Positions 1 through 64,000 of a stretch of DNA of 64,000 bases are shown piece by piece. The notes under the pieces were generated by a model. The model was not told the DNA's origin and ran no database searches. It saw only the letters and a list, made by a program, of their open reading frames with translations. The DNA is from Haloarcula pelagica (GTDB lineage: Archaea; Halobacteriota; Halobacteria; Halobacteriales; Haloarculaceae), in assembly GCF_030127105.1 (NCBI RefSeq), contig NZ_CP126161.1, positions 3,162,001-3,226,000 of the forward strand. The letters are read 5' to 3'. The position numbers were made by a program, and so were the translations under genes. Each line of letters starts with the position of its first letter. The stretch's first letter is position 1.

Positions 1-982
1 ACTGTTCGCGGTACTGCGCCTCCGCACGCGCCGTCGCCAGCCCCGACTCGTCGGCGAAGACGGCGTCGAAGCCGGCCATCCGCCAGAGCAACGTCGAGAG
101 CTGATACAGCGGCCGTCGCTCCTCGTAGCCCTGTGCGAAGTCCATCGGACGAAACTCCCTGTATCCGGTGTGGAACCGCTGGCGGAGCGTCTCCTTGACG
201 TGTGGATCGTCGAACGAGGAGTCTATGAAGAGAAACTCGGTCTGTGCGAGGTTGTACTCCGGCAGTGCGGCCAGCACGTCCTGCCAGTCGAGCACGGCCG
301 TGATCGGCCGCTGGTCGTCGGGCTCGAAGAGGAGGTTCGCCGGCCGGAAGTCGTCGTGGACCAGCCGCGGGATGCCGTCGTCGGGGACGATATCCAGCGC
401 CGGTTCGATCCGGTCTCTGGCGCGGGTCGTGAGGTTCTCGAACGGCGTCCCGTCGAGCCGCGTCAGGTGAGCGCGGGTGAGCTGCTCGAAGTAGTCCCGC
501 CAGCTCCCCATCCAGTCCCGGACGATGATCCGGTCGTTGTGCAGGTCCAGGCGGCCGAAGGCCTCGAACCCGATCTCCGAGTGCATATCCCCCAGGACCC
601 GCCCGGCCTGGGTCATCACGCGCTGTCGTTCGTCCTCGGTGAGCGTCGCGAACTCCTCGGCGAGGTTGCGCCCGTGGACCCGTTCGGTGACGAAGTACGG
701 CGGGACATCCGCCTCGGGCTCCTGTTTGAAGACGAGGATCCGCGGCACCGGAACGTCGGTCCGGTCGGCGACGTACTCGTGGAGCCGCGGTTCGACCTCG
801 AACGGGATGTTGCCCTCGGGCTTGAACTTCACGACCACCTCGTACTCCTCGCCCCCGTGAGCCATCGTCACGATGTAGACATCACTCTGGTGCCCCCCGC
901 CTGGCGTCTGGAAGGTGAACCCGTCGTGGTCGGGTCCGGACTCCCGGAGGACCGCTGCGATATCCGATTCCGGCGTCGACAC
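1..982 (-). CDS. Aminoglycoside phosphotransferase-family kinase (3' end outside window)
   Basis: APH/choline-kinase-fold small-molecule kinase; substrate unknown. The protein reads VSTPESDIAAVLRE from a GTG at 982; the upstream in-frame codons run straight into a TAG, so this is the only start before an internal Met some 40 residues in. The Brenner-type catalytic loop is visible as LVHDDFRPANLLF (Asp base, Asn metal ligand), followed by AVLDWQDV with the metal-binding Asp. A nucleotide-lobe lysine is seen in VVVKFKPEG. About 327 codons are present and the reading frame is still open at base 1, so the C-terminus is missing. Haloarchaeal chromosomes carry several such genes; nothing nearby suggests antibiotic resistance. 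Confidence 0.85.
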   Translation of the reverse strand, partial: MSTPESDIAAVLRESGPDHDGFTFQTPGGGHQSDVYIVTMAHGGEEYEVVVKFKPEGNIPFEVEPRLHEYVADRTDVPVPRILVFKQEPEADVPPYFVTERVHGRNLAEEFATLTEDERQRVMTQAGRVLGDMHSEIGFEAFGRLDLHNDRIIVRDWMGSWRDYFEQLTRAHLTRLDGTPFENLTTRARDRIEPALDIVPDDGIPRLVHDDFRPANLLFEPDDQRPITAVLDWQDVLAALPEYNLAQTEFLFIDSSFDDPHVKETLRQRFHTGYREFRPMDFAQGYEERRPLYQLSTLLWRMAGFDAVFADESGLATARAEAQYREQ

Positions 983-1093
983 TACGACCCGCTATGCGAG
1001 AGGGACAGATAAAACTGGTAGTCACGCCGTCCGGGGGCTGTCCCGGCGACCGGGAGAGACAGTGACTTGACGGACCGGGCCGGAAAGAGACGT

Positions 1094-1591
1094 ATGCCAG
1101 CACTCGTGTTGGTCGCCGGGGTCGCCCGGACCGGCGTCATCGGCGACGGCGAGACGATCCCGTGGCACTACGAGCAGGACGAACAGCAGTACAAGTCCCG
1201 TGTCTCGGGACACCCCGTGATCGTGGGTCGCCGAACCTGGGCGAGCATGACCGACGTGGCGGGCACACATCCCGTCGTGGTCACGAGCACGCCCGACGAG
1301 TACGAGGCCGAGAACGCCACGTTCGTCTCGTCGGTTCCCGCAGCGGCCGAGGCGGTCGCCGCCCACGGCGAGACGGGCTACGTCATCGGCGGCCAGTCCA
1401 TCTACTCGATGTTCCTCCCGTACGCCGACCGCGCATTCGTCTCGGAGCTCCCGGCGGTCGCCAACGGGGCGGCGGTGTTCCCGTATCTCGGGACCGACTG
1501 GACCGTCACCGGCACCGAGCGCTACGACGAGTTCGATGTCGTCGAGTACACCAACGAGGACCCACTGCCGCCCGCGGCCGCCGAGAGATAG
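1094..1591 (+). CDS. folA: Dihydrofolate reductase
   Basis: Reduces dihydrofolate to tetrahydrofolate with NADPH. The 165-residue length is normal for the family. Motifs: GVIGDGETIPWH (residues 14-25, substrate loop with Trp), VIVGRRTW (42-49, NADPH-binding), and YVIGGQSIYSMFLP (96-109, the Gly-Gly nucleotide turn). I chose the ATG at 1094 because it begins the first beta strand (MPALVLVAGV); an in-frame TTG at 1067 would add nine unaligned residues. It is followed after 56 bp by dihydropteroate synthase on the same strand, so the two consecutive folate steps are probably co-transcribed. Confidence 0.92.
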   Translation: MPALVLVAGVARTGVIGDGETIPWHYEQDEQQYKSRVSGHPVIVGRRTWASMTDVAGTHPVVVTSTPDEYEAENATFVSSVPAAAEAVAAHGETGYVIGGQSIYSMFLPYADRAFVSELPAVANGAAVFPYLGTDWTVTGTERYDEFDVVEYTNEDPLPPAAAER

Positions 1592-1647
1592 CGACGCGAG
1601 CCACCGCAACCGCCAACGCTTACCCTGCGCAGTCCTACCGATCGACT

Positions 1648-2826
1648 ATGCACACGGTCGACGCGGCGGGACTCGCGATCGGCGACGACCAGCCACCACG
1701 CATCATGGGTGTGCTGAACGTCAGCAAGGAGTCCCCCTACGACCCCTCCGTCTACGACGAGCCCGACGAGGCGGCGGCCTACGTCGACGAGGAGCTGATC
1801 GGCGAAGGCGCCCACATCGTCGACGTGGGGCTGGAGTCGGCGAACAAGCGCCTCGACGTGCTCTCGGCCGAACAGGAGCTCGACCGGCTGGAGACGGCCG
1901 TCGAGACGATCGAATCGGTCGGCGGCGACGCGGTCTTCTCGATCGAGACCCGCTACGCCGAGGTCGCCGAGGCGGCACTCGACGCCGGCTTCGACATGGT
2001 CAACGACATCTGTGGTTTCGCCGACCCGGCGATGCCCGAGATCTGCCGGGAGTACGATGTCGCCGTCGGGAAGATGGCGAGCCCGCCGGATCTGGAGCGG
2101 CCCGGCGCCGTCGACGACGTGGACTGGGCGACCGCCCGCTCGCCGGAGTGGGCCGAGCGAGCCGACTACGTCGACCGGGTCTACGAGGCGCTGAAACAGC
2201 ACGGACTGACCGAGAAGACGATCGTCGACCCCGCCTTCGGCGGGTGGAGCGAGCGCAAGACGCTCGAAGACGACCGAGCGACGTTCCGCCGCCTGCGTGA
2301 GTTCCGCGGGTTCGGACAGCCGATCCTCGTCTCGATCAACCGGAAGAACTTCCTCCGGTCGCTGGCCGACCGCTCGACCGAGGCGGCCCTGCCGGTGAGC
2401 CTCGCCGCGACCTCGATGGCGGTCGAACGGGGCGCACACGTCGTCCGGACACACGATGTCGCCGAGACGCTGGACGCCGCCACGATCGGCGGCGCGTTCG
2501 CCGAACGGGGGCGGACGGTCGACGGTGAGGTGACCGTCAGCGAACTCGACGTGCGAACCGCCGGCGACGTGGCGCGACACCTCGAACGGATCGGCGCGGA
2601 TCGAGCGGCGGGCGAGCCGTTCGTCGGTCGCGTCTTCGAGCTCTCGGGGCTCGGACCGGCGGCGGTCGAGGCGCTCGACGCCGCCGTCGCCGACACCGGC
2701 GTGGTGGTCCGTGGCGGCACCAACGGCGTCCTCGTCGGCGGGTCGCTGGCCGAACTCACCGGGCTCGCGGACGCGCTCGACGACGAAGCCACGGCGGACG
2801 CGCTCTCGCGTGCCCTCGGGAAGTAA
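1648..2826 (+). CDS. folP: Dihydropteroate synthase, haloarchaeal type with C-terminal extension
   Basis: Joins the pterin pyrophosphate made by MptE to p-aminobenzoate. 392 residues, longer than the roughly 280 of bacterial FolP. MGVLNVSKESPYDPS (20-34) occupies the position of the bacterial pterin loop MGILNVTPDSFSDG. GAHIVDVGLESANKR (54-68), DMVNDICGF (116-124) and IVDPAFGGW supply the other TIM-barrel strands. The last ~120 residues (FELSGLGPAAVEALDA onward) form an extra acidic module outside the barrel. Some haloarchaea have a FolC-FolP fusion; here the synthase is free-standing. The stop is one base before the next ATG, so translation is probably coupled. Confidence 0.85.
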   Translation: MHTVDAAGLAIGDDQPPRIMGVLNVSKESPYDPSVYDEPDEAAAYVDEELIGEGAHIVDVGLESANKRLDVLSAEQELDRLETAVETIESVGGDAVFSIETRYAEVAEAALDAGFDMVNDICGFADPAMPEICREYDVAVGKMASPPDLERPGAVDDVDWATARSPEWAERADYVDRVYEALKQHGLTEKTIVDPAFGGWSERKTLEDDRATFRRLREFRGFGQPILVSINRKNFLRSLADRSTEAALPVSLAATSMAVERGAHVVRTHDVAETLDAATIGGAFAERGRTVDGEVTVSELDVRTAGDVARHLERIGADRAAGEPFVGRVFELSGLGPAAVEALDAAVADTGVVVRGGTNGVLVGGSLAELTGLADALDDEATADALSRALGK

Positions 2827-2827
2827 G

Positions 2828-3937
2828 ATGGACTACCGCCAAGAGCGGGTCACGACGCTGCACGACCTGACCGACCCGGTCCCCGACGCGCCGGTGACAG
2901 AGAGCGCCGTCGTCGTCCCCATCGCCGGGGAGTCACTCGCCGATGTCACTCCCGAGTACGTCTTCGGCCCGCTGGAGACGGTCGACCCCGGTGAAGTCGT
3001 CGTTCCCCTCAGGACGCCGGCCGGCGTGGCCGAGGGGTTCCGGGAGTGGGTCGCCGACTACGATCTGGACGTGACGACGCTGTGGTGTGACGCGCCGGCG
3101 ATCGAGACGCTGCTCGAATCCCGCGGGATCGGGGGAAATCGAGGGAAGGGCCGGGATGTCTGGCTCGGCGTCGGCGTCGCGGCCGCCCGGGCCGACTACG
3201 TGGCGGTCCACGACGCCGACGCCCGGACCTACTCGTCTGCGGTCGTCCCCCGCCTCCTCGCTCCGCTCGCGATGGAGCACGACTTCGTCAAAGGGTACTA
3301 CGCCCGCGTCGAGGATGGGCGCCTCTACGGGCGGCTCGTCCGGCTGTTCGTCGCGCCGCTGTTGCGCGCACTCGGAGACCGACACGACGCCGACATCGTC
3401 CGCTATCTCTCGGCGTTTCGGTACCCGCTGGCCGGGGAGTTCGCCTTCACCGCCGAGGCTGCCCGAAAGCTCCGGGCACAGCGTGCCTGGGGGCTGGAGA
3501 TCGGGATGCTCGGGGAGACCTTCGACGTGGTCGGCCCCGACCGCTCCGCACAGGCCGATCTGGGCGTGCACCGCCACGACCACAAGCCCGTCAGCGGACG
3601 CGGCGGCCTCTCGGGGATGGCCGACCAGGTCGGCCAGGCGCTGTTTCGGGCCCTCGAAGAAGGCGGTGTCGACCCCGACTACGGAACGCTGCCGGATGCG
3701 TACCGCGACGCCGCGACCCGGTTGGTGTCACAGTACGCCGCCGACGCGGCGTTCAACGGGCTGGAGTACGACACCGAATCCGAGCGCGAGCAGGTCGACG
3801 CGTACGTCTCCGGCGTCCAGCCACCGGGGCCGGACAGTCGGCTCCCGGCGTGGGACGACACCGACCTCTCCCCGGCCGCGGTGCTCGATGCCGGCCGGCT
3901 CGGGAACTCGCTGCCCAACGGGTCCCGGAGCGACTGA
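2828..3937 (+). CDS. GpgS/GT81-like glycosyltransferase
   Basis: 369-residue cytosolic GT-A glycosyltransferase resembling glucosyl-3-phosphoglycerate synthase, which makes a compatible-solute precursor. Visible motifs: GNRGKGRDVWLGVGVAAA, then the metal-binding AVHDADART (DXD-type), DFVKGYYAR, YPLAGEFAF and WGLEIGMLGETF, in the order of that family. No signal peptide or membrane segment. The ATG at 2828 lies one base after the folP stop, so it appears to be the third gene of the folA-folP unit, although its product is not part of folate synthesis. The acceptor cannot be read from sequence; a mannosyl or other sugar-phosphoglycerate product is equally possible. Confidence 0.72.
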   Translation: MDYRQERVTTLHDLTDPVPDAPVTESAVVVPIAGESLADVTPEYVFGPLETVDPGEVVVPLRTPAGVAEGFREWVADYDLDVTTLWCDAPAIETLLESRGIGGNRGKGRDVWLGVGVAAARADYVAVHDADARTYSSAVVPRLLAPLAMEHDFVKGYYARVEDGRLYGRLVRLFVAPLLRALGDRHDADIVRYLSAFRYPLAGEFAFTAEAARKLRAQRAWGLEIGMLGETFDVVGPDRSAQADLGVHRHDHKPVSGRGGLSGMADQVGQALFRALEEGGVDPDYGTLPDAYRDAATRLVSQYAADAAFNGLEYDTESEREQVDAYVSGVQPPGPDSRLPAWDDTDLSPAAVLDAGRLGNSLPNGSRSD

Positions 3938-3950
3938 GAGCCGCCCCCGG

Positions 3951-4640
3951 TCACTCCCCGATCGGCTCGATGTCGTCCCGGCGCCCGTCGAGGACGGCGA
4001 AGGGTTCGCCGCGGCGCCGTTCGAGCCAGCCGAGGAGCCGTTCGGCCCACCACAGTTTCCGGCGTTTCTCCGGGTCGACAGCGGGGTCGTCGAAGTCCCA
4101 CCCGACGAAGGTCAGTTCGGCCGCGCCGAAGTGGTCTGCGAGAAACGCCGCCCGGTCACCGTCGGTGAATCCTCCGAAGTTCACGACCGGGGGTGTCGGT
4201 TCGGCCTGTGTGGTCGGGACGACCGCGGCGAAGTCGAAGGTCGGGACGTGTGTCTCGACGGCCGGCACGTTGTCCCCGTGGGCGTGGACGGCGACGGGGG
4301 TTCCGGCCTCGCTCAGTGCCCGTGTCGTCTCGGGGTTCTTGTCCAGGTCGGTCACCTGACAGTCGACCTCGACGCCGACTGTCTCCAGGCGGTCCGCCGC
4401 CGTCGAGGCAGCCAGGACCAGATCGGCCGCCGCGGCCCGGTCGGCGTCGCGCTCCAGTGACGGCCCGGCACCGGCGATGGCGACCGTCGCGTCGTCGATC
4501 GCCAACTCGGTCGGATCGTACGTGTCGGCGTCGCCGATCAGTCCCGCGAGAACGTCCCGCGCTCGCTCGTCGCCCGACCGGTCGTAGCCGAAGTCGTCGA
4601 GGAGCGCGGCGTACACCGGCTCCCAGGTATCGAAGTGCAT
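3951..4640 (-). CDS. mptE: 6-hydroxymethyl-7,8-dihydropterin pyrophosphokinase MptE
   Basis: DUF115-type archaeal pterin pyrophosphokinase, the non-homologous replacement for bacterial FolK; it supplies the substrate of FolP. 229 residues. The nucleotide-binding VAIAGAGPSLERD lies near residue 55, followed by VLAASTAADR, VDCQVTDLDKNPET, PVAVHAHGDN and FVGWDFDDP, all typical of MptE. It converges on the folA-folP-glycosyltransferase unit with a 13-bp gap, so three pterin/folate steps sit within 3.6 kb. The start is leaderless: a TATA-like CTTTATCT on the minus strand (4666-4673) lies about 29 bp upstream, directly next to a long inverted repeat at 4681-4728. Confidence 0.87.
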   Translation of the reverse strand: MHFDTWEPVYAALLDDFGYDRSGDERARDVLAGLIGDADTYDPTELAIDDATVAIAGAGPSLERDADRAAAADLVLAASTAADRLETVGVEVDCQVTDLDKNPETTRALSEAGTPVAVHAHGDNVPAVETHVPTFDFAAVVPTTQAEPTPPVVNFGGFTDGDRAAFLADHFGAAELTFVGWDFDDPAVDPEKRRKLWWAERLLGWLERRRGEPFAVLDGRRDDIEPIGE

Positions 4641-4665
4641 AGCAGTCGCTGTCCAGTGAGCGCCG

Positions 4666-4673
4666 AGATAAAG
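4666..4673 (-). promoter_or_regulatory. TATA-like box for leaderless mptE
   Basis: Minus-strand CTTTATCT centred about 29 bp before the mptE ATG at 4640, the usual spacing for a leaderless haloarchaeal transcript. The inverted repeat at 4681 begins only 8 bp upstream of the box. Confidence 0.55.
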
Positions 4674-4680
4674 CGGATTT

Positions 4681-4728
4681 AGCCGAAATGGCACGTCCGT
4701 GTACCCCTACCCGGGTGCCCTTTCGGCT
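4681..4728. repeat. Imperfect inverted repeat upstream of mptE promoter
   Basis: Arms AGCCGAAATGGCAC (4681-4694) and GTGCCCTTTCGGCT (4715-4728) match as reverse complements at 13 of 14 positions around a 20-bp spacer. The spacer itself contains CACGTCCGTG-like and ACCCGGGT symmetric words. The position just upstream of the mptE TATA suggests an operator rather than an RNA hairpin. Confidence 0.7.
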
Positions 4729-4945
4729 TTCACCCTCTCGTTCTGACGCATCCGGTATAAGTTTTCTCTTACTCACCCCTTTGTTGCCGGGTGAGCAGAC
4801 GGGCGTCTGACGGTGTGAGCGGGCCACAGGCCGGTATCGGCACGCTGACAGCGCCGAACGGAGCGCCCCGCTCGACTTGTCTGACGCGGGCGCGCTCCGG
4901 TCACACATCGCGCTCTTTTAGTCTCGGAGCCGTCTACAGCGCGCC

Positions 4946-5464
4946 ATGAAGGTCAACATCGGGCTTCGAGGATGGCGGTTCGACGACGATGTCCTCGACG
5001 ACGACGGTCGTGTGCGTCCGCTGGGCACCCTCGACCCCGAGACGAGACAGCGGTTGCTGGTGCTCGCACGGCGGGTCGTCGATCCGTGTGACGCCTGCCG
5101 GATGGTCGAAGGCGCAGCGACCGAAGACTGCAACGTCGCCGAGGTCATCTACGGCGAGCCAAACGGGGAAGTCGTCCTCTGTTCGGCCCACGAACCCGAC
5201 TTCATCTACTGGTTCCGGGAACTCGGCGGCGACGAGTACGCTGGCGAGACCGACATGCGGCGGGCGTTCCACGAGTGGTTCGTCGAGGGCGGCCGTGCCC
5301 CCGAGGACTACGAGGGGCTCGAACACGTCGACGAGGACCCCACGGCCGTCCCGGAGGCCCCTTCCCGGTCGGAAGCGATACCGGGGATCGAGGAAGAACT
5401 CGACGCGGTCGACGAGGACGACCTCGCCTCGATCGACATCGACCTCGACGATCTGGACGTATGA
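4946..5464 (+). CDS. Conserved haloarchaeal protein with two Cys pairs
   Basis: 172 residues, soluble, strongly acidic, function not recognised. N-terminal [12 protein letters not shown], then [23 protein letters not shown], whose CxxC and later Cys residues (DPCDAC, DCN, VVLC) could hold a metal. The last ~50 residues are a low-complexity acidic tail ([17 protein letters not shown]). A TATA-like TTTTAG lies 28 bp upstream, so it is probably leaderless. Its TGA overlaps the ATG of the RNA methyltransferase (ATGA), which indicates a two-gene operon with coupled translation. A role linked to RNA modification is plausible from context only. Confidence 0.75.
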
Positions 5465-6183
5465 TCGCGGTCGCCGTCGTCGACGCGGAGACGCCGGGCA
5501 ACGTCGGCACGATCGCCCGGTCGATGAAGAACTTCGGCCTCTCGGAGTTGCTGCTCGTCGACCCGCCCGAACTGGACCCCGACGGAGAAGCCTACGGCTT
5601 CGCCGGACAGGCCCGGGACGATATCCTCCCGGAGGCAAGGACCGTCCCGTTCGAGCATATCGTCGAGAACTACCACACGGTCGCCTGTACGGCGGTCCCC
5701 AACGAGGACGCGAGCAGTCACGTCCGCTACCCGGCCGTGACGCCGCGGGACCTCGCGGACTCGCTGGCCGATGTCGAGGGCGATGTCTGTGTCGTCTTCG
5801 GCCGCGAACGGGTCGGCCTGCACAACGACGAACTCGCCCGCTGTGACGAGATCTGTTCGATCCCCGCAAGCGCCGACTACCCGGTGTTGAACCTCGGCCA
5901 GGCCGCGACGATCGTCTGCTACGAACTCCGGGATCTGACTGTCGAGCGCGATCAACACCCCGAGTCGCTGCACACGACCGCAGCGGCCGTGGCCGTCGAG
6001 GGACTCCACGACGAGTTCGGGACCTTCCTGGAGGCTATCGGCCACGCCGAGGAGAAACGACCCAAGACACGGCGGATGTTCCGCCGGGTGCTCGGCCGCG
6101 CCCGGCCGACCGGGCGTGAGGTCCGGACCATGCGGGGCCTGTTCCGCCGGGCGAGAGAGGGGATCGACCGGCGCGAGGAGTAG
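5461..6183 (+). CDS. SPOUT-family 2'-O-ribose RNA methyltransferase (TrmJ-like)
   Basis: 240 residues. A SAM-dependent SPOUT methyltransferase, most like archaeal TrmJ, which methylates the 2'-OH of a tRNA anticodon-loop nucleotide. Motif 1 [17 protein letters not shown] (residues 10-26), motif 2 [16 protein letters not shown], motif 3 [16 protein letters not shown]: together these form the trefoil knot and SAM pocket. The C-terminal ~70 residues are basic and helical ([18 protein letters not shown]), probably for RNA binding. The start ATG overlaps the stop of the preceding conserved gene. Which tRNA nucleotide is modified cannot be told from sequence. Confidence 0.85.
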
Positions 6184-6184
6184 C

Positions 6185-7660
6185 TCAGTCCATGGCGCTG
6201 GGGCGCTCGCTCCGTTCGAGGTACGTCGCGGTCAGATACCGGTCGATCCGGTCGACGATCTCGGCGTCGTAGGTCCAGAAGCCCCGATACGTGTTCGGTT
6301 CGTCGAGTTCGAACGAGAGGAGCGCGCCCGTCGTTTCGGGGTCGCCGGCCCCGTCGAAGACGACGAACCACGAGTCGGTCAGTTCCGCGGTGTCCTCGCC
6401 GTGGCGGGTCAGCCCGTCGATCGGGACATCGGCGTCCGGCGCGCCGTACAGGTGGATGTCGATGTCGTGATCCGCCAGCCGGCGATAGATCCGCAGGCTC
6501 TCGGGATCGTCGACCAGCCGCGAGAACGCCTGGAACCCGGTGTGGAGTCGTCCGCTCCCGGTACGGGCGGCGAGTAACTCGATGTTGTGGCTCACGTCGA
6601 CGAGCAGTGCCTTTTCGGTCGCTCCCGTCCCGAACACGGACCCGTCCAGCCGCGAGAGCAGGTCGCTGGTCCGTCGCGCGTCGAACACGTCCGTCTCGTC
6701 CTCGTCGATGTCGATGGCGTTGCGCAACGCGGTGACGTTCTCGCTGGCCAGCAGGTCGTCCCCGCGGTGGAGCAGCGCGATCGACCGGGGACCGTCGACT
6801 GTCGTCGACCCCTCTCTGACGGGCACGCTGTGGCGGTCGAAGTATCGCTCGATGGTCGACAGCGACCGCTCGTCGTCCGGGTCGAGCACCGTGAGCGTCG
6901 GTCCGTCGTCGCGAACGTCGTCGGCGATGGCTCGCAGCGAGGCCTCCGTGTCCGTGGCGGTTCGCGGCGTCTCCGACCGCCGGGCGCTCGGTTCGGGACT
7001 CGCCACTGCCCCGTCGATCGGCACCCAGTCCGTCCCGTCGGTTCCGAGGCCGACGACCCGGAGTTCTCTGGCGGCCTCGCCGCGTTCCCTGATCTCGACG
7101 ACCCCGTCGACGAACGACCGACACTGGGTCAGGAACTCGTCGTCGACTGTCTCGGAGTGAGCGACTGCGACGCCGAACCCCCCGATCTCGGCGATCCGGT
7201 TCGAGAAGACGTGGAGGAACCGGACCACCTGCTGCGGGTCGGCGTACATCGACATAGTCGTCAGCGAGGCGATACCGACCCGGATTCGCTGTGAGTGGTC
7301 GGTGTAGAGTCGTTCGAGCGTCGCCATGAGTTCCATCCCGATGCCAGTCAGGTCCGCCGGCGACCCGACCCGGCTGTCGAGTGGATTCGGCAGCTCCCTG
7401 TCGTGTGACTCGCCGGCACAGTCGACGACACCGACGGGATACCCGTCGACGGAGCGGCCGAACTCGTCCGCCAGTTCGCTTCGGATGTCACTGGCGCTCC
7501 CGTCGGCGGCGACGACGGCGACGGCCTCTCCGGCATCCAGCCCGGCCGCGAGCAACCGGGCGGCGAGCGCGCGCTTGCCGATCATCGGTGGGCCGACGAG
7601 CAACAGCGTCGACCCCGGCTCGACTTCGTCGATCGGCAACGCGTCGCCGGCAGTGTACAT
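6185..7660 (-). CDS. KaiC/RecA-like ATPase domain protein with C-terminal DICT sensory domain
   Basis: 491 residues. The N-terminal ~230 residues resemble the haloarchaeal HTR-like RecA fold: Walker-A-like LLVGPPMIGKRALAARLL (GPPMIGKR rather than GxxxxGKT), a VGVVDCAGE strand and IRVGIASLTTMSMY. A Ser/Asp/Pro-rich linker follows. The C-terminal ~240 residues read as a DICT domain: SVPVREGS, LLHRGDDLLAS, ATEKALLVDVSHNIELLA, GSGRLHTGFQAFSRL and a WTYDAEIVDRIDRYL end. DICT domains accompany two-component and diguanylate cyclase proteins, so a sensory or switch role is inferred. It is convergent with the methyltransferase gene, with a 1-bp gap. Confidence 0.72.
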   Translation of the reverse strand: MYTAGDALPIDEVEPGSTLLLVGPPMIGKRALAARLLAAGLDAGEAVAVVAADGSASDIRSELADEFGRSVDGYPVGVVDCAGESHDRELPNPLDSRVGSPADLTGIGMELMATLERLYTDHSQRIRVGIASLTTMSMYADPQQVVRFLHVFSNRIAEIGGFGVAVAHSETVDDEFLTQCRSFVDGVVEIRERGEAARELRVVGLGTDGTDWVPIDGAVASPEPSARRSETPRTATDTEASLRAIADDVRDDGPTLTVLDPDDERSLSTIERYFDRHSVPVREGSTTVDGPRSIALLHRGDDLLASENVTALRNAIDIDEDETDVFDARRTSDLLSRLDGSVFGTGATEKALLVDVSHNIELLAARTGSGRLHTGFQAFSRLVDDPESLRIYRRLADHDIDIHLYGAPDADVPIDGLTRHGEDTAELTDSWFVVFDGAGDPETTGALLSFELDEPNTYRGFWTYDAEIVDRIDRYLTATYLERSERPSAMD

Positions 7661-7723
7661 TGATCCTGCTACGGGACAAGCGTATACAAGCGTACCGGCG
7701 TCCTGACAACGAGACCGGGAGAA

Positions 7724-9595
7724 TCAGGCCCGCTGCTGGATCTCCTGGCGCAACACGTCACTCACCGTGTCGCCGTCGGCCTTCCCGCGGAGCGCGCCCA
7801 TGCACTCGCCCATCAGTGCCGAGAAGGCGCCCATCCCCTCGGCTTCGATCTGGTCGGCGTTGCGCTCGACGACCTCGACGACGGCCTCGCGCACCTCGTC
7901 CTCGCTGACGCCGCCGAGGTCCTCCTGTTCGACGGCCGCTTGGGCGGTCAGACTCGGGTCCTCGGCCAGTGCGGTCAGCAGATCCTCGACGCCCTCACGG
8001 GGGACTTCGCCGCCGTCGACCAGCAGGAGCGTCCCGCGCAGGTGCTCGTCGGTGAGGTGCTCGACCGCCACACCGTCGCGGCGCAGTTCCGTCAGCGTCG
8101 ACTCCAGCACGCCCGCGGCGAGGGTCGGATCGACACCCTCGTGGACGACGGCCTCGAACAGCGGCCAGCGCTGACCGTAGGCGACCTGTTCGGCGAGGCC
8201 GGCGTCCAGCCCGTGATCCGCCTCGTACCGCTGTACTTTCTCGGTCAGCAGTTCGGGCGTCTCGACTTCGGTCACGTCCGGTTCGACGGGTGGCACGTCG
8301 GTCTCGGGGTACATCCGCGCCGCACCCGGGAGCGGTCGGAGGTACCGGGAGGTGGCGTCGTCGTTCGCGTCGCGGGTCTCCTCCGGGACGCCAGCCATGG
8401 CCGTCTCGGCGCGCTCGGCGACGGCGTCGATGGCGAGGGCGGCGGTCTCCGGGTCGTCGGCGACGATGGCGACGGCGTCGTCCTCGTCTGCCCCGACGGC
8501 GTCCCGGAGCGCTGCGACTTCGGCCTCGGTGACGCCGTAGGCCGGCAGTTCGTCCGTGTGGAAGATGCCGCCGGCGCCGTGGCGCTTGGCGTGGTCGGAG
8601 AATTCTGTGCCGAGCCGCCGGTCGGGCTGGATCTCACGACCGACCAGGCCGTCGAAGCCCGAGAGCAGGACGGCCTGCACCGCACCGCCGTCGTCCAGTG
8701 CCCCGCGGATGACCCCGGAGTCGGTGTCGTCGAACACGTCGGTCACGTCCTGTGGCTCGCCCACGCTGGCGTCCCGGTCGGCGAGTTCGTCGACGATGTC
8801 CAGTAGTTCGACCTGCCGGCGGACCTCGTTGCGGACGATGTCGTCGATGTCGTCGAGGCTCTGGACCCCCTTCAGTTCGATCCGGGCGCCGTCGGCGATC
8901 GAGACGTTCACGTCCTGGCGGATGGTGCCGAGGCCGCGCTTGACCTGGCCGGTCGAACGCAGGAGCATCCCGATCCGCTCGGCGGCCTCGCGGGCCTGCT
9001 CGGGCGAGCGGATGTCCGGCTTCGTGCCGATCTCGACCAGCGGGATCCCCAGGCGATCCAGCGAGAACCGCACGCCGTCGTCGGTCGCTTCGATGCGCTG
9101 GCAGGACTCCTCTTCGAGCAGCATGTCCTCGACGCCGACCTCGCCCTCGCTGGTCTCGATCGTGCCGTCGTTGGCGACCAGCATCGACCGCTGGAACCCC
9201 GTGGTGTTGGAGCCGTCGACGACGATCTTTCGCATGACGTGGGCCTGGTCGACGACGCTCATGTCCAGCAGCTGTGCGATCTCTAAGGTCGTCTCCATGG
9301 CTTCGCGGTCGACCCGATGGGGCGGTTCGTCGTCCTCCTCGACCAGGCAGGTCGAGTCGTAGGCGAGATACTCGAACTTCCGGTCGACCATGCTCTCCTC
9401 CAGGGCCGCCTCGTCGAGCTCTCCGAGCTCGCTCTTGGTCGGGTGGAGGTAGCGGGTGAACTGCCGGTCGGACTCCTCGGGCTCGCGAATCCGGGTCGGA
9501 CAGTTACAGAACAGCTTCGTGGCCGTGTCGAGTTGCTGGTGGATCTCCAGCCCCGCGACCAGGCCAAGGGCCTCGTAGTCGTAGTCCTCGGTCAT
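7724..9595 (-). CDS. gatE: Glutamyl-tRNA(Gln) amidotransferase subunit E
   Basis: 623 residues. GatE, with GatD (not in this window), converts Glu-tRNA(Gln) to Gln-tRNA(Gln); the GatDE type is archaeal only. LVAGLEIHQQLDTATKLFC opens the GatB/E kinase-like core. QVKRGLGTIRQDVNVSI and ELKGVQSLDDIDDIVRNE are diagnostic. Residues ~280-400 form the bacterial-AspRS-like GAD insertion that distinguishes E from B (SGFDGLVGREI, HAKRHGAGGIF). The C-terminal YqeY-like tail contains EKVQRYEADHGLD and ALMGECMGALRGKADGD. The ATG at 9595 is divergent from the lipoprotein gene across 87 bp. Confidence 0.95.
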   Translation of the reverse strand: MTEDYDYEALGLVAGLEIHQQLDTATKLFCNCPTRIREPEESDRQFTRYLHPTKSELGELDEAALEESMVDRKFEYLAYDSTCLVEEDDEPPHRVDREAMETTLEIAQLLDMSVVDQAHVMRKIVVDGSNTTGFQRSMLVANDGTIETSEGEVGVEDMLLEEESCQRIEATDDGVRFSLDRLGIPLVEIGTKPDIRSPEQAREAAERIGMLLRSTGQVKRGLGTIRQDVNVSIADGARIELKGVQSLDDIDDIVRNEVRRQVELLDIVDELADRDASVGEPQDVTDVFDDTDSGVIRGALDDGGAVQAVLLSGFDGLVGREIQPDRRLGTEFSDHAKRHGAGGIFHTDELPAYGVTEAEVAALRDAVGADEDDAVAIVADDPETAALAIDAVAERAETAMAGVPEETRDANDDATSRYLRPLPGAARMYPETDVPPVEPDVTEVETPELLTEKVQRYEADHGLDAGLAEQVAYGQRWPLFEAVVHEGVDPTLAAGVLESTLTELRRDGVAVEHLTDEHLRGTLLLVDGGEVPREGVEDLLTALAEDPSLTAQAAVEQEDLGGVSEDEVREAVVEVVERNADQIEAEGMGAFSALMGECMGALRGKADGDTVSDVLRQEIQQRA

Positions 9596-9682
9596 TGGAG
9601 AGCAGTCCGTGACCGGGGGCAAAAAAACGCACCCTTCGGCCGTCGCCCACGGGCTTTTGTCCGCTCGGCCAAACAGTTCCCT

Positions 9683-10510
9683 GTGCGCTGGCCGCTCGTC
9701 GCGGTCCTCTGTCTCGTCCTGCTGACCGGCTGTAGCGGCCTCTCCGGACTCGACGGGGGCGACCGATCGGCGACGACACCGGCCCCGGTGCCGACGGTCA
9801 CAGAGCGAGCCAGCACGCCGAGTGCGCCTCCGGGACTCGACGCCGACGGTCTCGCCGGCGTCGGCTACCTCTCGAACGGCCACGAACGCGCCCTCGAAAA
9901 CCGCTCGTACACGTTCCGCGAGCGGTACACGATGACGACGACCCGCGACACCGGACGGCTGCGTGTCACGCGAAACGAGACGACCGCCGTCGTCGACGGC
10001 CGCAACTACAGACACGACCTCGAACGGACACGAATTCTCCCGAATCGGACCGTCGAACGCTACGAACAGTCGATGTACGGCGACGGGCGCGTCTGGTTCG
10101 AGCGGCGTGACGACGGGACCGTGGACTACTACCGGGGCGACCTCCAGTTCTATCAGGACGAGTTCGCCGGCGAAGCCGCCTTCTACGTCGATCAGTACGT
10201 CAGCGCGAACCGGAGTTGGACACAGCGCGTCCGACGGAACGGGTCGCTGTACTACCGGCTCGTCGGCGTCGGCGGGACACCACCGGGGATCAGCCAGGCC
10301 GAGTCGTACCGAGTGCGCCTGCTGGTCGCACCCGACGGGCTGGTCCGGCAACTGAGCGTGCGCTACACGACGACGATCGGCTCACAGACGGAGACGGTCA
10401 GCTACCGCTTCTGGTACGAGGACGTTGACTCGACGACGGCTCCATCCCCCGACTGGCTCGACGAAGCCCGGCAGCGGACCGGGAACCGGTCCGACGGGAG
10501 CAATCGCTGA
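9683..10510 (+). CDS. Haloarchaeal lipoprotein (DUF7537-like)
   Basis: 275 residues. GTG start at 9683 gives a short signal VRWPLVAVLCLVLLTGC with an archaeal lipobox LTGC (Cys17), so the mature protein should be lipid-anchored outside the membrane. A Thr/Pro-rich spacer follows (ATTPAPVPTVTERAST), then an all-beta domain. That domain has repeated tyrosine-rich strands (SYTFRERYTMTTTRD, NYRHDLERTR, VWFERRDDGTVDYYR, YYRLVGVGGTPP), the layout of a common haloarchaeal lipoprotein family. No enzyme motif. TTTT at ~9654 is a weak TATA candidate. Exact function is unknown. Confidence 0.75.
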   Translation: MRWPLVAVLCLVLLTGCSGLSGLDGGDRSATTPAPVPTVTERASTPSAPPGLDADGLAGVGYLSNGHERALENRSYTFRERYTMTTTRDTGRLRVTRNETTAVVDGRNYRHDLERTRILPNRTVERYEQSMYGDGRVWFERRDDGTVDYYRGDLQFYQDEFAGEAAFYVDQYVSANRSWTQRVRRNGSLYYRLVGVGGTPPGISQAESYRVRLLVAPDGLVRQLSVRYTTTIGSQTETVSYRFWYEDVDSTTAPSPDWLDEARQRTGNRSDGSNR

Positions 10511-10520
10511 GTCGTCCCCT

Positions 10521-10625
10521 ACTCGCCGCCGAGTCGTCGTGGCGCCGCCGCGCTCCCCGCCTACTCGTCGCCTGCTCGCCGCCGAGCAGTGGTCACGCCG
10601 CCGCGCTCCCCGCCTACTCGTCGCC
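10521..10625. repeat. Imperfect 53-bp tandem repeat at 3' end of fumC
   Basis: Units 10521-10572 and 10574-10625 match at about 46 of 52 positions, including a shared 25-bp stretch ending ACTCGTCGCC. The downstream unit includes the fumC stop codon and the codons for its last residues (GDE). The intergenic space therefore holds a duplicated copy of the fumC 3' end. A further partial copy (CCTACTCGCCGCC) lies at about 10518. Confidence 0.75.
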
Positions 10626-12020
10626 GAGAATCCCCCGCTTCGTCATCTGCTCCGGGTCCAGCACCTCGTCGACCTCGTCCTCGTCGAGGTACCCCTCTTC
10701 GAGGACGACCTCCCGGATCGTCTTGTCCTCCGCGAGCGCCTTCTTGGCGACCTTGCTGGCCTTGTCGTAGCCGATCGCGGGGTTCAGCGCGGTCGCCAGC
10801 GCCATCGACTGCTCGACCCGTTCGGCGCAGTGCTCGGCGTCGGCTTCGAGTTTGGCGACGAACTTCTCGGCGAAGACCTCGCTCCCGTTGGCGATCAGTC
10901 GAGCGGACTGCAGGAAGTTCGAGGCCAGGATCGGCTTGTAGAGGTTGAGGTCGATCTGTCCCTCGGCGGCGCCGGCAGAGACCGCGGCGTCGTTGCCGAC
11001 GACCTGCTTGTGGATCTGGTTGACGGCCTCCGCGACGACGGGGTTGATCTTGCCGGGCATGATCGACGAGCCGGGCTGGTTCTCGGGCTGGTCGATCTCG
11101 CCCAGGCCATTGCGGGGCCCGGAGGCCAGCAGGCGCAGATCGTTCGCGATCTTGTTCAGCGAGCCCGCGACCGTCCGGAGGGCCCCGTGGGCCTCGGACA
11201 TCGCGTCGTGGGCGGCCTGGGCCTCGAAGTGGTTGTCCGCCTCGTGGAACTGGAGGTCGGTCTCCTCGCTGATGTACTCGGCGGCCAGTTCGGGGAACTC
11301 GGGGTGGGTGTTGAGTCCGGTCCCGACCGCGGTGCCACCCAGCGCGAGTTCCGAGAGCCGACTGCGGGTGCTTTGGACGCGCGAGATCCCCTTCTCGACC
11401 TGGGTGCGGTAGCCGGAGAACTCCTGGCCAAGCGTGATCGGGGTCGCGTCCTGGAGGTGGGTCCGCCCCGTCTTGACGACGGTCTCGAACTCGTCTTCTT
11501 TCGCCGCCAGCGCGTCCCGGAGCGTCTTCAGTCCGGGCAGTACGTCCTTCTCGACGGCCTCCAGCGAGGCGACGTGCATCGCGGTCGGGATCACGTCGTT
11601 GCTCGACTGGCCGAAGTTGACGTGATCGTTAGGGTGGATCTCGCGGCTCCCGATCTCGCCGCCGTACAGCTCCGTCGCGCGGTTCGAGATGACTTCGTTC
11701 GCGTTCATGTTCGAGGACGTACCCGACCCGGTCTGGAACACGTCCACCGGGAACTGGTCGTCGTGGTCCCCGGCGATCACTTCGTCGGCCGCCTCGACGA
11801 TGCAGTCGGCCTTCTCCTCGGGGATCAGTTCCAGGTCGCGGTTCGCCTGTGCGGCGGCCTTCTTCACGACACCGAGCGCCCGGACGAACCGCCGGCCGAA
11901 CGTCGTCTGGCTGATCGGGAAGTTCTCGACCGCGCGCTGTGTCTGGGCTCCCCAGTACGCGTCCGCCGGAACCTCCATCTCACCGAGACTGTCCTGTTCG
12001 GTCCTGAAGTCCTCGCTCAT
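10614..12020 (-). CDS. fumC: Class II fumarate hydratase
   Basis: 468 residues. Hydrates fumarate to malate in the citric acid cycle; iron-independent, homotetrameric family. Signatures: VFQTGSGTSSNMNANEV, NDHVNFGQSSNDVIPTAMH, KTGRTHLQDATPITLGQE (catalytic TH) and the family signature GSSIMPGKINPV in the flexible loop. Length and order match FumC; aspartase differs in the active-site loops, but sequence alone does not fully exclude it. A TATA-like CTTTTACG lies about 28 bp upstream on the minus strand. The 3' end is partly duplicated downstream (see repeat 10521-10625). Confidence 0.93.
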   Translation of the reverse strand: MSEDFRTEQDSLGEMEVPADAYWGAQTQRAVENFPISQTTFGRRFVRALGVVKKAAAQANRDLELIPEEKADCIVEAADEVIAGDHDDQFPVDVFQTGSGTSSNMNANEVISNRATELYGGEIGSREIHPNDHVNFGQSSNDVIPTAMHVASLEAVEKDVLPGLKTLRDALAAKEDEFETVVKTGRTHLQDATPITLGQEFSGYRTQVEKGISRVQSTRSRLSELALGGTAVGTGLNTHPEFPELAAEYISEETDLQFHEADNHFEAQAAHDAMSEAHGALRTVAGSLNKIANDLRLLASGPRNGLGEIDQPENQPGSSIMPGKINPVVAEAVNQIHKQVVGNDAAVSAGAAEGQIDLNLYKPILASNFLQSARLIANGSEVFAEKFVAKLEADAEHCAERVEQSMALATALNPAIGYDKASKVAKKALAEDKTIREVVLEEGYLDEDEVDEVLDPEQMTKRGILGDE

Positions 12021-12402
12021 ACGTCTAGGCGGTCCGCGCCCCCGGTCGTAAAAGCCTCCGGTAGCCGTCGATCCGACCCTCGCGTGGACAGTCGTATCAA
12101 ACACTCCACACGAAACGACGCCTCGATCGGTTTTCCGGCCGATCGAATCTCCGAGTTGTCACGACGGAGTTCCTACCAGGGATTTATCGTCGAAATCTCG
12201 TCTCGTGGCGTCTCAGGCGGGATATTCGACTCGTGGTATTCGTTCACTTCCGACAGCCGATTTCAGTCACGATTTATCCACACAAACTGCCGTTATCGCC
12301 GCCAATAGGCGTTCTACGGCACGATAGACGTGCATGAATATTCGGAAGCATTAAGTGACACGTCTATCCAGTTAGGGTGAGTTCGACTCCACGGTGACGA
12401 CC
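12021..12402. other. AT-rich intergenic region upstream of the sugar ABC operon
   Basis: About 380 bp, more AT-rich than its flanks (12100-12380), with no convincing gene. It carries the fumC TATA-like box (~12046-12053, minus strand) and a perfect 10-bp inverted repeat (12323-12332 / 12359-12368) bracketing a TATA-like CATTAAG. This looks like the control region of the transport operon that follows. Confidence 0.55.
12323..12368. promoter_or_regulatory. Perfect 10-bp dyad, candidate operator of sugar ABC operon
   Basis: GATAGACGTG (12323-12332) and CACGTCTATC (12359-12368) are exact reverse complements, 36 bp apart start to start. A TATA-like GCATTAAG (about 12349-12355) lies between the arms. 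A repressor gripping both arms would cover the promoter. Confidence 0.6.
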
Positions 12403-12792
12403 ATGATCGACGCTCTGTCTTCGTGCCCGTATTCCGCCCCGCTGGGCCGGCCGTCGGGGCAGTCAGGGCCCACGCAGGGAGAGCGCGTGATGGGACCGAC
12501 GGACTTGGCAGAACTCACGATCGCACCTTGGTGGACCGACGATGGCAACGGTGCGATCACGCCCGGAGCTGGCAACGATCGGGCAGTTCACTCACGTCCC
12601 GCCGGCGACCTGGATACGGTCGGCGGGTCGTCCGAGTCGGCCGAGCCCACGGACGCGGCCACAGATGGCAATGGGGATACTGTGGCCCGCTGCGAAACGG
12701 CTCCCCGCTTCCACGCCCCGCCGGAGACGCGGGCGCTCGGGGAGTCGGCTGTCGGATCGGGCGAGTTGAGACCTGCGGCGACACACGACTGA
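12403..12792 (+). CDS. Doubtful ORF at the head of the sugar ABC operon
   Basis: 129 codons from ATG 12403, ending 10 bp before the first permease. Composition is Ser/Gly/Pro-rich with a run of acidic residues (WWTDDGNGAITPGAGND). It has no signal peptide, no lipobox and no recognisable fold. Third-position GC is lower than in neighbouring genes. The slot is where a solute-binding protein gene normally sits, but nothing here resembles one. It may be a non-coding leader, a decayed gene or an orphan. Confidence 0.25.
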   Translation: MIDALSSCPYSAPLGRPSGQSGPTQGERVMGPTDLAELTIAPWWTDDGNGAITPGAGNDRAVHSRPAGDLDTVGGSSESAEPTDAATDGNGDTVARCETAPRFHAPPETRALGESAVGSGELRPAATHD

Positions 12793-12802
12793 CACACAAA
12801 CC

Positions 12803-13870
12803 ATGCGCGAGATACTCAACAGACTCACAAGTGCCGGAGGCCGTCTCCGGTCGGCGGTAGAACGCGACGAATCGGACGGTAAACAGGTGGCAACGGACGG
12901 TGGCACGGCCGTCAAAGAGGGGCGACAGGAGACACTGCGGAACCGACTCCCGGTGCAGTGGGAGCTCATCGAGTCGTCCCCGTTCTGGCTCCCGCCGCTC
13001 TTTCTGGCCGGACTCTTCGTCTACGGCGCGATCTTCTGGAACTTCATCATCTCGCTGACCGACTGGGGCGGACTGGGCGACGCGGACTACTCCCAGCTCG
13101 ATTTCAGTATGTACACGCGGATGGCGGGCGACCCGACCTTCTGGCAGGCGACACAGAACACGCTCGTCTTGCTCGTCGTGTTCACCCTGTTCTGTCTGGC
13201 GATGGGGTTGCTGATCGCGATACTCATCGACCAGAAGATCCGGTTCGAGAACACGTTCCGGACCATCTACCTCCTGCCGATGAGCCTCTCGTTCGTCGTC
13301 ACGGCGACGCTGTGGGCGTGGATGTACAACGCCTCGAACGGTGTGCTCAACAACTTCCTCAGGGTGCTCAACCTCGAAGGGCTGATCATCACGCTGTTGA
13401 AACCCGCGGCGGTCCAGGCGACCACGATCCAGTGGCTCTCCTGGTCGACGACGGCGCTCGGCGCGGTCATCTTCGCGTTGCTGTGGCAGTTCAGCGGCTA
13501 CGCGATGGTCGTCTTCCTCGCCGGACTCCGTGCGATCCCGGACGAACACTACGAGGCGGCCCGCGTCGACGGCGCCTCGACGGTTCGGATGTACATGCGG
13601 GTCATCATCCCGCAGCTGCGCGCCCCCGCAGTCTCGGCGTCGGTCGTCCTGATGGTGTTCGCGCTGAAGGCGTTCGACTTCATCTTCGCACTGCGCGGTG
13701 ACCAGCCAGGGGCGAACATCGACATCCTGGCGACGATGATGTACCGCGAGGCGTTTACGGGCGGCAACGAGTGGGCCTACGGGTCCGCGATCGCGATCGT
13801 CCTGTTCGTTCTCGCACTGCTGGTGATCGCACCGTATCTGTACAGCGAGTACCAGCGAGGTGAACTATGA
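12803..13870 (+). CDS. Carbohydrate ABC transporter permease (MalF/UgpA type)
   Basis: 355 residues. Inner membrane permease subunit, CUT1-like. A ~50-residue soluble N-terminus precedes about six membrane segments (PPLFLAGLFVYGAIFWNFI, TLVLLVVFTLFCLAMGLLIA and others). The EAA loop that contacts the ATPase reads EAARVDGASTVRMYMRVIIP. Insertion GDQPGANIDILATMMYREAF before the last helix is typical of the sugar permeases. The stop overlaps the next start (ATGA), so the two permeases are translated together. No solute-binding protein gene precedes it. Confidence 0.9.
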   Translation: MREILNRLTSAGGRLRSAVERDESDGKQVATDGGTAVKEGRQETLRNRLPVQWELIESSPFWLPPLFLAGLFVYGAIFWNFIISLTDWGGLGDADYSQLDFSMYTRMAGDPTFWQATQNTLVLLVVFTLFCLAMGLLIAILIDQKIRFENTFRTIYLLPMSLSFVVTATLWAWMYNASNGVLNNFLRVLNLEGLIITLLKPAAVQATTIQWLSWSTTALGAVIFALLWQFSGYAMVVFLAGLRAIPDEHYEAARVDGASTVRMYMRVIIPQLRAPAVSASVVLMVFALKAFDFIFALRGDQPGANIDILATMMYREAFTGGNEWAYGSAIAIVLFVLALLVIAPYLYSEYQRGEL

Positions 13871-14775
13871 GCACACAGGACGCAAGCCCCCTCGATTCGA
13901 TCGGAGAGTACCTGAGTAGCCGCGTCGCCCTGTACGCGGTCCTGCTGTTCGGTGTCGTCTTCTATCTGGTCCCGGTGGAGGCGGCGGTGATGACGATGTT
14001 CAAGACCGACGCGTTCGTCAACACCCAGCCGTACCTCCCGCCGGCCCCGAGCCAGTTCTCGCTGGACTCGACGATGACCGCGATCGACACCATCGCGCCC
14101 GGGATCTGGAACTCGATCCTGATGGCGGTCCCGGCGACGGTGCTGTCGGCGCTGTTCGGCAGCCTCGCCGCCTACGGGCTGACGACCATCGACTGGCGGG
14201 GTCAGGTCGGTGTCGTGGTCCTGATCATCGCGGGAATCTTCATCCCGTACCAGGCCGTGCTGGTCCCGATCAGCACGTTCTGGTACCAGATCGTCCCGGA
14301 CTTCGCGGAGTTCTTCGTCGGGCCCGTCCTGAGTGGCTGGGAGTACCCGGTCGGTAACGGTGGACTCCAGTTGGCCCAACTGACGATCACCCACGTCGCC
14401 TACGGGATCCCGATCTGTACGCTGCTGTTCCGGGGCTACTACCAGGCCATCTCCGACGAGATGATCGAGGCTGCACGCCTCGACGGCGCCAGCGCCTTCA
14501 GCATCTACAAGAACATCATCTTCCCGCTGTCGTACCCGATGTTCGCGGTGACGCTCATCTACCAGTTCACCCAGGTCTACAACGATCTGCTGTTCGCACT
14601 GGTGTTGCTGAACGATCCGAACACCCAGGTCGCGACCCAGCGGCTGGTTCGGCTGACCGGCGGTGTCCAGCAGGACTTCACGCTCACGATGGCCGGTGCC
14701 ATCGTCGCGGCGTTCCCGACCCTGATCGTGTACATCTTCTTCGGTGACCAGTTCGCGAAAGGTGTCGCATCATAA
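13867..14775 (+). CDS. Carbohydrate ABC transporter permease (MalG/UgpE type)
   Basis: 302 residues with six predicted membrane helices, the partner of the preceding permease. The EAA motif is EAARLDGASAFSIYKNIIFP. The periplasmic loop between the first two helices (KTDAFVNTQPYLPPAPSQFS) is typical of MalG-type subunits. The start overlaps the upstream stop by four bases. The stop is followed 13 bp later by the ATPase start, with a strong Shine-Dalgarno sequence in between. Confidence 0.9.
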   Translation: MSTQDASPLDSIGEYLSSRVALYAVLLFGVVFYLVPVEAAVMTMFKTDAFVNTQPYLPPAPSQFSLDSTMTAIDTIAPGIWNSILMAVPATVLSALFGSLAAYGLTTIDWRGQVGVVVLIIAGIFIPYQAVLVPISTFWYQIVPDFAEFFVGPVLSGWEYPVGNGGLQLAQLTITHVAYGIPICTLLFRGYYQAISDEMIEAARLDGASAFSIYKNIIFPLSYPMFAVTLIYQFTQVYNDLLFALVLLNDPNTQVATQRLVRLTGGVQQDFTLTMAGAIVAAFPTLIVYIFFGDQFAKGVAS

Positions 14776-14780
14776 GGAGG
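14774..14780 (+). promoter_or_regulatory. Shine-Dalgarno sequence of the ABC ATPase gene
   Basis: AAGGAGG, overlapping the permease stop codon, with an 8-base spacer to ATG 14789. Strong SD sites are uncommon in haloarchaea except at internal operon genes, so this one fixes the start. Confidence 0.75.
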
Positions 14781-14788
14781 TTCAACTA

Positions 14789-15931
14789 ATGTCACATCTC
14801 ACACTCGACGAGGTAACGAAGATCTTCCACGACGACGACGAAGGCGAGATCGTCGCGGTCGACGATGTCTCGATCGACATCGACGACGGCGAGTTCGTCT
14901 GTGTCGTCGGCCCCTCGGGCTGCGGGAAGTCGACGACGCTCCGGATGATCGCCGGCCTGGAAGACATCACGAGCGGCGAGATCCGCCTGCAGGGCCAGAT
15001 CATCAACGACCTCCCCCCGGCACGGCGGGGCGTCGCCATGGTGTTCCAGTCCTACGCGCTGTATCCCCACATGACCGTCCGGGAAAACATGGCGTTCGGG
15101 CTCGAACAGTCGACCGACCTCTCCGACGAGGAGATCGACGACCGGGTCACCGAGGCGACCGACATCCTGGGCATCCACGACCTCATCGACCGGAAACCGA
15201 ACGAACTCTCGGGCGGCCAGCAACAGCGCGTCGCGCTGGGGCGGGCCATCGTCCGGGACCCCGACGTGTTCCTGATGGACGAACCCCTGGCGAACCTGGA
15301 CGCGAAGCTCCGCGCGGAGATGCGGACGGAACTCCAGCACCTCCAGGAAGAACTCGATGTCACGACCGTCTACGTGACCCACGATCAGACCGAGGCGATG
15401 ACGATGTCGGATCGGATCGCCATTCTCAACGACGGGCGGCTCCAGCAGTGTGCGACACCGCTCGAGTGTTATCACGAGCCGAGCAACGTCTTCGTCGCCG
15501 GGTTCATCGGCGAACCCTCGATGAACTTCTTCGATGTCGAGCGCCAGGGATCGACGCTGGTCGCCGACCGGTTCGAATACGAACTGAGCGACGACACTCT
15601 GGAGGCGATCGGCGACGAGACATCGCTGACACTCGGGATCCGTCCCGAAGACATCGAACTGGTCGACACGAAACTGGACGAGCACGATTACGACGCCGTC
15701 GTCGATGTCGTCGAACCACGCGGGAACGAGAACACCGTCCACCTCACCTTCGAAGAGGGCGAGACGGACACGTTCACCGCCACGATCGACGGGATGCAGT
15801 CGGTCAACTGGGGAGAACACGTCACCGTTCGGTTCCCCGAAGAGGCGATCCACCTGTTCGACGCCAACACTGGCGAGGCCATCAAGAACCGCGATCTCAG
15901 CTCCGTCGAGAAGGTCGAATCCGCGGTCTGA
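14789..15931 (+). CDS. Carbohydrate ABC transporter ATPase (MalK/UgpC type)
   Basis: 380 residues. Energises the two upstream permeases. Walker A GPSGCGKST, Q-loop VFQSYALYPHMT, signature [15 protein letters not shown], Walker B VFLMDEPLANLDA and switch VYVTHDQTEAMTM. It is followed by a C-terminal TOBE/OB region from about residue 240 (FIGEPSMNF, LGIRPEDIEL), as in MalK. MalK-type subunits can also bind transcription factors or enzyme IIA; no such partner is evident here. With the two permeases it forms a complete transporter except for the binding protein. Confidence 0.93.
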   Translation: MSHLTLDEVTKIFHDDDEGEIVAVDDVSIDIDDGEFVCVVGPSGCGKSTTLRMIAGLEDITSGEIRLQGQIINDLPPARRGVAMVFQSYALYPHMTVRENMAFGLEQSTDLSDEEIDDRVTEATDILGIHDLIDRKPNELSGGQQQRVALGRAIVRDPDVFLMDEPLANLDAKLRAEMRTELQHLQEELDVTTVYVTHDQTEAMTMSDRIAILNDGRLQQCATPLECYHEPSNVFVAGFIGEPSMNFFDVERQGSTLVADRFEYELSDDTLEAIGDETSLTLGIRPEDIELVDTKLDEHDYDAVVDVVEPRGNENTVHLTFEEGETDTFTATIDGMQSVNWGEHVTVRFPEEAIHLFDANTGEAIKNRDLSSVEKVESAV

Positions 15932-15996
15932 GTCGCTGTTCGATCTACGCGTTCTTGCGGCCTACGCTCGGTCGTTGCGGGAGCGCCGACGGTCGC

Positions 15997-16977
15997 TCAG
16001 TTCCAGCGGTCCAGCCCGGTCTGGACGACCGACTCCTCGATGCGCTCGAAGCCTCGGCCTACTTCCTCGGGATCGACCTCCCACTCCTCGGTGACGTACC
16101 GGCGGGCGGCGCCGATATCCGGCGTGATCTCCGTGTCGAAGTCGTAGTCGTCGCTCACCGCCGGATCGAGGAACAGCTGTCTGATCCGGTCTGCGTGGTC
16201 GATGTATTCGCCGCGAGCGTCGAGGACGGCGTAGAGGTCGCCGTACTCTTGAAGCGCGGAGACGGCCGTCTTCGGCCCGATTCCGGAGATCCCTTCGTTG
16301 AAGTCCGTCCCCATCAGGATCGCCGCGTCGACCAGTTGCTCCCACGTCAGGTCGTGTTTCGCCAGCGTCGCCTCGAAGTCCATCAGTTCCGGATCGCCCT
16401 TCGAAGTGAGTTGCCGCAGCGTCAGCGGAGCCCCGAACAGCAACGCGTCGTAGTCCTCGGTTCCGGCGTAGTCGACATCGCCTTTCCGTGCCATGTAGGC
16501 GGCCTGTCCCTCCCCTTCCGCGGGTGCGTCGACGACCGGCACGTCGAGCAGGGCCAGCAGTTCCCTGGTCGTCTCGACGATCGTCGGGGTGAGCCGCTGG
16601 GTCCGGGATTCGAGTTTCGCGACCCGCGTCGCGTCGCCGGCCTCGCGGGCGTCTTCCAGTTTCGCCTCGTAGCGTTCGCGCTGCTCGCGGCGTTTCTGGA
16701 CTTCGTCGTCCTTCAGGTCGGTCACAGCGCCGTCGAAGACGAACACCGGCGTGAGGTCGTGTTCGAAGAACTTCGGGAGTCCCTGGACGACGCCGATGAG
16801 GTTCGCGACTTCCGTCCCCTCGTCGGTGGTGTACTTGTGTTCGGTCGTGAACTTGACGGTCGTCGTGAGATATCGGTAGAGCCAGTTGTGGGCATCGACG
16901 GCAACGACACTTCCACCCAGTTCGTCGAACGAGATGTCCGCGATGACGGCCAGCGACCGGAGATCAGCGTTTCCCAT
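15997..16977 (-). CDS. fen: Flap endonuclease 1
   Basis: 326 residues. Structure-specific 5' nuclease that removes RNA-DNA flaps during Okazaki fragment maturation. N-terminal metal site Asp28 in [13 protein letters not shown], second in PVFVFDGAV; the I-domain acidic cluster is [16 protein letters not shown], and [11 protein letters not shown] and [17 protein letters not shown] (helix-hairpin-helix) follow. The C-terminus QTGLDRWN has a PIP-box-like pattern (Q, L, W) for binding PCNA. The ATG at 16977 gives the canonical MGNADLRSL beginning. Alone on its strand between the ABC operon and the GNAT gene. Confidence 0.93.
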
Positions 16978-17039
16978 TACCGGCGGTTGGGGTGACAGCG
17001 GTTTGAATCCCCCGTCCCGGCCCGGTCGGACGCACCCGG

Positions 17040-17555
17040 TCACCCGTCGAGTCGTGGTGGCGCCGTGTCGCGTTTCTCCCGGAGGAACTCGCGCTCGGCG
17101 TCAGAGAGGTCCCGCGCGCGGAACCGGTCCAGTCCCGCCTGGTACCGCGCTGTGCTGCGGTCGCCGGGCCACTCCAGTTCCAGTTCACCAAGTCCCTGTT
17201 CGGCCCCGGTAAAACAGAAGCCGGCACGATAGGCCGCCTGGTACGAGAAGGGGTTGTTGACTCCGATCGTGACTCGATCGAAGCCTCGCTCGGCCGCCCG
17301 CTCGCGGACGAACGCGAGCAACTGTGGGCCGATCCCCTCCCCGCGTCTGTCCTTCCGGACGGTGACGTACCGAATACAGAGCGTCTCCGGGTCGGTCCGG
17401 TCCGGATCGAACGCGGCGGCGCCGACCAACGAGCCGTCCCGGCAGACGGCCTTCCCCGTGGAACTCATTACGAACTTCCCCGCGTAGGCGAACTGCTCGT
17501 GGTCCAACCGGAGCGTCGGCCCTTCCTCGGGCCACCCGAGCAGTTCGAACTCCAT
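17040..17555 (-). CDS. GNAT-family N-acetyltransferase
   Basis: 171 residues. The acetyl-CoA-binding motif A is [22 protein letters not shown] (Q/RxxGxG/A pattern RRGEGIG). It is followed by [24 protein letters not shown], the usual motif B. The C-terminal ~35 residues are basic and helical ([18 protein letters not shown]). Substrate unknown. The start ATG 17555 gives [15 protein letters not shown]. It is divergent from the DUF3054 gene with a 77-bp gap. Confidence 0.85.
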
Positions 17556-17632
17556 AGCAGGGCCTCGTCGTCGCGTGGGCTTGTATCCTGGGAAACGGGA
17601 GAGGGAAGTACGTGGCCCACGAACCACGGCGT

Positions 17633-18052
17633 ATGAGCGTCTCGACGGTCGGTGAGCGTCGCATCGAACTCTCGTCGACGACGGGCCTGCTGGCACTGGG
17701 CGATGTCGTAGCGATCACGCTGTTCGTCGCCGTCGGGGAGTACACGCACGGCTACGATCCGCTGGTCGACGTGGGGAGAGTCGCCGGGACACTCGCACCG
17801 TTCCTGCTCGGCTGGGTCCTGGTCGCCGGTGTCAGCGGGCTCTACACCCGGTCGTCGATCCGTTCGGTCCGTGGTGCGCTCGGACGGACGTTCCTCGCGT
17901 GGGTCCTCGCGGTCGTGATCGCACAGGCGCTTCGAGCGACGAACCTGTTTCACGGGAACGCCGCGGTGACGTTCGCGCTCGTCTCGATCGGTGTCGGTGG
18001 GATCGTGCTCTGTCTCTGGCGCAGTGTCGCGACGCTCCTCGTCGAGCAGTAG
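17633..18052 (+). CDS. DUF3054 family membrane protein
   Basis: 139 residues, four membrane segments: LLALGDVVAITLFVAVGEYTH, VAGTLAPFLLGWVLVAGVSG, TFLAWVLAVVIAQALRA and TFALVSIGVGGIVLCLWR. The GDxxAIxxFVxxGxxxHG start and the PFLLGW strand are typical of the DUF3054 family, whose function is unknown. I prefer ATG 17633 over the in-frame GTG at 17612, because the upstream seven codons add an unmatched basic stretch. Confidence 0.8.
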   Translation: MSVSTVGERRIELSSTTGLLALGDVVAITLFVAVGEYTHGYDPLVDVGRVAGTLAPFLLGWVLVAGVSGLYTRSSIRSVRGALGRTFLAWVLAVVIAQALRATNLFHGNAAVTFALVSIGVGGIVLCLWRSVATLLVEQ

Positions 18053-18127
18053 TCGAAAAGCGAAAGTGGGTGACACCAACCCGAATGGCCACGGAAGCCC
18101 GTCGCAGGCGCCCGTTGTGGGGTCGGG

Positions 18128-18295
18128 CTATCGGAGTTCGGCTACGTCGAGCGAGAGTGTGGACTGAATCCACGCCTGGTGGTTCTCTCGGTCGTAGACG
18201 ACGAACTCTTCGTCGCCGATGTGTAGCTCCGCGTACCGACGGCTCTCCTCCTCGGAAGCAGCCTCACTCGTGTCGTCCGTGGCGTTCGTACTCAT
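18128..18295 (-). CDS. 55-residue conserved haloarchaeal protein (DUF7331-like)
   Basis: A very short gene. The protein begins MSTNATDDTSEAASEEESRR and continues YAELHIGDEEFVVYDREN, HQAWIQSTLSLDVAELR, then TAG at 18128-18130. The pattern (disordered acidic start, YAEL/DEEFVVYDRENHQAWIQS core) resembles a widespread family of ~55-residue haloarchaeal proteins of unknown role. The two predicted strands around GDEEFVVYD suggest a small beta fold. ATG 18295 is preceded by a more AT-rich region with a minus-strand TTATTAT near 18351-18357, so a short leader is possible. Confidence 0.75.
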   Translation of the reverse strand: MSTNATDDTSEAASEEESRRYAELHIGDEEFVVYDRENHQAWIQSTLSLDVAELR

Positions 18296-18699
18296 AGGTC
18301 TGCGGGGGGACTTGACTCATGCCCCTCCGTTTTGCGGTTAGTCCCCGTCCATAATAAGCATCTTCCCCCAGTTATCATCACGGAAAACGATACGACGGCC
18401 GACCGGATAAATCGTGTGTGGCGTTTTCACAACCTGAAAACAGCGGCGAAGGCTCCCGAAACACCCGTTCTCCCGAACGTGGGTCACATTACCGGTGCTG
18501 TTTCTGACAACCGAACCGGATACCTGGAAAACTCCGTCGTTACGGTTTCCTGTGCCCGTTTTCCTCCAATAACCAGCTCATAAGTTACGAAAAACCACTC
18601 GGTTGCTGCCACAAGAAATATCTCGTAGGTACAAGAGATGTTATTCAGTGCCTACGGGAAACAGTTATATACCTATGTACCGTACGATAGTTTACAATC
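18296..18699. other. AT-rich intergenic region with nested inverted repeats
   Basis: 404 bp, clearly lower in GC than the surrounding genes. The one open frame (18332-18583) has no haloarchaeal composition and I do not call it. It contains promoters for both flanking small genes. It also has overlapping dyads CGTAGG/CCTACG (18624-18629 / 18651-18656) and ATCTC/GAGAT (18620-18624 / 18635-18639), just upstream of the TATA box at 18664. Confidence 0.5.
18664..18673 (+). promoter_or_regulatory. TATA box for leaderless gene 18700
   Basis: GTTATATACC centred 31 bp before ATG 18700, a good archaeal TATA. Preceded by the CGTAGG/CCTACG dyad, which may be an operator. Confidence 0.65.
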
Positions 18700-18924
18700 A
18701 TGACGGGTTACTATGACATTATCCTCGGACTCATCCCGCTTGCGATGGCTGGAATCACCGGTGGCCTCACGGTTTCCGGCGTCGCGTTGACCACTGCGAT
18801 TCCGATGGCATCCGTCGTGGCTGTCGCGCTGATCGGGCACGCGATGTTCGTCCGCGCCCCCGTCGATCCGACGCCGGCAGAGCCCGAGCCGTCACCCGCA
18901 GAACCGCTTCAGTCGGCCGACTGA
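18700..18924 (+). CDS. Small haloarchaeal membrane protein
   Basis: 74 residues. Two membrane helices (IILGLIPLAMAGITGGLTVSG and AIPMASVVAVALIGHAMFV), then a Pro/Glu-rich cytosolic or external tail (DPTPAEPEPSPAEPL). Similar short two-helix proteins are frequent in haloarchaea; function unknown. A strong TATA box 31 bp upstream and no Shine-Dalgarno sequence support a leaderless transcript and expression as a single gene. Confidence 0.72.
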   Translation: MTGYYDIILGLIPLAMAGITGGLTVSGVALTTAIPMASVVAVALIGHAMFVRAPVDPTPAEPEPSPAEPLQSAD

Positions 18925-18993
18925 AACGCCGAGTTCTTTCTCTCTTCTGGGTCGTCCCGTGGCATTAAGACGCCCTCGGGCGAACGTCGCCGT

Positions 18994-19998
18994 ATGACTG
19001 CTGACTCCAGCGCCCTCTCACTGACGAGCGAGGAGACCCGCGGGCTCGCCACGCCGGCAGCGTACGTCGACGCCGTCCGGGACGGCTACCGCCAGCGCGG
19101 CGAAGGCGCCCCGGCGGAACCCAGAACCACGCTGTTCAACGACGATCCGAGCGGCATGCTCACGGGGTATCTGGCGATCCTCCCGGAGACCGGGGCGATG
19201 GGTGGATACACCTACGCGGCCGGGTTCCGGGGGCGCGACGCCCACTTCGCGCTCCCGATCTTCGACGCCGACAGCGGCGCCCCGCTCGCAGTGATCGACG
19301 GCGCGGCGATGAACCCGCTCAAGACCGGTGCCGCCGGTGCCGTCGGCGTGGACGCGCTCGCACGGCGGGACATCTCCGACCTGGCCGTCATCGGGAGCGG
19401 GCCACAGGCCCGCGGGCAGATCCTGGCGACGGCGACGGTCCGGGAGTTCGACCGAGTGGAAGTGTACTCGCCAACCTCCCAACACCGCGAACAGTTCGCC
19501 GCCGAGATGAACGAACGACTCGACGCGACCGTCGCCGCCGTCGCGAGTTCCGCCGCTGCGGTCGAGGGGGCCGATGTCGTCGTCACTGCGACCGACGCGT
19601 CCGAACCAGTCTTCGACGGCGATCTACTCGAACCCGGGACCCACGTCACGGCGATGGGGTCGTACCACCCCGAACACCGCGAACTCGACACGAAGACGAT
19701 CGAACGCGCGGTCTACGTGCCCGACCTCCGCGAGCGCATCCACCGCGACGCCGGTGCGTTCATCGCGGCCCGCGAAGAGGGCGCGATCGACGACGACCAC
19801 GTCCACGCCGAACTGGGCGAAGTGGTCGCGGGCTCGGCCGCCGGCCGGTCCACGCCGGACGACATCACCGTCTTCGACTCGGGTGGGACGGCTATCGAGA
19901 CGGTGGCTGCCGGAAAACTGCTGTACGATCGCGCACGCGAGGCAGGGCTGGGCACGGAGATCGAGTTCTCGCCCGCGAGCGCGGCGTTCGAGACGTAG
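18994..19998 (+). CDS. Ornithine cyclodeaminase / alanine dehydrogenase family (mu-crystallin)
   Basis: 334 residues. NAD(P)-dependent enzyme acting on amino or imino acids (ornithine to proline, pyruvate to alanine, or ketimine reduction). Conserved: GAMGGYTYAAGF, PLAVIDGAAMNPLKTGAA (Lys near the active site), the Rossmann loop LAVIGSGPQARGQ, EGADVVVTATDASEP, LEPGTHVTAMGSYHPEHREL and VFDSGGTAIETVAAGKLLYD. Full family length. The substrate cannot be decided from sequence. Its TAG abuts the stop of the convergent presenilin-like gene with no spacer. Confidence 0.85.
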   Translation: MTADSSALSLTSEETRGLATPAAYVDAVRDGYRQRGEGAPAEPRTTLFNDDPSGMLTGYLAILPETGAMGGYTYAAGFRGRDAHFALPIFDADSGAPLAVIDGAAMNPLKTGAAGAVGVDALARRDISDLAVIGSGPQARGQILATATVREFDRVEVYSPTSQHREQFAAEMNERLDATVAAVASSAAAVEGADVVVTATDASEPVFDGDLLEPGTHVTAMGSYHPEHRELDTKTIERAVYVPDLRERIHRDAGAFIAAREEGAIDDDHVHAELGEVVAGSAAGRSTPDDITVFDSGGTAIETVAAGKLLYDRAREAGLGTEIEFSPASAAFET

Positions 19999-21030
19999 TT
20001 AGAGGTACGGCCCGAGCCCGAGCGCCTCGACGAGGCCGATCCCAACGGTCGCGGCCCCGAGGATGTAGCCGGCGATCGTCCCGCCGTTCAACAGCGGGAG
20101 GCCGGCGTGCGCACGACCTTTCAGTACCATCCAGAGGAGGACGGTCAGTCCGACGAACGTCCCGACCATCGCCGTCATCGCCGGGAGGGGCACGCCGAGC
20201 ACCGTCCGAACGCCCTCCGGCGCGAAAAACGCCGCACTGGCGACCAGCACGGTCGGGATGACTGCGTCGCCGAGCCCGATAAACAGCGCGTCCCGGTCGA
20301 GCGGTCCCGATCCTCCTTCGTCGTCGGCCGACGTTGCGGACTCGTCCGTGTCTGTCACGTCGGCTCCGGGCGCCTCGGCGTTCGGTTCGCTCTCCTCGGC
20401 CGTCGCTGTGGGATCAGGTGTCGACGCCTCCAGGAAGGAGTACGAAAGCGTGAGCGGGATCACCAGGACGACCGGGACCTTGAGGTCCATCACGCCGGAC
20501 GCGAGTGTCAGCATGTGTTCGGTCCCGTAGACGCTGATGGCGTCGTAGACCGCGAGCACCGTCAGCAACACGATGGCGGGGAAGATACCGAAGCTGATCC
20601 CGAACAGCCCGGCCGCCGCCGCGCCCATCACGGCACCCGCCGCGTCGACGACGTACCACTCGGGGTAGAGGAGCAACCCGAGACCGAGGAGGACCGAGCA
20701 GCCGACTGCGAGGACGTTGACCCCGCCGGCAGTCACGACCGGCGGGACGAGCACGCGGAAGACGTACAGCGAGAGCCACGCGCCCGAGAGGACGATCAGG
20801 CCGCGGATGAACTGCTCGGCGTCGTAGCGAAACGCCAGTAACATCACTGCCGTCGCGACCAAGATTCCGACGATGTAGAGGACGCTGTTGGCCGGGTCCG
20901 ACGGGTCCTCGACGGCCTGGTAGCCGGCCGACTTGAACGGTTCGACCAGTGCCAGCGAACCGAGTTGGACGAACAGGAAGATGAGGGCGATAAGTCCACA
21001 GCCAGCGGCGACACGCCAGCGCGTATCCAT
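19999..21030 (-). CDS. Presenilin/signal-peptide-peptidase-like intramembrane aspartyl protease (A22)
   Basis: 343 residues, about nine membrane helices. The catalytic aspartates are visible as YD in LAVYDAISVYG (Asp163) and GLGD in ALFIGLGDAVIP (Asp255). LPLLNGG near residue 315 takes the place of the PAL motif. Between the two aspartate helices lies a ~40-residue acidic Ser/Thr-rich loop (203-243), corresponding to the cleaved loop of presenilin. Archaeal homologues cleave membrane peptides within the bilayer; the substrate here is unknown. Confidence 0.85.
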   Translation of the reverse strand: MDTRWRVAAGCGLIALIFLFVQLGSLALVEPFKSAGYQAVEDPSDPANSVLYIVGILVATAVMLLAFRYDAEQFIRGLIVLSGAWLSLYVFRVLVPPVVTAGGVNVLAVGCSVLLGLGLLLYPEWYVVDAAGAVMGAAAAGLFGISFGIFPAIVLLTVLAVYDAISVYGTEHMLTLASGVMDLKVPVVLVIPLTLSYSFLEASTPDPTATAEESEPNAEAPGADVTDTDESATSADDEGGSGPLDRDALFIGLGDAVIPTVLVASAAFFAPEGVRTVLGVPLPAMTAMVGTFVGLTVLLWMVLKGRAHAGLPLLNGGTIAGYILGAATVGIGLVEALGLGPYL

Positions 21031-21076
21031 GCCCGTTGTTCCGGCGGCGGCCGCTTTGAGCGTTACGAACCGAGCG

Positions 21077-21304
21077 TTAGTGGGCGTATACTGCCGTCCC
21101 GACCAGGCCGGGAAGGTGGACCCCGTCGGCCGGCGAGACGGCGACGTACGGCCGTTCGACCGGGCCGAACACGTCGACGACCGTTCCGACGGTTTCCAGT
21201 TGCTCGTCGAGGACCTCGGTCCCGAGGTCGGCGTAGCTCTCGTCGGGCGACCGTACGACCGCCAACCCCTGTGCGACGCGGACGACCTCGCCGACGCGTC
21301 TCAT
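21077..21304 (-). CDS. gar1: H/ACA RNP component Gar1
   Basis: 75 residues, small beta-barrel protein that helps Cbf5 in RNA-guided pseudouridylation. Visible: [19 protein letters not shown], then [26 protein letters not shown], the Gar1 core (IGxVxDVFGPVxxPY). Length is typical of archaeal Gar1. Its ATG overlaps the srp19 stop by four bases, so gar1 and srp19 form a two-gene unit, an arrangement I recall from other haloarchaea. Confidence 0.9.
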
Positions 21305-21579
21305 TCCCGGAGAACCTGGAGGTAGGCGGCGACTGCGCCGAGCAGATCGCTCTTGGTCGCGTCGTCCGCGTCCTTGACGACGACACAGCCGCGCTGTTCG
21401 TACTCGCGGGGATACGTCTTCTCCCGTTCGATCACGGCGTCGTACCCGACCTGCTGGACCGCCTTCGCGATCTCGTCGACAGTCGGTTCCTCGACGGCGA
21501 GATCGAGCGGGACGCGACGGCCCTCGCTGCGGGAGCAGCCGGCGTCGAACGCAGCCGGCCAGATGACGTTTTCGACCAT
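21301..21579 (-). CDS. srp19: Signal recognition particle protein SRP19
   Basis: 92 residues. Binds helices 6 and 8 of 7S RNA and primes it for SRP54. Begins [25 protein letters not shown], the usual (V)IWPxYxDxxxSRxEGRRVP pattern. It continues with [30 protein letters not shown] and GCVVVKD. The ATG at 21579 matches the family start; an in-frame upstream GTG would add five residues. First gene of the srp19-gar1 unit. Confidence 0.92.
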
Positions 21580-21679
21580 ATCAGGTGTGACCACCGGGGC
21601 CTTATGTGTTTTTCCGACGCCACTGCACGATTGGATCGTACAGTTTCACTCGGAAATAAAAGATGCATACTTACAATGG

Positions 21680-22447
21680 ATGGTGTCAAACAACCGCAGG
21701 AGTATGGTGAACAAAGCTGCGTTCGGGGTCGGTGTCATCGTCCTCCTGGCTGCCGTCGGTATCGGCGTCCTCATCGGGATGCAGATCGGCGGCGCGTCCG
21801 GAACCGGTCTGGCGACGCCCGGCGAGGAGACGGCGACACCGACGAGCGAGCGCACGGCGATCCCCACGGCCACGACGACACCCACGGCGACCGGGACACC
21901 GACGCCGACCGCGACTGCACAGTACACCGACGTTCCCGCACGCACGTTCAACGAGCAGAACGTCTCGGAGTACATCCTCCAGTACCTCAACGAACGGCGA
22001 CAGGCAGCGGGGCTCGACACCCTCTCTGCCAGCGGCTCCACCTCCGACCGGCTCCATCGGATGGCCGAGCGCCACAGCGACGCCATGGCCCGCGAAGGGC
22101 GGGTCATCCACACGATCGACGGCCAGTCCAGCGCCGACCGGTACCGCGACAACAACCTCTACGGGCGCTGTGAGATGCGGTCGGCCGGCGGCGGGTACAT
22201 CGAGTCCGCCGACAACAACCGGTTCGAGGCGATCGGACACACCGTCGCCGGGCAACCCTACACCGACGACGGCCAGCGCCGGTTCCACGGCAACGACAGC
22301 CAGGTCGCCCGCGCACTCGTCACGAACTGGAACGACTCGGACATCTACCACGATCGGCTGACGCTGGAGAACGCGAACCGCGTCGGGATCGGCGTGGAGG
22401 TCACGAACACGGGGAACGTCTACGCGACGGTCAACGTCTGTAGCTGA
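21680..22447 (+). CDS. CAP/SCP-domain surface protein with membrane anchor
   Basis: 255 residues. N-terminal basic stretch plus one helix (FGVGVIVLLAAVGIGVLIGMQI), a Thr/Pro-rich stalk of ~50 residues likely to be O-glycosylated, then a CAP (cysteine-rich secretory/PR-1) domain. CAP features: ILQYLNERRQAAGL, MAERHSDAMAREG (metal/active His), GRCEM and LENANRVGIGVEV, with VTNWNDSDIY. Haloarchaeal CAP proteins are extracellular and of unclear activity. ATG 21680 fits a TATA-like AAATAAAAG at ~21654-21662; the in-frame ATG at 21704 is an alternative. Confidence 0.78.
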   Translation: MVSNNRRSMVNKAAFGVGVIVLLAAVGIGVLIGMQIGGASGTGLATPGEETATPTSERTAIPTATTTPTATGTPTPTATAQYTDVPARTFNEQNVSEYILQYLNERRQAAGLDTLSASGSTSDRLHRMAERHSDAMAREGRVIHTIDGQSSADRYRDNNLYGRCEMRSAGGGYIESADNNRFEAIGHTVAGQPYTDDGQRRFHGNDSQVARALVTNWNDSDIYHDRLTLENANRVGIGVEVTNTGNVYATVNVCS

Positions 22448-22465
22448 TCGCCCGCCACACCCGGC

Positions 22466-22900
22466 TCACTCCCTCCGTCGCCAGAGGATCTGTCCCACCA
22501 TCGAGAGGACGGTCACGTCCTCGTCGGTGGTCGTCGTCACCCGTGTCGCGACGCGGCCACGGCTGTCGTCGAAGTCGGCTTTCTCTACGATCTCGGTCGT
22601 CACCGAGAGCGTGTCGCCCGGTCGGACGGGTGCGGGCCACCGGAGGTCGTCGACGCCGAGTGCCCCCATCGCGCCGGAGTCGGCGAGGTAGTTGTCCACG
22701 AGCAGACGCATCGTCATCGCGGCGGTGTGCCAGCCGCTGGCGACGAGGCCGCCGAACATCGATTCCGCTGCCGCCGTCTCGTCGGTGTGGAACGGCTGTG
22801 GATCGTACTGGCCGGCGAACGACGTGATCTCCGCCGCGGTCACGTCGTAGGCACCGAACGACGCTGTCTGCCCGACATCGAGCGCTTCGAAGTACTCCAT
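22466..22900 (-). CDS. MaoC-like hot-dog dehydratase
   Basis: 144 residues. (R)-specific enoyl-CoA hydratase or related acyl-CoA hydratase. The hydratase-2 motif is visible: SFAGQYDPQPFHTDETAA (catalytic Asp and His) then MFGGLVASGWHTAAM. VRPGDTLSVTTEIVEK is the usual second half. One hot-dog domain, expected to dimerise. Convergent with the CAP gene; co-directional with coxB but separate. Exact CoA substrate unknown; roles in fatty acid or PHA metabolism are both possible. Confidence 0.87.
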   Translation of the reverse strand: MEYFEALDVGQTASFGAYDVTAAEITSFAGQYDPQPFHTDETAAAESMFGGLVASGWHTAAMTMRLLVDNYLADSGAMGALGVDDLRWPAPVRPGDTLSVTTEIVEKADFDDSRGRVATRVTTTTDEDVTVLSMVGQILWRRRE

Positions 22901-22942
22901 AGCGGCGCAACGAGCGAGAGAAGCGTAACGGTTTGGGACCGA

Positions 22943-23686
22943 TCAGCTCGCGCTGGAGTCGTTCTGCTGGTCGGCGAGCCACTGCTCGTACTCGTCCTGT
23001 GGCATGACGACGATCTCGCCGAGCATCTGCGAGTGGCCCGACCCACAGTACTCCGCACAGTAGAGCTGGTAGGTGCCGGGGTTGTTCACGTGGGTTCGCA
23101 GTCGGTTGTACTGTCCCGGGAAGGCGTCGGACTTCAGTCCGAGTCCGGGTGCGTGGAACGCGTGCAGCCAGTCCCTCGAAGTGACACGCAACACCACGTC
23201 TTGATTCGCCGGAATTCGCAGTGTCGTGGTCGAGGTCGTCGCCGCATCGTTCTGGAAGCTCGATCCGTTGTAGTAGAACGACCAGCCGTAGCGATAGGCC
23301 TGCACCTCGATGTGTTCGGTCTCTTCGGGGAGGTCGGCGCCACTGCCCGCCTCCGCGGTCACGTACGGACTCGCCATGACCTGATACGATGCCACGCCGA
23401 CGAACAACAGGATGATCGCTGTCGCGACGGTCCAGGTGATCTCCAGGCGGCGGTTCTCCATCGTCGGGAGCGGTTCCTCTTTCTTGCGGAACCGCCAGAC
23501 GGTGTAGATCAGGATTCCCTCGACCAGGACGGTGATCGGGAGAGCGACGTATAGGAGGTTCTGGTTGAGTCCCCAGATGAGATTCTCCGTCGTCGAGTCG
23601 GCGGTCTGGGCGGCGGCCGGCTCGGCGATCACGGCGAGCAACGCGACCCCGAACAGGGCGGCCAGACCTGCGCGTTTCCGAGTCAT
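22943..23686 (-). CDS. coxB: Cytochrome c oxidase subunit II (CuA)
   Basis: 247 residues. Takes electrons at its binuclear CuA centre and passes them to subunit I. Signal peptide ending AEPAAAQ, two membrane helices (NLLYVALPITVLVEGILIYTV and WTVATAIILLFVGVASYQVM), then the external cupredoxin domain. CuA ligands: His in WLHAFHAPG, then CAEYCGSGHSQM supplying Cys, Glu, Cys, His and Met. YRYGWSFYY is the aromatic patch near the docking site. Subunit I is not in this window. It is divergent from the heme O/A synthesis genes across 106 bp, a shared control region. Confidence 0.93.
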   Translation of the reverse strand: MTRKRAGLAALFGVALLAVIAEPAAAQTADSTTENLIWGLNQNLLYVALPITVLVEGILIYTVWRFRKKEEPLPTMENRRLEITWTVATAIILLFVGVASYQVMASPYVTAEAGSGADLPEETEHIEVQAYRYGWSFYYNGSSFQNDAATTSTTTLRIPANQDVVLRVTSRDWLHAFHAPGLGLKSDAFPGQYNRLRTHVNNPGTYQLYCAEYCGSGHSQMLGEIVVMPQDEYEQWLADQQNDSSAS

Positions 23687-23792
23687 ATCGCCGGCTTAGG
23701 ATTGTCCATGTAAATAACTGCTGACTCACGCCAGCGACGCCGCCCTCGGTGAAAGCGCATGGTCTAAGTGGTCCCCGGCGTAACGTGTGGTA

Positions 23793-25187
23793 ATGGCAGA
23801 GAGCCGGACCTTCTCCGGGCTGTTGGCGGCCAGTGCGGTCGGTGTCTACCTGCTGGTCATCGCCGGGGGAACGGCTGCGGTCACCGACGCCGCCGCGGCC
23901 TGTTCGACCTGGCCGCTGTGTCAGGGGTCGCTCTCCCTGACCGATCCCGGGCTGCTCGTGGCCTGGGGCCACCGCCTCACGGCAGCCGCCGTCGGCGTCC
24001 TCGTCCTGGCGACGGCCGTCGTCGGCCTCCGGAGCGCGACCCGCGGCCGCGTGAAGGCGATGGTACTCCTCGGGCTGGCACTGTACCCCGTCCAGGTCGC
24101 CCTCGGCGCGTTCGTCGCGACTTCCGGGGCCGCCGGGCAACTTCCGGGGGCGCACCTCGGTGCGGGGATGGCGCTGTTCGTCGCACTCGTCCTGGCGCTG
24201 GCCTGGCACCTCGAAGCCGAGACCGGGAGCGACGACGAGACGACCGTCTCGGACCCACAGCTCGCACCGGAACCGACCGACGCGGCCGAGCAGCCGGCAC
24301 CACAGGACCTGACGACGCGGGAGCGACTCGTCGGGACGGCGTTCGCGTACTTCCGGCTGATGAAACCCCGACTCATGTGGCTGTTGTGTCTCGTGGCCGC
24401 GGCCGGGATGGCACTGGGCGAGGGCGAGTCCCTGACCGTCCGGATCGTCCTCCTGACACTCGGGGGCGGTGTCCTCTCGATCGGCGCTTCGGGGACGTTC
24501 AACCACGTCCTCGAACGGGACATCGACAAGCGGATGGACCGCACCTCGGATCGACCGGTTGCGACCCACCAGATCCCCGTTCGCAACGCCCTCACGTTCG
24601 GCATCGCGCTCGCGGCGGCGGCGATGGCGCTGTTCTGGCAGGTCAACGCCCTGGTCGCGGCACTTGGGCTGACGGCGATCCTGTTCTACAGCGTCATCTA
24701 CACGCTCGTGTTGAAGCCAAACACCGTCCAGAACACGGTGCTTGGCGGCGCGGCCGGCGCGCTACCGGCACTGATCGGCTGGGCGGCGGTCGAGGGGTCG
24801 ATCGGCGTCCCCGGACTCGTCCTCGCCGGCGTCATCTTCCTCTGGACGCCCGCGCACTTCTACAACCTCGCGCTAGCGTACCGGGACGACTACGAGCAGG
24901 GCGGGTTCCCGATGATGCCGGTCGTCCGCGGCGAGACGGAGACGCGGAAACACATCGTCTACTACCTCGGGGCGACGCTCGTCGCGTCGGGGGTTCTCGG
25001 CGGGCTGACGCCACTCGGCCCGCTGTATGCGGTCACCTCGGTCGTGCTCGGTGGCGTCTTCCTCTGGGCGGTCGTCAGACTCCACCGTGAACAGACGGAA
25101 GCGGCCGCGTTCAGGGCGTTCCACGCCTCGAACGCCTATCTCGGGGCGGTGCTGGTCGCGATCGTCGTCGACACCATGGCGATATGA
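23793..25187 (+). CDS. ctaB: Half-CtaA::CtaB fusion: heme A synthase-like domain plus protoheme IX farnesyltransferase
   Basis: 464 residues. Residues ~1-145 form four membrane helices resembling one half of heme A synthase (ACSTWPLCQGS Cys pair, His in VAWGHRLTAA and PGAHLGAG). A ~45-residue acidic linker follows. From ~residue 185 it is a UbiA-fold heme O synthase: YFRLMKPRLMWLLC, the first Asp-rich motif NHVLERDIDKRMDRT, SDRPVATHQIP, LGGAAGALPALIGW, FLWTPAHFYNLAL and YRDDYEQGGFPMMPV. It makes heme O for the oxidase and may assist its conversion to heme A. The stop overlaps the next ATG (ATGA). ATG 23793 is preferred over GTG 23787. Confidence 0.88.
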   Translation: MAESRTFSGLLAASAVGVYLLVIAGGTAAVTDAAAACSTWPLCQGSLSLTDPGLLVAWGHRLTAAAVGVLVLATAVVGLRSATRGRVKAMVLLGLALYPVQVALGAFVATSGAAGQLPGAHLGAGMALFVALVLALAWHLEAETGSDDETTVSDPQLAPEPTDAAEQPAPQDLTTRERLVGTAFAYFRLMKPRLMWLLCLVAAAGMALGEGESLTVRIVLLTLGGGVLSIGASGTFNHVLERDIDKRMDRTSDRPVATHQIPVRNALTFGIALAAAAMALFWQVNALVAALGLTAILFYSVIYTLVLKPNTVQNTVLGGAAGALPALIGWAAVEGSIGVPGLVLAGVIFLWTPAHFYNLALAYRDDYEQGGFPMMPVVRGETETRKHIVYYLGATLVASGVLGGLTPLGPLYAVTSVVLGGVFLWAVVRLHREQTEAAAFRAFHASNAYLGAVLVAIVVDTMAI

Positions 25188-25870
25188 GCACACAGACCTC
25201 CGATCTCGGCCGATACATCCCGGAGCCCCGATCGCTCGCACTGGTGGCGATCGTGTTGAACGCCGAGTTGCTGCTGGTCTTCCTCTATCTCGTGTTGATC
25301 GACGGCCCGGCGACCGACCCGCTGTTGCTCGGGTTCCCCTTCGTCTGGCTCAACGTCGCCGCCCTGGTCTTCCTGAAGGTCCGGCCCGCGCCGGCGTCCT
25401 CCCGTCGTCGAGCGGCCGGAGCCGCCGTCGCCGTCGGTTACGCCCTCCTGCTCGCGTACGTCGGCGGCGTCTTCGGGCTGGGCGGTCAGGGCACGGGGCT
25501 CCGGACCGTGCTGGCGGCACCGCCGGGCTTCTCACCGACGCTGATCTACAGCGGTGCGACGCTGGGGGTCGTCCTGATCCCCTGGAAGGTCGCGGGCTAC
25601 CTCGCGCTGTCGTATCTCGTGTACGTCACAGTCGTCGACGCCAGCGGCGGCGTCGCCGGTGGCGTCCTCGGGCTGTTCTCCTGTGTGAGCTGTGTCCTGC
25701 CGATCGTCGCGTCCGTGGTCGGCGGCGTCGCCGGGGTCGGCGCCACGCTCTACCAGGCCGCGCTCTTGCAGTCCTACGGCGTCTCGACGGTGGTTTTCGT
25801 CACCTCCGTCGGCCTCCTGTACGCGGTCCACCGGTTCGACATCTCCGTCGTCGGCTGGCTCCGCGGGTAA
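25184..25870 (+). CDS. Membrane protein of the heme A operon
   Basis: 228 residues, about six membrane helices (ALVAIVLNAELLLVFLYLVL, FVWLNVAALVFLKV, VGYALLLAYVGGVFGLGG, LALSYLVYVTVV and others). A CVSC pair sits in GLFSCVSCVLPIVASV, and GGVAGVGATLYQA follows. I do not recognise the family. Translational coupling to ctaB (ATGA overlap) and the CVSC pair suggest a role in oxidase assembly, perhaps copper or heme handling; this is inference from context only. Confidence 0.72.
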   Translation: MSTQTSDLGRYIPEPRSLALVAIVLNAELLLVFLYLVLIDGPATDPLLLGFPFVWLNVAALVFLKVRPAPASSRRRAAGAAVAVGYALLLAYVGGVFGLGGQGTGLRTVLAAPPGFSPTLIYSGATLGVVLIPWKVAGYLALSYLVYVTVVDASGGVAGGVLGLFSCVSCVLPIVASVVGGVAGVGATLYQAALLQSYGVSTVVFVTSVGLLYAVHRFDISVVGWLRG

Positions 25871-25890
25871 CTACCGGTCGAAAGGACCGA

Positions 25891-25900
25891 GAATATATAC
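25891..25900 (+). promoter_or_regulatory. TATA box for leaderless ctaA
   Basis: GAATATATAC centred about 26 bp before ATG 25922. It gives the half-ctaA gene its own promoter, separate from the ctaB unit. Confidence 0.65.
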
Positions 25901-25921
25901 CTACGGCCCAGACACACGGGT

Positions 25922-26413
25922 ATGACCACCCGTTTCCGGCGACTGGTGGCGGCGACGACCGGACTCACGTTCGCGCTCATCCTGCTTGGCGTGTACACGG
26001 GCGCCGTCGGCGCAGGGCTGACCTGTGCCGGCCGCTGGCCGTTCTGTGACGGCTGGCTGGGGCTGTTCCCGGCGAACTGGATGAGCTTCATCGAGTGGTT
26101 CCACCGCTTCGTGGCGATGATAACCGGCTTCGCCATCCTGGGGTCGACCGTCGCCGCGTGGCGTGGCGACTACACGCGACGGATCAGGTACGCGACCGGC
26201 GTCGCACTGGCCGTGTTGCCCGTTCAGGTGTTGCTCGGGGCGAACACCATCTTCAACTTCGGCGCGGTCGCACAGGTCCTCCACCACGCCGCGGCGCTGG
26301 CGATCCTCGTGGCACTCGTCGCCGCGACCGCCTGGGCCTACGTCGAACCACCCGAAGGCGGTCTCGCCGCCGAACACCAGTCCGAGACTGCACCGTCTCA
26401 CGCGGACGACTGA
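25922..26413 (+). CDS. ctaA: Half-size heme A synthase (CtaA/COX15 family)
   Basis: 163 residues with four membrane helices, half the length of bacterial CtaA. Features of the N-half: GAGLTCAGRWPFCDGW (loop Cys pair), EWFHRFVAMITG (heme-ligating His) and VLHHAAALAILVAL (second His). Heme A synthase oxidises the C8 methyl of heme O. Half-length CtaA homologues are known in some archaea and probably act as dimers. Here a second half-module is fused to CtaB just upstream, so homo- or hetero-pairing is possible. It has its own TATA box. Confidence 0.85.
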   Translation: MTTRFRRLVAATTGLTFALILLGVYTGAVGAGLTCAGRWPFCDGWLGLFPANWMSFIEWFHRFVAMITGFAILGSTVAAWRGDYTRRIRYATGVALAVLPVQVLLGANTIFNFGAVAQVLHHAAALAILVALVAATAWAYVEPPEGGLAAEHQSETAPSHADD

Positions 26414-26455
26414 CCGATCCGGCGGCTAGTCGAGGGGTACGTCTTCGGCCGAGCC

Positions 26456-26486
26456 GTTAACAACACCAGTATTGGTCGTTCGTAAC
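26456..26486. promoter_or_regulatory. Imperfect dyad upstream of amino-acid ABC operon
   Basis: GTTAACAACACCA (26456-26468), GTAT, then TGGTCGTTCGTAAC (26473-26486). The arms share GTTA, AAC and ACCA with one indel and two mismatches. It lies 31-62 bp before the binding-protein ATG and overlaps the expected BRE/TATA position, so it is a candidate operator. Confidence 0.45.
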
Positions 26487-26517
26487 ACTAATCCCCGTCT
26501 GTACTGTGTACCCAGGT

Positions 26518-27303
26518 ATGTCAGACGACGGGCTCTCACGACGGCAGTACATCGCGACGGTCGGCGGCTCGGCGGTCGCGCTCAGTGTCACCGGCTGTAT
26601 GGGCAACGGCGGCAGCGGCGGCGGCCAGACGATCACGGCCGGAACGGCCCCCGGGTTCCCGCCGTTCGAGATGAAAGAGGGCGGCGAACTCGTCGGGTTC
26701 GATGTCGACCTCCTCGAAGCGGTCGTCGCCGAGACGGAGTATTCCTTCGAGGGCTGGGAGGAGTTCGAGTTCGACTCGCTGATCCCGGCGCTCAACAACA
26801 ACAACATCGATGTCATCGCCGCGGCGATGACGATCACGGACGACCGCGACGAGACGATCGACTTCAGCGATCCGTACTACAGCGCCGACCAATCGATCAT
26901 CGTCCGTGCGGACGGTGACTTCTCGCCGGGCAGCCTTGACGACCTCAGTGACCGCCCGGTCGGCGCACAGAAGGGGACGACCGGCGAGAGCGTCGTCAAC
27001 GACGAACTCGTCGGCTCGCGGATCAGCGAAGGGCAGTACAACGCCTACGACAACTACGTGCTGGCGGTTCAGGACCTGGAGAACGGCAACATCGACGCCG
27101 TGGTGCTGGACCAGCCCGTCGCGGAGACGTTCGCCGCGAACCGGCCCGTCTCGGTCGCGTTCGTCTACGAGACCGGCGAGCGCTACGGCTTCGGCATCCG
27201 GCAGGGCGACAGCGACCGCCAGTCGGCGCTCAACAGCGGGCTATCGACGGTCCGGGAGAACGGCACCTACCAGGACCTGACCCAGACCTGGTTCGGCGAG
27301 TAA
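26518..27303 (+). CDS. Polar amino-acid ABC transporter solute-binding lipoprotein
   Basis: 261 residues. Twin-arginine lipoprotein signal SRRQYIATVGGSAVALSVTGC (RR, lipobox VTGC). A Gly-rich spacer then a family-3 periplasmic binding fold: AGTAPGFPPFEMKEGGELVG, GFDVDLLEAVV, FDSLIPALNNNNIDVIAAAM, RDETIDFSDPYY, VGAQKGTTGES and NGNIDAVVLDQPVA. Such proteins bind amino acids (His, Gln, Glu, cystine); the ligand cannot be fixed here. First gene of a four-gene operon with two permeases and an ATPase. I start at ATG 26518; an in-frame upstream GTG (26506) is less likely. Confidence 0.9.
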   Translation: MSDDGLSRRQYIATVGGSAVALSVTGCMGNGGSGGGQTITAGTAPGFPPFEMKEGGELVGFDVDLLEAVVAETEYSFEGWEEFEFDSLIPALNNNNIDVIAAAMTITDDRDETIDFSDPYYSADQSIIVRADGDFSPGSLDDLSDRPVGAQKGTTGESVVNDELVGSRISEGQYNAYDNYVLAVQDLENGNIDAVVLDQPVAETFAANRPVSVAFVYETGERYGFGIRQGDSDRQSALNSGLSTVRENGTYQDLTQTWFGE

Positions 27304-27307
27304 GCGG

Positions 27308-27982
27308 ATGCTCCAGGCGACCGACTGGGCGTTCGTCTTCGGGAACCTCGACTACCTGCTGGCCGGGGCCGTAGTCACCGTCGGCCTGACGCTGACGAGC
27401 CTGGTGCTCGGATTCCTGGTGGGCTTCCCGGCAGGGGCGATCGAGGTGTACGGGAATCGCCTCCCCAAGCGGGCGGTAGCGACGGCCGGCGTGATCCTCA
27501 GGGGGACTCCGATCGTCGTCATCATGCTCGTGCTCTTTTTCGTCGTCTCGATCTCCCAGTCGGCGTTCATCACCGCGACCGTGGGCCTGGGACTGCGGAG
27601 CGCGGCCTACCAGTCACAGATCTTCCGGGGGGCGCTCCAGAGCGTCGACGAGGGCCAGATGGAGGCCGCGCGCTCGATCGGGATGAGCCGGCTGGAGGCG
27701 ATCCGTCACGTCGTGGTGCCACAGGCGCTCCGGCGCAGCATGCCGGGCTTCCAGAACGAGTTCACCATCGTGTTGAAAGACACCTCCATCGCCTTCGCGA
27801 TCGGGCTTGCCGAGCTGTTGACCCGGGGCTACGATCTGTTCACCCAGTCCGGCCGGTCGACGGCCGTTCTGGAGGTGTTCCTGGTCATCAGCGCGATCTA
27901 CTTCGTGTTGACTTTCGGGACGAACCGAGCGCTCGACCGACTGAGCGAGTACTACGCGATTCCGACGGGTGAGAACGCATGA
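27308..27982 (+). CDS. Polar amino-acid ABC transporter permease
   Basis: 224 residues, five membrane helices. EAA loop [22 protein letters not shown]; the HisM/GlnP pattern [17 protein letters not shown] and [21 protein letters not shown] is complete. Begins 4 bp after the binding-protein stop and ends overlapping the ATPase start (ATGA). Partner permease is encoded after the ATPase at 28722. Confidence 0.9.
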
Positions 27983-28719
27983 GTCTGTTACGAGTCGAGG
28001 ACGTGGACAAGTCCTATGGCGACGAGGAGGTACTGACGGGCGTCAGCTTCGAGATGGCCCGCGGGGATGTCGATGTCCTCATGGGGCCAAGCGGCAGCGG
28101 GAAGTCGACGATGCTGCGCTGTATCAACCGGCTGACGGAGATCGACGACGGCGAGATCTGGCTGGACGACACGCTCGTCACCGGGCCGGACACCGACGTG
28201 AACCAACTCCGCCAGGAGGTCGGGATGGTGTTCCAGGGGTTCAACCTCTTTGCCCATCTCACCGCGCTGGAGAACATCACGCTCGGGCTCAAACGGGTCC
28301 GTGGCATGTCGGCCGGCGAGGCCAGCGAACGCGCGGCAGACCACCTCGCACAGGTCGGTCTGGCCGAACAGGCCGACTCCTACCCCGCCGAACTCTCCGG
28401 CGGGCAACAACAGCGAGTGGGGATCGCTCGCGCGCTCGCGATGGAGCCGAAACTGATGCTGTTCGACGAGCCCACGAGCGCGCTCGACCCGGAACTCGTC
28501 GGCGAAGTGGTCGACGTGATGCGTGACCTGGCCGAGCGTGGGACGACGATGCTCGTCGTGAGCCACGAGATGGGCTTTGCCCGCTCGGCGGCGGACAACA
28601 TCATCTTCCTCGACGACGGGCGCATCGTCGAGTCGGGCAGCCCCGAGCAACTGTTCGAGCGGCCCGAGCACGAACGAACGAAGACCTTCCTGACCGGGCT
28701 GCGGGCGGGCCACGAGTAA
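27979..28719 (+). CDS. Polar amino-acid ABC transporter ATPase
   Basis: 246 residues, GlnQ/HisP type without a C-terminal extension. Walker [12 protein letters not shown]-loop [19 protein letters not shown], signature [17 protein letters not shown], Walker [15 protein letters not shown], switch [15 protein letters not shown]. Sits between two different permease genes, so the operon order is binding protein, permease, ATPase, permease. Translation couples to the upstream permease by a four-base overlap. Confidence 0.93.
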
Positions 28720-28721
28720 CG

Positions 28722-29693
28722 ATGGGCGCCGAACAGTCGGCCGTCGAGGACGTTCGCACGACCGTCGACGTGGACAGACCGTGGGCGCTGGCAGCCGTCG
28801 CCGTCTTCTGGGGCTGGCTCGTCCTCCGCTGGACGAACGACTACCTGCTGCCGGACTCGCTTGCGGTCCCACAGGAGCGGCCGTTCGTCCCCGCCGAGCC
28901 GTTCGCCGCGACTGCAGAGCAGTTGCGCGGGCTGGCGAGCGATCTCGGGCTGTTCGGACTGCCCTTCGATCTCCTGGCCGGTGCCTTCGGTTTCGCGGCC
29001 GGGGCGATCCCGTCGCTGCCGTCGCTGGCCAGGGGCGCGTGGCTCACGATCGTCCTGACCGTGGCCGGGATCGCATTCGGCTTCGTGCTGGCGGTCCCGC
29101 TCTCGGTCGCCCGGGTCTACGGTGGACGAGGGCTGCGCTGGCTCTCGCTGTCGTACACCGAGCTCATCCGCGGGACGCCGCTCCTGGCACAGCTGTTCGT
29201 CCTCTACTTCGGGACGGAGCTGACCGGCGTCGTCCGCGTGATTCCCGGCGTCGGCCAGGGCTTTGTCCCCGGCTCGGCCGTGATCGTCGCCATCCTCGGG
29301 TTCACGCTCAACAGCGCCGCCTACCAGGCCGAGTACATCCGGTCGGCGCTGGAATCGGTCGACACCGGCCAGTTGACTGCGGCCCGGGCGATCGGCCTCT
29401 CGAAGGTCGACGGTATCCGCTACGTCGTTCTCCCGCAGGGGCTTCGCTACGCGATCCCGGGCTGGTCGAACGAACTCGTCTATCTCATCAAGTACTCCTC
29501 GCTGGCGGCGTTTATCACCGTCCGGGAGCTGTTCTTCCGGACCGAGGAGATCGCGAACGCCACCTTCAGGTACACGGAGCTGTTCCTGCTGGCCGCGCTG
29601 TTCTACCTGGCGCTGGTCATCTCGGCGTCGATGCTGATGAACCGCGTCGAGGAGCGGACCGCGGTGCCGGGCATCGGCGGCCGCGGCCGCTGA
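28722..29693 (+). CDS. Polar amino-acid ABC transporter permease with long N-terminal region
   Basis: 323 residues, about 100 more than the 27308 permease. The N-terminal ~125 residues add one or two membrane segments (ALAAVAVFWGWLVLRW; FDLLAGAFGFAAGAIPSLPS) and an external loop. Then the HisQ/GlnP core: ARGAWLTIVLTVAGIAFGFV, LIRGTPLLAQLFVLYFG, NSAAYQAEYIRSALESVDTGQ and the EAA motif AARAIGLSKVDGIRYVVLPQG. Two unequal permeases imply a heterodimeric channel. Begins 2 bp after the ATPase stop; its TGA is directly followed by the convergent rfcL stop. Confidence 0.88.
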   Translation: MGAEQSAVEDVRTTVDVDRPWALAAVAVFWGWLVLRWTNDYLLPDSLAVPQERPFVPAEPFAATAEQLRGLASDLGLFGLPFDLLAGAFGFAAGAIPSLPSLARGAWLTIVLTVAGIAFGFVLAVPLSVARVYGGRGLRWLSLSYTELIRGTPLLAQLFVLYFGTELTGVVRVIPGVGQGFVPGSAVIVAILGFTLNSAAYQAEYIRSALESVDTGQLTAARAIGLSKVDGIRYVVLPQGLRYAIPGWSNELVYLIKYSSLAAFITVRELFFRTEEIANATFRYTELFLLAALFYLALVISASMLMNRVEERTAVPGIGGRGR

Positions 29694-31211
29694 TCACATG
29701 AAATCAGAGAGGCCGGACTGTTGCTCGTCGTCTTCGGCGTCGTCGCTGTCGGGGACGGTGGGGTCGTCGTCCTCGGCCGACTCGCTGTCGCCCTCTCCAC
29801 CGCCGAGTGTCACCTGCTGTTCGGTCGGCTCGGTCCCGTCGTCCCCGCCCTCCGCCGATCCGTCGGCCAGTTCGGCGTCCGTCTCACTGGGACCGCTCGC
29901 TTTCCCGCCCTCGAAGGCGCCGCCGGAGTGCTCGACGGCGGCCTCGGCCTGGCGCTGTTGTGCGTCCTCGACGATCGACTGGACCTTGTTCGTGTCTTTC
30001 CCTGAGCCGGTGATGAACGAGACGTGTTCGGCCTCCATCTCGTAGGTCGCAGCCATCGTGACGGTCAGCTCGCGGTTCTTGCAGTGGTGGGTCATCGACG
30101 CGAGGAAGGGCATGATCTCCCGGCGAGCGGTCCGCATCGAGACGCCGTCGATGGTCGCGATCCGCTGGGCGATGTCGTCGCGAGTCTGTCTGGTCCCTTT
30201 CGAGCGGCCCAGCTTCGACCAGTAACTCGGCGGGCCGTATCGGGTCCAGCCTCCTTTCGTGCCGTCGCGGGCAGCGGCCACGCCGGCGGTCATGTTGTCG
30301 GTCGCGTACCGCCAGAAGGAGTAGTTCTGTGTCGCCCGGACCCGGCCGAGCCAGCGGTCGGCGTTCGAGAGCGCGCCGTAGGCACGGGCCAGTTCCGCGC
30401 CCTCGTAGTCTTTGGGCATGTTGTCCTCGATCCAGTTGATGAGGTCGTCCGGCGTCTCGTCGACATCGTAGCTGGCTTTCAGCGCCGTCTCGGCGTCTGC
30501 CTCCTTGATGACGACATCGAGGTAGTCGAAGATCCCCTCGGTGGTGTCCCGGTCGCCGGTGACGACATCGTCGGCCGTCAGGCGGTCTGTCGTCTCGGCG
30601 ATGGCCTGGAGGTCTTTGACCGCGCCGCGGAGGTCACCGCTGTTCTTCTCGGCGATGGTCTCCAGGGCGTCGCTCTCGTACTCGATGCCTTCCTTGCGAC
30701 AGATATCCCGGAGGACGGGGACGATCGACCGCGGCGAGACATCCCGGAACTCGATCTCCCGGCAGTTGTTGCGCAGCCCGTTTGACATCTCGTAGAACTC
30801 GTTTGCGATCAACACCATCGGCTGGCTGGCCTCCTTGACCAGGCCGGTGATCGCTCGGGCGCCCCCGCGGTCGGCGTTGCCGTGGATGTTGTCGGCCTCG
30901 TCCATGATGACGAGTCGGCGTCCGCCGCCACCAGCGGTCAGCGTCCCGGACTTGGCGGCCTCGCCGGCGACACGCTCGATGACATCCTTGGTACGGGAGT
31001 CGCTGGCGTTGAGTTCGATCGTCGGCCAGTCGAGATCAGCCGCCAGCGCGTGGGCGGCGGAGGTCTTGCCCACGCCGGGTGACCCGTGGAGGATGACCGC
31101 TTCCCGGTGGTCGTCCCAGGTCCGAGCCCACTCCTCGAAGGCGTCTCGGGCCTTGTCGTTGCCCCGGACCTCCGACAGCGTGCTCGGTCGGTGTTTCTCC
31201 GTCCAGTCCAT
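29694..31211 (-). CDS. rfcL: Replication factor C large subunit
   Basis: 505 residues. Clamp loader subunit that opens PCNA at primer ends together with RfcS (not in this window). AAA+ core: Walker A LHGSPGVGKTSAAHAL, Walker B RRLVIMDEADNI, sensor 1 PMVLIANEFYE, sensor 2 NSGDLRGAVKDLQA. The middle collar domain follows (SFWRYATDNMTAG). The C-terminal ~90 residues are a very acidic, disordered tail ending QQSGLSDFM, a PIP-box-like QxxLxxF for PCNA. The tail is typical of haloarchaeal RfcL. Confidence 0.95.
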   Translation of the reverse strand: MDWTEKHRPSTLSEVRGNDKARDAFEEWARTWDDHREAVILHGSPGVGKTSAAHALAADLDWPTIELNASDSRTKDVIERVAGEAAKSGTLTAGGGGRRLVIMDEADNIHGNADRGGARAITGLVKEASQPMVLIANEFYEMSNGLRNNCREIEFRDVSPRSIVPVLRDICRKEGIEYESDALETIAEKNSGDLRGAVKDLQAIAETTDRLTADDVVTGDRDTTEGIFDYLDVVIKEADAETALKASYDVDETPDDLINWIEDNMPKDYEGAELARAYGALSNADRWLGRVRATQNYSFWRYATDNMTAGVAAARDGTKGGWTRYGPPSYWSKLGRSKGTRQTRDDIAQRIATIDGVSMRTARREIMPFLASMTHHCKNRELTVTMAATYEMEAEHVSFITGSGKDTNKVQSIVEDAQQRQAEAAVEHSGGAFEGGKASGPSETDAELADGSAEGGDDGTEPTEQQVTLGGGEGDSESAEDDDPTVPDSDDAEDDEQQSGLSDFM

Positions 31212-31299
31212 TGGGTCGTGGTTGGCCCGACTGGCGTTTAGGGGTTGCGGAGCCGTGTTCCGGTACGCTTTTGTTCGCGTCTATCCACCCTGTGGACCA

Positions 31300-32007
31300 A
31301 TGACAGGCGGAGCGCGAGCCGACCTCGCGGAGAAGATCGCCGGCGAGGTGGCACTGAGCGGCGAGCCGGGCGCGACCCTCCGCAAGTGGCGGACCGACTT
31401 CGCCGTCGCACAGACGGAGCTGGCAGACCACCTCGATGTCTCCCCGTCGGTGGTCTCGGACTACGAGAGCGGGCGGCGGGACAACCCGGGGATCGGGGTC
31501 GTCCGACGGCTCGTGACAGCACTGCTCGACATCGACGAGGCACGCGGCGGCGAGCACATCCGCCAGCACGCCCGGGTGATCTCCGCCGGGTTCGACAGCG
31601 ACGTGGTCCACGACCTCCGGGAGTACACCGCAAACGTCGGGGTCGAGAGCGTCTACGACGCGACGGAGGCGACCGAGTTGGCCCGCGGGAGCACCGACAC
31701 CGTCTCGGGGCACACGGTCATCAACTCGATCGCGGCGATCAGGCGCCTCTCCTCGGACGAGTTCTATCAGCTGTACGGCCAGTCGACGAGCCGGGTGCTC
31801 GTGTTCACGAACGTCACGCGGGGCGAGTCGCCGCTGGTCGCGCTCCGGGTGGTCTCTCCGACCCCGAACGCGGTGCTCCTCCACGGTATCGACGAGGACG
31901 ATGTCTGGGAACACGCGGCCGACCTGGCCCGGATCGACGACTTCTCGCTGGCGGTCACGGACACCGACCTGGAGGAACTGCTGGGCGGTCTCCGGACGCT
32001 GCCCTAA
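31300..32007 (+). CDS. HTH (XRE/Cro type) transcriptional regulator with C-terminal sensor domain
   Basis: 235 residues. A helix-turn-helix of the Cro/CI type at ~25-65: LRKWRTDFAVAQTELADHLDV, SPSVVSDYESGRRDNPG. The remaining ~150 residues form a separate alpha/beta domain (TVSGHTVINSIAAIRRLSSDE, VLVFTNVTRGESPLVALRVV) which I do not recognise but which looks ligand-binding or dimerising. Divergent from rfcL over 88 bp with CTTTTG at ~31268, weak TATA. Target genes unknown. It overlaps the next gene's stop by four bases (convergent). Confidence 0.82.
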   Translation: MTGGARADLAEKIAGEVALSGEPGATLRKWRTDFAVAQTELADHLDVSPSVVSDYESGRRDNPGIGVVRRLVTALLDIDEARGGEHIRQHARVISAGFDSDVVHDLREYTANVGVESVYDATEATELARGSTDTVSGHTVINSIAAIRRLSSDEFYQLYGQSTSRVLVFTNVTRGESPLVALRVVSPTPNAVLLHGIDEDDVWEHAADLARIDDFSLAVTDTDLEELLGGLRTLP

Positions 32008-33146
32008 CAGCCGGGGTAGGCTGTCGACCCGCGGAAGCCGGTCGCGTTCAGGTGGTCCGCCGTGGCCGGTGCGAGCCGTTCCGTCGGTGATCCCGTCGTG
32101 AGCCAGCCCTCGGACGTGTGGTACCCGTTCGGGAGTTCGCCGGCCACCATGTGCAACAGCGCGTGGGTGATCGCGGCCGCCCGGAACGAGACGGACCCGG
32201 TGTACTCAGAGCGGGCGTCGGCGTCGACGACCGCCGCGTACCCCGGCGAGTCGGCCCGAACGACAGTTCGATCGCTGGAGACCGTTCCCAGCGCCACGTA
32301 GCGAGACGTACATCGACGGGGACCGAGGCGGTCACGACTGTACAGGCGCCGGTACTCCGTCCCGTTGGCGCTTGCCGTCGCCCCCGAGATCGGCCCCTGT
32401 TCGGCAGTGAGGTGGAGGGAGATTCCGGTCGATCCGTCGGGGTTCCCGACCGGCATCTCCGCCCAAATCGAGCGGAGTTGCTGCCGTTCCGAGTCACTGA
32501 GCGGTTGTGCCCCGTCGCCGTGGCCGACGACGACGTAGAGGTCCTTTCGCTGTGGGTCCGCTCCGGGCAAGGGCGCCCCCGCGGGCGTCTCGCCGGCCCG
32601 CTCCCAGGCGTCGGGTAGGCCGTCGCCGTCGGTGTCGTTCGGACCCGGCGCCACTGCCTGTGTCGCGGCTACGTCGCCGGCGAACACGCCCGCGCTCGTA
32701 TCGCCCGCGATGTCGTCGGCACCGCTGACGGCTCCGCTCTCGCCGAGGTCGCCGATCGCTCCGGGCAACATCGCCACGCCGAGCAACATCACGCCCATCA
32801 ACAGCATGATCCCGGTCGCCATCTTGACCAGCGGCGAGTCCGGGACGACCGCCCGGTAGAGCCCCAGGAGCGGGCCGCCGCGGGTAAAAAAGAGCGCGAT
32901 GCCCTTGGTGACGACGACCAGGAACAGGAACCCCGCCAGCACGGTCCCAAGGACGGCGCCGACGTAGACGGCAGCGAGGGGCACCTCCCCGGCGCTGATG
33001 GAGCCACTCGGAAGCCCGGGAACCGACGGCCCGCCGTCCGGGGACGCTACAAGCCGCGGTTCGAGGAGAAAGAGTGCTCCACAGACCCCGACGACCGCGC
33101 CCACCAGCGCCGCGGTCGGCTGTGGCCCGAACGACCAACGTTTCAT
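32004..33146 (-). CDS. Membrane protein with calcium-motif external domain and HALLH motif
   Basis: 380 residues. Three membrane segments in the first ~140 residues (ALVGAVVGVCGALFLL, YVGAVLGTVLAGFLFLVVV, MLLMGVMLLGVAML), then an external domain. A thrombospondin-3-like calcium loop NDTDGDGLPDAWE is followed by a Rossmann-like strand DLYVVVGHGD. Then AAAITHALLHMVAGELPNG, where the HALLH triad looks like a degenerate HExxH zinc site: His present, Glu replaced by Ala. Haloarchaeal secreted proteins of this layout often carry HEfGH-like motifs. Probably an inactive or atypical metallopeptidase-like protein; function uncertain. An in-frame upstream start would add nine residues. Confidence 0.65.
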   Translation of the reverse strand: MKRWSFGPQPTAALVGAVVGVCGALFLLEPRLVASPDGGPSVPGLPSGSISAGEVPLAAVYVGAVLGTVLAGFLFLVVVTKGIALFFTRGGPLLGLYRAVVPDSPLVKMATGIMLLMGVMLLGVAMLPGAIGDLGESGAVSGADDIAGDTSAGVFAGDVAATQAVAPGPNDTDGDGLPDAWERAGETPAGAPLPGADPQRKDLYVVVGHGDGAQPLSDSERQQLRSIWAEMPVGNPDGSTGISLHLTAEQGPISGATASANGTEYRRLYSRDRLGPRRCTSRYVALGTVSSDRTVVRADSPGYAAVVDADARSEYTGSVSFRAAAITHALLHMVAGELPNGYHTSEGWLTTGSPTERLAPATADHLNATGFRGSTAYPGC

Positions 33147-33250
33147 GCACAGTTGTGCCACAGTCGCGGACAAAACGGCTTCGATTACTGACCGATTTCT
33201 GTCACAAAGAAGACGGGAGTCCGATCACGTCGCCCCGGCCGAGTCGCCCG

Positions 33251-34600
33251 TCACTCGACGTATCGGTACTTCCGTTCGCCCATGCGGCCCCAGCCGTCGA
33301 AGACGAACTCCGCTTCGGGCGGGGTGAACTCCTCTGCGTCCTCCTCGACGTGTGCGTCCATGTCGTGGTTGTGCACGTCGTGGACGTGTTCGTACTCCTC
33401 GAACGAGAGGTTATAGCGGCGCTGGATCTGCTCGTCGATGTTCAGCGCACCGATCTCGTCCTCCCACCCGGGGACGATCGTCTCCGCGTGGACTTCCGCC
33501 TGGGCACCCGACCCGTAGGAGGCCACCAGCAGTTTCTCGCCGGCGAGGTCGATGTCGTGCTCCATGGCCTCTTTCAGCCCGGAGGCACGCGCCAGGTGGA
33601 CGGACCCGGTGTACCAGTTGCCGACGTGCCGGGCGATCTCCAGTGTCGGCTCGATGGCCTGGTTGTACCAGTCCCGGTAGCGTTCGGTCTCGGTGAGCGC
33701 GTCGGTGTACTCCCGGATCGCGTCGTTGAACGCGTCCTCGGAGTCGAACTCCTCACGGACGGGCTGGTGGCCGATCTCCTCGGCCAGGAGGTCCTCCACG
33801 TCGGTCCCGCGGACGATGTGTCGGTAGCCGAGCGCGGCGGCCTTCCGGACCATCCCCGGGAACGGCGTGTGGAACGGGATCATGTAGTAGTCGTCGGGGT
33901 GGATCGGACCAGAGACTTCGGCGAAGTCGTCGAGCGCCTCGCGCATCCGGGCCAGGTAGACCTTCACCGAGCGCTTGCCGTCCACCGACGGGAACTGCTG
34001 ATTGGGCTTGAGGAAGTCCGTCTCGTCGGCGCTCCCGTAGCCCTGCTCGGTCGAGAGTTCGACGATCGACGGGTCCTCGTCGACGAGCATCGCGACGGCG
34101 CCGGCTCCCTGGGTCGCCTCGCCCGGGTCGTCGCGAGCGTACAGCGCCGTGTCGGTGGCGATGACGATGGCCGCCCGGCCACGGTTCCGGCCCGCCTGAA
34201 TCCAGTTGTAGGCGTCGTCGAGGCTCTGTGTCCCGGAGATACAGGCGAACTTCCGCTCGCCCTTGTTGGCGTGGTGGAAGTCGCCGTCGAACACCTGTTC
34301 GAGACAGCCCGCGATGTACGTCGAGACGGGTTTCGAGTTGTCGAACGAGCTCTCGGTCGCCACGTCGATCCGGCCGATATCGTCGGGTTCGAGCCCCTTG
34401 CGGTCCATCAGTCGATAGGCCGCGTTGGCCCCCATCGTCACGATGTCCTCGTAGACATCGGGGAACGACGAGGCGTGCAGTCCCAGTCCCTTGGTGTACT
34501 TCCCGGGGTCGTCCCCCTTCGCGGGCGCGAACGTCTCCGCGAGGTCGAGTTTGAGCTTCCCTGTCCAGATTTCGATGCCGTCGATACCGACTGCTGCCAT
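33251..34600 (-). CDS. hmgB: Hydroxymethylglutaryl-CoA synthase
   Basis: 449 residues. Condenses acetyl-CoA and acetoacetyl-CoA to HMG-CoA, the entry to the mevalonate pathway that supplies archaeal isoprenoid lipids. Starts MAAVGIDGIEIWTGKLKLDL. The thiolase-fold active-site Cys is in RKFACISGTQSLDDA, the His in YMIPFHTPFPGMV, and the acidic residue in ATESSFDNSKP. Ends FVFDGWGRMGERKYRYVE. Haloarchaeal homologues are of the larger eukaryote-like type. Single gene; the cis-prenyltransferases at 60-63 kb act further down the same isoprenoid pathway. Confidence 0.94.
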   Translation of the reverse strand: MAAVGIDGIEIWTGKLKLDLAETFAPAKGDDPGKYTKGLGLHASSFPDVYEDIVTMGANAAYRLMDRKGLEPDDIGRIDVATESSFDNSKPVSTYIAGCLEQVFDGDFHHANKGERKFACISGTQSLDDAYNWIQAGRNRGRAAIVIATDTALYARDDPGEATQGAGAVAMLVDEDPSIVELSTEQGYGSADETDFLKPNQQFPSVDGKRSVKVYLARMREALDDFAEVSGPIHPDDYYMIPFHTPFPGMVRKAAALGYRHIVRGTDVEDLLAEEIGHQPVREEFDSEDAFNDAIREYTDALTETERYRDWYNQAIEPTLEIARHVGNWYTGSVHLARASGLKEAMEHDIDLAGEKLLVASYGSGAQAEVHAETIVPGWEDEIGALNIDEQIQRRYNLSFEEYEHVHDVHNHDMDAHVEEDAEEFTPPEAEFVFDGWGRMGERKYRYVE

Positions 34601-34668
34601 ACCCGGAGGGTCGGCACCGGAACGTAAGATACTGTCGACCGCTGTGTCGACGACTGTCGAATACAGCG

Positions 34669-37068
34669 TCAGTTACACGACGTACTCGACGTAATCGGAG
34701 TATCCGGAGTCCCGTCTGAAGTATCGGTAATCCGTCGGCAGCGTTTGTTCCCAACATCGTCGACAGCGATGATAGTGAAGGTGTACTCTCGGAAGGCACC
34801 CCCTTCGAGATAGATCTGCGGAGAGCCGCCAGTGTAGCTGGCTTGGGGATTGTCAATAGCTCCGGTCCTGTTGACGTAGACCGTTGTCGATCGGATGTTC
34901 GTATCAGAGACAATCCACTCGATCTCGTACCTCGTAATCGGGAAACCAAAGAAGCTGAAGCTCTGGTCAGTCACTGCGAACGTGTCGATAGTCGGCGGGT
35001 TGTTCACGACTACCGAGCGCGACGTTGTGTCTACCGCGCCATCGTCATCGGTGACGCGGAGACTGACAGACCGCGTCCCTTCAGTCGGATAGGTGTTGGT
35101 GGTAGTGGCATCGTTTGTCGTCCGCTCGTAGCTACCGTCGCCGTCGAAGTCCCAGGCGTACTCGTCGACTCTACCGTCGTCATCGATCGAGCTACCGGCA
35201 TCGAAGGTGATCGACTCCTCGGTAGCTGCCGGGGAGGGAGACTGGGTGAATGCAGCCGACGGTGGCTCGTTTGGCGCCGAAACGGTCACTGTCTGACTCG
35301 TCGTCGCCGTCGCCCCGTCGTCGTCGGTCACCCGAAGCGTCACGCTCCTGGTCCCCGTTGTGCTGTAGGTGTGTGAAGTCGTCGGCTCGCTCGTCGTCGC
35401 CTCGTAGTTGCCGTCGTCGTCCCAGTCCCATGCGTACTCGTCGACCGTCCCGTCGCCGTCGCCGGACCCGGTCGCATCGAAGGTGACCGATTCGCCGGCA
35501 ACGGGCGAGGACGGGTCGTAGCTGAACGCCGCGGAGGGCGACTGGTTCGGTTCACTCACGGTCACCGTCTCGGTCAGGGACGTGGTGGTTCCGTCGGGGC
35601 CGGTGATCGTCAGCGTTACCGTGTAGGTCCCGCCCGAAGCGTAGGTGTACTGTGGCTGTTTACCGGTCACGTCGACCGTTCCGTCGCCGTCGAAGTCCCA
35701 CTCGTAGCTGTATGTCGCCGTGTCGTCCTCGTAGACCATCACGTCGCGGTAGAGCGACTCGGCGTCCGCGTCGGCGTCGTCGTCGGTGACGAACGCGAGG
35801 TACTGCGCGTCGATCTGGTAGTCCTGTCCAGCGGGAATCCGGTACCGCTTCCAGTTCGGCGCGGCGCTGTCGTAGGGACTCGACGGGGAGATGCCCCAGT
35901 TTTGGGTCCCGTAGACCTCGTAGATCCGGTCGTTGGACTGGCCGTTATCGGCTTCGAAGCCAAGGCCGTGGATCTCCCCTTCCGCGCCCGAGCGGAAGCC
36001 AAACGCCACGACCGTGTCCCCGGTCATCCCGTCGCTGTACCCGGTCTTCTTCCAGGTGTTGTTGGCCAGGACCAGCGTGCGGCCGCCGTCCCGGACCGTC
36101 GCGTTCGGTTCGTTGTCCTGGTTGCCGCCGTAGCTGGAGAGCGATGCGTCGGTGAAGTTCACGTACGCCGCCGCCGGATCGCGGTCGACGAGGCCGAGAC
36201 CGTTGACTGTCAGCCCCGCGTCGCCGCTGGTCGGTACCACGAGCACCGAGCCATCCGGTCGGACGGTGACGGTCTGCCGCCGCCAGTCGGTCGCGCCGTC
36301 GTCGTCCGTGACCGTCAGGCTCACGTCGTAGGTCCCGGCCCGGCTGTAGCTGTTCGTCACCTGCCGTCCGGTCGCGTCGACGCTTCCGTCGTCGCCGAAG
36401 TCCCACTCGTAGGTGGTGATCCGTCCGTCGCTGTCCGAGGACCGCCCGGCGGTAAACGTCACAGTGTCTCCCGTCACTGGGGAACCCGGCGTGTAGGTGA
36501 ACGCCGCCGTCGGGGGCGAGTTCGGTACCGGTGTCGGGGTGGGTGTCGGCGTGGCCGTCGGTGTCGCTGTCGGCGTTGGCGTGGCTGTCGCGGTTGGCGT
36601 CGGTGTCGCTGTCCCCGTCGGTGTGGGTGTCTTGGTCGCGGTGGCGACCGGCGTGGCCGTCGGCGTCGGAATCGTCGAACGCTCGTCGAGCAGGACGGTG
36701 TTGGACGTCTGGTGGACGACGAGCAACCGGACAGTCGACCCAGACGGGGAGTCGTAGGGGTGGCGCCAGCGCTCCCCTGGATCGAAGACGGCGTCGCTAC
36801 TGTCCAGCGGTGTGAACGACGACAGTCCGTAGCGGACGCGAGTCCCGTTGTCGAGGACAACATCCACGGCCCCGGCGTCGACAGCGTCCCCGCCACGGTG
36901 TGTGAGCGTCAGGGTGCTGCCGTCGAACTCCGCGCCGATATCCACGAGGACGCTGCCGCCGGAGTCTTGGTCGTCGAGGACGGCGATCCCGATCGCGCTG
37001 ACAGCGACGATGACGACCACAGTCAGAAGTGCCACGCCGACGGCTTCCGACTGTGCTCGCCGCTCCAT
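34669..37068 (-). CDS. Type IV pilin-like surface protein with PKD repeats and an embedded binding module
   Basis: 799 residues. Archaeal type IV pilin N-terminus: RRAQSEAVGVALLTVVV with one hydrophobic helix, a likely PibD substrate. A beta domain (~40-130), then a 50-residue Thr/Pro stalk (131-182). PKD repeat 1 at 186-270 (TYEWDFGDDG, YDVSLTVTDDDG). Residues ~275-447 look like a carbohydrate-binding beta-sandwich (NNTWKKTGYSD, GEIHGLGFEADNG, YEVYGTQNWGIS). A half PKD (452-505) and two full PKD repeats (to ~680) follow, then an Ig-like end. Expected outside the cell, perhaps in adhesion or as a minor pilin. Confidence 0.8.
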   Translation of the reverse strand: MERRAQSEAVGVALLTVVVIVAVSAIGIAVLDDQDSGGSVLVDIGAEFDGSTLTLTHRGGDAVDAGAVDVVLDNGTRVRYGLSSFTPLDSSDAVFDPGERWRHPYDSPSGSTVRLLVVHQTSNTVLLDERSTIPTPTATPVATATKTPTPTGTATPTPTATATPTPTATPTATPTPTPTPVPNSPPTAAFTYTPGSPVTGDTVTFTAGRSSDSDGRITTYEWDFGDDGSVDATGRQVTNSYSRAGTYDVSLTVTDDDGATDWRRQTVTVRPDGSVLVVPTSGDAGLTVNGLGLVDRDPAAAYVNFTDASLSSYGGNQDNEPNATVRDGGRTLVLANNTWKKTGYSDGMTGDTVVAFGFRSGAEGEIHGLGFEADNGQSNDRIYEVYGTQNWGISPSSPYDSAAPNWKRYRIPAGQDYQIDAQYLAFVTDDDADADAESLYRDVMVYEDDTATYSYEWDFDGDGTVDVTGKQPQYTYASGGTYTVTLTITGPDGTTTSLTETVTVSEPNQSPSAAFSYDPSSPVAGESVTFDATGSGDGDGTVDEYAWDWDDDGNYEATTSEPTTSHTYSTTGTRSVTLRVTDDDGATATTSQTVTVSAPNEPPSAAFTQSPSPAATEESITFDAGSSIDDDGRVDEYAWDFDGDGSYERTTNDATTTNTYPTEGTRSVSLRVTDDDGAVDTTSRSVVVNNPPTIDTFAVTDQSFSFFGFPITRYEIEWIVSDTNIRSTTVYVNRTGAIDNPQASYTGGSPQIYLEGGAFREYTFTIIAVDDVGNKRCRRITDTSDGTPDTPITSSTSCN
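36523..36678 (-). repeat. Thr/Pro-rich low-complexity stalk
   Basis: Simple repeated TP/TATP codons for residues 131-182 of the pilin-like protein. They make a rigid, probably glycosylated spacer. A plus-strand frame across it is only a shadow. Confidence 0.85.
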
Positions 37069-37412
37069 TTGGTGTAATTGAGTGGACCCTGGGTAAGACC
37101 GTTGCGGGTGATTACAGGAGCTGATAACTTTGGGTGTGGTTTGACCTTCCGGAAGATCTGCATTTGTTCTGGACCGGAGACTGTGAATTACTCCTGTCCT
37201 GGGTCTTCAGACGGTAAATCACGGCTCATGTAACATTGAGTTCGGTGACTTGTTCCCACTGTTTTCGGAGAAAAACCCCATAGACTGTTCGACCCTACAT
37301 CTTGACTGGCCCGCCACTATCATCTGATTTTGGCTTGGATTTCACGAATTCAAGCGTGACCGATTCACCGTTTCCGCTGACGGTGAATTAAAACTAAAAC
37401 ATAACTCTCCGC
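37069..37412. other. AT-rich gap between two surface-protein genes, with a coding-like remnant
   Basis: 344 bp. The distal part (37295-37387) reads on the minus strand as a 30-codon frame with normal codons but no start. The rest is AT-rich and has no ORF. Likely promoter region of the 37068 gene and 3' end of the 40520 gene. Confidence 0.5.
37295..37387 (-). pseudogene. Possible C-terminal gene remnant
   Basis: Minus-strand frame FTVSGNGESVTLEFV then KSKPKSDDSGGPVKM and TAG. A TAA stop sits immediately upstream and there is no initiator. It is out of frame with the 1035-residue surface protein that ends 26 bp before it. The GNGESVTLEF beta-strand pattern looks like the tail of a surface domain protein. 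It may be a leftover from a longer or deleted neighbour. Confidence 0.3.
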
Positions 37413-40400
37413 TCAAACGTCGATTGTTTCGGAATCTGTGTTGCCCTGTTGATCTTTTACTTCTACAGTAATCGTATCGGTAAGTAGAGTTCCTTTCTCC
37501 TTCCCGCCGTCTATCTCGGGCGATGTTCCACTTCCGGATCCACCGTTTAGTGCCTCTGTAACCGAATCCAATTGTGAACCGTCAGAATCGTACGCGGTGA
37601 ACGTAATCTCTTGTAGGTCGCTGTCACGGTCGCTGACTTGATAATCTACCTTGTACTTCCCAGAATTACCAACTGCTGAAGCCGAAGCAGAGTCGATAGT
37701 GGGTGAACTCTGTGATGGGTTGTTCGTGTTGACCGTCTGGGTCAACCGCGTGTCGTTGTTCCCGACCTCGTCGAAGACTCCCTCCAGAATCACGTCGTAC
37801 TCGCCGGTCTGACTGACGCGGTACGTGATACTGTAGCTCTCAGGATCAGCGCTGGTATCGTTGTTAGTGTTCGTGATCGCTTGAATCGTGCCTGGTCCAG
37901 TCGCGGCGATGTCGACGCTAGCCACCGATGTCGTCGCCTCCGTCACGTCAAAGGTCACGGTCAACTCGTCGGCGTCCTCGCGGACGACTTGGTAGTTGCT
38001 CACGGCGGGCGCGACGGTGTCTTTCGTCGTTTCGTCGTTCGGACCGGCGGTGCCACCGGTGTTCCCGACATCGTCGCGAACGTACCCCTCGGCGTACACC
38101 GACCCCTCGGGCAACGGAGCGGCATCGATACCGGTAAAGACGGTCTCGTCCCCGCCTGCGGTCGTGATCGTCTTCTCGACGGTGACAGTGTCGCCGGTCG
38201 ACTGATTGACGAGCGAGAGCACGGCCACCTCGTCCCCGTCGAGTGTGTCGGGGTTGACGAGCGTCGCTGTCACGCTGTCGGCCGTCGACGCGTTTATCCG
38301 GGCCGTGTCGATGAAGACGTTGTTCGGGTCGCCCGGCGGGTTCGCGTCGAACGTGAACGTGAGTGGCCGCTCGGTGTCCATCACGGTCCCGTCGCTCGCT
38401 TCTGCCCCGCTAACGACGGCCGTCACAGGCGTATCGGCACCGTTTGCGTTGAATTTCAGCGTCTCTCGATACGTGTCGGAATCGACCCAGGTCCGACTTA
38501 CGACGCTATAGTCGCTGTCACCGCCGGTGACGTTCTCGTACTGGACGGTCGGGTTCACCCCCTGGTTCATCGTCCGGTTGAAGTTCAGTGTCACCGTCCG
38601 CTGGACGTTGTTGTTGGCCTCAGTGCTGGTGATGGTGTTGTCCCCGTCGGAGAAGGTCGCAGTTGACACCGACGGCGGGCCGCCCGCGCCGCTGCTGATG
38701 GTGATCGTCTGTGTCGCCATGTCGCTACCGCCGTTGCCGTCGGTGACGGTCAGCGTCACCGTATTCGTCTCGCTGCTGGCGTAACTGTGCGTAGTCGTCT
38801 CCCCTGACCCGGTGGTCCCGTCGCCGAAGTCCCACTGGTACGTGAGCGAGTCGCCGTCGGGGTCGCTGGAAGCGGTCGCGTCGAACGTAATCTGCTCGCC
38901 AGTGTCGGCGTTGGACGGCGCGTCGAACTGCGCGGTCGGGTCCGAGTTCCCACCACCGCCACTACCGCTAGCACCGACCCGTTCGAGCGTGACGTTGATC
39001 CGGTCACTGGACCCGCCGCTGGCCGCGTAGACACCGATGGTTCCGTTCGCCTTCGCGATGAGATTCGTCGTCACCTCGCCGCTGGAGCCGGTCGCGTTCT
39101 CGCCGACCGAGAGGTTCCCGACCGTCGTGTTGTTAACCGCGAAGTCGACTGTGCTCCCGTCCAGCGCCGGGACGGTTCCCGCCCTGAGCGTCAGGTTGTC
39201 GTCGCTGTCGGCGCCCACGTCCCACGTACAGTCGGTTTCCGAACAATCCGAGAGGTAACTACCCGAGTTGTCCGTCCCTGGGTCCTTCCATTCGACGGCG
39301 TAGGCGCTACTACCGCCGCCACCGCTGCCGCCACTGGGCGGTGCTGTCACGTCGACGGTGATCGAGGCGTTCTGTCTGGTATCCGGATCGAAGGAGCTAT
39401 CGATCCCGACGTAACTGAACCTGACCTGCTGGCTCCCGGCCGTCGTCGCGTTGTAGGTAAATCGAACCCGCCCGTCGTCGTTCGGCCGCTTCGACGACCG
39501 ATCAAGCGAGCCCGAGCCGGCGATTTCGGCCTGGACGAGCGTACTGGAGGTGTTGGCCGGCGGGTTGTTGAAGCGGTTGCGCACCTCCAGAATGAGTTCG
39601 GTCTTTTGCCCCTGTGTCACTGTCGTGTCCTTCCCGGTTACCGTCGTCAGATACGCGGTGTCCTCCCGGGTCACGGCAGTCCCGACGCCGACTTTCGTCA
39701 TCCGGAGCTGGTAGGTCTCGGTGTCGTTCAGTGTCACAGCGATCGTGTGGAATCCAGTCGGTGCCGGTGTCGTGGCGTCCGAGACGTTGTCGACGGTCGA
39801 CTGCGTGCTGTTCAGGAACTCCCAGTACGACGCCGGGCGGCGGGAGACGACGATCAACCGTATCGGACCGGAACTCCCGTTCGAGAGTGTCACCGTCTGT
39901 GTCGACGCGCTGACGGAACTGACGTCGACGGACGTCGAACCGCTGGACGAGCGAGACAGCGACCCGTTCAACGCGATCAGGGAGATGTCGGTCCCGTCGA
40001 TGAACGTCTGGTTCGCGAGGGTGACGTTCGACGACCGGAACTGGTTGTACAGGACGGTGTGTTCGTAGTAGGTGTCGGGCGGGTTCGTATAGACGTTGTA
40101 CGCCGGTCGGTAGGCGAGTCCCCCGGTGTTGTACACCTGCGTTCGGTTCCAATAGTCGCCCGTCTCACCGGACGCGGTGGCGTTCTCGATGGTGATGTTG
40201 ACACTCCGGTCGGTGGTCCCGACCGTCCGAAGCGAGCCGGAGGGTGGTCCGGGGTTGATCGCGACTGCGCGGCTCGGGTACCGGGTTCCCAGTGCCACAC
40301 TCGTCGCCTGGGACCCCCCCTCCCCGGGCATCGAGACGATGGCGTTCCGGAGGTCCTGCAGTTGTTGCTGGACCTCCTGGTTGTGGTTGAATTCGATCTG

Positions 40401-40520
40401 ACGGTTCTGATCGGGGACGACGAACGCCTGGTAGGTCGAGAAGGCGATGATGAGAACGGCAAACAACAACACAGCCCCCACTTGGATGGACTGGCTGCGT
40501 TCGTCACCCACGAACTCCAT
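37413..40520 (-). CDS. Large haloarchaeal surface protein with pilin-like N-terminus and PKD domain
   Basis: 1035 residues. The N-terminus DERSQSIQVGAVLLFAVLII is a pilin-like or single-pass anchor; a polar coiled stretch follows (HNQEVQQQLQDLRNAI). Residues 70-390 are beta-rich and Asn-rich with many N-x-S/T sequons, suggesting N-glycosylation (resembles DUF7289). Poly-Gly/Ser linkers at ~395-405 and ~518-525, and a disulfide-capable pair CSETDC at ~426-431. One PKD repeat (~527-612, YQWDFGDGTTGSG). The rest are Ig/cadherin-like repeats to the end. Probably an external adhesin or S-layer-associated protein; no enzyme motif seen. Confidence 0.78.
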   Translation of the reverse strand: MEFVGDERSQSIQVGAVLLFAVLIIAFSTYQAFVVPDQNRQIEFNHNQEVQQQLQDLRNAIVSMPGEGGSQATSVALGTRYPSRAVAINPGPPSGSLRTVGTTDRSVNITIENATASGETGDYWNRTQVYNTGGLAYRPAYNVYTNPPDTYYEHTVLYNQFRSSNVTLANQTFIDGTDISLIALNGSLSRSSSGSTSVDVSSVSASTQTVTLSNGSSGPIRLIVVSRRPASYWEFLNSTQSTVDNVSDATTPAPTGFHTIAVTLNDTETYQLRMTKVGVGTAVTREDTAYLTTVTGKDTTVTQGQKTELILEVRNRFNNPPANTSSTLVQAEIAGSGSLDRSSKRPNDDGRVRFTYNATTAGSQQVRFSYVGIDSSFDPDTRQNASITVDVTAPPSGGSGGGGSSAYAVEWKDPGTDNSGSYLSDCSETDCTWDVGADSDDNLTLRAGTVPALDGSTVDFAVNNTTVGNLSVGENATGSSGEVTTNLIAKANGTIGVYAASGGSSDRINVTLERVGASGSGGGGNSDPTAQFDAPSNADTGEQITFDATASSDPDGDSLTYQWDFGDGTTGSGETTTHSYASSETNTVTLTVTDGNGGSDMATQTITISSGAGGPPSVSTATFSDGDNTITSTEANNNVQRTVTLNFNRTMNQGVNPTVQYENVTGGDSDYSVVSRTWVDSDTYRETLKFNANGADTPVTAVVSGAEASDGTVMDTERPLTFTFDANPPGDPNNVFIDTARINASTADSVTATLVNPDTLDGDEVAVLSLVNQSTGDTVTVEKTITTAGGDETVFTGIDAAPLPEGSVYAEGYVRDDVGNTGGTAGPNDETTKDTVAPAVSNYQVVREDADELTVTFDVTEATTSVASVDIAATGPGTIQAITNTNNDTSADPESYSITYRVSQTGEYDVILEGVFDEVGNNDTRLTQTVNTNNPSQSSPTIDSASASAVGNSGKYKVDYQVSDRDSDLQEITFTAYDSDGSQLDSVTEALNGGSGSGTSPEIDGGKEKGTLLTDTITVEVKDQQGNTDSETIDV

Positions 40521-40565
40521 GGGTGCCCTTCCGGACAGGTGGTTAAAAACTTGTCCGCCCCAGTA

Positions 40566-41153
40566 TCAGTTCTCGTCGTCCTCTTCCTCGACGACTTCCG
40601 GGTCCTCCATCGCGGTCTGAAGGCTGTCGAGTCCGTTGACCCACTCGGAGACCAGACCGTAGTCGAGGTCCTCCGCGATCTCCATCGCCAGTTCCTCGCC
40701 GTCGATGATGCGGGTCCCGGCCTGGACACAGTAGCCCAGTGCGGCGTCTAGGTCCTCCTCGGCTTCGGCGTCGGCCGCGGCGGCGACGTAGTCGGCGACG
40801 GTTCCCTCGTCGGCGACGCCCTCGGCGACGTACTCCTCGGCGGCGTAGAACACACAGACCAGCGAGGTCTGGACCCCGTCGATCAGCATTACGGTCTCCT
40901 CGTCGTCGAGTGTGACCTCTTCGAGGACGATCTCTCGGACGCCCCGAAGTTCGTCGAGCGCGGTCTCCTCGTCGAGTGTGTCGTCGTCGTAGTCACTGAG
41001 GATCTTCACGACCGCGATCGCGGCGTCGTCTTGGAGGTTCAACAGGAGGCGTGCCGAGTCTTCGTTCTCGGGATCCACGTCCTCGTCGTCGATTCGGTCG
41101 ATCCAGTTCTGCCAACGTTCGTCGGTGTAATACTCCCCCGGCGGAGTGCTCAT
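40566..41153 (-). CDS. DUF2150 family protein
   Basis: 195 residues, soluble, mostly helical and extremely acidic (C-terminus MEDPEVVEEEDDEN). Conserved stretches: YYTDERWQNWIDRID, ENEDSARLLLNLQDDAAIAVVKIL and LIDGVQTSLVCVFYAAEEYV. Restricted to archaea and functionally uncharacterised. Single gene, following the surface protein on the same strand after a 45-bp gap but probably independent (163 bp to the divergent 41318 gene). Confidence 0.82.
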   Translation of the reverse strand: MSTPPGEYYTDERWQNWIDRIDDEDVDPENEDSARLLLNLQDDAAIAVVKILSDYDDDTLDEETALDELRGVREIVLEEVTLDDEETVMLIDGVQTSLVCVFYAAEEYVAEGVADEGTVADYVAAAADAEAEEDLDAALGYCVQAGTRIIDGEELAMEIAEDLDYGLVSEWVNGLDSLQTAMEDPEVVEEEDDEN

Positions 41154-41317
41154 ATCACTCCCTACGCGTGGCCCGGGATAGTAGTTTCGACCGGGGATTT
41201 CGCCGTACCGGGAGCGAAACCACCGGCCAGCGGACGGACGAGACGTGACAGCGGCGTGTCCGACCGTGGACGGGACCCGACGCTGGTTTTACTATCCGCG
41301 GCGTGTTACGTCAACAC

Positions 41318-41608
41318 ATGTCACAGTGGCATCCGGAGCCCGCCGGCCACAGACGCCCCGTGGGCGCGGTTGCCACCCGTCTCGGGACGGCCCTGCTCGT
41401 CGTCGCGCTCCCGCTCGCGACCGGTTCGTTTCTCGGACTCCTCGCCGGGACGACGGTGGCGGCGGCGCTGTCGACGGCGGTGACAGCGGTGGTGGACCCG
41501 CCCGCCGCGAGCAGTCTCGCGTGGCTGTTCAGAGTCGGCGCGCTAGGGGTGCTGGCCGGGAGCTGGATTCTCGGGTTCGGACTCGTCGTCGAGGAACTGT
41601 GGGCCTAG
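41318..41608 (+). CDS. Small haloarchaeal membrane protein
   Basis: 96 residues, two to three membrane segments (LGTALLVVALPLATGSFLGLL, LSTAVTAVVDPP, WLFRVGALGVLAGSWILGFG). No family recognised. A TATA-like TTTTACTAT lies ~27 bp before ATG 41318, giving a leaderless transcript; an upstream in-frame TTG at 41303 is less likely. The stop overlaps the convergent mscS stop by four bases. Confidence 0.65.
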   Translation: MSQWHPEPAGHRRPVGAVATRLGTALLVVALPLATGSFLGLLAGTTVAAALSTAVTAVVDPPAASSLAWLFRVGALGVLAGSWILGFGLVVEELWA

Positions 41609-42789
41609 TCGTCGGTGTCCGATCGCTCGGCGAGCGTGGCGAGTTGCTCCGGTGGGGTGTCGGCGGCGCCCTCGCGGACGGAGAACCGTCGCTGGGGGAA
41701 CGGGACGACGATCCCGGCCTCGTCGAAGGCGGTCTTGACCGCTCCGACGACCTGCGAGATCGCGCGCCACTTCCGTGGCGGGGTCGGGTGGTCGATCCAG
41801 AACCGCAGTTCCAGGACGATCGCCGAATCCCCGAAGGACTTCGGGATGATCTGGGGGGACGGAGAGTCGACGACGCCTTCGACGCCGGCGATGGCCTCGT
41901 GTGCGACCTCGCTGGCGTGGTCGATGTCGGTGTCGTAGTCGACGCCGACATCCAGAGTCAGCCGGAGTCGGCCTTTCTGGCTGCGATTGGTGATCGCCTG
42001 GTCGGCGACCTGGTCGTTCGGGATGACGACGAACTCCCCGTCGAAGTTCTCCAGGCGAGTGTTGAAGATAGTGATGTCGGTGACGATCCCCTCCTGCTCG
42101 CCCAGTTCCACCCAGTCGCCGATCGTGAACGGGCGCGAGAACATCAGGACGAAGCCGGCGATCAACGAACCCAGCGTCTGCCGGGCCGCGAGCCCGACAA
42201 CGATGCCGAGGAATCCGGCCCCGACGAGCAGCCCGCTGAGGTTCTCACCCCAGAGGGTCAGTCCACCGGACAGCACGGTCAACAGGATCACTACCTGGCC
42301 GACCCGGAGCACGATCTCTTCCTGGTGTTCGGTGATCCGATCGGACCCGTCGCCGAGCCGATCGACGAGCCGTTTCAACTGATCGGACGCCGCGAAGCCG
42401 ACGGCCGCGAGTACGACCGTGATCCCGACTCTGAACAGGTCGCTGGTGGCGATCTGGCTCAGACTCCCGCTCGGATCGACCACACCCCAGAGGACGAGGA
42501 CCGTCGCAACCGCACTCACGATGACGGTGAACTGGACCGTCCGTAACAGCACTCCCGAGGAGGAGGTCGGCGCGATCCGCTCGGCGATCCCGTAGGCGCC
42601 GTCGAACTGGCCGGCGAAGTACCGCGAGAAGACGACGTGTCTGCCGGCCTGTACGATCGCGGGGAACACCAAGACGACGAGGACGAACGCGGCGAGGAGA
42701 ACGCCGAACGTGACGGCTGTCGGTCCGTACAACGCCGAGAGCTGTTCCAGGAGTTCCAGCGCGCGCTGGACCACCCCTGCCTGCTGCAT
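41605..42789 (-). CDS. MscS-family mechanosensitive channel
   Basis: 394 residues. Gated by membrane tension to release solutes on osmotic downshock, important for halophiles. Four membrane helices precede the pore: the pore-lining TM3-like segment is GENLSGLLVGAGFLGIVVGLAARQTLGSLIAGF. Then the MscS beta domain (FTIGDWVELGEQEGIVTDITIFNTRLENFDGEFVVIPN). After that comes the alpha/beta domain (VDYDTDIDHASEVAHEAI, LELRFWIDHP). N-terminal extra helices make it longer than E. coli MscS (286). Confidence 0.9.
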   Translation of the reverse strand: MQQAGVVQRALELLEQLSALYGPTAVTFGVLLAAFVLVVLVFPAIVQAGRHVVFSRYFAGQFDGAYGIAERIAPTSSSGVLLRTVQFTVIVSAVATVLVLWGVVDPSGSLSQIATSDLFRVGITVVLAAVGFAASDQLKRLVDRLGDGSDRITEHQEEIVLRVGQVVILLTVLSGGLTLWGENLSGLLVGAGFLGIVVGLAARQTLGSLIAGFVLMFSRPFTIGDWVELGEQEGIVTDITIFNTRLENFDGEFVVIPNDQVADQAITNRSQKGRLRLTLDVGVDYDTDIDHASEVAHEAIAGVEGVVDSPSPQIIPKSFGDSAIVLELRFWIDHPTPPRKWRAISQVVGAVKTAFDEAGIVVPFPQRRFSVREGAADTPPEQLATLAERSDTDD

Positions 42790-42833
42790 ACCTCCGTAGA
42801 ACGGAGCCGAGGTCTTGTGTGTTGTCGTTGCGA

Positions 42834-43742
42834 TCAGACGCCGCGGCCCTGGAGTTTCTCCTCTTCGGGCAGGTCCGCGTTGGCGTCGCCGGACATCCCC
42901 TTGCCGACGTTGGTCGCGATCTCCTTCAGTGCCTCCGGGTCGTCCCAGTTGTTGACGGCCTCGACGACCGCGGTCCCCATCGCTTCGGGGTCCTCCGCGC
43001 CGAAGATCCCAGAGCCGACGAAGATGCCGTCACAGCCGTGGTGCATCATCAACGCGGCGTCGGCCGGGGTAGCGATCCCGCCGGCGGCGAAGTTGACGAC
43101 CGGGAGTCGCCCCATATCGGCGGTCTCGTGGACGAGATCTGCGGGCGCTTCGTGTTCGCGGGCCCACTTCTCGCGTTCCTCGTAGCTCATCCCTTCGAGC
43201 TTCCGGATCGACCCCTTGATGTTGCGCTGGTGGTGGACCGCCTGGTTCACGTCGCCGGTACCGGCCTCGCCTTTGGTCCGGATCATCGCCGCGCCCTCGT
43301 CGATCCGGCGCAGCGCCTCCTGCAGGTTCCGGGCGCCACAGACGAAGGGTGCGGTAAAGTCGCGTTTGTCGATGTGGTAGCGGTCGTCCGCGGGCGTGAG
43401 CACTTCGCTCTCGTCGACCATGTCCGCGCCGGCGGCTTCGAGGATCTGGGCTTCCTTCGTGTGGCCGATCCGGGCCTTGCCCATCACCGGGATCGACACC
43501 TCGTCGATGATCGATTCGAGCGAGGCGGGGTCGGCCATCCGGGCGACGCCGCCGCGCTTGCGGATGTCGGCCGGAACCGCTTCGAGGTTCATCACCGCGA
43601 CAGCACCCACGTCCTCGGCGATGCGGGCCTGCTTGCGGTCGACGACATCCATGATGACGCCGCCTTTCTGCATCTTCGCGAAGCCGCGCTTCACGAGGTC
43701 GGTCCCGCGGCGAAGGTCCTCCAGATCAGTAGCTTCAGCCAT
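42834..43742 (-). CDS. pdxS: Pyridoxal 5'-phosphate synthase lyase subunit PdxS
   Basis: 302 residues. With the glutaminase PdxT (not in this window) it makes PLP from ribose 5-phosphate, glyceraldehyde 3-phosphate and ammonia. Nearly the canonical sequence: [15 protein letters not shown] (active-site Lys), [20 protein letters not shown]-like segment [42 protein letters not shown] and [20 protein letters not shown] 43742 gives [13 protein letters not shown]. Single gene between mscS and the histidine kinase. Confidence 0.97.
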
Positions 43743-43898
43743 TGACGACGGCTTAGGTCTGGATTTACTTAACGCGTGCCCCTTGGCCCTCCACGGGTGG
43801 TCTTCCGCGGTCATCGTCCGGCCACACGCCCGAGCTGCTGGCGGCGGACTGACACGAGCGCCAGTGGTGTTTTACCGCCAGCCCTCGAACCGAACGCA

Positions 43899-45389
43899 AT
43901 GCGACCGGAGTGGCCGCCCTCGGATCGGCGGGGCGAGATAACTGTTCTTCACGTCGACGACAACCGTGACTTCCTCGAAGCGACCGCGACGGGGCTCGAA
44001 GAGCGGGCCGACCCGATCACCGTCACCTCGCTCGACGATCCGACGGCGGTCGTCCCCCGCCTCGAAACCGGGACCGTCGACTGTGTGGTCTCGGACTACG
44101 ACATGCCGGAGATGGACGGGCTGGAACTCCTGCGGAACGTCCGCGCACAGTTTCCCGATCTCCCCTTTATCCTCTTTACCGGCAAAGGAAGCGAAGAAGT
44201 CGCCAGCGAGGCGATCTCGGCCGGCGTCACCGACTACGTCCAGAAGACCGGCGACAGCGAGACCGTCGAGATGCTGTGTAACCGGATCGAGAACGCCGTC
44301 GAGCACGCCCGGGCCGAGGAGCGCCTCGCCTACGAGAGCAGCCTGCTCGATACGCTGTTCGAGCAGATTCCCCACCACCTCTACGTCAAAGACACCGAGG
44401 GTCGTCACCTCCGGGTGAGTCACGCCCACATCACCGAGCCCGACCAGTTGGTCGGGAAGACCGACCAGGAGCTGTATCCGGACGCCCACGCCGAGGGCAC
44501 CTACACGGACGACATGAAGGTCCTCCGGGAAGGGGAGCCGATCATCCACAAGGAGGAACACACCAGCCAGAACAAGGCGGACACGCACAGTTTCGACCGG
44601 ATCTACGAGCAGTACGAACAGGAGCCGGTCACCGACAAGGAGCGGTACGACGAGTGGGCGCTGACATCGAAGGTCCCCTGGCGGAACGACGACGGCGACA
44701 TCGTGGGCCTCATCGGGATCACCCTCGACATCAGCGACCGGAAACACTACGAACAGTCACTGGAACGCCACGCCGAGCGGTTAGAGCAGTTCCTCGCACA
44801 GGTCGTCCACGACCTCCGCTCGCCGCTGCAGGTCGCCGACTCGAACCTGGCGCTGCTCCGGCAGGAGGGGGTCGACGCCGACCGGCTCGACGCGATCGAG
44901 CGCGCACACGGGCAGATGGACGCGCTGGTCGACGACCTGAGCCGGTTCGCACGCCACGGGGAGATGGAACCGGAGCCCGAACCGGTCGATCTGGTGACGC
45001 TCGTCGAACAGATCTGGGAACGACACGAGCAGGCCGACGCGACGCTCAGTCTCGGCTCACTCCCGACGATCGAGGTCGACCGGACCGACTGCCGGCGGCT
45101 GTTGAGTAACCTGATCGACAACGCCGTCGAACACACCGAACCGGGGGTCGAGGTGTCCGTCCGGCCGCTGGGCGAGGCGGCTGTCGACTGCGACGGACTC
45201 GTGGTCGAGGACGACGGCCCGGGGCTCCCGGCCGACCGGAGCCAGGTGTTCGAAGCGGGGTACACGACCGCGACCGACGGCACCGGACTCGGGCTGGCGA
45301 TCGTCGAGACGATCGCGGACCGGCACGACTGGGAGGTCGTCGCCACCGAGAGCGACGCCGGCGGCGCGCGCTTCGAGATCCGGTTCTGA
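43899..45389 (+). CDS. Hybrid receiver-PAS histidine kinase
   Basis: 496 residues, cytosolic, no membrane helix. Residues ~14-130 are a CheY-like receiver (VVSDYDMPEMDGLELL, phospho-Asp66; FTGKGSEEVASEA). Residues ~145-285 are a PAS domain (HLYVKDTEGRHLRVSHAH, LIGITLDISDRK). HisKA contains VVHDLRSPLQVADSNL with the phospho-His, and HATPase_c has NLIDNAVEHTE (N box), DDGPGLPADR and GTGLGLAIVE. Receiver first then kinase is a common haloarchaeal layout; no cognate output regulator is adjacent. TATA-like TTTTA ~27 bp upstream. Confidence 0.9.
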   Translation: MRPEWPPSDRRGEITVLHVDDNRDFLEATATGLEERADPITVTSLDDPTAVVPRLETGTVDCVVSDYDMPEMDGLELLRNVRAQFPDLPFILFTGKGSEEVASEAISAGVTDYVQKTGDSETVEMLCNRIENAVEHARAEERLAYESSLLDTLFEQIPHHLYVKDTEGRHLRVSHAHITEPDQLVGKTDQELYPDAHAEGTYTDDMKVLREGEPIIHKEEHTSQNKADTHSFDRIYEQYEQEPVTDKERYDEWALTSKVPWRNDDGDIVGLIGITLDISDRKHYEQSLERHAERLEQFLAQVVHDLRSPLQVADSNLALLRQEGVDADRLDAIERAHGQMDALVDDLSRFARHGEMEPEPEPVDLVTLVEQIWERHEQADATLSLGSLPTIEVDRTDCRRLLSNLIDNAVEHTEPGVEVSVRPLGEAAVDCDGLVVEDDGPGLPADRSQVFEAGYTTATDGTGLGLAIVETIADRHDWEVVATESDAGGARFEIRF

Positions 45390-45426
45390 CCGCTACCGTT
45401 TTGCCGCCCCCTCCCCACCGACCGAC

Positions 45427-46182
45427 ATGGCCACACTCGGCGGGCGCATCGAGGCAGTCGTCGCGCGTGGGTTCGACGGACCGCTCCCGGACACCGAGGG
45501 GCTTCCCCGCTACGTCGCACCGCTCCCGGAGTGGCTGGAGAACGTCGGCCTCCGACTCGCCTGGCCGATCGCGCTGGTCAACCTCGTCGGCACCCTGTTT
45601 GGCTTCTGGTACTACGCCGGTCGGCCGCTCGATCTGGCACCGCCCCTGATCGAGGGACAACTCGGCGCCGCGCCACTGCTCGCGTACCCGCTGATCCCCG
45701 ACTCGCCGGTCGCGACCATGTTCATCGGCCTCTCGTTTGCCGCCTGGCGACTCGACTGGGACGTGGAGTGGCTCCACGCGCTCGCCTTCTTCGGCTGTAT
45801 CAAGCTCGGACTGTGGACGCCTTACGTCCAACTGGTCGTCAACGGCCCGGCGGGCATCGCCACCTGGCTCTACTGGTTCCTGATCCTCTCGCACCTGGCG
45901 ATGGCCGTCGAGGCGTTTCTCATCCACCGGTACGCGTCCTTCTCGGTTCCCGCGGTCGCGGTCGCGGTCGGCTGGTACGGCTTCAACGATGTCGTGGACT
46001 ACTTCGTCCCCGTGCTAGAGGGGCCACACCACACCGTCCTCCGGGCCGAGATCGTCGCCGGCGGCATCGATCACACGCTGCCGGCACACGATCTGGCGGC
46101 CGGCTGGGCGGTCGTGCTGACGCTCGCGGCGACGTTCCTGGCGCTTGCGACCCGGGTCGAGAAAGTGAAACGCGGCGGGTGA
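45427..46182 (+). CDS. DUF1405 family membrane protein
   Basis: 251 residues, about seven membrane helices. Conserved features: LVGTLFGFWYYAGRP, LLAYPLIPDSPVATMFIGLS (conserved Pro-Asp-Ser-Pro), FFGCIKLGLWTPYVQL, WYGFNDVVDYFVPV and GPHHTVLRAEIVAGGIDHTLP, all typical of DUF1405. The conserved His, Asp and Glu suggest a metal or membrane-enzyme site, but no function is known. Follows the histidine kinase by 37 bp. Confidence 0.88.
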   Translation: MATLGGRIEAVVARGFDGPLPDTEGLPRYVAPLPEWLENVGLRLAWPIALVNLVGTLFGFWYYAGRPLDLAPPLIEGQLGAAPLLAYPLIPDSPVATMFIGLSFAAWRLDWDVEWLHALAFFGCIKLGLWTPYVQLVVNGPAGIATWLYWFLILSHLAMAVEAFLIHRYASFSVPAVAVAVGWYGFNDVVDYFVPVLEGPHHTVLRAEIVAGGIDHTLPAHDLAAGWAVVLTLAATFLALATRVEKVKRGG

Positions 46183-46183
46183 G

Positions 46184-47317
46184 TCAGCGCTCCGCGACCG
46201 GCGTCCACTCGCGGTCGGTCGCGCCGACGTACGCCGAGACCGGCCGGATCAGTCTGTTGTCGTCGAGTTGCTCCAGACAGTGGGCCATCCAGCCGCCCGC
46301 CCGGCCGACGGCGAACGTCGCCGTGAACAGGTCCCGGGGGATCCCGACGCCGTGGAGCAGCGCCGCGGTGTAGAACTCGACGTTGGTCGCCAGCCGGCGG
46401 TCCGGTTTGTGTTCGGCCAGCGCGTCGAGTGCGACCGACTCGAACTGCTCGACCGTCTCGTAGAAGCCGTCCTCGTCGGTCCCGGCGTAGAACCGTTCGG
46501 CCGCCGAGGAGAGGACCGCCGCCCGCGGATCGCGGACCCGGTAGACGCGGTGGCCAAACCCCATCAGCCGTTCCCCGGCGTCGAGTCGGTCGCGGACGAA
46601 CCCCTCGGGATCGCCGGACTCGTGGACCGACTGGAGCATATCCAACACCGGCCCCGGCGCGCCGCCGTGGAGCGGTCCTTTCAGTGTCCCGATCGCGGCC
46701 GTTCCCGCGGAGACCAGGTCCGACTCCGTGGAGACGACCGTCCGCGCGGTGAACGTCGAGGCGTTGAGCCCGTGGTCGATCACGGTCGCCAGATAGGTCT
46801 CCAGGCCCCGAACGGCGGCGTCGCTGGGCCGTTCGCCGGTCAGCATGTACAGGTAGTTCGCGGCGTGGGACAAGTCCGGGTCGGGCTCGATCGGGGCCTC
46901 GTCCTGGCGGTAGCGCCAGTATGCCGCGACGATCGTCGGGGCGACCGCGACGACGCGGGTGGCGGCCGTCCGCGGGTCCTCGGCGTCGATCCCGAGGCTG
47001 GCCGCGGCGACGCCCATCCGCAGTGCGTCCATCGCGGGGTCCCCGTCGGCCGCGGCCCGGCGGACGACGCCGTGGACCTCCTCGTCGAGCGTGCGGTGGG
47101 CCGCGAGTTCCGACCGGAACCGATCGAGTTCCCGGCCGGTCGGGAGGCGGTCCTCGAACAGGAGGTAGACGGCCTCCTCGAAGGAGGCGTTGCCCGCCAG
47201 CGTTTCGACGGGATAGCCCCCGACGAGGAGTTCGCCGGCCTCCCCGTCGACCCGGCTGAGGCGAGTCTCGGCGACGGTCACGCCCTCCAGCCCCGGGCGG
47301 ACGGTGTCGTCGGTCAC
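46184..47317 (-). CDS. Citrate synthase-like protein with Asp-to-Glu at the catalytic Asp
   Basis: 377 residues, GTG start. Citrate synthase fold: VAETRLSRVDGEAGELLVGGYPVE, SHAANYLYMLTGERP (151-164), DHGLNASTFTARTV with His182, GPLHGGAPG with His217, GFGHRVYRVRDPRA with His256, GRAGGW (Arg339) and LIRPVSAYVG (Arg358). The catalytic Asp of the canonical NVDFY is Glu314 here (NVEFY). It may be a citrate or methylcitrate synthase with altered chemistry, or no longer be one. It lies downstream of a paralogue on the same strand (238-bp gap). Length is normal. Confidence 0.85.
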   Translation of the reverse strand: MTDDTVRPGLEGVTVAETRLSRVDGEAGELLVGGYPVETLAGNASFEEAVYLLFEDRLPTGRELDRFRSELAAHRTLDEEVHGVVRRAAADGDPAMDALRMGVAAASLGIDAEDPRTAATRVVAVAPTIVAAYWRYRQDEAPIEPDPDLSHAANYLYMLTGERPSDAAVRGLETYLATVIDHGLNASTFTARTVVSTESDLVSAGTAAIGTLKGPLHGGAPGPVLDMLQSVHESGDPEGFVRDRLDAGERLMGFGHRVYRVRDPRAAVLSSAAERFYAGTDEDGFYETVEQFESVALDALAEHKPDRRLATNVEFYTAALLHGVGIPRDLFTATFAVGRAGGWMAHCLEQLDDNRLIRPVSAYVGATDREWTPVAER

Positions 47318-47447
47318 GCCATCACCCCCGTGGCTGGGTCGACCGAGTCGGTGGCCGGGAGGGGCTGTCGCGCGGGCGGGGCAGCTGCGGCCGATCGTGG
47401 TCCGAGCATCGACAGTGAGTAGCGCCGAGAGCGACGTAAGGGCTCGG

Positions 47448-47461
47448 AGAAGCGCGCTTCT
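47448..47461. promoter_or_regulatory. Perfect 14-bp palindrome between the two citrate-synthase-like genes
   Basis: AGAAGCGCGCTTCT, symmetric with no spacer and flanked by GAG/TCTC. It lies 131 bp upstream of the 47317 gene. It could be the operator of the winged helix fused to the neighbouring paralogue, but this is only a positional guess. Confidence 0.4.
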
Positions 47462-47554
47462 TCTCGGCCGGTGATAGGTCTGTGTCGACAGTCCGAGCCG
47501 CCCATCGAACGGACTCCGCCGGGCGTGACGGGGAAAGCGCGTTCTCCCGAGCGA

Positions 47555-48979
47555 TCACGGGTCCGCGGGGAAGGCATCGTCGGCGAGGACCGTCTCGACG
47601 AACCGCTCGCCGGCCGCGGTCAGCGCGTAGCCGGCGTCCCCGTCGGCGACGAACGCCCCGCGAAGCTGTCGGAGGTGGTAGTTGAACCGACCGTTGTCCT
47701 CGATCGACGTGCGTTCCCGGAGCGTCGAGTACGCGACCGGCCCGTCGGCGGCCGCCAGCGCGAACAGGACCTCCAGTCGGGCCGGTTCGGCGAGGGTCTG
47801 TAACGTCTCCGAGACGGGTTCGACGGCCGCTCGCTCGGTCACCCCGTCGGTCGGCTCTCGCTCCTCGACCGGCGTCCAGGTCCGCCCGGTCGGCCCGACG
47901 TACCGAGAGACGGGGCGAACGAGGACGTTGTCGGCTCGCTGTTCCAGACAGTGGGCCATCCAGCCGGCGACCCGGGCGACGGCGAAGGTCGGTGTGAACA
48001 GCGCCGGCGGGATGTCGACGGCGTACAACAGCGCCGCGGCGTAGAACTCGACGGTGGCGGCCGCGTGTCGCCTGGGGAAGCGATCGTCCAGAGCCGCCAC
48101 GCCCGCGGATTCGAGGTCCCTGACCGTCGCCCGGAACTCGCCGCCGACGGGGAGCCGCTCCATCGCCGCCGAGAGGACCGCCGCCCGCGGGTCCCGGACC
48201 TCGTACACCCGGTGGCCGAACCCGGGCAGGTCGTCGCCGTCTGCGAGTCGCTCGCGGACGGCCGCGCCGACATCGTCGGCCTCGTGGGCCGTCCGAAGCA
48301 GTTCGAAGACGCGCCGGAGGTTCCCGCCGTGGCGCGGCCCCTTCAGCGTCCCGACTGCGGCCGTCGCCGCCGACACGAGGTCCGACTCCGTGGAGACGAC
48401 CGTCCGCGCGGTGAACGTCGACGGATTGAGTCCGTGGTCGACGATCGTCGTCAGAAACGCGTCGAGAGCGCGTGTCTCGGCCGCCGTGGGCCGCTCGCCC
48501 GTCACCATGTACCGGTAGTTCGCGGCGTGGGACAGCGACGGGTCGGGATCGACGACGGACTCGCCCCGGCGGGCGCGCCAGTAGGTCCCCACGACCGTCG
48601 GGACGACGGCGATCACCCGCAGCGCGGTCGCCGACGGCCCCTCGTCGTCGGTCCCGAGCGTCGCCGCGGCGACGCCCATCCGCAGGGCGTCCATCGGGTC
48701 CACGCCGGCCGCTGCCGCCGTCTCTACCAGCGTCCGGACGGCGTCGTCGAGCCCGCGGGAATCGGTCAGTGCCGCCCGGACCGTCTCTCGCCGGTCGGCC
48801 GGCGGGAGGTCCCCGTCTAACAGCAGTGCGACGCTCTCCTCGTAGGTCGCGTTGGCGGCCAGTTCCGCGATCGGATAGCCGCGGACGACGAGTTCGCCGG
48901 CCTCGCCGTCCACGTCGCTCAGTTCCGTCTCCGCGACGGTGATCGACTCCAGCCCGGGATCGAAGACGGACGGTGTCAC
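47555..48979 (-). CDS. Citrate synthase-like protein fused to an ArsR-like winged helix
   Basis: 474 residues. Residues 1-370 align without gaps to the neighbouring paralogue over the first ~270 positions: His182 (DHGLNPSTFT), His217 (GPRHGGN), His256 (GFGHRVYEVRDPRA), and again Glu311 (TVEFY) for the catalytic Asp. Residues ~388-470 are a winged helix: VSETLQTLAEPARLEVLFAL, YSTLRERTSIEDNGRFNYHL, RQLRGAFVADGDAGYALTAAG. This is the pattern of ArsR-like regulators and an unusual fusion. I start at GTG 48979, which aligns with the paralogue; an in-frame GTG at 49021 adds 14 residues. Confidence 0.85.
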   Translation of the reverse strand: MTPSVFDPGLESITVAETELSDVDGEAGELVVRGYPIAELAANATYEESVALLLDGDLPPADRRETVRAALTDSRGLDDAVRTLVETAAAAGVDPMDALRMGVAAATLGTDDEGPSATALRVIAVVPTVVGTYWRARRGESVVDPDPSLSHAANYRYMVTGERPTAAETRALDAFLTTIVDHGLNPSTFTARTVVSTESDLVSAATAAVGTLKGPRHGGNLRRVFELLRTAHEADDVGAAVRERLADGDDLPGFGHRVYEVRDPRAAVLSAAMERLPVGGEFRATVRDLESAGVAALDDRFPRRHAAATVEFYAAALLYAVDIPPALFTPTFAVARVAGWMAHCLEQRADNVLVRPVSRYVGPTGRTWTPVEEREPTDGVTERAAVEPVSETLQTLAEPARLEVLFALAAADGPVAYSTLRERTSIEDNGRFNYHLRQLRGAFVADGDAGYALTAAGERFVETVLADDAFPADP

Positions 48980-49080
48980 AGTGACGCTAGGTCCTGTGGC
49001 GCCCCGGTTAGCCTTTTCCACGGCGACGCCGGCCCGAGCCCCCGTTCGGCCGACGGGACGAGTCCGCTCGTAAGACTGCC

Positions 49081-51810
49081 CTACTGGACCACGACGACCG
49101 CCGACTCCGTCTCGGTCATCTCCCCGTCGCCGGAGTAGGTCCGGGACTCCTCGATCTCGAACATCTCGGCGTCGAGTTCGAACTCCACGGCGACGATCAG
49201 CCGATCGCCGTCGATCTCGTAGTCGCCGGCCTCGATTGCGGCGTCGATGTCGCCGACGCTGTTGCCGAACTCCGGTCCGACCAGCGAGTAATCGAGGTCG
49301 ATCCCGCTGATCTCGGTCGTGATCTCGGGGGCCTCGTCGTAGGTCTCCAGGCGCTCGACGTGCATCGCCTCGGCGATGGCGTCCTCGAAGCCGGCGACGT
49401 GGCCGTACACCTCGACGCTATCGAGGTCGGCGTTCAGTGGCAGGCCGTGTTCGGTCTTGTAGCGGCGCAGCGCCGAGACGACCTCCATGGCCGTCTCGCC
49501 CGCGGCCAGGTCGGCCTCGTAGCCACCGGCGACGGGCCAGTCGGTGGTGTGGATCGAGCCCTCGTCGTCGGCGTAGAGGCGGCTCCACAGTTCCTCGGTG
49601 ATGTGGGGGAGGAACGGGGCGAACAGCTTCAGGAAGGTGCGGTGGGCACGGACCAGCGTGTACTCGGTCGAGAGGTCACTGCCGTCCGAGAGGCGCTGTT
49701 TGGCGATCTCCAGGTAGTCGTCACAGAAGGTGTTCCAGAAGAACGACCGCAGTTCGTTGCGGGCCTTCGAGAACGCGTAGTCCTCGAACTTCTCGGTGAC
49801 CGACTCGACGGTCGCGTCGAGCTCGGCCAGCAGCCAGCGGTCGACGGCCGCAAGGTCGTCCTCCTCGACCGCGTCGACGGCGTCCGCGGCGGGGGTGAGC
49901 TGATCGACCAGCCGGGAGGCGTTCCAGAGCTTCTGGAGCAGGCGTTCGCCCGCTTCGAGGTCGCCCTCCTTGTACGGGAAGTCGTCGCCGATAGAGGTCC
50001 CGGCGGCCCAGTAGCGGGCAGCGTCGACCGGGAAGTTCTCTAGGACCTCGCTGGGCGGGATGACGTTGCCCTTCGATTTGGACATCGCCTCGCGGTTCTC
50101 GTCTAACACCATCCCGTTTATCATCACGTTCTCGAAGGGGACCTCGCCGGTGTGTTCGTAACACTTGACGACGGTGTGGAACAGCCAGAAGGAGATGATG
50201 TCGTGGCCCTGCGGGCGCAGGTCGAACGGGTACAGTTCGTCCATCGCCATCTCGAAGGTCCCGTCGGTGATCGACTGGGGGCCGTCGGCAGCCGACCCGT
50301 CCGCGGACCAGTCCCAGCCGGCGTTGACCAGCGGCGTGAGCGAGGAGGTCGCCCAGGTGTCGAACACGTCCTCTTCGGGGGTGAACGTGTCGTGGCCACA
50401 CGCCGGGCAGCCGTCGACCGGCGGGTCGTCCGAGAGCGGGTCGGCGGGCAGTTGCTCCGGTTCGGCCAGGGTCGGCTCGCCACACTCGTCACAGTACCAG
50501 ACCGGGATCGGGATGCCCGAGTCGCGCTGTCGGGAGATACACCAGTCCCACTCAAGCCCCTCGATCCAGTGCTGGTAGCGGCTGAACATCTTCTCGGGGA
50601 ACCACTCCATGTCCCGGCCGGCCTGGAGGTACTCGCCTTTCTTGTCCAGGAGCTCGATGTACCACTGTTCGGTGACGAGATACTCGACCTCGACGCCACA
50701 GCGCTCGTGGACCTGGACGGTGTGTTCGTGGTCACGGGATTCGAGGAGGTACCCCTCGACATCCAGATCTTCGATGATCGCGGCGCGGGCCTGCGTGGTG
50801 CTCATCCCCTCGTAGTCGCCGGCCACCTCGGTCATCGTCGCGGACTCGTCGATGGCCAGCCGGAGCTCCAGGTCGTGGGCCTGGTACCACTCGATGTCGT
50901 TCTGGTCGCCGAACGTACAACACATGACCAGGCCGCTCCCGGTCTCCATGTCGACGCGCTCGTCGGCGATGATCGGGACCTCCTGCTCGAACAGCGGGAC
51001 CCGGGCGGTCCCGCCGACGAGGTGCTGGTTCTCGTCGTCGTCGGGGTGGACGAACACCGAGACACAGGCCGGCAGCAGTTCGGGTCGCGTGGTGGAGATG
51101 GTGAACGTCTCCTCGGCGCCGCCCTCGCCCGGGGCGTCGCCGTTCCCGTCCTCGACGAGATCGAACGCGATGTCGTTGAACTTCGTGTGTTTGTCCTCGT
51201 CTTCCTGTTCGACCTGTGAGATGGCCGTCTCGCAGTCGGGACACCAGATGGTCGGCGCGCGCTGGCGGTACTCCCGCCCTTTCTCGTAGAGGTCGAGGAA
51301 AGAGAGCTGTGAGACGCGCTGGACCTCGGGGGCGATGGTCTTGTAGGTGTTGTCCCAGTCGACCGAGATCGCCAGCGACTGCACGTCCTCGGTGAACTCG
51401 GCCTCGTATCGGCTACAGATCTCGCGGCACTTCTCCTGGAACTCCCGGCGCTCGAAGTCCTGGTGGCGGATGTCGAGTTCGCGCTCGGTCAGCCGTTCGG
51501 AGGCGATGCCGTTGTCGTCGTAGCCGAAGGGGAAGAAGACGGTGTCGTCGGCCATCCGGTGATAGCGGGCGACGAAGTCCTGGAGCGTGAACTGATAGAG
51601 GTGCCCCATGTGGAGGTTGCCCGACACCGTCGGCGGCGGCGTATCGATGCTGAATCGGGTGTCGGCGTCGCCGTCGTAGGCGTAGGTGCCGTCGGCGACC
51701 CACTGGTCCTGCCAGGTGGGTTCGACGGCCTGTGGGTCGTACTCCCCGTCGAGGCTGTCTGACTGGTCGGCTGTCGATTCGTCGGTCGGTGGGTCCTGTG
51801 TGTCACTCAT
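49081..51810 (-). CDS. valS: Valyl-tRNA synthetase
   Basis: 909 residues. Class I synthetase, archaeal type. The HIGH motif is in PPPTVSGNLHMGHLYQF; the KMSKS-like motif is AMSKSKGNVIPP, where the usual Lys before MSKS is Ala (NREAMSKSKG). Editing domain: TISTTRPELLPACVSVFVHP, GSGLVMCCTFGDQNDIEW. Zinc-knuckle-like Cys pairs: WCPDCE, WYCDECGEP, CPACGHD. The C-terminal anticodon region ends ETESAVVVVQ. A minus-strand TTTTCG near 51834-51840 lies ~27 bp upstream of ATG 51810, suggesting a leaderless transcript. Confidence 0.96.
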   Translation of the reverse strand: MSDTQDPPTDESTADQSDSLDGEYDPQAVEPTWQDQWVADGTYAYDGDADTRFSIDTPPPTVSGNLHMGHLYQFTLQDFVARYHRMADDTVFFPFGYDDNGIASERLTERELDIRHQDFERREFQEKCREICSRYEAEFTEDVQSLAISVDWDNTYKTIAPEVQRVSQLSFLDLYEKGREYRQRAPTIWCPDCETAISQVEQEDEDKHTKFNDIAFDLVEDGNGDAPGEGGAEETFTISTTRPELLPACVSVFVHPDDDENQHLVGGTARVPLFEQEVPIIADERVDMETGSGLVMCCTFGDQNDIEWYQAHDLELRLAIDESATMTEVAGDYEGMSTTQARAAIIEDLDVEGYLLESRDHEHTVQVHERCGVEVEYLVTEQWYIELLDKKGEYLQAGRDMEWFPEKMFSRYQHWIEGLEWDWCISRQRDSGIPIPVWYCDECGEPTLAEPEQLPADPLSDDPPVDGCPACGHDTFTPEEDVFDTWATSSLTPLVNAGWDWSADGSAADGPQSITDGTFEMAMDELYPFDLRPQGHDIISFWLFHTVVKCYEHTGEVPFENVMINGMVLDENREAMSKSKGNVIPPSEVLENFPVDAARYWAAGTSIGDDFPYKEGDLEAGERLLQKLWNASRLVDQLTPAADAVDAVEEDDLAAVDRWLLAELDATVESVTEKFEDYAFSKARNELRSFFWNTFCDDYLEIAKQRLSDGSDLSTEYTLVRAHRTFLKLFAPFLPHITEELWSRLYADDEGSIHTTDWPVAGGYEADLAAGETAMEVVSALRRYKTEHGLPLNADLDSVEVYGHVAGFEDAIAEAMHVERLETYDEAPEITTEISGIDLDYSLVGPEFGNSVGDIDAAIEAGDYEIDGDRLIVAVEFELDAEMFEIEESRTYSGDGEMTETESAVVVVQ

Positions 51811-51980
51811 GTCTTGGCTGTGGCGGCGGTCGGTCGAAAACGGTACGGGCGTCGGGCGGTGGGGTTAGTTGGGGCTGGGCGCCCCTACTACCGGTACGAG
51901 AACGGGCTGGGTGGTGCCTCGACGCGCCATTAGGTGTACCGTAGCCCACCCACGGATTAACGACTTCGGTTTCCTGTCGC

Positions 51981-52889
51981 CTACGGCAGTTCCCGGTCGC
52001 GGTCTTCCGCCGAGTGTGCCCGCACCCACAGCTCCCCGATGCGTGAGAGCCGTGTCCGGTAGGACTTCCCTCGGTCTTCCTGCTCGATGTACCCCTTCCC
52101 GCCCGGGCCGAGCCGGTCGACGTTGTAGATGACCTTCGAGCGGAAGGAATCGGTGTACTCCTCGCCAAGGTCGCGGGCGAGTTCCTGGGCGAGTTCCGAA
52201 ACCGACTCGAACTCGCCGTGTTCGCCCAGCGTAAAGAGGATGACTTCCTCGAAGGGCTTGACGTTCGAGAAGGAGGCGACGGGCAGTTCGACGATGTGGG
52301 AGCCGTCGATCTCCTTCGCGCCGATGGTCGTCCCGCGCTCGTCGAACTCGTCGAGCAGGTCGACCGCGGTCCGGAGTCGCTCGTCGACGCGGTCGTCGAC
52401 ACCCTCGCCGGCCTGGAGGTCTTTCAGGAGGTCGACCTGCCGGCGCAGTTCCTCGGCCAGTTCCGTCTCCAGGTACTTCTCGGGGACCGTGTAGTAGGTG
52501 TGGATGCGGTCCCGGTCGCCCTCGCGTTCGACCATGATCGAGTGGGCCGCCGTCGCGAAGGCAAAGGAGACGGTGCGGGGCATCGCCGAGACGTTGACCC
52601 ACACCTCGCTACCCGAGTCAAGTTCAGCGTTGATGAGTTCGAACGCCTGCTCGAAGGCGTCGTCGTAGTCGTAGACATCGGCGATGACGAACCGCTCGGT
52701 CTCGGCGCCCAGGAGGTTCTCGTAGTCTTTCTCCAACTTCCTCGCGAGGTTGCGCGAGTACTCGACGTTGGCCTCGCTCCCGACCGCGCCCTCCAGGAGG
52801 ATGACCCGGTCCACGTCGAGTTGCTCGCGCACGAGCGGCGCGATGAGCCGGTCGTAATCGAAGCCGACCGGGACGATGTGGGTGTGCAT
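51981..52889 (-). CDS. HFX_2341-family transcriptional regulator (CARF-like sensor plus winged helix)
   Basis: 302 residues. The N-terminal ~150 residues are a Rossmann-like sensor: HIVPVGFDYDRLIAPLV, VDRVILLEGAVGSEANVEY, EVWVNVSAMPRTVSFAF. These resemble CARF and HFX_2341 domains that bind nucleotides. The C-terminal part is a winged helix (PFEEVILFTLGEHGEFESVSEL, VIYNVDRLGPGGKGYIEQED). No CRISPR array or effector nuclease is near. A strong TATA (TTTATATC, minus strand 52913-52920) lies 27 bp before ATG 52889. Ends 170 bp upstream of valS on the same strand. Confidence 0.78.
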   Translation of the reverse strand: MHTHIVPVGFDYDRLIAPLVREQLDVDRVILLEGAVGSEANVEYSRNLARKLEKDYENLLGAETERFVIADVYDYDDAFEQAFELINAELDSGSEVWVNVSAMPRTVSFAFATAAHSIMVEREGDRDRIHTYYTVPEKYLETELAEELRRQVDLLKDLQAGEGVDDRVDERLRTAVDLLDEFDERGTTIGAKEIDGSHIVELPVASFSNVKPFEEVILFTLGEHGEFESVSELAQELARDLGEEYTDSFRSKVIYNVDRLGPGGKGYIEQEDRGKSYRTRLSRIGELWVRAHSAEDRDRELP

Positions 52890-52910
52890 ATCCGATACGT
52901 GGTGGCGGCG

Positions 52911-52920
52911 GCGATATAAA
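52911..52920 (-). promoter_or_regulatory. TATA box for leaderless HFX_2341-like regulator gene
   Basis: Minus-strand TTTATATCGC centred ~27 bp before ATG 52889; an unusually good haloarchaeal TATA. Confidence 0.65.
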
Positions 52921-53146
52921 GTGCCAGTCTCGGGACGGGTGTGCCGGGGGTCGGTTCCGCTCTGTCGCGCTGGATGCCGAGCCGGTCGCTGTGGCCCGGG
53001 AGCGCGAGCCGTCACCGTCGGGACGTGTCCGTAACTGGTTCAGATCTGTACGTAAATCCCCGCCAATCGTTGATAATCGGTAGCGAACACGCGAATTTTG
53101 TCAACCATGGGATACTGTTTTGACCCTGCCGCGTGAGTTCGTACAT

Positions 53147-53593
53147 ATGAGCGACGACTCTGACTCGCGTGACGAAGCAAGAGGGGACGCCTCCCCCTCC
53201 CCCGACGAGCAACTATCACCGGACGTGCTGGAGGTCGAAACCGTGTACGAGGCGCTGGGCCACCCCCGCCGCCGCTATCTGTGTTACACGCTGCTCGAAG
53301 ACACCGAGTGGACGCTGACCGAACTGGCGACGAAGATCGCCGCCTGGGAGAACGACGTTCCCGAACACGCCGTGACGAACGACCGACGGGAAGCGGTGTA
53401 CGTCTCGCTGTATCACGCCCACGTCCCGAAGTTGGTCGACGAGGGTGTGATCGCGTTCGACGAGACCACCGAGACGATCACGGTCGCCGAACACGCCGAA
53501 CAGGTCCTGGCCGCGCTCGAAGGAATGGGGGCCAGTCTCGACGCAAGTCAGGAGACACACGCCCGGGAGGAGATCGATGAACGAACGGAATGA
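53147..53593 (+). CDS. DUF7344-type winged-helix regulator
   Basis: 148 residues. Acidic N-terminal ~30 residues, then the common haloarchaeal HTH: EALGHPRRRYLCYTLLEDTE, WTLTELATKIAAWENDVPEH, VYVSLYHAHVPKLVDEGVIAFD. Expected to bind DNA or to partner a HalOD1 protein. TTTTGAC ~27 bp upstream is a TATA candidate. Its last 17 bases overlap the HalOD1 gene, so the two are made together. Confidence 0.8.
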   Translation: MSDDSDSRDEARGDASPSPDEQLSPDVLEVETVYEALGHPRRRYLCYTLLEDTEWTLTELATKIAAWENDVPEHAVTNDRREAVYVSLYHAHVPKLVDEGVIAFDETTETITVAEHAEQVLAALEGMGASLDASQETHAREEIDERTE

Positions 53594-53939
53594 GGACGGA
53601 GACGGGGTTGTTGACACCCCCGCGACCGAGCCCGAGACACGCTGGTCGCAGGTCGCACAGCGCTGTTACCGGCCCGGCGGAAACCGAGAACTCACGACGA
53701 CGATCGTGTTCGCGATCGCGGCGGCGAGCGATGTTTCCCCGGAGGAGGTGAAGTCACCGCCGCTGTACGAGTCCGTCGACGTGCCGGCGATCGAAGCCGC
53801 CTTTTTCGGCTCGGACAGCTCCGGGGAGTCCCGGGACGGGACCGGAGCCGTCACGTTTCGGTACGCCGAGTACCGCATCGAAGTCCGAAGCGACGGCTGG
53901 GTGTTCGTGTCCGAACCGGCCGAACCGGAGCCGTCGTAG
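53577..53939 (+). CDS. HalOD1 output-domain protein
   Basis: 120 residues. Halobacterial output domain 1, a haloarchaeal signalling module: ELTTTIVFAIAAASDVSPEEVKSPPLYESVD, then a short FRYAEYRIEVRSDGWVFV end. No enzymatic motif. The start lies inside the DUF7344 gene and is marked by a GGAGG Shine-Dalgarno (53566-53570), six bases before ATG 53577. The pairing suggests that the two proteins form a small signalling module. Confidence 0.82.
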   Translation: MNERNEDGDGVVDTPATEPETRWSQVAQRCYRPGGNRELTTTIVFAIAAASDVSPEEVKSPPLYESVDVPAIEAAFFGSDSSGESRDGTGAVTFRYAEYRIEVRSDGWVFVSEPAEPEPS

Positions 53940-54071
53940 CGTTCGACGACGGTCGGGTCGGTGGTCAGGGTACACCGGGAAACGGCGGCACCGTACTGCA
54001 GGGAAGCAGCCGGTCCCAGAAGTACGGTTTTTCGATCGGGTGGGGCGGTCCCCGCCGTCAGTCCAGCCGGT

Positions 54072-54479
54072 TCACAGACAGTCGTCGTGGACGGTCTCGC
54101 CGTCGGCGTTGGGGCGGCGGCGCTGGCCCGCGACGATCGGTTCGCCACACGCGACACAGGTGAGCGAGCCGGGGGCTGGCTCGGCGTGGTCGTCGGCCGA
54201 GTCGTCTGCCACCACGGACACGTCCGAACTGTCGGTGTCGAGGTCCGTCTCGGTATCCGCGTCCGTGTCGAAGTCGGTCTTGTCCGTCTCGTGGAGCGGT
54301 TCGACGGCGGGGCCGCTGTCGCCGGCCGCGGAGACGCCGAGGGCAACGGCGCCGACGCCGGTCAGGATGCCACGGAGTCGTTTTCCACCCCGCAACGAGC
54401 GGAGGGCGAGGATGCCAAGGCCGACGGCCAGCAGTACGCGGACGAGGCGACTTCGGTCGCCAGCGGTCTCAGTGTCCAT
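54072..54479 (-). CDS. Membrane protein with C-terminal zinc-finger
   Basis: 135 residues. N-terminal amphipathic/hydrophobic region (LVRVLLAVGLGILALRSLRG, LRGILTGVGAVALGVSAAG) like DUF2892, a long acidic linker (TDFDTDADTETDLDTDSS), then CVACGEPIVAGQRRR and ETVHDDC, a Cys2-His-Cys zinc ribbon. ATG 54479 is favoured because a TATA-like CACTAAAG lies ~26 bp upstream; ATG 54518 is an in-frame alternative adding 13 residues. Function unknown. Confidence 0.68.
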   Translation of the reverse strand: MDTETAGDRSRLVRVLLAVGLGILALRSLRGGKRLRGILTGVGAVALGVSAAGDSGPAVEPLHETDKTDFDTDADTETDLDTDSSDVSVVADDSADDHAEPAPGSLTCVACGEPIVAGQRRRPNADGETVHDDCL

Positions 54480-54549
54480 ACCGGAACCGGGAGCCCCACG
54501 CTCTTTAGTGTCACCCATCGGGGTCGAACAGCGACTTCGCCCGGGAGCG

Positions 54550-56058
54550 TCAGTCGGCGTCGACGCGGTAGGCGGTCGGGTTCTCCGCCGCGGCCGGCGC
54601 GGTCACGACCGAGACCCCGACCGTCAGGACCGTTCCCAGGAGAATCCCGACGATTCCCGGCGTCCAGCCGAGGTACGCGGTCGGCAGCGCCACCGTGAGC
54701 CCGACCAGCCCGGCGACCGTTTCGAGCACCGGTAGGACGTGCAGGACGTAGAACACCTGACTCCCGAGGATACCGGCGTACACGCCGCTTCTGGTCGTCC
54801 CGCGCCAGTACAGCGCCAGCGCGACGGGCATCGTCAGCTGTGCGAACCCGCTGAAGGCGGTGTCGCCGATCTGGACGAGCGTGCCCGGCGTGTAGAGGCT
54901 CGCGACGAACGACAGGGTCGCGAACCCGATCACGCCCACACGAGCGACCAGCGTCTCGCGGCCGTCGTCCGCTCCCGTAGACCGACCGGTCAGCGGCCGG
55001 TAGAGGTCCCGCGTGAGATACGACGACCCCGACAGCAGCATCGAGTCGCTGGAGGACATCATCGCGGCCATCGCGCCGGCGATGACCAGCGCCGCGAACC
55101 ACGTCGGCGTGTACTCGGCCAGCAGCGCCGGGATGACGTTGCCGCCCTGGGCGACCTCCACGCCCAGGCCCGCAGCCCACGCACCCAGCATGAACGCCGG
55201 GACGAACAGCAACAGGACGAGGACGGGCCACAGCGCGAACGTCCGCTTGAGGACGGTCTTCGAGCCCGCGGCGAAGAAGCGCTGATTGATCTGTGGGAAC
55301 ATCGTCACGCCGAAGGCGATACTGACCGCCGTCGAGACGATGTACTGCTGGGTGTAGAGGCCGCCGCCCAGCGCCAGGAACTCGGGGTTGGTCTCGGCGA
55401 GCAGCGCCGTCGCCTCGCCGGCCCCGCCGACCGACGAGAGCACCCAGGCCACGGCGACCCAGACCAGGGAGAGCATAAAGAGTCCCTGGAGCGTGTCGGT
55501 CCAGGCGACCCCGCGCATCCCCGAGACGGTGACGTAGAGGATCATGAAGAGGGTGATCCCGCCCGCGCCGACCCAGAACGGGACCGCGCCCTCGGTCAGG
55601 CCGACGATGGCCTGGCCGGCGCCTTTCTGCTGGAGCATCACGTAGGGGAACAGCCACACGAGGCTCACGCCGGCGACGACCATCCGCAGCGGTGTCGAGC
55701 CAAAGCGGTCGCCCAGCATCTCCCCCAGGGTGACGTAGCCGTGGCGCTTCCCGACGAGCCACTGCTTGTAGCCAAGCACGTACCACAGCACCGCGAAGAT
55801 GATGCCGTCCATCAGCCCCATCACGAGGATCCACTCGGGGCCGGCCGAGAACGCGAGGTTCGGACCGCCGAAGAAGGTAAACGCCGACAGCAGCGTCGCG
55901 AAGGTCGTAAAGAGGAGGACGACCGTGCCAAGCGTCCGGCTGGCGAGGTAGTAGTCCTCGGCGTTGCGGTCGGTCAGCCGGTAGGCGACGACACCGACCG
56001 CCAGCGCCACGACCATGTAGGCGCCGACGATGCCCAGTTGCAGCGTGGTCTCAGCCAT
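54550..56058 (-). CDS. Sodium:solute symporter (SSS family)
   Basis: 502 residues, about 13 membrane helices. SSS family (pantothenate, proline or acetate-type carriers). Core motifs: EDYYLASRTLGTVVLLFTTFATLLSAFTFFGGP, GDRFGSTPLRMVVAG, VAWTDTLQGLFMLSLVW and AAMMSSSDSMLLSGSSYLTRDLY (sodium-site serines). Substrate unknown. It overlaps the DUF3311 gene by eight bases; DUF3311 proteins accompany such symporters in many genomes. Confidence 0.9.
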   Translation of the reverse strand: MAETTLQLGIVGAYMVVALAVGVVAYRLTDRNAEDYYLASRTLGTVVLLFTTFATLLSAFTFFGGPNLAFSAGPEWILVMGLMDGIIFAVLWYVLGYKQWLVGKRHGYVTLGEMLGDRFGSTPLRMVVAGVSLVWLFPYVMLQQKGAGQAIVGLTEGAVPFWVGAGGITLFMILYVTVSGMRGVAWTDTLQGLFMLSLVWVAVAWVLSSVGGAGEATALLAETNPEFLALGGGLYTQQYIVSTAVSIAFGVTMFPQINQRFFAAGSKTVLKRTFALWPVLVLLLFVPAFMLGAWAAGLGVEVAQGGNVIPALLAEYTPTWFAALVIAGAMAAMMSSSDSMLLSGSSYLTRDLYRPLTGRSTGADDGRETLVARVGVIGFATLSFVASLYTPGTLVQIGDTAFSGFAQLTMPVALALYWRGTTRSGVYAGILGSQVFYVLHVLPVLETVAGLVGLTVALPTAYLGWTPGIVGILLGTVLTVGVSVVTAPAAAENPTAYRVDAD

Positions 56059-56269
56059 CGGCCGGCACCTCCTCGATGCCCAGTCCCCAGGCAGTGCGTG
56101 CGAAGACGGCGAAGACCAGGCTCGCCAGCCCCATCCAGCCGATGTGCCACCACAGCCACACCGGGAGGCCGGCGACAACCTGTGCGCTGTCCCAGAGGAA
56201 CCACGGGACGGCAAGCGCCATCAACACGAGCCCGACGACTGCCCACCCGGCGGTCCGCGTGTGTCTCAT
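56051..56269 (-). CDS. DUF3311 family small membrane protein
   Basis: 72 residues, two membrane helices (WAVVGLVLMALAVPWFLWD; VWLWWHIGWMGLASLVFAVF). DUF3311 partners of SSS symporters, probably an accessory subunit. ATG 56269; its last codons overlap the symporter start by eight bases, so expression is coupled. Confidence 0.85.
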   Translation of the reverse strand: MRHTRTAGWAVVGLVLMALAVPWFLWDSAQVVAGLPVWLWWHIGWMGLASLVFAVFARTAWGLGIEEVPADG

Positions 56270-56348
56270 GATTGTTGGACGGATCTAGTTAGTTCCGGTA
56301 CAAAGCAATTTCGTTCCTTCGGTCGACCAATCCGAAGAGAATTTGTCT

Positions 56349-56693
56349 TCAATACACGCGGGTGCCCGGCTCCACGTCCCGCTCCGTGGTCAGGTGAACG
56401 ACGCCGTCCTCACCGTCGACGCCGGTGACGAGACACTCGCTCTCGAAGCCGGCGATGGTCACCGGTCCGAGGTTCACGACGGCGATCACCTGCGCGCCCA
56501 GCAGGTCCTCGTGCTCGTACAGGTCGGTCAGCCCCGCCGCCGACTGTCGCTCCTCGTCGCCGAAGTCGACCGTCAGCTTGTACACGTCCTTCCGTGCGGC
56601 CGGGAAGTCCGCCACGTCGACCACCTCGCCGACGCGCATCTCAACGTCTTCGAGGAACTGCTCGGGATCGATCTGCGCCTCTGTGAGTCCCAT
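56349..56693 (-). CDS. CsaA-like tRNA-binding OB-fold protein
   Basis: 114 residues. OB-fold of the CsaA / MetRS C-terminal type: VEMRVGEVVDVADFPAARKD, YKLTVDFGDEERQSAAGL, LLGAQVIAVVNLGPVTIAGFESE, CLVTGVDGEDG. Such proteins bind the elbow of tRNA or act as chaperone-like factors; the precise role in archaea is unknown. ATG 56693 is divergent from the sugar isomerase (53-bp gap). Confidence 0.85.
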   Translation of the reverse strand: MGLTEAQIDPEQFLEDVEMRVGEVVDVADFPAARKDVYKLTVDFGDEERQSAAGLTDLYEHEDLLGAQVIAVVNLGPVTIAGFESECLVTGVDGEDGVVHLTTERDVEPGTRVY

Positions 56694-56713
56694 GGCCCGG
56701 ATTTTGTGGGGCC

Positions 56714-56721
56714 GGTTATAT
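56714..56721 (+). promoter_or_regulatory. TATA box for leaderless gene 56747
   Basis: GGTTATAT about 29 bp before ATG 56747. Confidence 0.6.
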
Positions 56722-56746
56722 CACGGTCGCGGTCCCAGGAAGCGAC

Positions 56747-57460
56747 ATGCACACCGCGATCCAGCTGTGGACGCTGCGCGATCACTCGGGGCCACAGGCC
56801 GAGACCTTCGAGCGTATCGCCGCGGCCGGCTACGACGGCGTCGAGTTCGCGGGCCTGTCGGACCCGGTCGAGACGGCTCGGAAGCTGGAGGCGGCGGGCC
56901 TGCTCGCCGCCGGCGCACACGTCGACGCCGAGGCGATCCGGGCCGACCCCGCCGGCGTCACCGACGACCTCGCGACGCTGGGTGTCCCCTACGTCGTGGT
57001 CCCGTACCTCGACGACGACCATTTCGCGGACGCGGCGGCGGTCGCCGAGACGGCGACGATGCTCGACGACCTGTCCGGCGCCGTCGAGAAGCCGCTCCTC
57101 TATCACAATCACACACACGAGTTCGTCCCGATCGGGACCGAGACAGCGTTCGATCGGCTGATCGAGGAGACGACAGTCGGTATCGAACTCGACATCGGAT
57201 GGGCACAGGCGGCGGGTCGTGACCCGGTTGCCCTCCTAGAAACACTGTCGGGCCGCGCCCCAGTCGTCCATCTGAAAGACGTGACCGCCGACGGGGAGCC
57301 CACCGGGCTGGGCGAGGGGGTCGTCGATCTCCAGGCGGTCGTCGACGCCGCGCGGGCGGCCGGGACGGAGTGGCTCGTCTTCGAACACGACGATCCGGCG
57401 GCACCGATCGAAGCGATGGCGGCGGCCGCCGACGTGCTCTCGACGCTCGCCGTCGAGTGA
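56747..57460 (+). CDS. Sugar phosphate isomerase/epimerase (AP endonuclease 2-like TIM barrel)
   Basis: 237 residues. Xylose-isomerase-like TIM barrel: AIQLWTLRDHSGPQAETFERI, GYDGVEFAGLSD, VPYVVVPYLDDDHF, LLYHNHTHEFVPIG (metal-binding His/Glu), VGIELDIGWAQAAG (Glu, Asp ligands), VVHLKDVTADGE and WLVFEHDDPAAP. All metal ligands are present, so it is probably an active ketose/inositol-type isomerase. Substrate unknown. Precedes dnaG on the same strand by 101 bp but dnaG has its own leader. Confidence 0.85.
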   Translation: MHTAIQLWTLRDHSGPQAETFERIAAAGYDGVEFAGLSDPVETARKLEAAGLLAAGAHVDAEAIRADPAGVTDDLATLGVPYVVVPYLDDDHFADAAAVAETATMLDDLSGAVEKPLLYHNHTHEFVPIGTETAFDRLIEETTVGIELDIGWAQAAGRDPVALLETLSGRAPVVHLKDVTADGEPTGLGEGVVDLQAVVDAARAAGTEWLVFEHDDPAAPIEAMAAAADVLSTLAVE

Positions 57461-57518
57461 GCGGTCGGGTGGACAGCTTATTTGAGTCCGCCCCGTCTAC
57501 GGAGCGATAGAACTCGCG

Positions 57519-57546
57519 GGCCGGCCCTGTCGAAAATGGGCCGGCC
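57519..57546. repeat. Strong stem-loop in dnaG leader
   Basis: GGCCGGCCC (57519-57527) and GGGCCGGCC (57538-57546) are exact reverse complements around a 10-base loop. The stem is all G:C and ends 15 bases before the dnaG ATG. A GGAG Shine-Dalgarno-like site (57551-57554) lies in the interval, so folding could hide or expose the ribosome site. A TATA-like CTTATTTG at 57477-57484 would start RNA upstream of the stem. Confidence 0.65.
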
Positions 57547-57561
57547 GCCCGGAGCACAACG

Positions 57562-58854
57562 ATGCAAGACACCGCAAAATATCTGATACACGCTGACATC
57601 ACCGCGGCCGGCGTCGTCGAGCGCAGCGACGTGGTCGGCGCGGTGTTCGGACAGACCGAGGGGTTGCTCGGCGACGACATGGACCTACGGGACCTCCAGG
57701 ACTCGAAGAAGGTCGGCCGGATCGATGTCGAGATCGCCGCGGAGGGCGGCCAGTCCCGCGGCGAAGTGACCGTCGCGAGCGGCCTGGACAAGGTCGAGAC
57801 GGCGATCCTCGCGGCGGCGCTGGAGACGATCGAGCAGGTCGGTCCCTGTGGCGCGGAGATCACCGTCACGAACATCGAAGACATCAGAAGCGCCAAGCGC
57901 CGGGAGGTCGTCGACCGGGCGACGGAACTCCTCGCCCAGTTCGAGGCCGACTCGGTGACGACCGAAGACATCGTCGAGACCGTCCGCCAGCGGGTCCGGG
58001 TCGAAGATGTCACGGAGTACGACGGGTTCCCCGCCGGGCCACGGGTGGCCGACTCCGACGCTATCGTCGTGGTCGAGGGGCGTGCCGACGTAGTCCAGCT
58101 GTTGAAATACGGCGTCAAGAACGCGATCGCCGTCGAAGGCACCGACGTTCCCGACACCGTCGCCGACCTGACCGCCGACCGGACTGTCACCGCGTTTCTG
58201 GACGGCGACCGGGGCGGCGACCTCATCCTGAAGGAACTCGGGCAGGTCGGCGAGATCGACTACGTCGCGCTGGCACCGCGCGGACAGTCGGTCGAAGATC
58301 TCTCGCGGGCCGACGCGATGACGGCCCTGCGGGACAAGATCCCGTACGAGGAGTTCGTGGACGGAGCGGACGGCGAGTCGAGCCAGGACTCGTCCGGGAC
58401 GGCCAGAGCGGACGGCCCGGTCGCCGTCGACCCTACACCGCCCGCCGAGGGCGACGAGCGTTCCGAGGAGGGCGGCGCGGTCGCCGTCACCGAGACCGTC
58501 GAGACGCCAGCGGCCGACGAGACGGGAGCGACACCGGACGCCGAGTCGACAGCGGTCCCGGAGACGCTCTCGGACCACGTCGCCGCCGTCATCGGGGCCG
58601 GGACCGGACAGGCTCGCCTCCTCGGCCCGGACGGTGCGGTCCTCGCGGACGGGGACGCCGACGACACCGTCTCGCTGGTCGCCGAGAGCGAGACGGTCCC
58701 CGAGACGGTCGTCCTCGACGGCCCGTGTTCACAGAAAGTACTCGACGTGGCCGCACAGCGGGGCGTCGACGTGGTCGTCGCCACCGAACACGGCGAGTAC
58801 GTCAAACAGCCCACGAGCGTCCACGTCCGGATCGAAGACGGCGATCAGAGCTGA
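57562..58854 (+). CDS. dnaG: Archaeal DnaG-like primase
   Basis: 430 residues. Bacterial-type primase homologue; in archaea DnaG is associated with the exosome and RNA degradation. N-terminal DTAKYLIHADITAAGVVER, then EVTVASGLDKVETAILAAA. TOPRIM motif at ~165-250: IVVVEGRADVVQLL (Glu) and TAFLDGDRGGDLIL (DxD). A long acidic, disordered stretch follows (~270-335), then a C-terminal conserved block (LGPDGAVLADG, VVLDGPCSQKVLDVAAQRG) and DGDQS end. Preceded by a stem-loop leader with a Shine-Dalgarno-like GGAG. Confidence 0.93.
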   Translation: MQDTAKYLIHADITAAGVVERSDVVGAVFGQTEGLLGDDMDLRDLQDSKKVGRIDVEIAAEGGQSRGEVTVASGLDKVETAILAAALETIEQVGPCGAEITVTNIEDIRSAKRREVVDRATELLAQFEADSVTTEDIVETVRQRVRVEDVTEYDGFPAGPRVADSDAIVVVEGRADVVQLLKYGVKNAIAVEGTDVPDTVADLTADRTVTAFLDGDRGGDLILKELGQVGEIDYVALAPRGQSVEDLSRADAMTALRDKIPYEEFVDGADGESSQDSSGTARADGPVAVDPTPPAEGDERSEEGGAVAVTETVETPAADETGATPDAESTAVPETLSDHVAAVIGAGTGQARLLGPDGAVLADGDADDTVSLVAESETVPETVVLDGPCSQKVLDVAAQRGVDVVVATEHGEYVKQPTSVHVRIEDGDQS

Positions 58855-59267
58855 CGCGTCAACAGGACGCCGTCGCCGTCGTCGTAGTGCTCCGGGAGCC
58901 GTCCCTCCTCGCTGAACCCGAGTTTGTCGTAGAACCCCCGGACCCGCTCGTCGTCGGCGCGGGCGGTGAGCCGGACGGTCTCGAAGCCCGCCGCTCGGAG
59001 CCGTTCGAACAGCGTCGAGAGCAACTGCGTCCCGATCCCCCGGCCCTGTTCGGCGGGCGCGACGGCCAGTTCCGCCAAGTACGCGATTGGGTGGTCCGGA
59101 ACCACGAGTGCGTACCCGACCGGCCCGCCGTCGTCGTAGACGAGCAGTTCCGGCGGCCCGTCGACGGCGACCGACAGCAGGTCCGGCCAGGGGTGATCCA
59201 GCGCGGCCGCCTGGATCGCCCGCAACCGGGCGCGGTCGGCCGGGCGACCCTCGCGGATCGGCGTCAT
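58845..59267 (-). CDS. GNAT-family N-acetyltransferase (RimI-like)
   Basis: 140 residues. LAELAVAPAEQGRGIGTQLLS is the acetyl-CoA motif (QGRGIG), followed by RLTARADDERVRGFYDKLGF, as in RimI/Ard1-like N-terminal acetyltransferases. Convergent with dnaG, overlapping its 3' end by ten bases. Translation is coupled to the upstream DUF92 gene (four-base overlap, 59264-59267). Confidence 0.85.
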   Translation of the reverse strand: MTPIREGRPADRARLRAIQAAALDHPWPDLLSVAVDGPPELLVYDDGGPVGYALVVPDHPIAYLAELAVAPAEQGRGIGTQLLSTLFERLRAAGFETVRLTARADDERVRGFYDKLGFSEEGRLPEHYDDGDGVLLTRQL

Positions 59268-60607
59268 ACGAGGCCGCCACCGAGTGCCAGCACCGCGCCG
59301 GTGATCGCCGCGGTCAGCGTCGCCAGCATGTTGACGCCCTGGTTGCCGACGACGGTCCCCTCGACTGTCGCACCGAGAAGACTGTCGACGGTCATCCCGA
59401 CCAGGCCACAGACGACCACGGCGACGGCGCCGACGGTCCCAACCGGGGCCAGGAGGACCGACGCGATACCGGCGATGATCCCCGCGCCGACCAGGCCGGC
59501 GGCGACCCCCTGCCAGGTGACCGCACCGTCCGTGCCTGGTTCGACCCGGCGGAAGGTCGTGATGAGGCGCGGGTTGTCGTAGAGTCCGCCGAACTCGCTG
59601 GAGAAGGTGTCGGTCATCGCCGCCGCGACCGCGCCGGCGAAGGCATAGAGGAAGAGGACGGGGTCGACCGCGATGTGTGAGGGGCTCGCGGCGGTCGCCA
59701 GAACCGCGACGAGCGCCACGATCGAGTTCGCGAGGACGTTCCCGCTGCCTCTGGCCCCTTCGTTCTCCTCGGCGATCCCCCGCTCTAGCTTCTCCTCGTA
59801 GCGGTACTTCGAGGAGAGCCCGCCGAGGCCGAAGAATGTCACGAGCATCGCGAACCAGCCGTACCCACCGAGGACGATCGTCAACAGCGCGAGCAAGATG
59901 CCGGTCAACATGCCGGGCAGCGACGCCGTGTCCAGCGCGTAGGAGACGTAGCCAAGCACCGCCGTGACGACCAGCGCGACGGCGATTCGCTGTGTCGCGA
60001 CCGACGGGTCAAGCACGAACAACAGCCACAACAGGAGCCCGACGGTGAGTAAAACGAGCGGGTCGTCGCGCTCGAACAGGACGGAGCGCAACAGCGCGGC
60101 CACCAGCGACCCGGTCGCCGCCAGGAACACGACGAGGGGGAGTTCGACGGCAACCGTCTGGAGCCGTGCGCCGACGACGTGGCCGACCAGCCCGGCGGCG
60201 AACCCGGCGACGACGAACGCCGCCGTCGCGACGAACTGATCGCTCCTGACGGTGGCGACGAGTCGCTGGCCGAGGTTCCCGAAGGCGAGGACGAACACCG
60301 TCCCGACGAACACCCATGCGGGCATCCCGAACTGGACGGCAAACAGCGCCAGCCCCGCGGCGGCGAGCGAGAACGCGGCGAGCCCGTGGAGCTTCCCGTC
60401 CTCGTAGTCGCCCGGGCGAGCGAACAGGTCGAACAGCCGGGAGCCGGGATCGACGACCGTCAGCGCGAGCGCGGCGACGAGCACGAACGGCCCGGTCGCG
60501 GCGACGGTCGACAGCGCCGGCGACCGGATGGCTGTCGCGAGCGGGACCACGAGGGCGAGCGTCCCGACGAGGGCGAACCCGGCCGCCCGCCGTACGGTCG
60601 ATGTCAC
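59264..60607 (-). CDS. DUF92 family polytopic membrane protein (VTE6-like)
   Basis: 447 residues, about 12 membrane helices, GTG start at 60607. The C-terminal half is DUF92 (related to plant VTE6 phytyl-phosphate kinase and archaeal lipid kinases): YGWFAMLVTFFGLGGLSSKYRYEEK, EENEGARGSGNVLANSI, AAAMTDTFSSEFGGLYDNPRLIT and GMTVDSLLGATVEG. The N-terminal half (~1-200) adds a set of helices like dolichol kinase. A role in isoprenoid phosphate metabolism fits the two neighbouring prenyltransferase homologues, but is inferred. Confidence 0.85.
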   Translation of the reverse strand: MTSTVRRAAGFALVGTLALVVPLATAIRSPALSTVAATGPFVLVAALALTVVDPGSRLFDLFARPGDYEDGKLHGLAAFSLAAAGLALFAVQFGMPAWVFVGTVFVLAFGNLGQRLVATVRSDQFVATAAFVVAGFAAGLVGHVVGARLQTVAVELPLVVFLAATGSLVAALLRSVLFERDDPLVLLTVGLLLWLLFVLDPSVATQRIAVALVVTAVLGYVSYALDTASLPGMLTGILLALLTIVLGGYGWFAMLVTFFGLGGLSSKYRYEEKLERGIAEENEGARGSGNVLANSIVALVAVLATAASPSHIAVDPVLFLYAFAGAVAAAMTDTFSSEFGGLYDNPRLITTFRRVEPGTDGAVTWQGVAAGLVGAGIIAGIASVLLAPVGTVGAVAVVVCGLVGMTVDSLLGATVEGTVVGNQGVNMLATLTAAITGAVLALGGGLV

Positions 60608-60728
60608 GTCTCTCCGGTACCCCGGAGAGCCACTTACCGTTTCCGAACTCCGGGAGGGGCGTTCGCCGCGCCGTCGAGCCCCACACCGAGTCGTGAGCTT
60701 TAGGCGACCCCTGGGCGTATCCCGCGGC

Positions 60729-61337
60729 GTGGGTCTGTACGACCGCTACCTCGCGACCCGTCTCCGGATGAGCGACGCCGCCCTCCCCGAGCGTGTCGCC
60801 CTCGTCATCACCGAACGGGACCTCCTGACCGAGGGCGCCTACGGGACCCTGGAGCAGTTCCTCGACTGGGCGGTCCGGTACGGCGCCGAGACGATCGTCG
60901 TCTACGTGAGCGTCCTCGACGAGGAAGTCGTCCCGACCATCCGACAGGAACTCTCGGATATCCGGGCACCGAGTGCCGTCGCCGTCAGGGGGCCCGACGA
61001 CGAGAGCAGAGCGGACGCGCCGATCCAGATCTCCATCGGGCTGGGCGGCCAGTCCGAGTTCGCGACGGCCGTCGCGAAGCTCGCCGAGGATGTCGCCGAC
61101 GGGGAACTGCGCCCCGACGAGATCGACGAGGGCGCCGTCGAGGAGCATCTGGTCTTCCCGACGGACCCGGACCTCATCATCAAGACCGGCGCCGAGCGGC
61201 TCTCTGATTTCATGATCTGGCAGTCGGTCTACTCCGAACTGTACTTCACCGACGTGAACTGGCAGAACTTCCGCCAGCGGGACTATCTACGCGCGCTCAG
61301 GGACTACCAGGAGCGCCAGCGGCGGTTCGGCCGCTGA
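60729..61337 (+). CDS. Divergent cis-prenyltransferase homologue lacking the DG motif, keeping the C-terminal RxG
   Basis: 202 residues, GTG start. Cis-prenyltransferase fold: LIIKTGAERLSDFMIW, SVYSELYFTDVNWQNF, YLRALRDYQERQRRFGR. The C-terminal RFG matches the RxG motif. Missing: the N-terminal catalytic Asp (canonical DGNRR replaced by VITERD) and the STENW region (VSVLDEE). It is shorter than its neighbour at 62294. The pattern matches the non-catalytic partner (NgBR type) of heteromeric enzymes. Probably pairs with the UppS-like protein 1 kb away; alternatively a decayed paralogue. Confidence 0.8.
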   Translation: MGLYDRYLATRLRMSDAALPERVALVITERDLLTEGAYGTLEQFLDWAVRYGAETIVVYVSVLDEEVVPTIRQELSDIRAPSAVAVRGPDDESRADAPIQISIGLGGQSEFATAVAKLAEDVADGELRPDEIDEGAVEEHLVFPTDPDLIIKTGAERLSDFMIWQSVYSELYFTDVNWQNFRQRDYLRALRDYQERQRRFGR

Positions 61338-61424
61338 TCGGGCCTCACAGCCGCCGGGACCGGACGCTCAAACCGCCGTTTGATCGCACCGAAAGCACTT
61401 GCCACGGCTACCGGAACCCCCGAT

Positions 61425-62297
61425 ATGGACACACCGCTGACCCGCCGTCGGTTCCTCCGGACTGGAGCCGCCGGGGCGGTCCTCTCTCTGGCCGGCTGTC
61501 GCTCGGCCACGGATGGACGGGGCGACGCCGGCGAGGCGACATCCGAGAGCACGCCGACGCCGGTTCCGACGCCCGACGAGACGGGAACGTACGCCCCGAC
61601 ACCGTCGGGACCCGAACCGTACCCGAATCGGCCCACAGAGCCGGACCGCGAGGCCGCCGTCGAGTTCGCCAGGGCGTTCGAGCGAACGCGAGCGTACAAC
61701 AAACTACACGCGGAGAACGTCGAAGACATCAGCGTCGAGGGCGCGGCCGGACACGACCGGGCCGCACACGGCGGCCACTACGTGCTCGCGACCGCGACGG
61801 GCTACGCCAACTACGCCGACGACGTGCACGCCGACTGGGGGCAGCTTCCGGTCCTCTACTTCGTCAGCCCCGGACTCGTCGTCAGACCGGGCGACTACAG
61901 GGATCGGTCCTTCGACTGTTCGGAAGTCTTCGCCAGCGAGGACAGCGCGGAGAACTTCGCGACACCCTGTGAGGGGCAGTGGGCGTCCTACCGCGTCCAC
62001 AACTTCGATACGGCGACCCACCAGCTCACGGTCTCGGTCGCGTTGACGACCGACGGCGGGTCGTCGCCGGTGCTCGACCGGGAGTACACCGTCGAACCGA
62101 CCGGCAGCGTCCAACAGGAGAGTGTCACCTACCGCCGCGGGACCTACCGCGTCAGAGCGGAGACGGCGAGCGGGGCCACGGCCACCGCCGACTGGCGCCT
62201 CGACGGGTCGCCGGAGTTCCAGCGACCGCTGACGGTGTTGCTGACGCCCGTCGGTGACCTCCGAATCCGCCGGGTCCCGTTCGGGTCGGTCCGTTAA
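61425..62297 (+). CDS. Tat-exported lipoprotein, unknown function
   Basis: 290 residues. Twin-arginine lipoprotein signal TRRRFLRTGAAGAVLSLAGC, then a Thr/Pro-rich spacer (STPTPVPTPDETGTYAPTP). The mature part is one ~190-residue domain with many Tyr/Asn/His residues (ATATGYANYADDVHADWG, VYFVSPG-like VLYFVSPGLVVRPGD) and two Cys (FDCSEVF, TPCEGQ) that may pair. No family recognised. It sits between the two prenyltransferase homologues but shows no enzyme motif; the stop overlaps the convergent uppS stop by four bases. Confidence 0.75.
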   Translation: MDTPLTRRRFLRTGAAGAVLSLAGCRSATDGRGDAGEATSESTPTPVPTPDETGTYAPTPSGPEPYPNRPTEPDREAAVEFARAFERTRAYNKLHAENVEDISVEGAAGHDRAAHGGHYVLATATGYANYADDVHADWGQLPVLYFVSPGLVVRPGDYRDRSFDCSEVFASEDSAENFATPCEGQWASYRVHNFDTATHQLTVSVALTTDGGSSPVLDREYTVEPTGSVQQESVTYRRGTYRVRAETASGATATADWRLDGSPEFQRPLTVLLTPVGDLRIRRVPFGSVR

Positions 62298-63208
62298 TCG
62301 GCGAGTTCGTACTCCTCGTCGGCCTGTTCGCGCTCGCTGTTCGGCAGCGCGTCCCGGAACCGACGGAGGGCAGCCTGTGCCTGCGGGACCTCCCGGTCGC
62401 CCAGCGAGCGAACGAGCGCGAGCGCCCGCCGGGCGCGAGTCGTCCGCCAGGTCTCCTGGCGGTTCTGGTAGGTCCGGATCGCCCGCAGGAAGTCGATCTT
62501 CCGGAACTCGGGCCAGTACGGCGTACAGAAGAACGTCGCCGCCTCGTTGCCGTTGGCGTGCCAGGGGAGGAAGTTCGATGTTCGCTCGGCACCGCCGGTC
62601 CGGACGATCAGGTCCACGTCGCGTGTCGGGCCACGGTAGAGGTACTCCTCGACCGTGTCAACGTCAACGTCGCCCGGGTCGATGTCCCCCGTCGCGACCG
62701 AACGGGCAACGTCACGGGCAGCGCCCAGCAGTTCCGCCCGGCCGCCGTAGGCGAGTGCGATGTTGAGGTTGAGCCTGTCGTACTGTGCGGTCCGGGACTC
62801 GGCGTAGTCGATGGCGTCGACGACCCGCTCGGGGAGCATCTCGCGTTCGCCGATCGCGCGGATACACACCCCGGCGTCGTGGACTCGGTCCGCGTCGGCG
62901 AAGGTCCGGAGTTTCTCCTCGACGAGATCGAAGATGAACTCCCGCTGGTCGGCCGGCCGGTCGAAGTTCTCCGTCGAGAAGGTGTACAGCGTCACCTCGC
63001 GGACGCCCAGTTCGTCACACCAGTCGAGTAGCTGTTCGGTCGTCTGAGCCCCCTCGCGATGGCCCTCGTTCGTGTCCTCGCCCTGCTTGCGTGCGTAGCG
63101 GCGGTTCCCGTCCATGATGACGGCGACGTGGTCGGGTGCGCCTCCGATCTCCAGTCGCAGCAGCCGCTCGTACATCGCGTAGCCGATCTCACGCACCCTG
63201 CTCAGCAT
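62294..63208 (-). CDS. uppS: Cis-prenyltransferase (undecaprenyl/polyprenyl diphosphate synthase), catalytic type
   Basis: 304 residues. Builds long cis-polyprenyl diphosphate, the carrier for N-glycosylation. Catalytic motifs: VAVIMDGNRRYARKQG with the Asp, YTFSTENFDRP, LNIALAYGGR, VDLIVRTGGAERTSNFLPWH and NEAATFFCTPYWPEF (Glu metal ligand). It lacks the C-terminal RRFG/RxG seen in stand-alone enzymes; instead YQNRQETWRTT and a ~50-residue acidic tail follow. This is the opposite pattern to the neighbour at 60729. TATA-like CTTATCGG ~26 bp upstream of ATG 63208. Confidence 0.9.
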   Translation of the reverse strand: MLSRVREIGYAMYERLLRLEIGGAPDHVAVIMDGNRRYARKQGEDTNEGHREGAQTTEQLLDWCDELGVREVTLYTFSTENFDRPADQREFIFDLVEEKLRTFADADRVHDAGVCIRAIGEREMLPERVVDAIDYAESRTAQYDRLNLNIALAYGGRAELLGAARDVARSVATGDIDPGDVDVDTVEEYLYRGPTRDVDLIVRTGGAERTSNFLPWHANGNEAATFFCTPYWPEFRKIDFLRAIRTYQNRQETWRTTRARRALALVRSLGDREVPQAQAALRRFRDALPNSEREQADEEYELAD

Positions 63209-63310
63209 TACTGGAGTGATATCAACGCGCCGATAAGGACTTTGTGGAAGCGACCGGCCGCCTACCCTGGAACGGTCGGCGATCGAGCGAACGAACAGTG
63301 CGGGCACACA

Positions 63311-63320
63311 TTTTATATAT
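63311..63320 (+). promoter_or_regulatory. TATA box of cold-shock gene
   Basis: TTTTATATAT, the strongest TATA in the window, ~31 bp before ATG 63346. Confidence 0.75.
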
Positions 63321-63345
63321 CCCCGGCGTCGTGTGTACTAGTGCA

Positions 63346-63540
63346 ATGGCGACCGGTACGGTTGACTTCTTCAACGACACTGGCGGTTACGGATTCATCG
63401 AAACTGACGACGCTGACGAAGACGTGTTCTTCCACATGGAAGACGTCGGCGGTCCCGACCTCGAAGAGGGTCAGGAAGTCGAGTTCGACATCGAGCAGGC
63501 AGATAAGGGCCCTCGGGCAACCAATCTGAAGCGCCTGTAA
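63346..63540 (+). CDS. cspA: Cold-shock domain protein
   Basis: 64 residues, single CSD. RNP1-like GGYGFIETD and RNP2-like DVFFHMED, both typical, with GTVDFFNDTGGYGFI. Haloarchaeal CspA is very acidic (EEGQEVEFDIEQADK). A single-stranded nucleic-acid chaperone. Very strong TATA and almost no leader, so highly expressed. A short GC-rich hairpin-like CGGGT/ACCCG lies just after the stop (about 63543-63557). Confidence 0.93.
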   Translation: MATGTVDFFNDTGGYGFIETDDADEDVFFHMEDVGGPDLEEGQEVEFDIEQADKGPRATNLKRL

Positions 63541-63676
63541 GACGGGTCTCTGTACCCGCGTCCACTGGTACTGATACCCGACGGTAACGGGCCGTCGGCG
63601 GACCGACTCCGTGCGGCATTCTTCGAGCGACTGCCAATGCGAAGTGCATTAGAGTGACCGGGACGCAGGTCCAGCC

Positions 63677-64000
63677 ATGCCTGACGCAGACGCGCTCGAC
63701 GAGGATCTCTACCGACGGACGAAACAGCTCCTCGAACCCGGCGACATCGAACTCAACGGCGCTATCGTCCACACGGAGTACGACGGCAGCGACGAGATCG
63801 AGATGATGCAGGCGACCATCGATGTCGGCGAGCGCATCGCCGCCGCGGCGGGTCACGACCCCGCTGACACGTTCGTCTACTCGGGCAGCGACGACCCGGA
63901 GTTCGCCTCGAACCAGCACCAGGGATTGACACTGGACGACGAGTCGTTCGTCTGGGAGTGCCAGCAGTTGCTCCGTGAGGGGTCGTTCGACCTGGTCTTC
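63677..64000 (+). CDS. Conserved haloarchaeal protein (3' end outside window; DUF5778-like)
   Basis: 108 codons present, frame still open at the end of the window. Sequence MPDADALDEDLYRRTKQLLE, NGAIVHTEYDGSDEIEMMQA, TIDVGERIAAAAGHDPADTF, VYSGSDDPEFASNQHQG, WECQQLLREGSFDLVF. Typical of a small haloarchaeal family of unknown function. A TATA-like GCATTAG lies ~30 bp before ATG 63677. Only the N-terminal part can be judged. Confidence 0.75.
   Translation, partial: MPDADALDEDLYRRTKQLLEPGDIELNGAIVHTEYDGSDEIEMMQATIDVGERIAAAAGHDPADTFVYSGSDDPEFASNQHQGLTLDDESFVWECQQLLREGSFDLVF

Follow-up and report, generated by a model that had tools for sequence, protein, structure and literature searches.

The window analysed here is a stretch of 64,000 nucleotides of the Haloarcula pelagica genome (contig NZ_CP126161.1, positions 3,162,001 to 3,226,000). 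It contains a gene, here called FUS, that encodes a citrate synthase (CS)-like domain fused to a C-terminal winged helix, followed on the same strand by a gene for an intact synthase of a second type, CS2. The features are as follows, in window coordinates:

47555 to 48979, minus strand: fusion gene FUS (open reading frame and translation, Pfam, AlphaFold, 20 collinear relatives).
47858 to 48979, minus strand: CS-like, putative sensor domain of FUS (site tables of 20 FUS, 46 CS2 and 12 CitZ proteins).
47582 to 47836, minus strand: DUF7347 winged helix of FUS, with DNGRFNYHLRQL in its recognition helix (Pfam PF24038, 80.5 bits; DSSP).
47530 to 47547, no strand: distal candidate operator O1, GGGGAAAGCGCGTTCTCC on the plus strand, which matches GGRGAA-N6-TTCYCC without mismatch just past the FUS stop codon.
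47446 to 47463, no strand: proximal candidate operator O2, GGAGAAGCGCGCTTCTTC on the plus strand, 4-5 bp upstream of the CS2 TATA-like box.
47434 to 47441, minus strand: putative CS2 TATA-like box, CCCTTACG on the minus strand (conserved spacing after the palindrome, intergenic alignment).
46184 to 47317, minus strand: CS2, an intact second-type citrate/methylcitrate synthase and probable target of FUS (Pfam, 385 bits; tree; active site).

Elsewhere in the window, near valS, a minus-strand gene at 51981-53015 was judged by eye to combine a CARF-like N-terminal part with a winged-helix-like C-terminal part.

The FUS protein is 474 amino acids long, with a GTG start at 48979 and a stop codon ending at 47555, which bears out the gene coordinates of the first-pass annotation and places the gene on the minus strand. 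An alternative, longer reading frame reaches 49021; the relatives keep the start V/M-TPSVFDP. The CS-like domain (residues 1-374) is joined by a linker to the DUF7347 winged helix at about residues 382-466. Pfam places Citrate_synt at residues 9-356 (E 7e-99), and the PF00285 score of 331.7 bits against a cut-off of 27 identifies a full-length citrate synthase domain. An AlphaFold model of the monomer, built from a 27-row alignment (mean pLDDT 82.5, pTM 0.73), retrieved citrate synthases, including 6aby and 2c6x, at the top of the Foldseek ranking. The proposed citrate synthase fold with histidines 182, 217 and 256 is thus confirmed by Pfam, AlphaFold, Foldseek and the site tables. Residues 355-384 of the model are of low confidence and include the C-terminal arm, the part of each chain that packs against the other subunit in solved CS dimers. 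FUS falls below the curated cut-off of the haloarchaeal CitZ equivalog NF041301 (327.6 versus 550 bits).

The C-terminal part had been described as an ArsR-like winged helix, a claim that was to stand or fall with a structural model. The winged helix was recovered, in the order H-H-H-E-E-H over residues 382-466, with DSSP assigning helices to 382-396, 399-409, 417-422, 429-439 and 455-466 and strands to 444-447 and 450-453. The ArsR assignment did not survive, as the score for the ArsR/SmtB metalloregulator model NF033788 was 16.2 bits against a curated cut-off of 55, and the domain belongs instead to DUF7347 (residues 391-464, E 1e-22; PF24038 gathering cut-off 27.6 bits).

CS2 consists of 377 amino acids, is encoded 237 bp downstream of FUS and has intact active-site residues, while the third synthase of the genome is a canonical CitZ encoded elsewhere. 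The leader of CS2 is about 85 bp longer in the window than in the nearest relative. It contains a short ATG reading frame (MLGPRSAAAAPP...; 47314-47412, minus strand), the stop codon of which overlaps the GTG start of CS2; this frame and the extra length perhaps reflect translational coupling or an insertion.

The pockets of FUS, CS2 and CitZ were compared in the site tables, using the numbering of pig citrate synthase. FUS contains the oxaloacetate ligands H182, H217, H256, R265, R336 and R355 and the acid E311, and the equivalents of pig H238, H274, H320, R329, R401, R421 and D375 are kept in 19-20 of the 20 fusions. The catalytic acid is Asp or Glu in every fusion, and Glu also occurs at this position in CS2. 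The positions that differ are presumably located on the acetyl-CoA side, to judge by solved CS structures. Immediately before the catalytic His217 (pig H274), an arginine, R216, replaces leucine in all 20 fusions; this leucine is present in 12/12 CitZ and 44/46 CS2 proteins, the other two CS2 proteins having Arg. Residue 257, which follows pig H320 and is Arg in all CS2 and CitZ proteins, is changed in 17/20 fusions, residue 309 (pig Asn373) is Thr in 14/20, and 16/20 lack Arg250 (fusion numbering). In the conserved residues of the acetyl-CoA side, FUS thus departs from the citrate synthases. Residue 324 (pig numbering) was dropped as a CoA marker since it also varies in CitZ. The retention of the oxaloacetate/citrate residues together with the changes on the acetyl-CoA side suggests a ligand-binding pseudoenzyme, the pocket of which would bind oxaloacetate or citrate and handle CoA poorly. 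The arginine beside the catalytic histidine could bind an additional carboxylate of a citrate-like ligand. The acyl-CoA-binding core of the first-pass annotation finds no support, as the oxaloacetate ligands are kept while the CoA-side positions diverge.

An alternative is that FUS is a true trigger enzyme, which would bind DNA while still active as a citrate or methylcitrate synthase and so couple catalysis to regulation. The three histidines, the acid and the arginine ligands are all retained, which makes residual activity of FUS possible, and the glutamate at the acid position is shared with CS2 and with the solved citrate synthase of B. subtilis. However, the invariant exchange of Leu for Arg before the catalytic histidine and the divergence of further CoA-side positions argue against this alternative, as does the same pocket pattern in the independent bacterial fusions described below. 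Furthermore, in Caulobacter, where the locus tags of citB and citC are consecutive, CitB was able to complement a gltA mutant of E. coli, whereas CitC failed to do so (PMC7083601). The failure of CitC would fit a sensor-type citrate synthase, should CitC have an HTH. We therefore consider an active trigger enzyme unlikely.

Alignment of the FUS-CS2 intergenic regions revealed an inverted repeat just before the CS2 TATA-like box. The motif GGAGAA-N6-TTCTCC was derived by eye from this alignment, chiefly from one sub-clade, and the remaining loci were scored against it (out of 12). Support for the palindrome comes from its persistence where the flanking DNA fails to align. It scored at least 11/12 upstream of CS2 in 20/20 loci with FUS versus 1/26 loci without it (Fisher 3.7e-12, a value that ignores shared ancestry and overstates the significance because FUS is monophyletic and the loci are not independent), and the rest of the 261 kb of loci contained only one site at this threshold. 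Two copies are present at most loci, as a rule one near the FUS stop codon and another about 50-61 bp before CS2, with the second copy usually 84-188 bp upstream of the one that abuts the TATA-like box. In the window, the proximal site is located 146 bp from the CS2 start, versus the usual distance of about 50-61 bp. In several relatives, the distance between the TATA-like box and the start codon points to leaderless transcripts. H. mediterranei, which lacks FUS, has a 10/12 version of the repeat.

The motif is also rare at the genome scale. Perfect matches to GGRGAA-N6-TTCYCC number 0-4 per genome, and one is located at CS2 in 17/18 genomes with FUS, versus 0/13 genomes without it; in eight genomes it is the only perfect match. 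The 4.46 Mb source genome has 25 sites at no more than one mismatch but only two perfect matches, of which O1 is one; the other is found on plasmid contig C3, in a transposase-rich region that offers no clear target. No site above 9/12 was found at the promoter of FUS itself, and the CS2 promoter rather than the FUS promoter appears to be the best candidate target. In one genome (G175), about 3.6 kb with two genes separates FUS from CS2, and the repeat remains beside CS2. An RNA hairpin or terminator was rejected as an explanation for the palindrome, given its position in G175 and since no T-run follows it.

It may be asked whether the palindrome is instead the site of another regulator, with FUS acting otherwise, for example as the regulatory subunit of mixed FUS/CS2 dimers. 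In favour of this, active sites in CS dimers are shared between subunits. The source genome encodes a stand-alone DUF7347 protein (L187, 1397-2084; G000:C1 about 1168396-1169083), the recognition helix of which, GRFNYHLRQL, is nearly identical to that of FUS, and a GAAGAA-N6-TTCTCC palindrome is found 11 bp past the stop codon of its gene. DUF7347 regulators may thus share this half-site, and other regulators might use the palindrome. The repeat is also retained in one genome without FUS, the MAG G136, where it occurs with a TATA-like box (AGAGAACAGTCGTTCTCCGAACGCTTA) about 187 bp before CS2 (L043); the fusion may have been lost recently from this genome or be located elsewhere in an incomplete MAG. 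Against this explanation stands the co-occurrence of repeat and FUS given above, and the bacterial analogues also have DNA-binding domains and an intergenic dyad. Moreover, a pure subunit would need no conserved winged helix. On these grounds, we judge this explanation to be slightly less probable still than an active trigger enzyme.

A search for the fusion architecture across haloarchaea, as had been proposed, identified 20 fusions from four families. Complete fusions were found in 8/146 genomes of the family to which the source genome belongs and in 8/125, 2/170 and 1/28 genomes of three other families; the 20th, in Halomontanus rarus, is plasmid-borne and labelled "citrate/2-methylcitrate synthase" by NCBI. 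No relatives were found among the viral contigs searched. In a tree of 95 CS proteins, inferred with a quick method and with many weak inner forks, the 20 fusions formed one clade (SH-aLRT 99) nested within the haloarchaeal CS2 proteins, while CitZ formed a separate clade and the CS2 ortholog of Rubrobacteraceae was the nearest bacterial branch. This topology indicates that FUS arose once, by duplication of the second-type synthase CS2. CS2 is the next gene on the same strand after the fusion in 20/20 loci, usually at a spacing of 155-304 bp (65 bp in one MAG with a frameshifted CS2). No conserved neighbours beyond CS2 were found across genera, as the outer genes change between them, so the neighbourhood gives no pathway hint. 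Close pairs of FUS genes have dN/dS values of mostly 0.05-0.44 (0.62 in one pair at very low dS), and purifying selection is mostly tighter in the winged helix. A frameshift or assembly error that joined two genes, the refutation foreseen by the first-pass annotation, or a decaying pseudogene is virtually inconceivable, as nothing was found in favour of it beyond the rarity of the fusions (19/469 genomes, four families) and it is already refuted by the relatives, with 20 collinear fusions across many assemblies, a DUF7347 match in 18/18 members tested and purifying selection on close pairs.

A genome of the same genus (G012) has a single synthase at the same valS locus (L042, 5075-6208); about 95 residues at its beginning resemble FUS and the remainder resembles CS2. 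It represents a natural FUS/CS2 hybrid from recombination of the tandem genes, in which the winged helix and the operator repeats were lost together.

In our judgement, FUS is probably a one-component regulator dedicated to CS2 and responsive to oxaloacetate or a citrate-like product, where we infer both DNA binding and the ligand. After duplication of CS2, one copy would have gained a haloarchaeal DUF7347 winged helix at its C-terminus. The CS domain, with its oxaloacetate/citrate pocket kept and its CoA side altered, would most likely bind the ligand without catalysis. Citrate synthases form dimers and close around their ligand, so the two winged helices attached to a FUS dimer could recognise the 18-bp inverted repeat GGRGAA-N6-TTCYCC, and ligand-driven closure would change the spacing between them. 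As the repeat abuts the CS2 TATA-like box, usually with a second copy upstream, FUS could in this way tune transcription of CS2 to oxaloacetate or a product-like tricarboxylate. A repeat that abuts the BRE/TATA region suits a repressor as well as an archaeal activator, and we lean slightly towards repression. The regulatory part of the metabolite-sensing trigger protein proposed in the first-pass annotation is thus supported by the fusion clade, by the conservation of the pocket and by the candidate operator at the CS2 promoter, whereas the sequence argues against enzymatic activity.

Proteins with an HTH and a CS domain are also present in bacteria. The pAt plasmid of Agrobacterium fabrum encodes a 425-residue "citrate synthase family protein" (WP_236762366.1) with an N-terminal MerR-type HTH, the gene for which is divergent from a gene for a CS2-like synthase. 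Azospirillum, Roseomonas, Burkholderia, Thioclava, Deinococcus and others encode similar proteins, in several cases next to other metabolic genes; the alphaproteobacterial sample consists of plasmid records. In the class Rubrobacteria, a MerR-CS protein was identified in 23/39 genomes, with an adjacent, divergent CS2 ortholog in 19/20 loci and a conserved dyad, ATTGAT-N6-ATCAAT, in the intergenic region. These proteins keep all of the oxaloacetate His and Arg ligands, have Lys or Arg beside the catalytic histidine in 19/19 cases and have Thr in place of Asn373 in 16/19. There is more variation among the other bacterial members, with Arg, Lys or His beside the catalytic histidine in 6/11. Five of the HTH-CS genes (L118, L119, L120, L121 and L124) adjoin genes for an MFS transporter/2-hydroxyacid dehydrogenase, a CoA-transferase or a pyruvate carboxyltransferase, hinting that some of the bacterial proteins may sense other 2-oxo or 2-hydroxy acids.

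The haloarchaeal and bacterial fusions form separate clades in the CS tree and are therefore apparently independent, which looks like convergence. The comparison tips the balance towards citrate synthase having been recruited at least twice as a transcription-factor sensor, in haloarchaea with DUF7347 and in bacteria with MerR, giving a recurrent class of regulators that would read oxaloacetate or a citrate-like product. Such a class would control how carbon enters the TCA or methylcitrate cycle. The haloarchaeal and Rubrobacteria fusions are both paired with CS2 and share the same Lys/Arg change and a dedicated dyad. A central enzyme fold has apparently come to regulate its own intact paralog, and the candidate operator is short and near-unique. 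With the parallel change of this pocket position in bacteria, the question of the ligand becomes concrete. To our knowledge, direct transcriptional sensing of oxaloacetate or citrate is poorly known in archaea. The literature searched for CS-HTH fusions, citrate synthase as a regulator and haloarchaeal methylcitrate contained no description of such a protein, nor a functional study of the bacterial MerR/HTH_17-CS proteins. As NCBI annotates one such fusion as a plain "citrate/2-methylcitrate synthase", flux models based on annotation would miscount synthases.

Among known proteins, the haloarchaeal CS2 family, which includes WP_004060952.1 on a 505-kb plasmid of Haloferax mediterranei, is the parent family of FUS and about 50-60% identical to its CS domain. 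Unlike FUS, these proteins lack the winged helix, have an intact CoA side and mostly lack the upstream operator. WP_004060952.1 is probably HFX_6170 "gltA", the two being matched by replicon only, and knockdown of the latter raised PHBV by about 40% (PMC8387396), consistent with real synthase flux through CS2. The nearest solved sequence to FUS, citrate synthase 1 of B. subtilis (PDB 2c6x), also has Glu at the catalytic acid position but no DNA-binding domain. GfcR of haloarchaea and PurR of bacteria are phosphoribosyltransferase-derived regulators, in which an enzyme fold is reused as a one-component sensor; the fold is unrelated to that of FUS and the ligands are others, so the parallel is one of principle only. 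The bacterial MerR/HTH_17-CS proteins are more similar, in that they combine an HTH with a CS domain in which the oxaloacetate ligands are largely kept, in that a CS2-like gene adjoins them in Rubrobacteria, Agrobacterium and Ensifer as CS2 adjoins FUS, and in that Lys or Arg beside the catalytic histidine is shared by FUS, all Rubrobacteria proteins and some other bacterial members. However, their HTH is N-terminal and MerR-type and their genes are divergent from CS2, while FUS has a C-terminal DUF7347 domain, is arranged in tandem with CS2 and belongs to a separate clade, and is thus not a member of the bacterial MerR-CS fusions.
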